NCBI GenBank assembly: GCA_005808865.1
Contig: SYKU01000352.1
Span: 1-43,318 of the forward strand
Direction of reading: 5' to 3'
DNA from: Acidobacteriota bacterium
GTDB lineage: Bacteria; Acidobacteriota; Terriglobia; Bryobacterales; Bryobacteraceae
Length of the DNA: 43,318 nt
Part shown: positions 1 through 43,318 of the stretch, in pieces
Layout: the number at the start of each line of letters is the position of its first letter
How positions within the stretch are numbered: position 1 is the stretch's first letter
The notes under the pieces: generated by a model
Told to the model about the DNA's origin: nothing
The model's database searches: none
What the model saw: the letters and a program-made list of their open reading frames with translations, nothing else
Made by a program: the position numbers and the translations under genes

Positions 1-476
1 CCGACGAACTTGAATCCGCGTTCCTTGAGCGCCTTGCTCATGGCCCGCGACTCGCCGGTCTCAGCCGGTATTTCCTTCAAGGACCTCCATTGATTCTGAA
101 TCGTCCGGCCACCAGTGAACTGCCACAGGTATCGCTCGAAACTTCCGAACTCCTTCACGACTTCGAGATAGGCAAGGGCTCCAGCCACGGTGCCTTCGAC
201 TTTTGCCCGGTTGCGAATGATTCCCGGGTCAAGCAATAGTTTCTCAATCTTCGCCGGACGGTAACGCGCGATTTTTGCCGCATCGAAGCCATCGAAAACC
301 TGGCGGTAGCGCGCCCTTTTCCGGAGAACCGTGATCCAACTGAGCCCCGCCTGCGCCCCTTCGAGCGTCAACAACTCGAACAGCCCGCGGTCGTCGTGAA
401 GGGGAACGCCCCATTCAAGGTCGTGGTAGCCGACGTAAAGGGGATCGGTTCCGCACCATGCGCATCGGGTGGTCAT
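1..476 (-). CDS. tag: DNA-3-methyladenine glycosylase I (partial; C-terminus runs off the window start)
   Basis: Reverse-strand translation MTTRCAWCGTDPLYVGYHDLEWGVPLHDDRGLFELLTLEGAQAGLSWITVLRKRARYRQVFDGFD... matches the Tag family (CxWC, HDxEWGxPxxDDRxLFExLxLEGxQAGLSW). Confidence 0.95.
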   Translation of the reverse strand, partial: MTTRCAWCGTDPLYVGYHDLEWGVPLHDDRGLFELLTLEGAQAGLSWITVLRKRARYRQVFDGFDAAKIARYRPAKIEKLLLDPGIIRNRAKVEGTVAGALAYLEVVKEFGSFERYLWQFTGGRTIQNQWRSLKEIPAETGESRAMSKALKERGFKFV

Positions 477-1299
477 TGGTAGATTATGGCCTAACGCAGG
501 CCTCTGGTTCCGGATGGCCCAGCGCATCCAACAGGCTCTGAAACGCATCCGTGGCGTTCGATGCTCGGAGTCTCCCAAAGGAACTCCAGGTTCGACGTGA
601 TTTTTGGACCCGGAATAGAAGTGGAATTTGGCGTCGCGGACGGTAACATAGTTCTCCGCAGTGCGCCTAAGAAGCTCGACCTCTCGACCTGAGTGCCGTC
701 ATTTGAAACAACTGTTGCAATTGTCAGCCGGTTGCAGGCGATCGCTTTTTTGCCGCCTGCCCTCCTCCACACGAAAGTGACAGACCACAAACAACGATGG
801 CCTGCCCCACGGCCAACACAGGTCCGTGTGCGCACTTGGAACAGTCATTTACTAGCAGACCTCAATCCAGTGGAATGGGCGCTACCCGCGCCCATCCGCC
901 GGACCCGGACACTCGCGCGGGTACAAGTGTGTCGAGGACTTCGCGGGTGGTGATCGCCGGTAGTCTCGGTCGTCGGACCGCGGCGGATCTGCGATATTTT
1001 AAGCGCGAATTGCGCATTCATACGCCGACATCCGACAGTTCCCTAAATTCGTACAGAAGAATTGCGGCTCTTCGCCGATGAGTAAGGATAAGTGAAGCAA
1101 CCCAAGTCCAGGACGGCAAAGTATGATGTAGGGGCCCCGGTCGCCGCCGATTCATGGTTGTTGCCGAACGGGCAGAGTCTCGCCGAGTATGCGTTTCGGA
1201 GAGCCTTACCCCCCTGGTCACCCCGTGTTGCGGTAGCCGCCGCGCCGGAAGAGAGGTCCGAGGTCGAATCTGCTCCGCCGCCCGCGCTACGATAGCGGC

Positions 1300-2364
1300 A
1301 TGAATATCCGCTTGGGCGTGTTTCGTCCTCTTTTTGCTTTTTCGCTTTCGTGGGCAGCGCCGGCCGCGGTCCCCGCTCCCGAACCGGATGCCCACGCCGA
1401 ATGCCAGGCACAATTGCTCAAACTTGAGGAGCGGCTCCGCATCGTTGAGGCCGCGCTGAAAATAGACGGCGCGAAGACTGATTTTCCGGCCGCGGCCCCT
1501 TCCAACTCCGCGTTTGCGCCGCCGTCCCAATCCGCGCAGCCACACCGGCAATCGTTCGAAATGCCGCCGGAACTCGTCCCCGAAATTGGAAAAATTGGAT
1601 CTCAGGTCGGCCTGTTGCTCGCAGGTTCCGCCAATCCCTTTCAACTGAATTCCGGATCGTTCGTAGGAGGGTTCATCGATCTTCCTTTGTTCGAGGGTCC
1701 GCGGCGGATTCCGGGAAAGCTGTCTTACGAAGTAATGATCGGAATCTCGCAATCCCGGACCAACTTTCAGACAACCTCGAATGTCGCCCAAGTGGCGAAC
1801 CTCGCGGTGTTGACCACGCTTAATCCCTCGGGGGGGCTGCAAAACGTCGCGGCTGCGGTTTCGGGAACGGGGGCTGCTCCGTTCCCGGTGACGGCTCAAA
1901 CTCAAACACGCCTGCGCTTGCTGCAAGTGGTGCCGTTCTCGTTCAAGTACACCAGCACCGCGTTAGACCGGTGGAGAATCCGGCCCTACGGGATTCTCGG
2001 GTTTGGTACCTACGTGACCATCCACAACCAGAATCCGGGCCGCGGGACCCCGCCGAATTACGGAGTCCGCCCGGATGCAAATCTGCCGCCGGATGTCGCA
2101 GCAGCCGTCAGGCAACTTTTTGGCGGCCAGGCGCCTTTCGGTGGGCCTCTTGTTGCGGGTCAGATCTCGCAATCGCCCGAGTTGGCGCGGCGCGGACTCC
2201 CGGGCGGACATGGAAACATCGATCTCGGCATTCATTCGGGAGCGGGGTTTGAAATCCGCTTGAACAGAGGCCTTTCGTTTGGCTTCGACACGCGTTACAA
2301 CCGCATCGCCGGAACCAATGGAAGGTTTAAGACGTACGGAAGCCGGTTGGGATTCCACTTCTAG
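1300..2364 (+). CDS. outer-membrane beta-barrel-like protein with signal peptide and short coiled coil
   Basis: 354-aa ORF; hydrophobic N-terminus; barrel-like alternating pattern; ends ...SRLGFHF with terminal Phe. Confidence 0.65.
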   Translation: MNIRLGVFRPLFAFSLSWAAPAAVPAPEPDAHAECQAQLLKLEERLRIVEAALKIDGAKTDFPAAAPSNSAFAPPSQSAQPHRQSFEMPPELVPEIGKIGSQVGLLLAGSANPFQLNSGSFVGGFIDLPLFEGPRRIPGKLSYEVMIGISQSRTNFQTTSNVAQVANLAVLTTLNPSGGLQNVAAAVSGTGAAPFPVTAQTQTRLRLLQVVPFSFKYTSTALDRWRIRPYGILGFGTYVTIHNQNPGRGTPPNYGVRPDANLPPDVAAAVRQLFGGQAPFGGPLVAGQISQSPELARRGLPGGHGNIDLGIHSGAGFEIRLNRGLSFGFDTRYNRIAGTNGRFKTYGSRLGFHF

Positions 2365-2688
2365 TAGGGATCCCCTTAACTCAGATGCGCGGTGAATTTG
2401 GCTGATGTTCGCCGCTCCGGCCAAGCCGTGAGGCCTCGCCCCGCTTGGCCAGACAGAGCCAGAGGCCTCCGCGCGGGCGCGGCGCCCACCCCACCCGACT
2501 TCGTTAGGCCCATCGATCTCAGCCAAGGGGTAATGCAGTTCGATCCATTTCTAACGTTGGCAAAGAGCCGGAACACTCGCGGGACGCATGAACTAATGGC
2601 TGCCAGGCGTGCGGCTTACCCTCCGTGATTTTGACACGCCCTTACACGCGTTTGCATTCCGATCTTCAACCGTCTATTCTTCCATTGA

Positions 2689-5308
2689 ATGCAAGGCAAA
2701 ACGATCTCACACTACCGGATTCTCGATCGGCTCGGGAGCGGTGGCATGGGAGTGGTGTATCGCGCCGAAGATACCCGTCTCGGCCGTGGAGTCGCCGTCA
2801 AGTTTCTACCGCCGGACATGGCCAGGAATACGCAAGCCCTCGAACGCTTCCAGCGCGAAGCGCGAGCGGCTTCCGCCCTGAACCACCCCCACATCTGCAC
2901 CATCCACGATATTGGTGAATTTGAAGGCGCGCCGTTTATCGTGATGGAGTTGCTCGAAGGACAGTCTCTTCAGGACCGCCTCAAGAGCGGTCCTTTTGAA
3001 GAGCCGGAACTGCTTAGCGTCGCCGTGCAAGCGGTGGACGCGCTCGAAGCCGCGCACGCGAAAGGCATTGTCCATCGCGATATTAAGCCGGCTAACCTGT
3101 TCCTTACCTCGCGTGGACAGGCCAAGATCCTCGACTTCGGACTGGCGAAACTTTCGACGCCCGCCGAAGGCGATGAGACTCAGCTTTTCCTAACGAACCC
3201 AGGCACCATGCTCGGCACAACGACCTACATGTCTCCTGAGCAGGCGAGGGGCGAAGATGTGGACGCGCGTTCGGACATCTTCAGCTTCGGTGTCGTGCTC
3301 TATGAGATGGCCCTGGGGCGGCGTCCGTTTCGAGGCGAGATGATGGCGGTCTTGTTCGACGCGATATTGAACAAGCCGCCCGATCCTATCGAGCCTGGCA
3401 GGATATCACCTGTACTCGGCAGAATCATCCTGCGGACTCTCGAAAAGGAACGCGCTGCGCGCTACCAGACAACGGCGGAATTGCATGCGGATCTGAAAGC
3501 GCTTGAGCGTAGCCTCCTCCTATCCACTATCACGATGTCCGGCGCCGCGCAGCCCGCCGCCAGTCAACCGGGTACAGGACGCCGCTTCCGGTGGGAATGG
3601 GTGCTGATTCCTCTGGCGCTGACTTTCCTGCTCGTCGCGTGGCGCCTGATTCCACGGCCCTCCGCGGGAACGAGCACGCGGAGCGCGACGTTTGAGCGCC
3701 TCACGGAGCAACCCGGGGAAGAACTGTTTCCCAGCATTTCAAGCGATGGTAAATCCGTGTTCTTCGCGTCCCGAGCCACCGGCAACGGGGATATCTACAT
3801 GCAGCGAGCGGGCGGAAAAAACGCTCTCAATCTGACAGCGGATTCAAGTGCCGATGATACGCAACCGGCGCTATCACCAAACGGGGACGTCATCGCCTTC
3901 CGGTCGGAGCGAGACGGGGGGGGGCATTTTCCTGATGGGAGCGACCGGGGAATCGGTGAGGCGGCTGACGGACTCCTGCTACAACCCCGCGTGGTCGCCG
4001 GACGGCAAGGAAATCGCCTGCGATACGGAAAGCGTCTCGCTGCCCGAACTGCGTTTCACCACCAGCCAGCTCTTCGCGGTCGACATCGGCTCGGGTCAGC
4101 GGCGACTTGTTTTTGCCGGCGATGCGGTTGAGCCGCACTGGTCTCCGCACGGCCAACGGATCGCCTACTGGGCTACGCGCGGCGGGCAACGCGACATCTG
4201 GACCGTTCCGGCGCGAGGCGGAGAGCCCGTGGCCGTCACCCAGGATCCGCATGTCGACTGGTCGCCGAAGTGGTCCCCGGACGGAAAGCATCTCTATTTT
4301 TCAAGCGACCGCGGCGGCAGCATGAATCTGTGGCGCATCGCGATTGACGAGAAGTCCGGGAGGCCTGGCGGCGCGCCCGAGCCGGTTACCACACCCTCGT
4401 CCTACACCGGAATGTTCAGCATCTCGGCAGACGAGAAACGGATCGCCTATGTGCAGCGAAGTCTTTCGTCGAATCTGCATAAGGTGACTCTCGATCCGGC
4501 GTCAGGCAGGGTGACAGCGCAGATGTCACCCGTCACTCAGGGATCGCGCCTGGCGGTCGCCCCGGAAGTTTCGCCCGGCGGAAAATGGCTTGTCTTTGGT
4601 GGAACGGGTAAGCGCGATGACATCTTCGTGGTCAAAACAGATGGCTCCGGTTTCCGTCAACTGACCGACGACGACTTTAAGGATCTGGTTCCACGCTGGT
4701 CCCCGGACGGGAAGCGCGTAATGTTTTCCTCGAACCGCAGCGGCAAATACGAATTGTGGAGCATTCACTCGGACGGCAGCGGGCTTGAACAGTTTACCCG
4801 GTTCGCCGGACCGAACGCCGCCGTGCCGGTGTGGTCGCCGGATGGGACGAAAGTGCTGGCAAATATGCTTGGGATGAGTCCAGTCCTGCTCGACGCGGCC
4901 AAACCGTGGGCCGGACAGAAGCCGCACCCACTCGGGAAAATGGAAGGAGCGACGGAATGGTTCCTGGCAAGATCGTGGTCGCCGGACGGGAAAAAGATTG
5001 CTGGCGACAGGCGACTGGCAGATCGCGGCCCTTCCGGAATTGTTTTGTACTCACTCGCCGAACAGAAATACGAAAAGCTAACGGAAACCGGCGCCTACCC
5101 GGTCTGGATGAAGGACAGCCGCCGTTTACTCTTCACTCATGAGGGACGGATCTACCGCTTGGACAGCCGCACGGGCAAGCGCGAGGAAGCGTTTTCGGTC
5201 GCGCCGCAGGACTTCGTCGGCGCCGTGACGCTGGCAGACGACGATCGATCGCTTTACTTCAGCCTGGGCGCTTCCGAAGCCGACATCTGGATGCTGAAGG
5301 CGGAATGA
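2689..5308 (+). pseudogene. Ser/Thr protein kinase with TM segment and C-terminal TolB/PD40-like beta-propeller; reading frame split by a +1 frameshift at a G9 tract (3916-3924)
   Basis: [63 protein letters not shown], repeated WSPDGK motifs. ORF 2689..4131 carries the kinase; ORF 3848..5308 continues the propeller; removing one G joins them into about 872 aa. Confidence 0.85.
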
Positions 5309-5635
5309 ATGCGTGGCAAGACGGGAAGCATATTTCACTCGACGCGTATCGTTGCGCCGCTCGCCGGGGCGGTTGCACTGTTCAAAAATCGCCCGGCCCT
5401 CTGGCCGCATGCCGGCAAGCGTATGATCTTCTTCCTCGAATCGGAGCAGGAAATACGAAATCCGGCCGGTGGAACGGACAGCCCGGGCCTTTGGAAAGTA
5501 ACGAAGTCGTCCGGTCCGAGTGTAAGTCCACCGCTGTTCTCGCGGGACGGAAAGCGGGTTCGGGCGGGCGTGAGGCGCACGAACCCGGTGATCCTCGAAA
5601 CCGCAAAGCGCGAAGGGAGCAGCTTCCTTAAATGA
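5309..5635 (+). pseudogene. possible degenerate fragment of a TolB-like propeller protein
   Basis: Short ORF with ...LWKVTKSSG...LFSRDGKRV resembling PD40-type repeats, right after the kinase stop; no complete domain. Confidence 0.25.
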
Positions 5636-6002
5636 TGCGACCCGTTGGAGAGCGCGGCGGTTTCTTCCAGGCATCGTCAAGGCATGTTAGAAACCGGCCG
5701 CCGTTCATTTCCGGTGGAGAGGGGCGTGGGTGGGGCACGCAGTGGCAGGTTTGACACCCGCAACTATGAACGCCTGATAGAGTGCCGCGGTCCACTCCAC
5801 CGGCTCATAGGCGGCAGGCGTCTGATCGATTGCGGGCAACGGGCGAGGGCTCGTCGCGCGCGGCGCGACGAAGAAGCTGAAGGACCTGTATTCGAAGGCA
5901 AAGTATGACTTGGACGAGGATGGCGTTAGCGGGCGGCGAGCAGGCGATCTTCTTCGCCGCAAAATCGACCCAGTTGGGCGTCTGGTTAAGGGAGGCGAAA
6001 CG

Positions 6003-8087
6003 ATGAAAACGGTTTTCGGTGGAGTGGCGTGTATCGCGCTGAGCACCGCGGCGGGCGTGTTTGCGCAGGGATCAGGCGATCCGGATTTTCTCGCGGCGCT
6101 AAGCGAGTCGAAGAATCTTCGGCTGATGCTGCCTGACTACCTGAAGGCGCGTGCGGGCAAACTCCTCGACGAGCGGGAGCGCACGGTCGCGGCGCTCACG
6201 GCAGGAGACCTTGGCGCGCGAAAGAAGTACATCCGCGAAAAGATCTGGCAAGCGGTTGGAGGCGAGCCCGCTCGCACGCCGCTCAACCCGCGAACCGTAG
6301 CCACGATCGAGCGCAACGGATATCGCATCGAAAAGATCGTTTTCGAAAGCCAGCCGAAATTCTTTGTCACCGCGAACCTCTACGTTCCAACGCGAGGCGC
6401 GCCACCCTACCCGGCGATTCTTTACCCTTTAGGCCATGAGAGCGGTGCGAAATCGCATCTAGCGTGGCAGCAGATGCTCGGATCGCTGGCACAGAAGGGC
6501 TTCGTCGCGCTCGCCTGGGACACCCTCGGCCAAGGCGAGAGGGTGCAGATCTACGATGAGGATCTGGGTGGTTCGAAAGTCAGCGCCTCGACCACCGAGC
6601 ACTCGATGCTGGGCGCGCAGTGCCTGCTTACGGGAGACGCCCTCGCGCGCTACACGATCTGGGACGGCATCCGAGCCCTTGATTATCTCGTGTCCCGGCA
6701 AGAGGTGGACGCGGCGCGCGTGGGTTGTACCGGGAATTCCGGAGGCGGAACGCACACGGCGTACCTGGCGGCGCTTGACGACCGTATCCAGGTGGCCGCG
6801 CCGTCCTGCTACATCACTTCGTGGCGGAAGCTCCTGAATACGATCGGTCCGCAGGACGCCGAGCAGATCCTGGGCCCGTTCCTCGCCGACGGGCTCGACC
6901 ATGCCGACTTCGTAGAAGCATTTGCCGGGAAGCCGTATTTCATCCTTTCCGCGATCCGTGATTTTTTTGCGATCGGCGGCGCTCGCGAGACCTTTCATGA
7001 AGCCCAGCGCATCTACGATATGGCCGGCGCCGGAGGGAAGATTGCGATGTTTGAGGCGGATGACGGTCACGGGTTCACCAAGCCGCGCAGACTGGCCGCT
7101 TACGATTGGTTCAGCCGCTGGCTGAAGGGCGCTCGGGACGAATCGCCCGAGCCCTTCGTCGAAATCGCGACGGAACGGGAACTGTGGTGTACGGCGACCG
7201 GGCAGGTTGCGACATCCCTCGGCGGGGAGACGGTGTGGTCGCTGAACAGGAAACGTGCCACGCCGGAAAGGAAGGATGTGGTCAAGCGGGCACGACTATT
7301 GTCCGGCTACGAGCCCGCCTCGGGACCGGTTTCGGCGCGGGGATTCGGCGTCATCTCCCGTTCGGGATATTCGATCGAAAAGATGACCTATGATCCCGAG
7401 CCGGGGATCACGATCCCTGCGCTGCTCTTCCGTCCGGAGGCGCCCGGAAAATATCCAGCCGTCGTTTACGTCAATGGACTGGGCAAGAAAGCCGACGCGG
7501 CGGAGGGCGGCCCGATCGAAAGCATGGTGAAGGCCGGCAATGTGGTTCTCGCGATTGACGCGCGGGGATTTGGAGAGACGCGCGCGGCCGCTCCGCTCGA
7601 AACGGCGAGGGCGTTTCCGCTCTGGTTTGGAGACTATGCAAGCGCGCAAACGACTTTCCTCGCAGGCAGGACGCTAGTGGGCATGCGGGCACGAGATATC
7701 GTGCGCGCCGTCGATCTGCTGACAACGAGAGCCGAGGTGGACGCGGCCCGTGTCTCTGGATTCGGAAAACACGCGGGCGGCGTGCCGATGTTGCACGCGG
7801 CGGCGTTCGATTCCCGGATCCAGGAGGTGACGCTTGATGGCGCGCTCGTGTCGTGGCAAGCGGTGGTCGAGCGGCGACTGCATCGCGGCATCTACGAAAG
7901 CCTTGTGCCCGGAGCGCTCAAGTTTTACGATTTGCCGGATCTGGCCGCAGCCTTAGGCCGGACTGTTTGGGTGATCGACGCCGCGGATCCTGTCGGGCAG
8001 CCGGCGCTGTTCGACGAAGTCAGAAAGCTGTATTCCGGAGCGCGCGTCCGATGGAGAAAAGCGGATGGCAGCGTAGCTGCCATCTGA
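6003..8087 (+). CDS. secreted alpha/beta hydrolase, acetyl-xylan-esterase-like, apparently two tandem hydrolase domains
   Basis: Signal peptide MKTVFGGVACIALSTAAGVFAQ; nucleophile-elbow-like GNSGGG; second half repeats a similar domain (YPAVVYVNGLGKKAD...DARGFGETRA). Confidence 0.75.
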   Translation: MKTVFGGVACIALSTAAGVFAQGSGDPDFLAALSESKNLRLMLPDYLKARAGKLLDERERTVAALTAGDLGARKKYIREKIWQAVGGEPARTPLNPRTVATIERNGYRIEKIVFESQPKFFVTANLYVPTRGAPPYPAILYPLGHESGAKSHLAWQQMLGSLAQKGFVALAWDTLGQGERVQIYDEDLGGSKVSASTTEHSMLGAQCLLTGDALARYTIWDGIRALDYLVSRQEVDAARVGCTGNSGGGTHTAYLAALDDRIQVAAPSCYITSWRKLLNTIGPQDAEQILGPFLADGLDHADFVEAFAGKPYFILSAIRDFFAIGGARETFHEAQRIYDMAGAGGKIAMFEADDGHGFTKPRRLAAYDWFSRWLKGARDESPEPFVEIATERELWCTATGQVATSLGGETVWSLNRKRATPERKDVVKRARLLSGYEPASGPVSARGFGVISRSGYSIEKMTYDPEPGITIPALLFRPEAPGKYPAVVYVNGLGKKADAAEGGPIESMVKAGNVVLAIDARGFGETRAAAPLETARAFPLWFGDYASAQTTFLAGRTLVGMRARDIVRAVDLLTTRAEVDAARVSGFGKHAGGVPMLHAAAFDSRIQEVTLDGALVSWQAVVERRLHRGIYESLVPGALKFYDLPDLAAALGRTVWVIDAADPVGQPALFDEVRKLYSGARVRWRKADGSVAAI
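8064..8084 (+). repeat. perfect hairpin (9-bp stem, 3-nt loop) directly before the stop codon of the hydrolase gene
   Basis: GATGGCAGC-GTA-GCTGCCATC followed by TGA. Confidence 0.8.
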
Positions 8088-8261
8088 CGGATTCCATTCC
8101 CGGTGCCTGCGGCATATCCAAACGTTCTTTGGGAACTCTGCGTGCTCCAACATTGCGGGGTACAGCAGGGCGCACCGCGAGTAACGTGGAATTGAGTCCC
8201 GGGGCTGAGCGCATGTTCGATGGAAAAGAGAAGATGGCAGCAAGCCGGCCAGCGCGGAACG

Positions 8262-8323
8262 ACCGGTACGCCAGGCAAAACCGGACGTCCCGGGGACCTC
8301 CGGTCCGTCCTTGGCGTACCGGT
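8262..8323. repeat. long inverted repeat / cruciform-capable element
   Basis: ACCGGTACGCCA (8262-8273) pairs perfectly with TGGCGTACCGGT (8312-8323); nested ACCGGA (8280-8285)/TCCGGT (8299-8304) and GTCC (8287-8290)/GGAC (8294-8297). Confidence 0.9.
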
Positions 8324-8379
8324 ACTCACCATGGTAGACTTGAGTCCAGATCGCGGGTTTGGGTGGCGCCGCATCTCCG

Positions 8380-9768
8380 ATGATTCGTCTCTTCCGAATA
8401 TTCGTTCCGCTAGGTGTTCTGACTCTCCTGTTATCGGAAATCGTAATAATTACGTCCGCATACGTCGCGGCCGCGTATCTGGTTTTCGACTACGATCCTA
8501 CCGTTTTTCTGCTGTATGACCGTGGGATGATCCGGATCGGCATTGTCGTGGTTACCATCCTGCTCGGGTTCCATTTCAGGGACTTGTACACCAACATTAC
8601 TGGAACCTCAAATATCCGCCTCTTAGAGGATCTCTGCGTGGTCATCTCGCTGGCGACGATTGGGCAAGGCGTTCTCAGCTACGTCGTTCGAGGAATGGCT
8701 GTTCCCCAGCGCATGATGCTATTGGGGAGCGCTCTCTCGCTTATCGGGGTTTATTTTTATAGGCAGTTTCACAGCGCTTATGTAATGCAGGTAGGCGAGC
8801 AGAGGATTCTGTTCATCGGCTGCAATCCGGTGGTGCAAGAGATTGCGTCCTACATTCGCAATCACCGTGAACTGGGGATACGTGTGGAGGGCTGCCTCCA
8901 CAACTCCGTACCGGTAGGCAACAGCATCGAGGGCGTGCCGGTGTTGGGCACGGTAGAAAGCCTGCGGCAGATCGCGAACACGGAGAAGCCCAACCTCATC
9001 GTCGTCGGACTTAGCGAGAGGCGCGACCGCATGCCCGTGCAGGACCTTCTCGATCTGCGCTTCGCCGGATTTCGAATCGAGGAGGCGGGATCGACCTACG
9101 AGACTGTCTGCGGCCGGATCTGCACCAAGGAACTCCGCCCGGCTCAGTTGATTTTCACGAGCGAACTCGGCCCCGGCGCTTACGGCCGCCGATTGCAACC
9201 GCTGCTCGACATCCTGGTCGCCGTGGTGGGAACAATTGTCACGGCCCCTATCATGCTGGCGACGGCGCTGGCTGTGAAGCTCTCATCTCCGGGCCCGGTT
9301 TTCTATAAGCAGGTCCGTACCGGACTCGAAGGCGCGCTGTTTACGGTTTACAAGTTCCGGTCCATGTACACAAATGCCGAAGCCCGAACGGGTGCGGTAT
9401 GGGCGAGCAAGGACGACCCGCGAATTACACGCGTGGGAAAGTGGTTGCGCCGTTTGCGTCTCGACGAGTTACCGCAATTCTTCAATGTGCTTCGTGGAGA
9501 GATGGCGATCATCGGACCGCGGCCGGAACGTCCTGAATTCGTTCAGACCCTCGCGCAACAGATCCCCTATTACAGGCAGCGTCTTTGCGTGCGGCCAGGC
9601 GTTTCCGGCTGGGCGCAGATCAACCACAAATACGGCGATACACTCGAAGATACGATTACCAAGCTCGAATACGATCTGTACTACATCAAGCACATGTCGC
9701 TGAGCCTGGATCTGTACATCATCATGCATACTTTGAAAACCATGTTGCTGTCTCGAGGCTCGCAATAG
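8380..9768 (+). CDS. undecaprenyl-phosphate sugar phosphotransferase (exopolysaccharide sugar transferase, WcaJ/TIGR03025-like)
   Basis: Multiple N-terminal TM helices; C-terminal bacterial sugar transferase domain KLSSPGPVFYKQVRTGLEGALFTVYKFRSM...LRRLRLDELPQFFNVLRGEMAIIGPRPERPEFV...PGVSGWAQIN. Confidence 0.93.
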   Translation: MIRLFRIFVPLGVLTLLLSEIVIITSAYVAAAYLVFDYDPTVFLLYDRGMIRIGIVVVTILLGFHFRDLYTNITGTSNIRLLEDLCVVISLATIGQGVLSYVVRGMAVPQRMMLLGSALSLIGVYFYRQFHSAYVMQVGEQRILFIGCNPVVQEIASYIRNHRELGIRVEGCLHNSVPVGNSIEGVPVLGTVESLRQIANTEKPNLIVVGLSERRDRMPVQDLLDLRFAGFRIEEAGSTYETVCGRICTKELRPAQLIFTSELGPGAYGRRLQPLLDILVAVVGTIVTAPIMLATALAVKLSSPGPVFYKQVRTGLEGALFTVYKFRSMYTNAEARTGAVWASKDDPRITRVGKWLRRLRLDELPQFFNVLRGEMAIIGPRPERPEFVQTLAQQIPYYRQRLCVRPGVSGWAQINHKYGDTLEDTITKLEYDLYYIKHMSLSLDLYIIMHTLKTMLLSRGSQ

Positions 9769-9770
9769 CC

Positions 9771-10094
9771 ATGCCGCCCCGGACAACGCTAGAGCCTTCC
9801 ACAACGGCCGGGACAAGCGAAGCTTTGACGCCGCTCTATCATGTGGTTCTGCTCGACGACGACGACCACACCTACGACTACGTGATCGAAATGCTCCAGA
9901 AATTGTTCATCCTCTCCGCCGAACAAGCCTACCGGAATGCGGAAGAAGTCGACAAGACGGGCCGCACGATAGTCTTGACATGCGAACTGGGGCAGGCGGA
10001 ATTCGGCCGGGAACAGATACACGCCTATGGTCCGGACTGGCGCATGCCACGGTCGAAGGGATCGATGTCCGCCGTAGTTGAACCCGCAAGGTAG
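9771..10094 (+). CDS. clpS: ATP-dependent Clp protease adaptor ClpS-like
   Basis: YHVVLLDDDDHTYDYVIEMLQKLFILSAEQAYRNAEEVDKTGRTIVLTCELGQAEFGREQIHAYGPD; ClpS core pattern. Confidence 0.85.
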   Translation: MPPRTTLEPSTTAGTSEALTPLYHVVLLDDDDHTYDYVIEMLQKLFILSAEQAYRNAEEVDKTGRTIVLTCELGQAEFGREQIHAYGPDWRMPRSKGSMSAVVEPAR

Positions 10095-10529
10095 GAGTGG
10101 CCTCGCCGGCCGTCCAGACTTCGCTTCGCCCGGCAGGCGGTCTGAAACGCCCGCGCCGCAAGAACCGAAAGGGGGGAGCGCTCAGCCTGGCGTCGTTTTA
10201 CTCGTTCCTGGCGCTGCTGTTGCCGAAGGAACCGCAAGACCGTTTGGCGCGGAAGGGTTCTCCAAGCAGGTTGCGTTGCCCTGCCACCGGTGCGATCATG
10301 CTGGACCTCTCTCCAACTCAACACGGCTGGAGAGAAAGCGTGTCACTACAGCATTTCTATGTCTGTACGCCGCTGATACCGGGCCACTGTCGAGAGTGTG
10401 GTGTTGAAGATGAGCGAGAGTGATCGACCGTCGCGTTGGCCTCTCGTCCCGTCCTGTGCTTTTGCCACCAGCTGATCCCTGCTTCACCGCCAGGCTTCAA
10501 ACCCAGGACCTGGACAGGGTCGGCCCATA

Positions 10530-12478
10530 TCAGAACAGTAGTTTGAGCCCGAGCTGCCATTCCCGCGGCAGATTGACTTGTTCGGTGAGGCGGCCAAAGC
10601 TGGCGTTACGGGGATTAAAGTCGAGCCCGCCGAAGAAGACGTGATTGGTCACGTTCAGTATCTCGGCGCGGAGCTGCAGACGGAACCTCTCGTTAATCGA
10701 AGTGTTCTTGATTAAGGAAACATCGATGTTGTTCAGCGTGTCTCCGCGCAGATTCGGCAGCCGCGAGGAAAGCGATCGCAAGTTGTGCGCCAAGTTGATC
10801 CGCGGATCGCGGATCTGGCGGTTCGAATCGAGAACACCATTGGATTGCATGCTCGCGTCTCTGTAGTAGAAGCCGCTCGTACGCAAATCCGCGGCGAAGA
10901 CGTTGTCAACCGTGCGTCCATCGATGTTCATCCGCAACTGACCGGGGTCTCCGTCGAAGAAGATGTTGTCGAGCGTAAGTGGGTTGCCGACCTGGAAACC
11001 GTAGATGTAGCCGACTTGCCAACCGCCCATTATCCCGTCGGCGAGGCGGCCGGGATGCGCGAGCCATTTGCGTCCCCGGCCAAACGGCATCTCGTAGAGA
11101 CCGCTCAACGTGACCCGATGCGGTGTGTCGGCATCGCCCAGCCGCCGCTCATAGCCGCTATCGACGGCGTTCAACTTCGTAATCCGGTCTAGCTGCTTCG
11201 AGAACACATAGCTGCCCGCAGCGGTGAGTCCTCGCGACATACGCCGCTCCACGCGCAGTTGTCCCGAGTGAAAGGAGTTCCGCCCATTGTTCCGAACAAC
11301 AAAGGTGTCCAGAAACTGCGGGAAGGGTCACAGGAGTTGCTGGCGCTGGACCAACTGCTGCGTGAACAAACCGGAGCCTGTCGCTGCCGGCAGCCCGCGA
11401 AACGGATTTGTTACGTTGCCCTCAAGTCGCGCAACGGTGGCACTGTCGCGCCCGATGTCTGTTGACAAATACTGCCTGGGGATCGGATTGATGTTGTCCA
11501 AGGCCGTCAGGTCGATGCCGACGCTCCCGATATAGGCGGCGTCGATCACCCACCGGCCAGGAAGTTCCCGCTGCAGGCTGACCTCGAACCGGCTCATCAT
11601 CGGATTCTTTCGCGATTCGATATTCAGCGGCAGGATCCGGCGGTTGACCGTGTTTTGCACCAGATTTACCGCGCCGCCCAGGGTTTGGCCGATGAATGTC
11701 GCCAAGCCATTCGCCGCGCCCGGCGGCTCGACGACGCCGCTGGGGAACGGATCGGTGAGGTTCGCGAGCAGGGTTTAGCCCATTGTTGGCTGTCGGCACC
11801 AGGGCTGTCGTGAAATCGAAACCACTTTGGTTATAGCTGTCGATGGTCAACGGCGCGGCGTACATGCCAAAGCCTCCGCGCAGGACGGTCTTTTGGTCGA
11901 TCAAAAACGCCACGCCCAGTCGCGCTTGTATATTGTTGCGGTCCGCAGTGTGGAAAGCGCCGTTTGTTCGAATCGGCGAAAACCAGGCCGCCACGAACGC
12001 GAAACGCATCCGGCGTGATTTCGGGAATCGGGCTGCTGGCGTAGGCCGCCCTGGCCGCCGCTTCAATGGGATTCGTGGACCGCTGATCGAACAGCCGGAC
12101 ATTGCGGTTGAAGCGCTCGGTGGTCGGGTGCTCGTACTCGTACCGGACGCCGAGATTCATCGTGAGCCTTGACGACACCCTCAGATCGTCCTGGAAATAG
12201 AGACCTTGATATACGTTCTGATTCGATCGGAGTGCCGCGCGCTGAATACTGCTGATGCTCGCGGGGATTCCGAGCAGAAACGACGCGAGTTCCTGGCCGG
12301 CCGGTTGCGCTGAAGTGGAAAGATCGTTTGCGCGGGTGAAGTCGGTGCGGAAGCGGTAGCGGCCCGCCACATCGGCCGGAGGCGCGACGTTCTCACGATA
12401 GACCCGGAAGTCGTAACCGAAGCGCATCGAATGCCGGCCGGCAGCGGCGGCGAGAACGATCCGGCAGCGCAACGCCAC
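10530..12478 (-). pseudogene. TonB-dependent receptor (Oar-like), N-terminally truncated and disrupted by two frameshifts and one nonsense codon
   Basis: Overlapping reverse ORFs 12478-11831, 12102-11422, 11705-11328 and 11252-10530 read as successive pieces of one receptor (LASFLLGIPAS...NVYQGLYFQDDLRVSSRLTMNLGVRYEYEHP / NNIQARLGVAFLIDQKTVLRGGFGMY / PRQYLSTD...NPFRGL / ...QLGLKLLF). Confidence 0.85.
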
Positions 12479-12583
12479 GTGCTGCGGAGCGTCGTGCGCT
12501 CGGGCCTAGATCTGGGTGGACATTACGCTGATTGAAGGAAGGCAAGTGGTGTGTGAGTGTGGTAGGCTGATCGGATGCCGGGT

Positions 12584-12602
12584 GCCGGAATGGCATTCCG
12601 GC
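12584..12602. promoter_or_regulatory. 19-bp dyad, candidate operator
   Basis: GCCGGAATG-G-CATTCCGGC perfect dyad, 33 nt between its end and the ATG of the downstream CDS. Confidence 0.5.
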
Positions 12603-12635
12603 TGACGGAACATTCGTTGTCCAGGGAGGAATTCT

Positions 12636-13736
12636 ATGGACGAACAGACCCGGCGCGATCTGTTGCGGCTGCCACTGGCCGCGGGAGCCATGGCGCTCGC
12701 TGCACAAGACCGCGCACTGAGCGCCGCGCCGCCGCGGAAAATGATTGACGAGTTCGATGCGGCAAACATCAAGCTCGCGCACCGCGTCAGCATTCGTGCA
12801 ACAGACGACGACCTGCTGTTTTTGAAACAGATTGGCCTGCGTTACATTCGCGCGGAGATTCCTCGCGACGCGAAATTGGAGGAACTGGCGCCGGCAAAGG
12901 ACCGCTTTGCGCGCGCGGGGATTTCCATGGTCTCTTGCGCGCACTACGCGCACAGGTCGCTGAACATCGGGCTCGCGCGGCCTGGTCCCGAGCGGGATAA
13001 GGACATTGAGACCTGCAAGGCTGTCGTGCGCGAACTGGGCCGGATCGGCGTTGCCATTTTGGTGTTGGACTGGCACCCTGCCAATGTGTATACGTCCGCG
13101 ACCGTGGAAACGCCGCGGGGATACAAGGCGCGGGAGTTCAGCGTTGCCGGCTTTCAATCCAGGATGGAAAAGCATGTCTTCGACCGGGAGTATCCGGCCG
13201 AAGAAATCTGGGATGGCTTCGTCTACTGGCTGAAGGCCGTGCTGCCGGTTGCCGAGGAAGCCAACGTCAAGCTGGCGATGCATCCAGACGATCCTCCAGT
13301 GCTCAAGAAGATGAACGGCATCGGCAGAATCTTCACGAATGAGGAATGCTACCGGCGCGCCGAACAGCTCGCCGGAAAAAGCCGCCACTGGGGCGTGCGT
13401 CTCTGCGTGGGGACATGGGCAGAGGGCGGCGACCAGATGGGTAAGAATGTTTTCGAAATGATCCGCGACTATGGCGGACGTGGGAAGATCTTCGATGTCG
13501 ACTTCCGCAACGTCAGTTCAACACTGCCGCGCTTCAACGAGACGTTGCCGGACGAAGGATACCTGAACCTGTATCAGGTGATGAAGGCTCTGCGACAGGT
13601 ACGATACAGCGGTCCGATGGTACCGGACCACATTCCCCCCCTGGTCGGCGATCAGGGAGTCGGCCGGGGAGGTCTGGGGTATTGCATCGGCTATATGCGC
13701 GGCTTGCTGCGCGCTGCCAATGAGGAAGTGGGTTGA
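12636..13736 (+). CDS. TIM-barrel protein, mannonate-dehydratase-like, with twin-arginine-like N-terminus
   Basis: RBS GGGAGG; MDEQTRRDLLRLPLAAGAMALAA; NVKLAMHPDDPP, GVRLCVGTWAEGG, GKIFDVDFRNVS, DEGYLNLYQVMKAL typical of UxuA-like proteins. Confidence 0.8.
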   Translation: MDEQTRRDLLRLPLAAGAMALAAQDRALSAAPPRKMIDEFDAANIKLAHRVSIRATDDDLLFLKQIGLRYIRAEIPRDAKLEELAPAKDRFARAGISMVSCAHYAHRSLNIGLARPGPERDKDIETCKAVVRELGRIGVAILVLDWHPANVYTSATVETPRGYKAREFSVAGFQSRMEKHVFDREYPAEEIWDGFVYWLKAVLPVAEEANVKLAMHPDDPPVLKKMNGIGRIFTNEECYRRAEQLAGKSRHWGVRLCVGTWAEGGDQMGKNVFEMIRDYGGRGKIFDVDFRNVSSTLPRFNETLPDEGYLNLYQVMKALRQVRYSGPMVPDHIPPLVGDQGVGRGGLGYCIGYMRGLLRAANEEVG

Positions 13737-13813
13737 TGTCCCTTCGATTCCGCCACCAGTTCATAGTACTACCGGGTGCTTTGCCCGAGAGATCTGAAAG
13801 GATCTGAGCCTTC

Positions 13814-16800
13814 ATGAAACTCCTCCGAGATCTTATCTGCGTGTCTGCTCTTCTCACGAGCTGCTTCCTGCCCGCCTCCGCGCAAACAACGGCCGGCGTG
13901 ACAGGAACAATCACCGACGACAGCGGCGCTGGCGCTCCCGGTGTGACCCTTACCATCACGAATGTCGAAACCAGTCTGCGGCGCGAGACGGTAAGTGATG
14001 AGTCAGGCTTCTATCAACTGCTGCTCTTGCAGCCCGGCACCTACACTCTTACGGCGAAAAAGGCCGGATTCCGCCAGGTGACCCGCGAGGGGTTACGGCT
14101 GGAAGTGAACCAGCGCGCCGCCGTGGACCTCACCCTGCAGGTCGGGGCGGTCTCGGAAACCGTGGAAGTGGTCGGGGCCGCGCCACTGCTCGAATCGAGC
14201 ACCTCGTCGGTCGGCCAGGTAATCGAATCGAAGGCGATCAGCGACCTTCCGCTGAACGGAAGGAACTTCGTGCAGCTCGCCATCCTGAGCAACGGCGCGG
14301 TTGGCGCCGGCTACGGTCCGCAGGGCACCATCGGCAGTGGAACGCGTGCCGATGACACGCGCGGCGGCGCGGAGTTGATGGTGAACGGCAACCGGGAAAT
14401 GTCGAATAACTACTTGCTGGACGGCGTCGACAACAACTTTCGACGCAATGCCCTGATCATTGTCCGGCCGACTGTGGAGTCCATCCAGGAATTCAAAATG
14501 CAGACAAACCTGTTCGGCGCCGAGCAGGGCCGCAACTCCGGCGCCACGGTGAACGTCATCACCAAGAGCGGGTCCAATGCCTTTCACGGCAGTGCCTTCG
14601 AGTTCCTGCGTAACGACAATCTCGACGCGCGCAATTACTTCAACGCTGTGAGTACGAGCGCGAAACCTCCCTTCCGCCAGAACCAGTTCGGCGGCAGCCT
14701 CGGCGGCCCCATCGTTAAGAACAAGCTATTCTTCTTCGGCGACTACGAGGGTCTTCGAAAGGCTCAGGGAACCAACACGACCGTGAACACCGTGCCAACT
14801 ACGGCCCTGCGCATGGGCGACTTCCGTACCACGCGCCCGATCTTCGATCCGGCGACCGTGACGCCGGCTGCCGGAACCGCGAGCGGTTTTACGCGCCAGC
14901 CCTTCCCGAACAACATGGTACCGGCTGCGCGCAGGGACCCGGTCGCGGCGCGCCTGATTCAAACCTATCCGCTTCCCGATTTGCCGGGCCTTGCCAATAA
15001 TCAGTTCACCAACCCGGAGCTGGTGAACAACTATAACTACGGAAACGTCCGGGCCGACGCAAATCTTACCTCGAATGATACGGTGTTTGGCCGCTTTTCA
15101 CCACAGAAGGCGACGGTGAACACTCCCACTGCGTTTGGATACCGCCAGGTGCCGGGATTGTCGGTACCGCTGAATCTCCACAACGGCGTGGGTAGCATCA
15201 CCCCGGGCGACGCCCGGTTCAGCAATATGAACGCCGTCATAGCATGGACCCACATCTTCACGCCGCGGTTCCTTGCTGACATCCGCATGGGGTACTCGCG
15301 CTTCGACATGCCCAATGTCTATCCACAGGCGGAGGCCCTGGACCCAAATGCGAAGGGCCTTGGCGAGCTGTTGGGAGTTCCGAACGCCAACCAGGTGCCG
15401 CTGAGCCACGGCGTGCCCATTTTCACCATCACGGGGTACAGCGGCATCGGAGGTCCATCCTCCATACCTACCATCCGGCTGGAGAACACGTTCAATCCCT
15501 CGGCCAACTTCTCGCTGATGCGCGGCCGGCACACCATCAAGTTCGGAACAAGCATCATCCGGCGGCAGATCATCGACTTCCAGGCGAACCAGGGGAACGG
15601 CGCCTTCTCCTTTGGCCGGACGTTCACCGGCGACCCCAATAACGCGGCCAATACCGGCGACGCAATGGCGGCATTCCTGCTCGGTGCGTACTCTTCGGCG
15701 AGCCAGGATCACCAGTTGGTCTGGGCGGGAATCCGCGTGCTCGAACTCGGCACTTATGTCGCCGACGACTGGCGCGTCAACAATCGCCTGACGCTGAACC
15801 TCGGGCTTCGCCACGAGTACATCCCGCCGCCGGTCGAGGTCGCAGATCGTTTCGCAAACCTCAACATCGGCACGGGCAAGGTACTGATCGCGGGATTCAA
15901 TTCCGATCGCCGCCTGGGAGTTCTGTCCTACAACCGCCTTTTCGCTCCAAGACTCGGCTTCGCGTACCAGGCCCGCCGCACCACCGTGATTCGTGGCGGT
16001 TTCGGGTTGTTCTACAACGCTCAGGGAAGCGGCGGCGGACTCTATCGCATGCACCGGATGCTGCCATTTGCGGCGTCGGCCACAATCGCTGTCAACGAGT
16101 TTGTCCCCAACTACCGGCAGATCCAGGATGGTCTCCCGCTTATACCGTCCACGGACTTCGCCACGGTCTCGAACAACCCGGTCGGGAACTTCCTCACCGT
16201 TCCGCCAGATTACCGGCCATCACACGCGCTGCAGTTCAACTTTGGCATCCAGGAACAGCTTGCCGGCGACATCGCCGTCAAGGTCGGCTATGTAGGAAAT
16301 CTCGGACGCCACCTCGATGCCAACTACAACTTCAACCAGCCGATTCCCGGAGCCGGTGCGATACCTCCCCGCCGCCCGCTATTCGGCATCGCTCCCGGTT
16401 TGGTCAACCTCAACTATGCCTCCACCAGCGGCAACTCCGGCTACCACGCTTTGCAGGTGTCGGCAGAGAAGCGCTTCTCCGCAAGCCTGGGCTTCCTTAC
16501 GGCCTACACATACTCTCACGCCATCGACAACGTTCCGCTGCAACAGGGCGGCGGCGGCGATGGTCCCGTCCCTCAAGACGTGCGATATCGCTTCCTGGAC
16601 CGCGGCAACAGCTCGTTCGACATCCGCCACAGGTGGACCCAGACATTACTCTACAATCTGCCGTTCGGAAAGGGTAAGAAATTCAGTTCGAGCCATGGCT
16701 GGGTGAACACCGCGTTCGGTGACTGGCAGGCCAACATGATCCTGATCCTCCAGACAGGCCTACCGTTCACTCCGTCGCTGGCGAGTCCGGTGGCCAACAC

Positions 16801-17170
16801 GGGCAGCGGCAGCCGGCCGGACCGCCTCGGCGATGCGACGCTTCCGAACCCGGACCCGGCACGCTGGTTCAACACCGCGCTGGGTACCGCAGGCGCGCCT
16901 TGGGGCACTCCTGTCATCTATACCTACGGCAATGCCGGCCGAGGGTTCCTGCGCGGCCCCGGCCGCACCAATGTGGATGTGTCGCTGTTCAAGGAATTCA
17001 ACGTAACCGAGCGGGCTCGGGTGCAGTTCCGTGCCGAGTTTTTCAATTTGCCCAACAACCCCCAATTCGACCTGCCGAACGCCTCCATCGGAAATCCAGT
17101 GTCGGGAACGATTTCCGGAACGGTGGGGACGCCTCGGGATATCCAGTTTGGACTGCGGGTCGTTTTCTAG
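13814..17170 (+). CDS. TonB-dependent receptor with N-terminal carboxypeptidase-regulatory-like domain (Oar-like)
   Basis: GTITDDSGAGAPGVTLTITNVET..., plug DLPLNGRNFVQLAIL, VNGNREMSNNYLLDGVDNN, GSNAFHGSAFEFLRNDNLDARNYF, C-terminal ...IQFGLRVVF. Confidence 0.95.
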   Translation: MKLLRDLICVSALLTSCFLPASAQTTAGVTGTITDDSGAGAPGVTLTITNVETSLRRETVSDESGFYQLLLLQPGTYTLTAKKAGFRQVTREGLRLEVNQRAAVDLTLQVGAVSETVEVVGAAPLLESSTSSVGQVIESKAISDLPLNGRNFVQLAILSNGAVGAGYGPQGTIGSGTRADDTRGGAELMVNGNREMSNNYLLDGVDNNFRRNALIIVRPTVESIQEFKMQTNLFGAEQGRNSGATVNVITKSGSNAFHGSAFEFLRNDNLDARNYFNAVSTSAKPPFRQNQFGGSLGGPIVKNKLFFFGDYEGLRKAQGTNTTVNTVPTTALRMGDFRTTRPIFDPATVTPAAGTASGFTRQPFPNNMVPAARRDPVAARLIQTYPLPDLPGLANNQFTNPELVNNYNYGNVRADANLTSNDTVFGRFSPQKATVNTPTAFGYRQVPGLSVPLNLHNGVGSITPGDARFSNMNAVIAWTHIFTPRFLADIRMGYSRFDMPNVYPQAEALDPNAKGLGELLGVPNANQVPLSHGVPIFTITGYSGIGGPSSIPTIRLENTFNPSANFSLMRGRHTIKFGTSIIRRQIIDFQANQGNGAFSFGRTFTGDPNNAANTGDAMAAFLLGAYSSASQDHQLVWAGIRVLELGTYVADDWRVNNRLTLNLGLRHEYIPPPVEVADRFANLNIGTGKVLIAGFNSDRRLGVLSYNRLFAPRLGFAYQARRTTVIRGGFGLFYNAQGSGGGLYRMHRMLPFAASATIAVNEFVPNYRQIQDGLPLIPSTDFATVSNNPVGNFLTVPPDYRPSHALQFNFGIQEQLAGDIAVKVGYVGNLGRHLDANYNFNQPIPGAGAIPPRRPLFGIAPGLVNLNYASTSGNSGYHALQVSAEKRFSASLGFLTAYTYSHAIDNVPLQQGGGGDGPVPQDVRYRFLDRGNSSFDIRHRWTQTLLYNLPFGKGKKFSSSHGWVNTAFGDWQANMILILQTGLPFTPSLASPVANTGSGSRPDRLGDATLPNPDPARWFNTALGTAGAPWGTPVIYTYGNAGRGFLRGPGRTNVDVSLFKEFNVTERARVQFRAEFFNLPNNPQFDLPNASIGNPVSGTISGTVGTPRDIQFGLRVVF

Positions 17171-17234
17171 CGGATCGATTCTTAGATGGTATTGCAATAC
17201 AGCCGGTTGTGGGGCGAGGTTCTTGTGTACCCAC

Positions 17235-17395
17235 TACACTTCTTTGGCCCGAACGAAACGCGCGACAGGCCGCAGGCGACGGGCATGTTCGTCCAGATGC
17301 GGCCACATGCCAGCGAGATACTGGGCGAGTTGGGCATCGGTGTCCATGCCCCAACGTGACACCACATCAGGGTGGTAGATGTAAATGTTATTTCT
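17235..17395 (-). mobile_element. possible transposase N-terminal remnant (ISAzo13-like suspected)
   Basis: Reverse frame reads NNIYIYHPDVVSRWGMDTDAQLAQYLAGMWPHLDEHARRLRPVARFVRAKEV*; resembles DEHARRLWAAAEA-type transposase N-termini from memory only; AT-rich flank at 17385-17430. Confidence 0.3.
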
Positions 17396-17872
17396 TTACG
17401 ACTTATTATTGTCACTGTATTATGCGAGATTCAATAGGTTACGGAGAGACGACTGTGAGAGCGGGTGAAAGATTGTGTTTGCGCCCGAGGGACGTTTCGC
17501 GGGTCACGAGCGTTTGAGAGCCTACATTCGATGCAGAGCCGCGTTGCCGCGGGCTGAGCCGCGCGCGTCGAATGAGCAGGACGCTACAAACTGCAGCGAC
17601 GGCGCGGTCCGCACAGTCGTTGGGACTGTCCGTCTTCGGGGGGCTCGCCATGCCACTTACACTGCGGGACGCTGTAATCCGCCGCACCAAGGCGAGGGTG
17701 GAACGCGAAAACCTTGTACCAAACCGCCAAGGGCCGTTTCCGGGCACAGGCATTCGCCTCGCGATTCCCGCTTCACGAAGTCGGGCGGGAGCGTTTTACC
17801 GGTATCGGCGGAATGCGTTGAGGGGGACTCTGGCGCGAGCGCTCTCGCACCGCCCCACCGCCCCGGACCTCG

Positions 17873-18691
17873 CTACACCGCGACGAAAGACCGCAGGAAA
17901 CGTGCCCCGCGCGGGATTGCCTGTACTTCGTCCTCTTTCCCCTCGTAGACGAGGCTGACGAAGCCATTGTAGTGGACGCCGCGGAGAATGTTGAAGACGC
18001 GGTTGTAGTCGATGTACTTCTCTTTGCCGTTGGCATCGAGTTCATACAGCTTGGCGCGCACAAACTGGGCCAGCGGAGCTACCTGCTCAATGCTGCGATA
18101 GTAGTCCGCGTAAGTCTTCCCTGGAATCTTCGGCCCGTTCGGGCCTTCGCGGCCCGCAAAGTGCCCCGTATCGAGCAACAGCGTGAAGTTCGGGTGGTTC
18201 ACTTCCTTGCGGAAGCGGAGCATATCGTCGCCGGTGCTTGTAAGGCCGCTGTGATTCTGGAGAGCGACGGGCATGCCGGCTTCGGCGCCATACTCGGCCG
18301 CCTTGCGTAGTGCGTCGACGCCGCGGCGGAAGGCTTCTTCCTGCTTGTCGGGCGAGGGCGCGGAACCGACGAAGACGCGCAGCACGGGCGCGCCGAGTAA
18401 GATGCCAACATCCGTTGCGACCCGCGCCTTCTCAAGCTCCTTTGGAATCGCCTCGGCGGAGCGGCCGAATTCCGTTGTGACGCAGAGGCTCGAAATCGAG
18501 AGGCCCATGTCAAGGCACTTGCGGCGGAGCTGCTTCAGATAGGGGCGGTCCGTCGACTTGAGGTGATTGAAATGCACATCGACGCCGTCGAAGTTGTGTG
18601 CGCGCAGCGTGTCGATGATCTTCTCGAGATCCATCTTGCCGCTTGAGAAGGAATCCTTGTAACTGAGAGAAAGGCAGCTTAATCGCTTCAT
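17873..18691 (-). CDS. sugar phosphate isomerase/epimerase (xylose-isomerase-like TIM barrel)
   Basis: 272 aa; FDGVDVHFNHLKS...YGAEAGMPVALQNHSGLTSTGDDMLRF...FTLLLDTGHFAG...FVSLVYEGKED. Confidence 0.88.
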   Translation of the reverse strand: MKRLSCLSLSYKDSFSSGKMDLEKIIDTLRAHNFDGVDVHFNHLKSTDRPYLKQLRRKCLDMGLSISSLCVTTEFGRSAEAIPKELEKARVATDVGILLGAPVLRVFVGSAPSPDKQEEAFRRGVDALRKAAEYGAEAGMPVALQNHSGLTSTGDDMLRFRKEVNHPNFTLLLDTGHFAGREGPNGPKIPGKTYADYYRSIEQVAPLAQFVRAKLYELDANGKEKYIDYNRVFNILRGVHYNGFVSLVYEGKEDEVQAIPRGARFLRSFVAV

Positions 18692-18721
18692 TGCCCAGCA
18701 TCATAACGCAAATCCGGGGGC

Positions 18722-19396
18722 ATGTGCGATAGGATAGTTCCAGCCGTGTTTCGAGCGATCCGAGAGCAAGTCGAGACGATCTTCCGCGAGGATCCTGCCG
18801 CAAAGAGCACCCTCGAGATTTTTCTTTGTTACCCGGGATTCCATGCGATCCTCTGGCACCGCCTGGCCCACAAGCTTTACAAGATGAAGATCCCGCTGCT
18901 GCCCCGGCTGATTTCACAGTTCAGCCGGCTGTTGACCGGCATCGAGATCCATCCGGGCGCGAAGATCGGGCGGCGGTTTTTCATCGATCACGGAATGGGT
19001 GTGGTGATTGGAGAGACCGCGGATATCGGAGACGACGTGTTGCTCTATCAGGGTGTGACCCTTGGCGGCACCGGGCATGAACGCGGGAAGCGTCACCCGA
19101 CACTTGGCAACCGCGTTGTGGTGGGCACGGGCGCGAAGGTGCTCGGGGGCATCACGATCGGCAGCGACGTGAAGATCGGCGCCGGGTCGGTGGTTGTCCA
19201 TTCCGTTCCGGATCACTGCACGGTGGTTGGGGTACCTGGGCGCATTGTGCGGACGCGCGGAGAGGCGTCAGGCCCGCTGGAACACGGACAATTGCCCGAC
19301 CCCGAGATGCAGGCGATACAGGAACTTTCGCAACGCGTGGCAGAGCTAGAAGCGCTCGTTCGGCAGCTGGCGCCCGGGGCCGCGCGGCGGAATTGA
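18722..19396 (+). CDS. cysE: serine O-acetyltransferase
   Basis: [76 protein letters not shown]; left-handed beta-helix hexapeptides. Confidence 0.95.
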
Positions 19397-20139
19397 TCAG
19401 GGCCGTGAGACGCATCATATTCGCAGTCTCGCTAACGGCCACCTTTGCCGCGCAGGCCCCGGCCGCCACTTCGGGCGAGAGCCTCTACCTCGGCCAGTGC
19501 TCGTTCTGTCATGGGAAAGACGGCGAAGGCGGCCGCGGGGCGACGCTCCAACGACGCATATTGCGGCATGCCCCGGACGAGGCGGCTTTACGGCTCGTGA
19601 TTCGCCGCGGCATTGCCGGGTCCAGCATGCCGGGGACTGCGCTAAGCGACAGTGAAATCGATCAGGTCGCAAAGTACGTTCGCAGCCTGGGACGGCGGAC
19701 GATTCGGCCGCTGCCCGGCGATCCGAATCGCGGCGAGCGGTTGTATCAGGGTAAGGGCGGCTGTCCGGCCTGCCACGCTGTATCCGCCCGCGGAGGCAGC
19801 TTTGGCCCGGATCTCACCGAAATCGGCGCGGCGCGCAGCCCGGCGTACCTGCGGGCGTCCGTCGTCGAACCGGGAGCGGAGGTTCCACGAGGTTTTGTTC
19901 AGATCCGCGCGGTTACTAAGAATGGGGGCCAAATCACTGGTGCACGAGTAAATGAGGATACCTTCTCCGTTCAGATACGCGATGCCGGAGGCGTCGTTCA
20001 TTCACTTTGGAAAGAGGACCTCAACGGGATGAACGTGGACCTCGGGAAATCGCCCATGCCGTCATATGGCAGCGTGTTTTCCAAGGATGAATTGGACGAC
20101 CTGGTGGCCTATCTGGCCGCCTTGCGGGGGACTCGATGA
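19393..20139 (+). CDS. diheme c-type cytochrome, exported
   Basis: Signal peptide; two CxxCH motifs (CSFCH, CPACH); TTG start overlapping the cysE stop (TTGA). Confidence 0.88.
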
Positions 20140-21707
20140 GATTCGTTCTGGCGTTTCTGAATAGCCTCGCACTGGCCCAGATGCCCTATGAGCGGATCCT
20201 TCATGCCGATAGGGAGCCTGGAAATTGGCTCACCTACTCTGGTAACTATCAGGCACATCACTACTCCGAGCTCGACTCGATCAACCGTGATAATGCCGGG
20301 CGCCTGAAGGTCGCGTGGATGTACCAGATCCGCGGACGCCAGCATTTCGAGACCATGCCGCTTGTGTTCGACGGCGTGATGTACATCACGGATCCGCCGA
20401 GCGACGTGACCGCGCTCGACGTTCGTACCGGACGCCCGCTCTGGCACTACCGGCGCACCATTCCGCAGGGCGTTCCCGTCTGTTGTGGCCAGGTCAACCG
20501 GGGTGTGGCCGCGCTCGACGACCAGATATTCGTGAACACGATCGATGCGCACCTGGTCGCCCTCGATGCCCGCACGGGCCGCGTGCGATGGGACGTGGAA
20601 GTTGCAGACTACAAGCCTGGCTATACGATGACCGCCGCGCCGCTCGCGGTGAAGGACAAAATCGTAGTCGGAATCGCCGGCGCGGAGTACGGAGTGCGGG
20701 GCTTCCTGGACGCTTATGACGCCAAGACCGGGAAACTCGTGTGGCGTTTTTGGACTACGCCGGGACCCGGTGAACCGGGAAATGAAAGCTGGTCCGGCGA
20801 TAGCTGGAAACGCGGAGGAGCCACTACCTGGGTGACCGGTTCCTTTGATCCCGAACTCAATCTACTGTACTGGGGCACGGGCAATCCTGGGCCGGACTAC
20901 GATGGCGCCGTCCGCAAGGGTGACAACCTCTATTCCGATAGCGTGATCGCCGTGAATGCGGATACCGGGAGGCTTCAGTGGCATTTTCAGTTTGTTCCAC
21001 ATGACGTCAACGACATGGATTCGAACCAGATTCCTGTACTGGTCGATGCGGAGTGGGGCGGCAAGCCCAGAAAATTGATGCTCTTCGCCAACCGGAACGG
21101 CTTCTACTATGTGCTCGACCGGGCCAACGGTGAATTTCTGATGGCGAAACAGTTCGCACGGCAGAACTGGGCGAAGGGCATCGACCCTCGTGGCAGGCCG
21201 ATTCCGAATCGCGAAACAGCGCCGAGTGCCGCTGGCGCGCTGGTCTACCCCGACGACGATGGAACTGCCAATTGGTTCTCTCCTTCCTATAGCAAACGGA
21301 CCGGGCTGTTCTATCAGAACGTCCGGGAGAAGGGCGGTATCTATTTCACTGCCAGTGCTCCGTTCAAACCCGGACGAATGTATCTCGGGGCGACGAAACG
21401 CGACATCGCAACGGAGGAACCATACGGGGCGCTGAGGGCTCTCGACGCGCTGACCGGCGAATTGGCATGGGAGTTCAAAGTAAAGACCCCTCCCTGGTGC
21501 GGCGTCCTGGCGACGGCCGGCGATCTGGTCTTTTCGGGAACCATGGAGGGGGATTTTTTCGCGCTCGATGCCGTAACCGGAAAGGTCCTCTGGCGCATTC
21601 AGACCGGCGGCGAGATCTGGTCGAATCCGATCAGTTACCGCAGCGAAGGCAAGCAGTTCATCGCCGTGGCGTCCGGCAGCAGCCTGATAGTATTCGGACT
21701 CGATTGA
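20136..21707 (+). CDS. PQQ-dependent dehydrogenase (quinoprotein alcohol-dehydrogenase-like)
   Basis: Adjacent-cysteine motif VCCGQVNRG; repeated DAxTGxxxW blades (LDARTGRVRWD, YDAKTGKLVWRF, LDALTGELAWEF); ATGA overlap with upstream cytochrome. Confidence 0.9.
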   Translation: MRFVLAFLNSLALAQMPYERILHADREPGNWLTYSGNYQAHHYSELDSINRDNAGRLKVAWMYQIRGRQHFETMPLVFDGVMYITDPPSDVTALDVRTGRPLWHYRRTIPQGVPVCCGQVNRGVAALDDQIFVNTIDAHLVALDARTGRVRWDVEVADYKPGYTMTAAPLAVKDKIVVGIAGAEYGVRGFLDAYDAKTGKLVWRFWTTPGPGEPGNESWSGDSWKRGGATTWVTGSFDPELNLLYWGTGNPGPDYDGAVRKGDNLYSDSVIAVNADTGRLQWHFQFVPHDVNDMDSNQIPVLVDAEWGGKPRKLMLFANRNGFYYVLDRANGEFLMAKQFARQNWAKGIDPRGRPIPNRETAPSAAGALVYPDDDGTANWFSPSYSKRTGLFYQNVREKGGIYFTASAPFKPGRMYLGATKRDIATEEPYGALRALDALTGELAWEFKVKTPPWCGVLATAGDLVFSGTMEGDFFALDAVTGKVLWRIQTGGEIWSNPISYRSEGKQFIAVASGSSLIVFGLD

Positions 21708-21718
21708 CGGATTTGATT

Positions 21719-23908
21719 ATGAAGAAATTGCGAGCCGTTCTTGTATTGGTAGCACTAGGTTCCACGCAGTTTGGCGAAGCAGCCGCTCCATACGGGATCT
21801 CCCAGCGGGTGAAATGGGCTTCGAAGATTTCCGGCTCACCCGATCCGGCTTCGCCCTACCGGCTCACGCGGGCGTTCCGCCAGGTCACGTTCAAGCAGCC
21901 GGTCTTTATTGCCCAGTATCCAGCTTCCGAGCGATTCATGGTTGCTGAGTACAAGGGGAAGATCCTTAGTTTCGAGCCATCCGACCCCACCGGGAAGAAA
22001 GCTCTCTTCCTCGAAATGAAGCGCGGAATCTCGGCCTTCTCGTTCCATCCGAAATACAAGGAGAACGGCTACGTATTCGTATTCAGCCATCTCGATCGAA
22101 AGATCAAAGGCCCGCAGAATAGCCGCGTGTCCCGCTTCCAACTCGAGATGGGCAGCAATCCTCCGCGCCTGCGGCCGGAATCGGAAACCGTTATCGTTGA
22201 ATGGCTGGGCGGCGGCCACAATGGCGGCGAGGCCATTATCGGACGCGACGGCTACCTCTACATCTCGACCGGTGACAGCACAAGCGGCTCCGATCCGAAA
22301 GCCACGGGCCAGGGCCTCGACGACTTGCTCGCGGTCATGATGCGCCTCGATGTGGATCGTCCGGACCCTGGCCGCAACTACTCGATTCCCGCCGACAACC
22401 CGTTTGTGAAGGTTCCCGCCGCGCGGCCCGAGATCTTTGCCTACGGTTTTCGCAACCCGTGGCGATTTAGCTTCGATCCGTATACCGGTCAACCGTGGGT
22501 CGGAGACGTCGGCCAGGACATCTGGGAGATGATCGAACTCGTCAGCCCGGGCAGCAACCATGGCTGGAGCGTACGCGAGGGCAACCATCCGTTTCATCCG
22601 AACAACCCGAAAGGACCGACGCCATTCACGCCGCCCGTGGTCGAACATCACCACACCGAATGCCGCTCGATAACCGGCGGCTACGTCTATCAGGGAGCGA
22701 AGTTTCCCGAGCTCAAGGACGTCTACATTTATGGCGATTACGAGTACGGAAAAATGTGGGGACTGCGCTACGACCACTCCACGAAGAAAGTCACCGGACA
22801 TCGGGAGCTCACCGATAGCGCCGTGAAAATTTCGAGTTTCGGTGTGGGGCGCGATGGCTCGTTCTATGCGCTCGATCACGCGACGGGGGAAATCTTCGAA
22901 CTCGAGACACGGCCTCCGGCGCCGCCCGGGCCGCCGTTTCCGCGCAAGCTCAGCGAGACGGGATTATTTTCATCGGTTCGGGAGCACAAGCCGGCGCCGG
23001 GAGTGATTCATTATTCGATCAACGCGCCCTTCTGGTCCGACGGCACGCACAAGGAGCGATTCTTCGCCCTCCCCGGCGATGCCAGGATCACCGTCCCTGA
23101 AAAGCCGAATCAGGCGCACAACGCGTGGGTGTTCGATGACGGGGCCGTAACTGTAAAGTCGTTTTCTCTGGACATGGAAGCGGGAAACGCGGCATCGCGA
23201 AAACGCATCGAGACGCGCATTGTGGTGAAGCAGGAAAACCACTGGGTGGGCTATTCCTACATTTGGGACGACGCGCAGACGGATGCGACACTGGTAGAAG
23301 CGGCGGGCATCGACAAGACATTCACGATAAAGGATTCCTCGGCGCCCGGCGGTGTCCGGAACCAGACGTGGCACTATCCCAGCCGGAGTGAGTGCATGTT
23401 TTGTCACTCGCGCGCGGCCGGCTTCGTCCTCGGACTTACGACGCCGCAAATGAACCGGGTCCATGACTACGGCGGCACGTCCGACAACCAACTCCGGACA
23501 TTCTCACACATCGGGATCTTCAAGAAGCCGCCGGCAAAGGCACCGGCATCGTACCTTGCATATCCCGATCCTTTCGACTCGAAGGCTGACATCAACCTGC
23601 GCGCCAGGACCTACATGCAAGTCAACTGCGCCATGTGCCATGTCGCGGACGGCGGCGGCAACTCACTCATGGAACTCGGCTACAAGACGGCGCTCCCAAA
23701 GGCGCGGATACTGAATGAGCCGCCTGTTCACGAAGACCTCGGCATCGCGGGAGCCTCTCTTGTTAAGCCAGGAGAACCGGATCGCTCGGTGCTGTATCGC
23801 CGTATCGCGCTCCGTGGCGAACATCAGATGCCGCCAGTCAGCACCAACACGGTCGATAAGGATGGCGTGAAGCTGTTGAACGAGTGGATTCGTCAGCTTC
23901 CGCGCTAG
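21719..23908 (+). CDS. PQQ-dependent glucose/sorbosone-dehydrogenase-like propeller fused to a diheme cytochrome-like domain (TIGR03806/SO2930-like C-terminus)
   Basis: GGGHNGGEAIIGRDGYLYISTGDSTSG, FAYGFRNPWRFSFDPYTGQPWVGDVGQD, GSNHGW; then LSETGLFS...INAPFWSDGTHKERFFALP and two CxxCH motifs (CMFCH, CAMCH). Confidence 0.9.
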   Translation: MKKLRAVLVLVALGSTQFGEAAAPYGISQRVKWASKISGSPDPASPYRLTRAFRQVTFKQPVFIAQYPASERFMVAEYKGKILSFEPSDPTGKKALFLEMKRGISAFSFHPKYKENGYVFVFSHLDRKIKGPQNSRVSRFQLEMGSNPPRLRPESETVIVEWLGGGHNGGEAIIGRDGYLYISTGDSTSGSDPKATGQGLDDLLAVMMRLDVDRPDPGRNYSIPADNPFVKVPAARPEIFAYGFRNPWRFSFDPYTGQPWVGDVGQDIWEMIELVSPGSNHGWSVREGNHPFHPNNPKGPTPFTPPVVEHHHTECRSITGGYVYQGAKFPELKDVYIYGDYEYGKMWGLRYDHSTKKVTGHRELTDSAVKISSFGVGRDGSFYALDHATGEIFELETRPPAPPGPPFPRKLSETGLFSSVREHKPAPGVIHYSINAPFWSDGTHKERFFALPGDARITVPEKPNQAHNAWVFDDGAVTVKSFSLDMEAGNAASRKRIETRIVVKQENHWVGYSYIWDDAQTDATLVEAAGIDKTFTIKDSSAPGGVRNQTWHYPSRSECMFCHSRAAGFVLGLTTPQMNRVHDYGGTSDNQLRTFSHIGIFKKPPAKAPASYLAYPDPFDSKADINLRARTYMQVNCAMCHVADGGGNSLMELGYKTALPKARILNEPPVHEDLGIAGASLVKPGEPDRSVLYRRIALRGEHQMPPVSTNTVDKDGVKLLNEWIRQLPR

Positions 23909-24020
23909 ATTCCGCCAGTGGGGCAGGAGATCGTTTGTCGTCGCCTGCCTTCTTCCGCGCAGGCTTTCAGCGATCAGCCGTCAGGTCTTGCGCTCGGCTC
24001 TATCCTACACGAATCGGCCT

Positions 24021-24246
24021 TCAAGCGGCAAGTCTCCAAATCTCGACAGCGGTGCCGTTTTTCAATGCGGTTTCGGCCCGCTCCATCAAACTGGGCCGTC
24101 ACCTCGGCCGCCAGGTAATACTCGCGGCAGTTTTCACCTACCTCGGCGGGATCGGTCTTCAGAATGATCGGCGTAGCGCCGCGCTGCAGCGTCACCGTCA
24201 CGAAGCCAGATTAGTCTTACCGTGCCTACAAAGAGTGCAAACGCAT
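24021..24246 (-). pseudogene. YgiT/MqsA-type zinc-finger antitoxin remnant, frameshifted
   Basis: Pieces in successive frames: M-R-CTLCRHGKTN / GFVTVTLQRGATPIILKTDPAEVGENCREYYLAAEVTAQ / LMERAETALKNGTAVEIWRLAA*. Confidence 0.75.
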
Positions 24247-24518
24247 ACAGATCTCCTCGTCTTGTGAGCTTTCCATTGGCGGCGGTCCGGCTGGTATGCG
24301 GTCACTACAACGCACCTGCCAGCCTCAGTATCCAGAGCGGCCACAACGTGGATCGGCCGTCGTTCACTAGCGCGAATATTAGCCGGCTCGGATTCGTCCG
24401 GGTATTCCGTTATCGTGACGCCGCCGGAGACCGCCACCAATACATCCTCCACCCCGATTCCTCGCTCAAACATCCGCTGGATGGCGTGGCCGCTCAAGGC
24501 CAACCGCTGGCATTCCAT
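24198..24518 (-). CDS. DUF4258 domain protein (toxin-like partner of YgiT-type antitoxins)
   Basis: MECQRLALSGHAIQRMFERGIGVEDVLVAVSGG...RPIHVVAALDTEAGRCVVVTAYQPD; SxHAxxRMxxRgI pattern typical of DUF4258. Confidence 0.8.
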   Translation of the reverse strand: MECQRLALSGHAIQRMFERGIGVEDVLVAVSGGVTITEYPDESEPANIRASERRPIHVVAALDTEAGRCVVVTAYQPDRRQWKAHKTRRSVCVCTLCRHGKTNLAS

Positions 24519-24686
24519 CTGTCCCACTTCGACCACGGACGCGGCTGGCTGATGTCATCCGGGCAGCCTGCCGCTTTTCAATGACTCACCGTACTTCGCC
24601 TTGGCGGCTGGTGCCGAGTGCGTTCTTCTCAAAGTAAGACGAACGCATGGCAGACAGGACGACGGCTCCGTGGCAGACTGGTAATC

Positions 24687-25661
24687 ATGGAGATTCAACC
24701 GACACCGGTCCATCGGTCTCGCATCGATGGTCCAACGGCATGGAAGGGCACGGACTTCAGCAATGCATCGCAGTGGTGTTACCGGCTGTCTCCAGCCGTG
24801 ATTGAGGAGTTCGACCGCTCTCTCACAGAGATTCAACGTGAGGCGAAGCCAATCGCGAACCTGACCTCATCGGACTTCAACGTGCCATCGTTTCTCGCCG
24901 ACGCAGCGGCACTGAGGCGGGAGATCCGCTCCGGACGCGGCTTCGTGCTGTTGAAGGGCCTGCCAAGGGAACGCTATAGCGACGAGGAGGCTCGTATCAT
25001 TTACTGGGGCTTCGGCGCGTTGCTCGGAAAAGCAGTCCCACAAAATGTGAAAGGCGACGTCCTGTATTCTGTGAGGAACGAGGGTGTAGACCTCGCTCGC
25101 GAATACGGCACTATCGGCGCGCGTACTTCGAAGACCTCGCTCGGTCTCAATTACCACACCGATTCCGCGCCCATCATGGCGGGCTTCTTCCCGGATATCG
25201 TGGGACTTCTGGCTCTGAACACCGCGAAAAGCGGCGGTGAATCGGCGATCATCAGCGGGGCGACGCTTCACAATATCGTCCTCGAAGAACGGCCCGACCT
25301 GCTCGATCGCCTGTACGCTCCGTACCACTTCGACCGGAGGGCGGAGTTGCCGCCGGGAGAAGCGCCTACGCTGCTCGCGCCCGTGTTTACATGCCGAAAC
25401 GGCATCGCAATCCGCTACCTGCGCTTCTATATTCCCAAAGGGCATGAACTGGTGGGGGTGCCGCTGACTGCGGCCGATGTGGAGCCGCTTGACTTCATCG
25501 ACAGCGTGATGACGCGGCCCGAACTTCCCGTTGCGTTCGCCATGGAGCAGGGTGACATGCAATTCATTAACAACGTCTTCATCCTCCACAGCCGGACGGC
25601 CTTCGAGGATCACGCCGAGCCGGAGCGCCGCCGCCACCTGGTACGACTCTGGCTTGAATAG
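24687..25661 (+). CDS. TauD/TfdA-family Fe(II)/2-oxoglutarate-dependent dioxygenase
   Basis: LNYHTDSAP (HxD), FINNVFILHSRTAFEDH distal His; GFVLLKGLP N-terminal motif. Confidence 0.88.
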   Translation: MEIQPTPVHRSRIDGPTAWKGTDFSNASQWCYRLSPAVIEEFDRSLTEIQREAKPIANLTSSDFNVPSFLADAAALRREIRSGRGFVLLKGLPRERYSDEEARIIYWGFGALLGKAVPQNVKGDVLYSVRNEGVDLAREYGTIGARTSKTSLGLNYHTDSAPIMAGFFPDIVGLLALNTAKSGGESAIISGATLHNIVLEERPDLLDRLYAPYHFDRRAELPPGEAPTLLAPVFTCRNGIAIRYLRFYIPKGHELVGVPLTAADVEPLDFIDSVMTRPELPVAFAMEQGDMQFINNVFILHSRTAFEDHAEPERRRHLVRLWLE

Positions 25662-25680
25662 CCTGAAGGCATGCTGGCCG

Positions 25681-26787
25681 TCAGAGTGTGCTCGAATACG
25701 CCCGGCCCTCGGCGTCCGCGGCGAGGATCGCGTCTGCCACGGATGCAGGCGTTACCTCGAAAGGCTCGTTGTGTATGGTTTCTCCCGGAGCAGTCGCTCG
25801 CGCGGCAATTTGTTCTAGGGCCTCGCGTGGGAGGTCTCGTAATCCAATCTGTTCAAGTGTAATCGGCAATCCCACGGATGTAGCGAATCCGAGCACCTCG
25901 CGCCAGCGCTCGCCTGACTCTCCTTCAAGAACCAGTTGCACAAGCACGCCGAAAGCGACTTTCTCACCGTGAAAGTAAGCGTGGGTGCCCGCCGCGGACG
26001 TGAGCCCGTTATGTACGGCGTGGGCCGCGGCGAGTCCCGACGATTCGAAACCGAGTCCGGAGAGCAGCGTGTTGGCCTCGACCAGGCGTTCGAGCGCCGG
26101 TGTTACAGCCTTGAGTTCGAGTGCGCGCCGAGCCTGCACGCCATCGGCGAGCAGCGTACGGTAACAGAGTTCCGCCAGCGCCAGGGCGCTACCGGTCGAA
26201 GCGCCACCGCGCATGTTCCGAACACGGCCCGCGGCGCAGGTCTTCGCTTCGAACCACGTTGCGAGCGCATCGCCCATTCCCGCGACCAGGAGGCGTTGCG
26301 GACCCTGAGCAATCACCTCCGTATCGACGAGCACAAGATCGGGATTCCTGCCATAGATCCGATACTCCTGGAACACGCCTTCCTCGGTATAGATCACCGA
26401 GAGAGCGCTACACGGAGCGTCGCTCGATGCAACCGTCGGGCAGTTCACCACGGGAAGTCCAAGGCCCGATGCGACGGCCCTAGCCGTGTCGAGCACCTTG
26501 CCGCCACCCGCCCCAACGATCACTTTCGCGAGTGAATGCCGGGCCGATGCGCTAACGCGCTCGATCTCGGCGGACGAGCATTCGCCTCCGAAAGCATCGA
26601 CCGAGTATCGGAATCCCGCTTCGGCGAAGGTGCGCTCCCAGACCTGCGAGAGAAGGCGGACGGCCGAGCCGCCGGCGACGATGAGCGCGGGCGGATCGAG
26701 CCCGAGAGTCTTCATCTCTCGCGCCAGCGAAGCCGTGGCGTTGCGCCCCTGCGTGTAACGGCTGGGAGAGGAAAAGACGGATAACAT
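25681..26787 (-). CDS. gldA: iron-containing alcohol dehydrogenase family, glycerol-dehydrogenase-like
   Basis: VIVGAGGGKVLDTARAVASGLGLPVVNCPTVASSDAPCSALSVIYTEEGVF, GMGDALATWFEA, HAVHNGLT. Confidence 0.9.
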   Translation of the reverse strand: MLSVFSSPSRYTQGRNATASLAREMKTLGLDPPALIVAGGSAVRLLSQVWERTFAEAGFRYSVDAFGGECSSAEIERVSASARHSLAKVIVGAGGGKVLDTARAVASGLGLPVVNCPTVASSDAPCSALSVIYTEEGVFQEYRIYGRNPDLVLVDTEVIAQGPQRLLVAGMGDALATWFEAKTCAAGRVRNMRGGASTGSALALAELCYRTLLADGVQARRALELKAVTPALERLVEANTLLSGLGFESSGLAAAHAVHNGLTSAAGTHAYFHGEKVAFGVLVQLVLEGESGERWREVLGFATSVGLPITLEQIGLRDLPREALEQIAARATAPGETIHNEPFEVTPASVADAILAADAEGRAYSSTL

Positions 26788-27082
26788 AGTTCGATTATCG
26801 CCGAAAGAACCTCCGCTTGCCGCGAGGTGGCCCACTGTTGACAGCACCGGGAGCGCTTCAGGCCTGTGCTGGTCATCGGCGAACGCACGGATGCAGCGGA
26901 CGCCCGTATCCTATTACAAACCCGATCTCTCAGCCCGGCCTCCGCCCACGGCGGCCAAATCCGGTGCGGATGCAGCGGTTCATTACCTTCAACGGTGGAA
27001 TGACACAAGCCCATCGCGGACGGAATCGGGCTTCAGGGAGCATACGTTTCCGTTTGCGCGCCGCACGTCCCAGGATTCATAA

Positions 27083-28414
27083 TTGGCTCAAACCCGTATG
27101 ACGAAAGACGAAATTATCCTTGCCAATCAGGAATACCTGTTTCCCTCGGTCTTCCACTACTTTCAAGAACCATTGGTCATCGCCCGGGCCAAGGATCAAT
27201 ACGTCTGGGACGCGGACGGAAATCAGTACCTGGACTTTTTCGGGGGCATCGTCACCGTCAGCGTCGGGCACTGCAACGAGCGTGTCAACATCCGCGTGCG
27301 CGATCAAATGGACCGTCTCCAGCACGTCTCCACGGTCTTCGCGAATGAACCGCAAGCCGCGCTCGCAAAGAAGATCGCGAGCATTTCGCCCGGCGGCAAG
27401 CTGACCAAATCGTTCTTCACAAACAGTGGCACGGAGGCGAACGAAATGGCTATCCTCGCGGCGCGCTGCTACACGGGATCAAGCGAGATTGTCGCGCTGC
27501 GTCACTCCTATCACGGCCGTTCGGCGCTCGCCATGACGCTCACGGCGCATTCGAACTGGCGGCTGGGCGGAGTCCCGCAGGCCGGAATCGTCCACGCGCA
27601 CAACGCTTATTGTTACCGCTGCCCGTTCGGTTTGGAGTACCCCTCTTGCGACGTCCGTTGCGCCACCGACATGGAGGAGTTGATTCGAACTACCACCTCG
27701 GGCCGCATCGCCGGATTCATCGGCGAGCCGATCCAGGGCGTCGGCGGATTCATTACGCCGCCCAAGGAATACTTCGGCATCGTAGCCGGCATCGTCAGGA
27801 AGTATGGCGGGATTTTCGTCAGCGACGAAGTGCAGACGGCCTGGGGGCGCACCGGAAGCAAATGGTTCGGGATCGAACAGTATGGGGTTACGCCGGACGT
27901 CATTACCAGCGCGAAGGGTCTCGGCAACGGCATGCCCATCGGGCTGACACTAGCCCGAGCGGAGGTCGCGGATTCGGTGAAGGGCGCGACGATATCCACT
28001 TTCGGCGGTAATCCCATCGCCGCTACCGCTGGTAAGGCGGTGATCGACTATATCGAGGAAGAAAATCTTCGCGTGAATACAGCCGAAGTCGGCGCTTACC
28101 TTCGAGGAAAGCTCGAAGAACTGGCGGAAAGGCATGCCATCATCGGTCAGGTGCGGGGCATGGGACTTCTGCAAGCCATGGAACTTGTAGAGGACCGCAA
28201 GACGAAAACGCCAGCCACGGCGGCAACCGCCGCCTTTCTCGAAGCGGCGCGTGAAAACCGGCTGCTCGCAGGCAAGGGCGGGCTCTACGGTAACGTGATT
28301 CGCCTCTCGCCGCCCATGAACATCGCAAAGGCAGACGTCGATGAGTTCGCGCGCCTCGCGGACCGCAGCCTCGCGCAGTGCGTCGCCCTTACAGGCGCCG
28401 GGAGCCGCGCGTGA
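27083..28414 (+). CDS. class III PLP-dependent aminotransferase (AGXT2-like)
   Basis: DADGNQYLDFFGGIVTVSVGHCN, FFTNSGTEANEMAI, EPIQGVGG, DEVQTAWGRTG, TSAKGLGNGMPIG. Confidence 0.93.
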   Translation: MAQTRMTKDEIILANQEYLFPSVFHYFQEPLVIARAKDQYVWDADGNQYLDFFGGIVTVSVGHCNERVNIRVRDQMDRLQHVSTVFANEPQAALAKKIASISPGGKLTKSFFTNSGTEANEMAILAARCYTGSSEIVALRHSYHGRSALAMTLTAHSNWRLGGVPQAGIVHAHNAYCYRCPFGLEYPSCDVRCATDMEELIRTTTSGRIAGFIGEPIQGVGGFITPPKEYFGIVAGIVRKYGGIFVSDEVQTAWGRTGSKWFGIEQYGVTPDVITSAKGLGNGMPIGLTLARAEVADSVKGATISTFGGNPIAATAGKAVIDYIEEENLRVNTAEVGAYLRGKLEELAERHAIIGQVRGMGLLQAMELVEDRKTKTPATAATAAFLEAARENRLLAGKGGLYGNVIRLSPPMNIAKADVDEFARLADRSLAQCVALTGAGSRA

Positions 28415-29703
28415 CGGACAACTTTCCTGAAATTCACCCGGCCCTGGGAAACCGTGCCGCCGCTGTCGAAGCGAACCGCTGCCTGTTCTGCTACGACGCC
28501 CCATGCACGAACGCATGCCCCACGCATATCGATGTTCCACGATTCATCAAGAAGATCGCAACGGGCAACCTTCGCGGCGCCGCGCAAACTATTCTTAACG
28601 CGAACATTCTCGGCCTGAGTTGTTCCCGCGTGTGCCCGGTCGAAACCTTGTGCGAAGGCGCTTGCGTGCTCCACGGGAATAACAGACAGCCGATTGAGAT
28701 CGGCCGCTTGCAGCGCCATGCGATGGACTATTTCCACACGCACAACCCGCGCATTCCCGTTGCGGCGCGGCCCCGGCCTCTTCGCGTGGCATGCATTGGC
28801 GGCGGCCCGGCTTCACTTTCGTGCGCCGCCGAACTGCGGCGAAACGGCGCCGATGTCACCATCTTCGATAGCCGGCCTCTGCCGGGAGGGCTGAACACCT
28901 ACGGCATCGCGCAGTACAAGCTGAGACCCGAAGACAGCCTGAAGGAAGTGGCGTTGGTCCGTTCGATGGGTGTCCGCTTTGAAGAGGGCGTGGAAATCGG
29001 CGGGGCCAGGCCCGTAGAGGAACTGGAGCGGGACTTCGACATGATTTTTATCGGCGCCGGACTTGGTCCTACTCATCCCCTTGGCATCCCGGGCGAAGAC
29101 CTGCCAGGAGTGGTCGACGCGTTAAGATTCATCGCGCGCTACAAGATCGGGCCGACGGAAGTCGGGAGCCGCGTAGTGGTGGCTGGCGCTGGTAACACCG
29201 CAATCGATGCCGCGATCGCGGCGCTCAGGCTCGGCGCGGAGGAAGTGCATCTCCTTTACAGGCGGGGCCCCGGCGAGATGCCGGCGTTCAGCTTTGAATA
29301 TGCACGCGCGCGCGAGGAAGGTGTCCGGTTCCATTGGCAAACCGTTCCGGTGGCGATATCGGGCGCGGGCCGTGTGGAGCGGATCGAGTGCGCGCGCACC
29401 GAACTTGGCGCCGCGGACGCAAGCGGCCGGGGAATCCCGCGAATGCTTCCCGGCGCGAATTTTTCCATCGCCTGCGACATGGTGATTCCGGCTATCGGGC
29501 AGTCCAGGCTGCTTGAACTGCTCAACGCCTGCCGTGGAATCGAACTCGACGGCGGCCGCGTTTGCGTGGACCCGCACACCGGTCGCACGTCGAATCCGCG
29601 TTATTACGCCGGCGGGGATTGCGTGAACGGCGGCCGCGAAGTAGTCGACGCGGTGGCGGAAGGAAAGCGCGCCGCTGTTGGTATCCTGAGAGCGATCGGA
29701 TGA
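28411..29703 (+). CDS. PreT-like NAD(P)-dependent dihydropyrimidine dehydrogenase flavoprotein / glutamate-synthase-small-subunit-like oxidoreductase
   Basis: CLFCYDAPCTNACPTHIDVP...CSRVCPVETLCEGACV Fe-S cysteines; ACIGGGPASLSCAAEL; VVVAGAGNTAIDAA; GTG start overlaps upstream stop. Confidence 0.88.
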   Translation: MTDNFPEIHPALGNRAAAVEANRCLFCYDAPCTNACPTHIDVPRFIKKIATGNLRGAAQTILNANILGLSCSRVCPVETLCEGACVLHGNNRQPIEIGRLQRHAMDYFHTHNPRIPVAARPRPLRVACIGGGPASLSCAAELRRNGADVTIFDSRPLPGGLNTYGIAQYKLRPEDSLKEVALVRSMGVRFEEGVEIGGARPVEELERDFDMIFIGAGLGPTHPLGIPGEDLPGVVDALRFIARYKIGPTEVGSRVVVAGAGNTAIDAAIAALRLGAEEVHLLYRRGPGEMPAFSFEYARAREEGVRFHWQTVPVAISGAGRVERIECARTELGAADASGRGIPRMLPGANFSIACDMVIPAIGQSRLLELLNACRGIELDGGRVCVDPHTGRTSNPRYYAGGDCVNGGREVVDAVAEGKRAAVGILRAIG

Positions 29704-30353
29704 TTCGACTGGATCTGGTTGAAGCGCGAGTGCTTGGGGCGCTTATCGAAAAGGAAATGGCGACGCCGGAGTATTATCCGCTTTCGCTGAACGGGCTCGT
29801 GAACGCGTGTAATCAGAAATCGAATCGCGACCCGGCGATGTCGCTCGATGGCGGTGATGTCTCCGAAGCCCTGGAACGCTTGCGGGCAAAGGGGCTGGCT
29901 TCCATTCTTACCGGCGGCGACAATCGCGTTCCGAAGCATTCTCACCGTGCGTACGAGGCTCTGAATCTTGGCAATCGGGAGATCGCATTGCTGTGCGTGC
30001 TCCTGCTTCGCGGTCCGCAAACGGTAGGAGAGTTGCGTGGCCGGACCCAGAGCCTGCACAACTTCGAGGATCTCGATTCCGTCGAAGGGTGCCTGCATCG
30101 CCTTATGGAGCGGGAAGCTCAGCCTTTGGTTATGAAATTGCCAAGGCAGGCGGGAATGAAAGAACATCGCTACGGTCACCTGTTCTGCGGCGAACCGGCA
30201 GCATGGGCGGGCGCGGACCGTGAACGCGAAGCGGACACCCCGGCGGACAAGGAGAACCGTTTCGAGAAACTCGAGACGGAAATCGAAGATCTAAAAAAGG
30301 ATATCGATGATCTCCGGCGGCAGTTCGCCGATTTCCGGAGACAGTTCGAGTAG
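29700..30353 (+). CDS. YceH-like DUF480 protein with C-terminal coiled coil
   Basis: LDLVEARVLGALIEKEMATPEYYPLSLNGLVNACNQKSNRDPAMSL...RLRAKGLA; ATGA overlap with upstream CDS. Confidence 0.93.
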   Translation: MIRLDLVEARVLGALIEKEMATPEYYPLSLNGLVNACNQKSNRDPAMSLDGGDVSEALERLRAKGLASILTGGDNRVPKHSHRAYEALNLGNREIALLCVLLLRGPQTVGELRGRTQSLHNFEDLDSVEGCLHRLMEREAQPLVMKLPRQAGMKEHRYGHLFCGEPAAWAGADREREADTPADKENRFEKLETEIEDLKKDIDDLRRQFADFRRQFE

Positions 30354-30928
30354 GCGAGAAATCGAGTTGGTTGGGACGGTTTGGAGTTGTCCTTTTGCAT
30401 TTGATACCACGTTCTATCTCATTTTTTTTATTCTACCTATAAGGGTTTTCCGTTCTGTTAGAACCTGGCTGAGTCGGCGCTTTTCTGAAACTCCCCGCGT
30501 CGCGTTTTCCACCGGATATCCCATCCTCAACCTAGCCGTCATCCATCGGGTGTCCGGCCCGCTCACCCAGTTGCGCGCCTCGGTCTACCTTCGCCCAACG
30601 CCACAATGTCCGATCCCTTGCAGTTGGGGAAACTGGTAGCGCCCGGACGGCCACCTTAGCGCGAGTACCGCTCGCGCCTCCTTCCCCGGAGCGGAACTCC
30701 CCCGCGACCGAGACCTGTCGTATCCGAATGTATCGCTTGCTCCCTGACCGCCCCTGAAATCAACTCCACGAGCGGGCGTCAAGGTCTCAAGCCTCGCCTT
30801 CGGCATTCCGCGCTTGAGTCTCTATCCGGCAGCAGATCGGCCCAGCATTTTCGTATGGGTTGTATGGGACAATTCTGGAGCAGCCAGCGGAAAACGGCGT
30901 GGTATACTTGTCCGCATCCCCAATCAAT

Positions 30929-31005
30929 GGGCCCGTAGCTCAGTTGGTTAGAGCGCTACCTTGACACGGTAGAGGTCGCAGATTCGAGTTCTGCCGGGCC
31001 CACCA
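30929..31005 (+). tRNA. tRNA-Val (GAC), CCA encoded
   Basis: GGGCCCG...CGGGCCC acceptor stem; D-arm AGCTCAGTTGGTTAGAGC; anticodon loop TTGACAC closed by CTACC/GGTAG; T-arm GATTCGAGTTC; ACCA 3' end. Confidence 0.97.
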
Positions 31006-31601
31006 CGAAAATTCCGCGAACATTGATACAAATCCGAATGCGGCAAGGTGGGGAGTCTGCTGCGCGCCCGCGGACTCGGCCAAATGCGCCGCGCACCCAC
31101 CGCTGAAAGTCGCCGAAGCCGGACGCGCGATCGCGCGTGGCTGTTCTGACCGCCGAAAGGACTTCCGTTTATCAGATGACAGAACCGGGAGCCGGCGTGA
31201 AAGAATCGCTGCGCTACGCAAAGAAACGAAGATTCCTCCGGGGGGCGATCTCTTGCCTTCCGCCGCTTCTCGCCGGGCACCGTGTCAATGCCCGGCCCAC
31301 GCACGATGACACGCCGTACCAATCGAGCGCGAGATCCACCCGAAACGAGAGAGAGCAACCACGTCCCAGGCATGCCATCCTACCGCGAGACGGTGCCGTT
31401 TTCCCGGCCCCAGACCTTCTAACCTTCTCCAAACAATCGTATCGCGCCCATGAGGCGTTCGCGCTTCTCGCGGCTTTTTCGGTATACTCGGTCGAGGCTG
31501 AGGCCTAGTACCACTCCGGTATCGGTCGCCATTGTCGGGGCACGTAAGTCTGATAGAATGAAGCACCTCCGTTGGATAGCCACGTAGGCTGGAAAAGTCG
31601 G

Positions 31602-32003
31602 ATGTCGCAAAAAGAAATTGAGTTGATCCTCACCCGGCAGTTGGCGAGTTACCTCGCAATGCCGATTATCATCGTCGACCCAAAGGGGCGGCTGATCTTC
31701 TTCAACGAACCTGCCGAACCACTGATCGGGCGGAGCTTCAATGAGACCGGTGAGATGCCGGTTCATGAATGGTCCGCGCTCTTCAAAACCACCGACAAGC
31801 ACGGGAACCCTCTTGGGCCTGAACAGCTTCCGTTCGGGATCGCCCTAAATAAGCGGCGTCCCTGCCATGTCAATTTCTGGGTCCAAAGCCTCGACAACAC
31901 CCGCCGCAATATCGAAGTGACGGCTTTCCCGTTGATAGGACAGCAGGACCGCCTGTTAGGTGCCATGGGCGTGTTTTGGGAGGTTGTCCCCGATGCAGGT
32001 TAA
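31602..32003 (+). CDS. small stand-alone PAS-domain protein
   Basis: PIIIVDPKGRLIFFNEPAEPLIGRSFNETGE... PAS pattern; about 133 aa, no output domain. Confidence 0.8.
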   Translation: MSQKEIELILTRQLASYLAMPIIIVDPKGRLIFFNEPAEPLIGRSFNETGEMPVHEWSALFKTTDKHGNPLGPEQLPFGIALNKRRPCHVNFWVQSLDNTRRNIEVTAFPLIGQQDRLLGAMGVFWEVVPDAG

Positions 32004-32868
32004 GATGTGGGGAACGAGGGGATCGATCGCGACACCTGGCCCCGAAACCGCGCGTTACGGCGGGAACACTTCCTGCGTGCAGGTGACCGGACGGGAGGGT
32101 ACCGTCCTGGTCCTCGACGCCGGGTCCGGCATCCGCCGAATGCCCGCCGGGCTTGCTCCAAACGTGAAGCGGGTCGACGTACTGCTGACTCACCTGCACA
32201 TGGATCATATCCTGGGGCTCGGTTTTTTCGGTCCGCTCTACAATCCCGGCATGGAGGTTCACATCTGGGGACCGGCGAGCACCACGCTTGATCTCCGCAC
32301 ACGCCTTAACCGGTATCTCTCGCCGCCCCTGTTCCCGGTCCATTTGCGGGATCTGCCTTGTAAACTGGCGCTGCATGATGTACCGCGCGCCGATTTCGAC
32401 ATTGGCGAGTTCCATATATCGGCGACAACAGTGTGCCATCCCGGACCAACGGTCGGTTATCGTATCGCCAGCGGGCCGACGGTTATGGCGTACATGCCCG
32501 ACCACGAACCCGCGCTCGGCGTCACTTCGTTCCCCATGCGCAAGGAATGGACGTCCGGGTTTCCCGTGGCGCGGGGAGTTGATTTGCTGCTTCACGACAC
32601 CCAGTACACCGATTCCGAGTATGCTGACAGGGTCGGTTGGGGCCATAGCACGTTTCAACAGTCGATCCGGTTCGCGGACTTGTGCGGCGCAAAGCGGCTG
32701 GTGGCGGTTCACCACGACCCTACTCACAGTGACACGGATCTCGACGAGATGATCAGCCTCGCGATCGCGGCCGCGCAGCCGAAGTTCCCCGTCGTGGGCG
32801 CGCAGGAAGGCGTGGTCTTCAATCTGGGGCCGGACGCGAACCCGCCGAGGCCACTCATTGGACCCTAA
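31993..32868 (+). CDS. MBL-fold metallo-hydrolase
   Basis: WGTRGSIATPGPETARYGGNTSCVQV, LLTHLHMDHILGLGFF, YMPDHEP, LLHDTQYTDSEY, HHDPTHSD. Confidence 0.9.
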   Translation: MQVKMWGTRGSIATPGPETARYGGNTSCVQVTGREGTVLVLDAGSGIRRMPAGLAPNVKRVDVLLTHLHMDHILGLGFFGPLYNPGMEVHIWGPASTTLDLRTRLNRYLSPPLFPVHLRDLPCKLALHDVPRADFDIGEFHISATTVCHPGPTVGYRIASGPTVMAYMPDHEPALGVTSFPMRKEWTSGFPVARGVDLLLHDTQYTDSEYADRVGWGHSTFQQSIRFADLCGAKRLVAVHHDPTHSDTDLDEMISLAIAAAQPKFPVVGAQEGVVFNLGPDANPPRPLIGP

Positions 32869-33145
32869 TGCCCGGTTGGCCCGGCTGCGGGTGTCCGTCT
32901 AATAGAGCGAGAACCAGGCAGCTGCCCTCCCTTGCCGGAAATCCTCAAACCTGCCGTTGAGGGGGCATCCGCGAAGGGCGATGATTGAGGTTGGCGCCTT
33001 CGACGGTCCGGAGCATGCCGGATTGCCTGATCCCCGAGCCGGGCTCAATCGGAAATAAGCACTTCTGAAATTACCCTAATCTGCGTCCGCCCGCTGCACG
33101 TGCTATACTTTCTGAGTACTTCCCTGTTTCATCCAGGAAAAATCT

Positions 33146-33340
33146 ATGCCGAAGTTGAAGACCCATAAAGGTGCGTCCAAGCGGTTCAAGAAGACGGGAA
33201 CCGGACTCGTCGTGCGCAATCACGCGTTCGCCCGCCATATTCTGACCTCGAAGTCGCGCAAGAGAAAACGACAGCTGCACCAGAGCACGGTGGCGGACAA
33301 ATCAAATCAGCCGTCGCTGCGCCGGATGCTGCCCTACTAG
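33146..33340 (+). CDS. rpmI: 50S ribosomal protein bL35
   Basis: [46 protein letters not shown]...LRRMLPY. Confidence 0.98.
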
Positions 33341-33429
33341 GCCGCAATCCGAAACCTCATCCGTGCGGACGGAGCGCGTGGCACGTGCCCGTATCAGCCG
33401 CCGGAAAAAAATATACCAGGAGTTGAAAC

Positions 33430-33792
33430 GTGCCCAGAGTAAAACGTGGAACAAACCGCCGGGATTCGCGCCGTAAGACGCTCGAACTAGCCTCCGGCTA
33501 TTATCTCACCAAGAGCAAACTGAACCGTGCCGCGCAGGAAGCCGTCGAACGAGGACTCAAGTTCGCTTATACGGGCCGCAAGCAGAAGAAGCGCATTTAC
33601 AGATCTTTGTGGATCGTGCGCATCGCCGCGGCCTGCACTGAGGCCGGGATCTCCTACAGCAAGTTCATGCACGGCCTCAAGGTAGCGGGCATTGGGCTTG
33701 ACCGAAAGGTTCTGGCCGATGTGGCGGCCAGCGACGAGGCTGGCTTCAAGTTGCTGATCGAAAGGGCAAAGGCCGCACTCGCGCCGGCGTAA
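33430..33792 (+). CDS. rplT: 50S ribosomal protein bL20 (GTG start)
   Basis: [64 protein letters not shown]... Confidence 0.98.
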
Positions 33793-33796
33793 GACT

Positions 33797-34081
33797 ATGG
33801 ACCTTCTCAATCAGGAAACAGACTCTCTCGACAGCCTTGAAGAGCGCATCCCGAAAACGGTGCAGTTGGTCAACGGGTTGCGCCAGGAGAAGGAAGCCTC
33901 GCGCAAGGAAGTGGAAGCAGCCCTGGCGGAGAAACAGGCTGCCGTCAAGGAAGCCGCCGAGGCCGGCGCACGCGCCGAAGTTCTTTCGGAGGAACTGGAA
34001 TCGCTTCGGGCGGAACGCAAACTGGTTCGGGGGAGAATCGAGAAACTCCTGGGCCACATCGACCAGCTAAGCACGGCGTAA
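33797..34081 (+). CDS. small coiled-coil protein, ZapB-like
   Basis: 94-aa charged coiled coil between rplT and zapA. Confidence 0.6.
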   Translation: MDLLNQETDSLDSLEERIPKTVQLVNGLRQEKEASRKEVEAALAEKQAAVKEAAEAGARAEVLSEELESLRAERKLVRGRIEKLLGHIDQLSTA

Positions 34082-34102
34082 CTCCGCCGCGAAAGGCACG
34101 GC

Positions 34103-34408
34103 ATGGCTAACGCCCCGCCAACGAAAACGCCGGTTCGCGTAACCATCCTTGGGCAGCAGTTCACGCTCCTGGCTTCCGGAGATCCTCGCGAAGTGGAGTC
34201 GCTCGCTCGTAGCGTGGACGACCTGATGTCCTCGGTTGCAGCAAGGTCCCCCAACGCGGATTCCTTCCGCGTTGCTGTCATGGCGTGCCTGAACCTGGCG
34301 GACCGCACGCGCAATCTCGAAGACGAGTTGAACGGTCTCAGGGAGCGCGTGGGCAGTAAGACGAACCGGCTTGCCTCGCTTCTGGAGCGGGCGATCGAAC
34401 CGGAGTAA
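34103..34408 (+). CDS. zapA: cell division protein ZapA-like
   Basis: PVRVTILGQQFTLLASGDPREVESLARSVDDLM...SFRVAVMACLNLADRTRNLEDEL. Confidence 0.88.
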   Translation: MANAPPTKTPVRVTILGQQFTLLASGDPREVESLARSVDDLMSSVAARSPNADSFRVAVMACLNLADRTRNLEDELNGLRERVGSKTNRLASLLERAIEPE

Positions 34409-34416
34409 CCCGGCGG

Positions 34417-34746
34417 TTACAGCGTTTTCAGGTAGGCAATGAGGTCGTTCCGCTCCTCGTCGCTCAGCATTTCCTTGTATGCGGGCATTCCGTTGCCGCC
34501 CTCATCGACTTTGGCTTTCACGTTGGCTTCTGTCGGCTTCTTGCCGTTCGCCATGGCGTCTTTTTTCATCAGGGCTTTCAGGCCGGGGCCCATCTTTTTT
34601 TCGTCGCTGTCCGCGTTGTGGCAGACACCGCACTGCTGGAACACTTCCTTACCCTTTTCGGCATCCGCGGCCTTTCCCTTCTTCTGGGCGAAGGCTAGGG
34701 CGCACCCGAGCGACATGGTGAGAGCTATTGTCAAAAATTTCCGCAT
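34417..34746 (-). CDS. exported monoheme class I cytochrome c
   Basis: Signal peptide MRKFLTIALTMSLGCALAFAQ; CGVCH; MPAYKEMLSDEERNDLIAYLKTL. Confidence 0.93.
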   Translation of the reverse strand: MRKFLTIALTMSLGCALAFAQKKGKAADAEKGKEVFQQCGVCHNADSDEKKMGPGLKALMKKDAMANGKKPTEANVKAKVDEGGNGMPAYKEMLSDEERNDLIAYLKTL

Positions 34747-34769
34747 GAATTGTATTCTACAATCTTTCG

Positions 34770-35393
34770 ATGCCGTCCGTCATCATCGTCTTCGCCAAAG
34801 CCCCGCTGCCCGGACGAGTCAAGACGCGTCTGGCTGCTGCCCTTACGCCCGAGCAGGCAGCGGCATTGCACACGGCTTTTGTCTCCGACACGTTGGAGAA
34901 CGCGGCCGCCTGCGGCGAAGTGGAACTGCACACCGACGTCCCTGCGGACATGGCATGGGCGGATTGCGGCCTGCCACGCGCCTTGCAGTCGGCCGGTGGC
35001 CTTGGCGTCCGTATGTTCCACGCGCTGAGCTGCGCGCTTGGCCGAGGCTGGACCCAAGCAATGATTGTGGGGAGCGATTCTCCGACCCTCCCGGCCGGGC
35101 ACATTCGGTTCCTGCTGGAGTCGCCTGCCGACGTCGCCTTAGGGCCGAGCGAGGACGGCGGCTATTACGCCATCGCCTGCCGTCGTCTAAGCCCGAAAAT
35201 GTTCGACGGAGTGGAATGGTCGGGACCGTGTGCCCTCGCGCAGACGGTGGCGGCCGCGGAGCGTTGCGGGCTTTCGGTTGCGATTGGAAAGCCGTGGTAC
35301 GACGTGGACGAACCGCGCGATCTGGATCGTCTGGCTGCGGAAGAGCGCCTGCCCCGACATACGGCGGCGGCGCTGGCGAGGCTGCGGACCTGA
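34770..35393 (+). CDS. TIGR04282-family glycosyltransferase (arsenosugar biosynthesis-associated)
   Basis: VIIVFAKAPLPGRVKTRLAAALTPEQAAALHTAFVSDTL...MIVGSDSPTLP...LGPSEDGGYYAIACRR...WYDVDEPRDLDRL. Confidence 0.88.
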   Translation: MPSVIIVFAKAPLPGRVKTRLAAALTPEQAAALHTAFVSDTLENAAACGEVELHTDVPADMAWADCGLPRALQSAGGLGVRMFHALSCALGRGWTQAMIVGSDSPTLPAGHIRFLLESPADVALGPSEDGGYYAIACRRLSPKMFDGVEWSGPCALAQTVAAAERCGLSVAIGKPWYDVDEPRDLDRLAAEERLPRHTAAALARLRT

Positions 35394-35400
35394 TGGGCTG

Positions 35401-35650
35401 TCAGCTTGCCTCACCCTCTCGGTCAAGGTCCCGTTCCAGGAAACCGAGCGCCAGATTCACGGCGTCGCGATGGCGCTGCGACACATTTCCATCGGCGGTC
35501 AGGCGCAGCCAAAGGCGGTGCACCAGATCGACCTCTTACTGCCACAGCCGCGGTGGATGCGGCCCGAGATTGAAGTAGCGGGATTGCCCACGGTCCGGCG
35601 GCCACACGCCTTGGCCCTCCGGACTCATCGTCGGCGAGTGACCTGTGACA
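35401..35650 (-). pseudogene. degenerate C-terminal remnant of a larger gene, possibly an APC-type permease
   Basis: One reverse frame reads SPTMSPEGQGVWPPDRGQSRYFNLGPHPPRLWQ*EVDLVHRLWLRLTADGNVSQRHRDAVNLALGFLERDLDREGEAS* with an internal TAA; family assignment is from memory. Confidence 0.4.
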
Positions 35651-35667
35651 GTCCGGCTCCCTCAGTT

Positions 35668-36918
35668 CTACACCCTGACCCACCGCTTCGCCTTCATCTC
35701 GAACCTGGGCAGGCTCCCCGTGGGAACCACCGTCACCGGAATCCGCAGCGCCAGCGCGTTTCGCAGCGCGGTCTCAATGCGATGCGCCAAGCCCGGATCA
35801 TCCGCATGGTCCGGGGACGGCTCGACTTCAATGTGCAAATCAGCCAGCGCGCGGTCCGTGCGCACTTCCACGCGATACTCGCCAACGCCGCCCGACGTCC
35901 GCAAAATGTTCTCGACCGCCGCTGGGTAAACGTTCACCCCACGGACCACCACCATGTCGTCGGTTCTCCCGAGAATGCCGCCCCGCAACGCGAGATCGTA
36001 GCTTCCGCATTCGCAGAGGCCTTCAGGCTCGGCCTCGACGATGTCTCCCGTGCGATAGCGAAGCAGCGGCGAACCGTGCCTGCCTAGATTCGTCAGCACC
36101 AGTTCGCCGTGCGTTCCCTGCCCGACCGGCTTGCCGTTCGCGGGGTCGATCACCTCCGCGATGTACTCCGACTCTGCTACGTGCAGCACGTCCCGCCGCT
36201 TCGGGCATCCGTAGCTAACCGGCCCCATCTCAGTCATGCCGTGGTGATCGACCACGCGCGCGCCCCATAGCTTTTCAACATGCGCGCGAGTTCCGGGAAC
36301 GCTGCCGCCCGGCTCCCCGGCGACGAGGATGGTTCGCACCTTCGAAGTGGCGAGGTCGATGCCCTCCTCAACCGCCGTCTCGGCGAGCCGGATCGCGTAG
36401 GTGGGCGTGCAGCACAGGACGGTCGCCGAAAGGTCGATCATGCCCGCGAGGCGCGCCGCACTGCGCAGGCCGCCGCCCGGGATGCAGAGGCTGCCACGGC
36501 GCGCGGCGCACTCAAACGCCGTCCAGAACCCGAGAAACGGTCCAAACGAAAAGGCGAAATAGATGCGGTCGCGCGCGGTCACACCCGCCGCATCGTATAC
36601 GCGATCCCAGCAGGTGAGCATCCAGTCCCAGCTCTCGGGCGTGTCCAGCCACCGCATCGGCTTGCCGGTTGTCGCGCTCGTCTGTGCGAAGCGCGTGTAG
36701 CGGTCAAGCGGATAGGTGAGATTCGAACCGTAGGGCGGATTCAGTTGCTGATCCTCGATGATCTCCCGCTTGGTGGTGAATGGAACGAGAAGCGCGAAGT
36801 CTTCAAGACTCGTAATGGCCGTCGATTTCAGCTTATTTGCGTAGAACGGATTATCCCGCGCTATCAGGGCGAGAAGCCCATTCAGCTTTTGAAGTTGGAT
36901 CACCCGAACGCCGCTCAC
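35668..36918 (-). CDS. PaaK-like phenylacetate-CoA ligase / AMP-binding adenylate-forming enzyme (GTG start)
   Basis: TSATTGKPMRWLDTPESWDWML, HHGMTEMGP, HGELVLTNLGRHGSPLLRYRTGDIV, LGRTDDMVVVRGVNVYPAAVENIL, PRFEMKAKRWV. Confidence 0.9.
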   Translation of the reverse strand: MSGVRVIQLQKLNGLLALIARDNPFYANKLKSTAITSLEDFALLVPFTTKREIIEDQQLNPPYGSNLTYPLDRYTRFAQTSATTGKPMRWLDTPESWDWMLTCWDRVYDAAGVTARDRIYFAFSFGPFLGFWTAFECAARRGSLCIPGGGLRSAARLAGMIDLSATVLCCTPTYAIRLAETAVEEGIDLATSKVRTILVAGEPGGSVPGTRAHVEKLWGARVVDHHGMTEMGPVSYGCPKRRDVLHVAESEYIAEVIDPANGKPVGQGTHGELVLTNLGRHGSPLLRYRTGDIVEAEPEGLCECGSYDLALRGGILGRTDDMVVVRGVNVYPAAVENILRTSGGVGEYRVEVRTDRALADLHIEVEPSPDHADDPGLAHRIETALRNALALRIPVTVVPTGSLPRFEMKAKRWVRV

Positions 36919-38183
36919 GCTACAACACCGTCCGCAATAAGTGGCTTGCCGTGCGCGAGCGGCTCCGGTACAGCCGCAAATTTCGAGGCGGCATCGAACA
37001 AAGGACCGAAATCGCGTTCGACGTTACCGATCAGGCAATCCGTAAGGTCTTCCCGCAGACCTGGATATTCGGTGAGCAGCGAGCGGAAAGAGAATCCGGG
37101 GTCGTAGAAGGCGTAGACGAGCTTCCGCATCGCCTCGATGTTCCGGCACACTTCCGCGCCGTACGCCGAAAAGCGCGCCGCCGAAACGTCACCTGCATCG
37201 AGCGCCGCATCCACGGCGTCCGCCGCGAGTTCGCCGCCGCGCAAGGCGAGGAAGAGGCCGGACGAAAAAACCGGGTCGAGAAAACTGAATGCGTCGCCCG
37301 CGAGAACCAGGCCGTCGGCTGCGCAATGCCGCGAGCGGTAGGAGAACTCGCCCGTTACCGAATGCGGCTCCGTCCTTTCACCTCGAGCCAGATGCCTTTC
37401 CACCCACGGATTGTTCTTCACCTCGCGATCGAATATGGTCCGGAGGTCGCGCCCTTCGCGGTAAAGGTAGTCCTTCTCAGCAACAACGCCTACGCTCACG
37501 ATATCGTCCGGTAGCGGAATATACCAGAACCAGCCTTTTTCCGGAATGTGGGCTATGGTTGTAGCTCCTTCATCGAGGCCCGGGTCGCGCAGTGCGCCTT
37601 TGTAATAGGTCCAGACGGCGATCTTGTTCAGCCTCGGGTCGCGCACTCTCCAGCCGTTGCGCACAATTGCGAACGCGTCGCGGCCGGTGGCGTCGATGGT
37701 CACGGGCGCGTGGAAGGCTCGCGTCTCGCCACTGTCTGAAACCGCGCTCACGCCCTTAACCGCGCCGCTCGACCAGATCAGTTCCCTGGCAGTGACCGGT
37801 TGAAGCACCTCTGCGCCCTTTTCACGGGCGTTGTCGAGAAGCATGCGGTCGAATTCGCTTCGCACTACCTGCCACGTGGTGGAGGCCTCATGATCGAAAT
37901 GTTGAAAGAAGTAAAATGGCGCGGAGATGTTCCCCGATGTGCTCGCGAACTGAACACTCAGCTTCTTCGGGAAATTCGATGCGCGCAGGCGCTCGATGAG
38001 GCCGAGCCGTTTTAGCGTGAAGTAGCAGTAAGGGATCAGCGATTCGCCGACGTGGTAGCGGGGGAATACTTCCCGCTCCAGAACAACCACGCGCCGGCCT
38101 CTTGCCGCAAGCAGCGCCGCGGCCGCGGATCCCGCCGGTCCGCCTCCAATGACGATCACGTCGTAGGGTCTGCCGTCACTCAC
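36915..38183 (-). CDS. FAD-dependent oxidoreductase, flavin-dependent-halogenase-like (GTG start)
   Basis: VIVIGGGPAGSAAAALLAARG (GxGxxG), VGESLIPY, GWFWYIPL (WxWxIP), FLDPVFSSG (FxxPxxSxG). Confidence 0.87.
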   Translation of the reverse strand: MSDGRPYDVIVIGGGPAGSAAAALLAARGRRVVVLEREVFPRYHVGESLIPYCYFTLKRLGLIERLRASNFPKKLSVQFASTSGNISAPFYFFQHFDHEASTTWQVVRSEFDRMLLDNAREKGAEVLQPVTARELIWSSGAVKGVSAVSDSGETRAFHAPVTIDATGRDAFAIVRNGWRVRDPRLNKIAVWTYYKGALRDPGLDEGATTIAHIPEKGWFWYIPLPDDIVSVGVVAEKDYLYREGRDLRTIFDREVKNNPWVERHLARGERTEPHSVTGEFSYRSRHCAADGLVLAGDAFSFLDPVFSSGLFLALRGGELAADAVDAALDAGDVSAARFSAYGAEVCRNIEAMRKLVYAFYDPGFSFRSLLTEYPGLREDLTDCLIGNVERDFGPLFDAASKFAAVPEPLAHGKPLIADGVVA

Positions 38184-39552
38184 GCGCCAGGTCTCGAGGG
38201 TCAGCAAGCGGAAATTGGCGATGTTCGGGGAGGAAGAATTCGTGTAGCAATTTGTCCACCTGCATCAAGCCAGAGCGATTCAATCGCACGGAATCCGGCC
38301 CGATGGTCAGAAAGCCCCGGTCGCGCAACCGGTTAAGCGGCGCCTCGAAACGGCGTTCGACATCCACGCCGAACTTTTCCGCGAAGTAGGCCTGGTGAAC
38401 GCGCCCCAACTTCATTTGCAGCACGAACTCGCGGATCATGCGTTCATCCGCGTCCGGCGTGAGGGCGCGGAATAGAGGCAGTTTCCCCTCGCCGAGCTTC
38501 GCGCAATAGCTTTCGAACTCGTGGTCGTTCTGGTAGTGCGTGCCGTTGACGTGAGAGAACGACGCGACGCCAAGGCCCACCATATCCGCGCCCCTCCACA
38601 ACAAGTCGCGGTAGAGAAACGGCGCGGCCGACGTGTCCTTCACCGCGGTGTAGGCGCTCGCAACCGTGTAGCCATTCTTTTCGAACTCGGCGAAAGCGTA
38701 TTCGACCCATCCGCGCTTCGTCTTCCAATTCGCAACACCCGGTGCGGCCGATTGTCCGAACACCTTCATTTCCTTGAAAATCGTGGTGTTGTGCGGGACC
38801 TCCATCTGGTAGATGGTGACGCTGTCAGGTTGCATCTCTATCGTCCGTGCAACGCAATCGCGCCAGTTCGCCTCCGTTTCGCCCACCATGCCCGCGATCA
38901 GATCGATGTTGATCTGCGGAAAGCCGATGGAGCGGGCGAACTCGTACGCGCGTCCTATTTCCTTCGATGCATGAGCGCGTCCGTTCGCCAAAAGAATTTC
39001 GTCATTGAAATTCTCGATTCCAAGGCTCAGCCGCGTCACGCCTAGCTCCCTGATCGCCTGAAGTTTGCCTTCCGTGAGTGTTCCAGGCTCGCATTCAAAG
39101 GCCACCTCCTTCGCCTCGTCCCATGGAAGCAGCGCCTTCATGCGATCGACCAGGCGGGTCAGTTGGCTGGAGGAGATGTAGGATGGCGTGCCGCCGCCAA
39201 AATAAATGAACGTCGGCTTCCGCCCGCCGATGAACGGTTTGCTGGCGTAGATCGCCAGTTCCTGAACCGCTGCATCGAGATAGCTTTCAACCTCGCTGGA
39301 GTTCTTGTCGGTGTAAACCTTGAAGTAGCAGAAGTGGCAGCGCTTGCGGCAAAAAGGGATGTGGACGTAGATTCCCAGAGGATTGCCGGGCGTCGGAGGC
39401 CGCTCAATCGCTGCATTTGCTTCGGCTACACGGTCCTTCGACCAGAAGGCATAGGGCGGGTAATTGGAAACGAAATAATTGCCGGCACGCGTCTCCTCGT
39501 CGGCCGGAATGTCCTTCGGTGGTTCGGCGGGCGAAACTGGCTCAGCAGTCAT
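38176..39552 (-). CDS. HemN/HemW-like radical SAM protein
   Basis: YVHIPFCRKRCHFCYFKVY (CxxxCxxC), FIYFGGGTPSYISSSQL, ECEPGTLTEGKL, RLSLGIENFND, INIDLIAGMVGET. Confidence 0.93.
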   Translation of the reverse strand: MTAEPVSPAEPPKDIPADEETRAGNYFVSNYPPYAFWSKDRVAEANAAIERPPTPGNPLGIYVHIPFCRKRCHFCYFKVYTDKNSSEVESYLDAAVQELAIYASKPFIGGRKPTFIYFGGGTPSYISSSQLTRLVDRMKALLPWDEAKEVAFECEPGTLTEGKLQAIRELGVTRLSLGIENFNDEILLANGRAHASKEIGRAYEFARSIGFPQINIDLIAGMVGETEANWRDCVARTIEMQPDSVTIYQMEVPHNTTIFKEMKVFGQSAAPGVANWKTKRGWVEYAFAEFEKNGYTVASAYTAVKDTSAAPFLYRDLLWRGADMVGLGVASFSHVNGTHYQNDHEFESYCAKLGEGKLPLFRALTPDADERMIREFVLQMKLGRVHQAYFAEKFGVDVERRFEAPLNRLRDRGFLTIGPDSVRLNRSGLMQVDKLLHEFFLPEHRQFPLADPRDLARE

Positions 39553-39671
39553 GTTCGCTTAATGATCGCGAGGCCCGATCGTGGCCTCCGCGCGATTTCA
39601 TCGTAACATGCGTGCCTCGTCTCCGCTGCTTATCGCCGTGCCGCGGCTCTCTTGTACGATTAAGACAAGCC

Positions 39672-40754
39672 ATGCGCAACATTTTCCGCGTTCTCGGAAA
39701 GCAACACCCGTTGAGGGGAGGCATCTTGTTTTCGGCCGCAATTGTCCTGGTGGGCTTCGGCGCCGTCATCTCAGCGAACAACCTCCTTTTCCTGATTGTT
39801 GCCGCTATGCTTGCCGCCGTGCTGGCATCGGGCTTTCTGAGCCGGATGGGACTCGCCGCGCTGGAACTCGACTTCGTGGCGCCGGACCACATCTGGGCGC
39901 GGCAAACGACGAGCGCCGCGCTCCGCGTGACAAACCGCAAATGGATGCCCTCGTTTTCAATCCGCGTGTCCCCTGTGGCCTCTGGCGGCTCGACCGTCTA
40001 CTTTCCACTCGTCCCGGGCGGCTCGACGGCCGAAGAACACGTCGATCTCCTGTTCGAAAAGCGCGGCGCGTATAAGCACAACCGTTTCGTGTTTTCGACC
40101 CGTTTTCCGTTTGGTTTCGTAGAGCGCACCGCGCAGGTCGAGCTTCGGCGAGAGTTGCTTGTCTACCCCTCCGTGGAACTGCCTAGCCAGATCGAGCGCC
40201 TGTTCGAGGAGGTCGAAGGCGAACTGGAATTTCACGAGCGCGGCAGGGGCAGCGATTTCTACCGCATCCGCCCGTACGAGACGTTCGAGAGCGCGCGGCA
40301 TCTGGATTGGAAGGCGTCCGCACGAACGAGTGACCTGCAGGTACGGGAGTTCACCCGCGAACCCGAGTGGGCGGTCGAGATATATCTTGACCGCGCGGCT
40401 CCCGCCCGCCTCGAACCAGGTTTCGAGACGTGGTTCGAACGCGCCGTCGAATGCGCGGCGGGCCTCGCGTGGCGTATCTCACAGACGGGAGCGACGCTTT
40501 GGTTTCGCTCTCAAGGTTTCGAATGCCATCTCCCCGCCGAAGAGGGCATTTATACTATTCTAAAGTTTCTAGCTTTGGCCGGACCGCTTGATGGGAGGCC
40601 TTTGGACGAACCGGTAAATGCATCTCACTTCCAGGTTGTGTTTAGCGTGCGGCCGGACCGGCTCCAGGAAGCAGGCTGGACTCCGGCTCATGTTGTCGGC
40701 TTGCGCGATCTCCCCGGTTCTCTTCCTCACGCATTCGATCGCGCAGGAGACTAA
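39672..40754 (+). CDS. DUF58 domain protein with two N-terminal TM helices
   Basis: MRNIFRVLGKQHPLRGGILFSAAIVLVGFGAVISANNLLFLIVAAMLAAVLASGFLS; RGRGSDFYRIRPYETFESARHLDWKASART. Confidence 0.88.
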   Translation: MRNIFRVLGKQHPLRGGILFSAAIVLVGFGAVISANNLLFLIVAAMLAAVLASGFLSRMGLAALELDFVAPDHIWARQTTSAALRVTNRKWMPSFSIRVSPVASGGSTVYFPLVPGGSTAEEHVDLLFEKRGAYKHNRFVFSTRFPFGFVERTAQVELRRELLVYPSVELPSQIERLFEEVEGELEFHERGRGSDFYRIRPYETFESARHLDWKASARTSDLQVREFTREPEWAVEIYLDRAAPARLEPGFETWFERAVECAAGLAWRISQTGATLWFRSQGFECHLPAEEGIYTILKFLALAGPLDGRPLDEPVNASHFQVVFSVRPDRLQEAGWTPAHVVGLRDLPGSLPHAFDRAGD

Positions 40755-42603
40755 ATCGGCGCAGCCCCCTGCGCTTGAGCCGGTCCGAACCACAATCACT
40801 GTGACCGAGAGCATCGCGACCGAGGCTCCCGCCTCCGTGTCGATCGTCGGCCGTCCGGAACTGCAAAAGATCCCGGGAGTCAATCTGGACGACCGGCTGC
40901 GCTCCGTTCCCGGATTCAGCCTTTTTCGCCGGACATCAAGTCTGGTGGCGCACCCGACTACCCAAGGCGTATCACTCAGGGGCATGGGCTCGTCCGGCGC
41001 AAGCCGCAGTCTAGTGCTTTGGGACGGCCTTCCAGTCAACGATCCTTTCGGTGGATGGGCGTACTGGACGCGCATTCCTCCCGACGATGTGGAGCGCGTC
41101 GAGGTTTCCCGTGGCGCCTCCACCAGCGTGTTCGGAGACCGGGCCATGTCCGGCGCCATCGCGCTTTTCTCGCGCGAGCCCGAACGGCATAGATTGAATG
41201 GACGCTTCGAAGCAGGTAACCGGAATTCCCAGGATGTCTCCGCCGGTTTCTCCGAGATCTGGGGCCGCTTCGGAATTTCAGGGCAAGGACGCGCTTATCA
41301 GACGGACGGTTATTACATCGTGCCCGCGAACCGCCGCGGCCGTATCGACACGCTAGCCGGAGTGCGATTTGTGACTTCCGTGGCGCGGCTCGACTACTTC
41401 GGCGGCCCCAATCGTCTGTTCCTGAAGACGGATGTCCTGTCCGAGACCCGCCAGAACGGAACCCCGATTCAGAACAATTCCACCGGCCTTGGAAATATCG
41501 CGCTGCGCTATCAGCGGCAGACGGGGAACGATTCGGTTTCCTTCGCCGGCTTTCACACGCGCGAAGCGTTTCGCAGCGGCTTTGCGACTATCGCGGCCGA
41601 CCGCAATTCGGAGCGCGTCAACTTTTTCCAAAGAGTCCCGTCGGAGGCCGTCGGCGTGACGGGATTGTGGCAACATCGCGCCGGGCGCTTCAATACGGCG
41701 GCGGGGGGCGATGCGCTTCGTGTGGAAGGCTACAGCACGGACGTGTTTCCCACGCAGCGCGTTGTGGGCGGCGGTCCGCTCCTTCAGCACGGAGTATTCG
41801 GGCAGGCCGATTTCAAGCTCGGGCCGGCGCGCTTCTTTGCAGGCGGGCGGCATCAGTTCACCGGGCAGGACCGTACTTTTTTCAGTCCCAGCACGGGCTT
41901 CGTCGTGGGACGCGGCCGCCTGCGCGGAAGGGGATCCGTCTACCGCAGCTTCAGAGCGCCCACGCTCAACGAACTGTTTCGCAACTTCCGTGCGGGCAAC
42001 GCGGAGACGCGCGCGAATCCGGCCCTGAAGCCCGAGACGGTGTTCGGCTCCGAGGTTGGCGCGGACTGGGTGGGCGAATCAACGCGGGTTCGAGTGACGG
42101 GATTCCGAAGTTCGATCGGCGACATTATCACCAACGTGACTCTCCTCTCGACGCCGGCGCAGATCATCCGGCAGCGCAGAAACGCCGCCTCCGCCCTCAA
42201 CCGTGGAATTGAGACCGAGATCCAGCAGCGGTGGCGCAATTTCCGGTTCGACGCGGGATATCTGTTCGTCGATTCGCGCGTCTCCACGCGCCAGCGCATA
42301 CCTCAGATTCCGAAACATCAGGGGTCCGGACAGCTTGCCTACGAGCGCAACGGGACGCTCGCGTCGGCCGGTGTCCGCGGCTTCGCGGCTCAGTTCGAGG
42401 AAGACCTCAACCAGAACAGACTCCCCGGTTTCGCGACTGTTCAGGCGGTTCTGCAGCAGCGCCTCGCAAAGGGTTTTTCCGCGGTCGCCGCCTTTGAGAA
42501 TCTGCTTGACCGCGAATACCTCACGGGTAAGACGGCCGCTACGATCGCCATCGGCGCACCAAGGCTGTGGCGCCTCGGCCTGCGGTGGGATGGGAGGAAC
42601 TGA
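40690..42603 (+). CDS. TonB-dependent receptor (BtuB/CirA-like)
   Basis: TITVTESIATEAPASVSIVGRPELQKIPGVNLDDRLRSVPGFSLFRRTSS...GVSLRGMGSSGASRSLVLWDGLPVNDPFGGWAYWTRIPPDDVERVEVSRGASTSVFGDRAMSGAI. Confidence 0.93.
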   Translation: MLSACAISPVLFLTHSIAQETKSAQPPALEPVRTTITVTESIATEAPASVSIVGRPELQKIPGVNLDDRLRSVPGFSLFRRTSSLVAHPTTQGVSLRGMGSSGASRSLVLWDGLPVNDPFGGWAYWTRIPPDDVERVEVSRGASTSVFGDRAMSGAIALFSREPERHRLNGRFEAGNRNSQDVSAGFSEIWGRFGISGQGRAYQTDGYYIVPANRRGRIDTLAGVRFVTSVARLDYFGGPNRLFLKTDVLSETRQNGTPIQNNSTGLGNIALRYQRQTGNDSVSFAGFHTREAFRSGFATIAADRNSERVNFFQRVPSEAVGVTGLWQHRAGRFNTAAGGDALRVEGYSTDVFPTQRVVGGGPLLQHGVFGQADFKLGPARFFAGGRHQFTGQDRTFFSPSTGFVVGRGRLRGRGSVYRSFRAPTLNELFRNFRAGNAETRANPALKPETVFGSEVGADWVGESTRVRVTGFRSSIGDIITNVTLLSTPAQIIRQRRNAASALNRGIETEIQQRWRNFRFDAGYLFVDSRVSTRQRIPQIPKHQGSGQLAYERNGTLASAGVRGFAAQFEEDLNQNRLPGFATVQAVLQQRLAKGFSAVAAFENLLDREYLTGKTAATIAIGAPRLWRLGLRWDGRN

Positions 42604-42698
42604 GGTCCGTCGTCAAACGCGGTCGCACGCTCGGAGTGAGAACAGAGGCTTGGCGTTACCTGATTCCCGCGGCGCCGGCGGCGCCGTGCCCTGAGCGT

Positions 42699-43190
42699 CT
42701 ATTTCCTTGCGATGATCTCCGCAGCCCAGGTCTCGCTGTACTGAAGGATTTCCCAATGCGAAAACATTTCCCGGATCTCGCCGGGGCGGACGCAAAAGCG
42801 GCCGGTCAATCGAAATGACCCTACGAACAAGCCACCGGGCCGGATGCCCGCGCAGATGGGAGAGAACAGATCACGCTGGAGATAATTGAAGTCGCAGATG
42901 AGATCCCACGCCGCCGGTTCAATGACGAACTCGCCTCGTTCGAGGTCGGCGACTCGCGCGTCTATCTTTTGGTTCCGCGAACGAAGAGCGGCGATCGCAA
43001 CCGGTGAAGCGTCCACCGCGGTGACCTGCCATCCGAGGGCGCTCAGCAGGATCGCGTGCCGGCCAAGTCCGCAAGCGAGGTCTACCGCGCGGCCAGGAGA
43101 GCAGAGCCCGGCTGCGTGGACAACAAGCGGCGCTGGCTCCGCCCCAAGGCCCTCACCCGCGAGATATCGCTCGTCCCATGTACGCGGCAT
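42699..43190 (-). CDS. class I SAM-dependent methyltransferase (TehB-like)
   Basis: WDERYLAGEG..., AVDLACGLGRHAILLSALGWQVTAVDASPVAI, DLICDFNYLQRDLF. Confidence 0.88.
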   Translation of the reverse strand: MPRTWDERYLAGEGLGAEPAPLVVHAAGLCSPGRAVDLACGLGRHAILLSALGWQVTAVDASPVAIAALRSRNQKIDARVADLERGEFVIEPAAWDLICDFNYLQRDLFSPICAGIRPGGLFVGSFRLTGRFCVRPGEIREMFSHWEILQYSETWAAEIIARK

Positions 43191-43249
43191 AGGGATAGGT
43201 TCGCACAAGCGGCATTTTCGAAGTGCAGGCCTGCCGTGGTAGATTGAGA

Positions 43250-43318
43250 GGAGACGGTGAGGTGCGAGAGCGGTTGAATCGGGCGGTCTCGAAAACCGTT
43301 GAACCTTTACGGGTTCCG
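43250..43318 (+). tRNA. tRNA-Ser (CGA), truncated at window end
   Basis: GGAGACG start; anticodon loop CTCGAAA closed by GCGGT/ACCGT; variable arm begins GAACCTTTACGGGTTC. Confidence 0.85.

Follow-up and report, generated by a model that had tools for sequence, protein, structure and literature searches.

A conserved radical SAM, flavoprotein and ligase gene module in Acidobacteriota that may act on a 4-hydroxybenzoate-type aromatic acid

Introduction

Do three tightly packed genes for a radical SAM protein, a halogenase-like flavoprotein and an acid ligase form a functional unit, and what might such a unit act on? The question arises from the window analyzed here, a stretch of 43,318 nucleotides that makes up contig SYKU01000352.1 of an Acidobacteriota bacterium (family Bryobacteraceae; assembly GCA_005808865.1). 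A first-pass annotation had read three coupled reverse-strand genes at positions 35668-39552, and the open reading frames together with overlaps of 8 and 4 nt bear this reading out. We call the genes and their products rSAM, FLAV and LIG; their features, in window positions, are as follows.

38176..39552, minus strand: rSAM, HemN-like radical SAM protein, first gene of the trio (458 aa, ATG start)
39328..39351, minus strand: rSAM CxxxCxxC 4Fe-4S motif, C68/C72/C75, then Tyr76 (all four invariant in 44 family members)
38176..38183, minus strand: 8-nt overlap of the rSAM stop and the FLAV GTG start, GTGAGTGA, read from the sequence
36915..38183, minus strand: FLAV, halogenase-like FAD protein (422 aa from the GTG start)
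38130..38147, minus strand: FLAV GxGxxG FAD-binding motif, residues 13-18 (G13, G15 and G18 invariant in alignment A1)
37962..37964, minus strand: FLAV Lys74, at the position of the halogenase catalytic lysine (invariant, 134/134; aligns with the NFPKK lysine of PltA)
37515..37532, minus strand: FLAV WxWxIP motif, W218-P223 (W218, W220 and P223 invariant; I222 in all but one)
37257..37283, minus strand: FLAV FxxPxxSxG halide-site motif, F301-G309 (D303, P304, S307 and G309 invariant)
36915..36918, minus strand: 4-nt overlap of the FLAV stop and the LIG GTG start, GTGA, read from the sequence
35668..36918, minus strand: LIG, PaaK-type AMP-forming acid ligase (416 aa, GTG start)

Results

Gene order and co-inheritance

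The 8-nt overlap is a local feature, not conserved in the closest relative (locus L001, 93-94% identity), where 17 nt lie between the end of rSAM and FLAV; in the window, the FLAV frame is open upstream of its GTG as far as a TTG at 38207. No gene for a carrier protein or a flavin reductase adjoins the trio in the window, and defence-system models gave no match. The TonB receptor gene at 40618-42603 was considered as a further part of the module and rejected, since its product is ~26% identical to the TonB receptor encoded between rSAM and FLAV in distant Acidobacteriota and has no close relative near other near-clade trios.

The three genes do form a real functional unit, as first supposed, and their arrangement is far beyond chance because the gene order is kept in relatives across several phyla, in Acidobacteriota and beyond. 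A lack of conserved linkage, which would have spoken against the first reading, was therefore not seen. Among loci with enough flanking sequence, rSAM lies directly upstream of FLAV in 67 of 73, and LIG lies downstream of FLAV in 48 of 69. Distances among FLAV proteins are correlated with those among rSAM proteins (r=0.75), and scattered, unlinked copies are retained together. Within Acidobacteriota, rSAM was found in 27 of 27 genomes with FLAV and in none of 20 without it, the latter all being of the window's own class or family. All 18 FLAV-positive Pirellulaceae genomes carry rSAM, which is still present in 13 of 20 without a strong FLAV match. Across 38 Pirellulaceae, rSAM, LIG and a gene for a UbiC-like protein (see below) are co-inherited, with P-values that ignore shared ancestry (rSAM-UbiC, 2e-5; rSAM-LIG, 2e-4; UbiC-LIG, 3e-6). 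Samples of 199 Pirellulaceae and 297 Acidobacteriota genomes contained 156 and 44 genomes with FLAV-type genes, respectively.

FLAV is probably a halogenase

By sequence and predicted fold, FLAV is probably a halogenase. It contains a Pfam Trp_halogenase domain (101.7 bits), its best PDB matches are FasV, PltA, Mpy16, ChlB4 and CndH, and Foldseek searches with its AF2 model (pLDDT 91.9) returned FasV (PDB 8ZOP, by Foldseek naming), PltA and Bmp2 on top, so that the proposed structural comparison favors halogenases over geranylgeranyl reductases. All three motifs reported at first pass (GxGxxG, GWFWYIP and FLDPVFSSG) are present, as is a KK pair at residues 73-74, counted from the GTG-started protein. 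The second lysine of the pair, Lys74, is invariant in the 134 aligned FLAV sequences (that of the window plus 133 others, with identity down to ~40%), and this invariance extends to unlinked Pirellulaceae paralogues. FLAV combines every sequence signature of variant-B halogenases, the three motifs and a conserved lysine near residue 70-79, with the fold and phylogeny.

In a tree with long branches, built without 3nix, RadH, CmlS and QhpG, FLAV was grouped with the variant-B flavin-dependent halogenases, its clade standing beside the characterized enzymes and not within them, while FixC (of the geranylgeranyl-reductase superfamily) and the UbiH/I/F hydroxylases fell outside. The placement in a reductase or simple hydroxylase clade that might have undone the original assignment was therefore not seen. 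We also rejected FLAV as a geranylgeranyl reductase because it scores 122 bits with the superfamily model (cut-off 158.8), FixC lies outside in the tree, and a geranylgeranyl-reductase structure appears only at rank 47 of the Foldseek list.

Lys74 and the motifs are necessary for halogenation, yet they are not proof of it. A serious, if clearly lesser, possibility is that the module and its aromatic substrate are as proposed below and FLAV is a ring-hydroxylating monooxygenase whose product, for example a catechol or quinol, would then be methylated by rSAM. The fold is common to flavoprotein monooxygenases, and QhpG, with whose model FLAV scores 135 bits, resembles CmlS yet hydroxylates Trp (PMC7876137); the uncharacterized 3nix flavoprotein is also close, and full clusters are frequent in organisms without a known halogenated product. 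Against hydroxylation stand the invariance of Lys74 alongside WxWxIP and DPxFSSG, the finding that the halogenase RadH requires the corresponding lysine, K74 (PMC10377541), and the fact that halogenases are the best matches in both sequence and fold.

rSAM and LIG

The first gene encodes a protein with Pfam Radical_SAM (73 bits) and HemN_C (26 bits) domains, whose strong PDB matches are NocN and HemN only. That the trio concerns heme, with rSAM being HemN or HemW, is very improbable. rSAM does score 185.6 bits with the HemN model and 166.4 bits with that of HemW, but the cut-offs are 324.95 and 205.4, and it falls below every NCBIfam equivalog cut-off (HemN, HemW, HutW, HemZ and STM4012). We rejected both identities on these scores and on the tree, where rSAM stands apart from HemN and HemW in its own clade (support 100/98). 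The invariant Tyr76 after the third cysteine is N, G, D or S in HemN/HemW-type paralogues, most family members have Glu180 where Gln is otherwise conserved, and the window genome has a separate HemW-like gene; the early caveat that rSAM might be a true HemN or HemW is thereby answered.

rSAM is best read as a putative C-methylase or other radical modifier, its CxxxCxxC motif and HemN_C domain being those of class C type methyltransferases. E153, the equivalent of HemN E145, is invariant, and the positions aligned with HemN F310, Q311 and I329 differ; we take these four HemN residues to belong to the second SAM site. Methylation of aromatic rings has precedent among HemN-like enzymes, as in the case of CoeI (PMC9714029).

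By sequence, LIG is an intact PaaK-type ligase. It has Pfam AMP-binding and AMP-binding_C_2 domains, its adenylation and C-terminal Lys motifs are conserved in alignment A3, and its best PDB matches are 2-hydroxyisobutyryl-CoA synthetase and phenylacetate-CoA ligases. Phenylacetate specificity is not indicated by the TIGR02155 equivalog model, with which LIG scores 181 bits (cut-off 646).

Fuller clusters include a candidate chorismate lyase

Many loci hold more than the trio. Fuller clusters add a UbiC-like gene between rSAM and FLAV (38 of 73 loci), a 4HBT thioesterase gene (42 of 69), and genes for a glycosyltransferase, an ABC exporter and acid reduction; a GcvH-like lipoyl-type carrier is present at Pirellulaceae rSAM loci. 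The UbiC-like protein has no Pfam match at the gathering threshold and appears to be a new subfamily and a candidate chorismate lyase. Its predicted structure has DUF98/AF1396 as the top Foldseek match (TM 0.62 on the query and 0.76 on the target), UbiC being matched as well, and hhalign aligns it with Escherichia coli UbiC at E=2.2e-5, so that both fold and homology connect it to the UbiC/DUF98 chorismate lyases; UTRA ligand-binding domains have this fold in common with UbiC/DUF98. The REVxL and LYGRRN motifs are common with UbiC. R85 and E183, presumably catalytic, are invariant in alignment A2; R85 corresponds to the Arg of LREI in UbiC, and the alignment that covers the Glu is with DUF98.

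No UbiC-like gene was found in the window genome (~87% complete), in eight trio-only relatives or in 16 of 26 FLAV-positive Acidobacteriota tested, and for this reason 4-hydroxybenzoate is not certain for the window trio. The only 4HBT match in the window genome, at 59 bits on contig C293, is probably a generic YbgC-type thioesterase.

Discussion

A proposed reduced copy of an aromatic acid module

Gene structure, protein families, conserved active-site residues, linkage and co-inheritance are observed for the trio; its substrate, the order of steps, halogenation as opposed to hydroxylation, methylation and the product are what we infer from here on. We give a probability of about one half to the reading that the trio represents a pared-down copy of a conserved module acting on a small 4-hydroxybenzoate-type aromatic acid in the order LIG, FLAV, rSAM. 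LIG would adenylate the acid to a CoA (or AMP) ester, FLAV would halogenate the activated phenolic ring using reduced FAD from an unlinked reductase, and rSAM would modify the compound by radical chemistry, most likely by adding a methyl group to an sp2 carbon. Where the clusters are fuller, the UbiC-like protein would supply 4-hydroxybenzoate from chorismate, the 4HBT-type thioesterase would free the product, LuxE-like, ALDH and Fe-ADH proteins could reduce the carboxyl group, and the product may be glycosylated by a GT4 enzyme and exported by an ABC/FtsX pair. The window lineage would keep only the three core enzymes and, since it lacks the UbiC-like gene, would make the acid by another route or scavenge it. 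The best reading is of an orphan pathway that acts on a 4-hydroxybenzoate-type acid without a carrier. No ketosynthase was recognized among the conserved cluster genes, and a polyketide is for that reason less likely than a small aromatic acid activated with CoA or AMP.

The initial guess that the trio activates an acid, oxidizes or halogenates it and modifies it by radical chemistry fits these results and is sharpened by the UbiC-like gene of the fuller clusters; halogenation itself, cyclopropanation and an ACP-bound substrate are putative at most or find no support. More tentatively, rSAM, FLAV, LIG and the UbiC-like protein together might yield a halogenated, C-modified 4-hydroxybenzoate metabolite from a CoA-bound rather than carrier-protein-bound substrate, common in Planctomycetota and in part of Acidobacteriota and Verrucomicrobiota, possibly including halogenated lipids such as alichondrichlorin.

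We regard as improbable a module dedicated to halogenated lipids, in which a fatty acid, once activated by LIG or the LuxE-like protein, would receive chlorine or an epoxide from FLAV and 4-hydroxybenzoate would be the ester partner. Planctomycetes make alichondrichlorin, a 4-hydroxybenzoate ester of a chlorinated fatty acid, and Rhodopirellula baltica contains a chlorinated fatty acid (PMC12078418). The high frequency of FLAV-type genes in Pirellulaceae (156/199), where UbiC-like, LIG and rSAM genes co-occur, and the compatibility of LuxE-like, ALDH and Fe-ADH genes with fatty-acid reduction would suit such a product, but known variant-B halogenases target activated, electron-rich substrates and LIG is similar to ligases for aryl and small acids. 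A pathway for catabolism or detoxification, with aromatic acids or alcohols imported by an SSS symporter, oxidized by ADH and ALDH, activated by LIG or the LuxE-like protein and modified for breakdown, seems more doubtful still. Genes for an SSS symporter, ADH, ALDH and a MarR regulator do lie in or near some loci, but the chorismate lyase-type gene suggests synthesis instead of degradation, the ABC/FtsX pair and glycosyltransferase are typical of product export, and no ring-cleavage gene was recognized among the conserved neighbors.

Under the preferred reading, an aromatic acid module, the trio is a trimmed version of a widespread and apparently undescribed set of enzymes; no published description was found in the literature searched. 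Were FLAV to halogenate, a metabolite widespread among environmental bacteria, and a possible natural source of organohalogens, would have been overlooked because the module genes lack PKS/NRPS hallmarks. The module would also offer concrete candidate genes for those 4-hydroxybenzoate and chlorinated products of planctomycetes that lack known genes, and it represents a strict new partnership of radical SAM protein and flavoprotein.

Comparison with known systems

FLAV shares with the variant-B halogenases FasV, PltA, Bmp2, Mpy16, ChlB4 and CndH the fold (TM ~0.8-0.9), the GxGxxG, WxWxIP and FxxPxxSxG motifs, a catalytic-type lysine and a short C-terminus that keeps the active site open. It differs from them in its ~30% identity, its separate clade, the lack of adjacent carrier or polyketide/NRPS genes, and the HemN-like radical SAM protein that is its constant partner. 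rSAM has the Radical_SAM and HemN_C domains and the CxxxCxxC motif of NocN, NosN, CoeI, C10P and TbtI, whereas its own clade, Y76, Glu180 in most members and its partners (FLAV, LIG and the UbiC-like protein in place of RiPP/PKS genes) set it apart. LIG has the domain set and the adenylation and C-terminal Lys motifs of the PaaK family (phenylacetate-CoA ligase, 2-hydroxyisobutyryl-CoA synthetase and AjiA1), although its 181 bits with the PaaK equivalog model fall far short of the cut-off of 646. The planctomycetal product described in PMC12078418 combines a 4-hydroxybenzoate-type skeleton with a halogen, like the proposed metabolite, and comes from the phylum to which the Pirellulaceae belong.

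Conservation and genomic context of the module

The three-gene module is real and conserved. The first-pass annotation had described three tightly packed minus-strand ORFs, and the window sequence bears out the ORFs, the overlaps of 8 nt and 4 nt between them and every quoted motif:

35668-36918, minus strand: LIG, PaaK-type AMP-forming acid ligase gene (Pfam AMP-binding and AMP-binding_C_2)
36915-38183, minus strand: FLAV, halogenase-like FAD protein gene (Pfam Trp_halogenase)
38176-39552, minus strand: rSAM, HemN-like radical SAM protein gene (Pfam Radical_SAM and HemN_C)

The neighbors in the window, a DUF58 gene and a TonB receptor gene on the upstream side and DUF2064 and cytochrome c genes on the downstream side, have annotation unrelated to the trio. 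Scanning GTDB genomes with FLAV as query gave 276 confirmed relatives, of which the best 80 (57-93% identity) were kept, so the linkage counts describe this near clade. Its members come from Acidobacteriota, Planctomycetota, Verrucomicrobiota, Armatimonadota, Calditrichota and Omnitrophota, plus a few bins labelled otherwise. A same-strand rSAM gene lies immediately upstream of FLAV in 67 of the 73 near-clade loci with sufficient flank. Downstream of FLAV, LIG occurs at a distance of up to 5 kb in 48 of 69, and in 43 of 66 FLAV has rSAM on one side and LIG on the other.

Many near-clade loci carry further conserved genes between or beside the trio members. In its most complete form the cluster reads SSS symporter, LuxE-like AMP ligase, ALDH, Fe-ADH, PQQ/BamB-like propeller, rSAM, a chorismate lyase-like (UbiC-like) gene, FLAV, glycosyltransferase GT4, 4HBT thioesterase, small membrane protein, LIG, ABC ATPase and FtsX permease. 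The same gene set surrounds FLAV in distant Acidobacteriota, where FLAV is only ~45% identical; given these fuller sets, the window trio is a reduced version. FLAV in the distant Acidobacteriota loci has a siderophore-type TonB receptor gene (44-51% identity between loci) as its neighbor, which in most of them separates it from rSAM, a hint that the product of this branch is metal- or receptor-imported. This gene, seen beside FLAV at loci L110, L111, L113, L114 and L119, is conserved in several Acidobacteriota families. The TonB-dependent receptor of the window (40618-42603, ~1 kb from the trio) was considered as a module member and proved unrelated to the cluster-linked ones.

Pirellulaceae loci have neighbors of their own. 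A MarR-type regulator adjoins FLAV in eight (L135, L136, L138, L140, L147, L148, L152, L154), and a similar protein lies near FLAV in armatimonad locus L044. Most loci examined have a GcvH-like lipoyl-type protein beside rSAM (L156-L160, L162, L164, L165, L167, L168), followed in four by a 4Fe-4S protein, and in six (L155, L158, L161, L162, L163, L166) a divergently oriented fused 3-dehydroquinase/shikimate dehydrogenase gene adjoins the PQQ-rSAM genes.

Co-inheritance without linkage

FLAV relatives occur in 156 of 199 Pirellulaceae genomes (E<=1e-120), usually far from rSAM. All 18 FLAV-containing Pirellulaceae tested have rSAM at >590 bits, a HemN/HemW-type paralogue reaching <=224 bits in the same search. 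Within Acidobacteriota, rSAM is present in 27/27 genomes with FLAV versus 0/20 without, the latter all from the class or family of the window organism. LIG was found at E<=1e-100 in 35 of 38 near-clade genomes. Most genomes without an adjacent rSAM carry it elsewhere. Across 38 Pirellulaceae, strong associations link rSAM to UbiC-like (30/1/1/6), rSAM to LIG (30/1/2/5) and UbiC-like to LIG (31/0/1/6). The pairwise distances of FLAV and of rSAM are also correlated (r=0.75, against a permutation maximum of 0.16). All these co-inheritance figures are uncorrected for kinship. Among 20 Pirellulaceae that fall short of the FLAV cut-off, 13 nonetheless have rSAM, so either that cut-off or a FLAV-independent role of rSAM matters.

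Predicted functions

Across all 134 aligned FLAV sequences, that of the window among them, Lys74 (numbered from the GTG start) never varies, and neither do W218, W220, P223, D303, P304, S307 and G309; halogenation by RadH requires K74 (PMC10377541). The FLAV AF2 model (pLDDT 91.9) matches FasV, PltA, Bmp2, ChlB4, RadH and CndH best, then 3nix, CmlS, CtcP and PltM, with a geranylgeranyl reductase-like structure only at rank 47. In the tree the FLAV proteins are a single group of moderate support (83/87) next to five characterised halogenases, and E. coli FixC, UbiH, UbiI and UbiF fall outside; the reference branches are long and several relatives were left out. FLAV is a putative halogenase. 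Because QhpG, of related fold, is capable of hydroxylation (PMC7876137), halogenation is rated as probable.

The possibility that rSAM is a true HemN or HemW finds no favor: its family is a single clade (100/98) that includes neither HemN nor HemW nor the window genome's own HemW-like gene, and rSAM scores below every NCBIfam equivalog cut-off. The family has a CxxxCxxCY motif and, at the position of the Gln of HemN and HemW, Glu180 in 41 of 44 members. L169, L170 and L171 make up a sister branch of greater divergence, with Gln instead of Glu180 in L170 and L171. CoeI (PMC9714029) is an example of a HemN-like enzyme that methylates an aromatic carbon, so C-methylation would be the default guess for rSAM.

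LIG retains the adenylation and C-terminal Lys motifs, has 2-hydroxyisobutyryl-CoA and phenylacetate-CoA ligases as nearest structures, and should be active. The UbiC-like protein has no Pfam match at threshold; its AF2 model (pLDDT 91.7) best matches DUF98/AF1396, with UbiC lower and same-fold UTRA domains between, while profile searches gave a weak DUF98 match in PDB and E=2.2e-5 to E. coli UbiC (hhalign). Where present, this gene points to 4-hydroxybenzoate as starting acid. It was not found in the window genome, which is about 87% complete, and is absent from eight trio-only relatives and many distant Acidobacteriota, so 4-hydroxybenzoate is an extrapolation for the window trio.

Overall reading and comparison with known systems

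Our best reading, that a 4-hydroxybenzoate-type acid is activated and decorated, with FLAV probably a halogenase and rSAM a radical C-modifier, has as a whole roughly an even chance (about 0.5); that the module genes work together is far more probable. Planctomycetes yield alichondrichlorin, which joins 4-hydroxybenzoate to a chlorinated fatty acid through an ester bond and whose genes are not known; 3,5-dibromo-p-anisic acid and a chlorinated fatty acid are further products of theirs (PMC12078418). As pointers to the module's role these compounds are suggestive only. A literature search, with most subscription journals outside its reach, found no published description of the module, which is apparently new to the literature; its enzymes belong to known families, within which they form new subfamilies.
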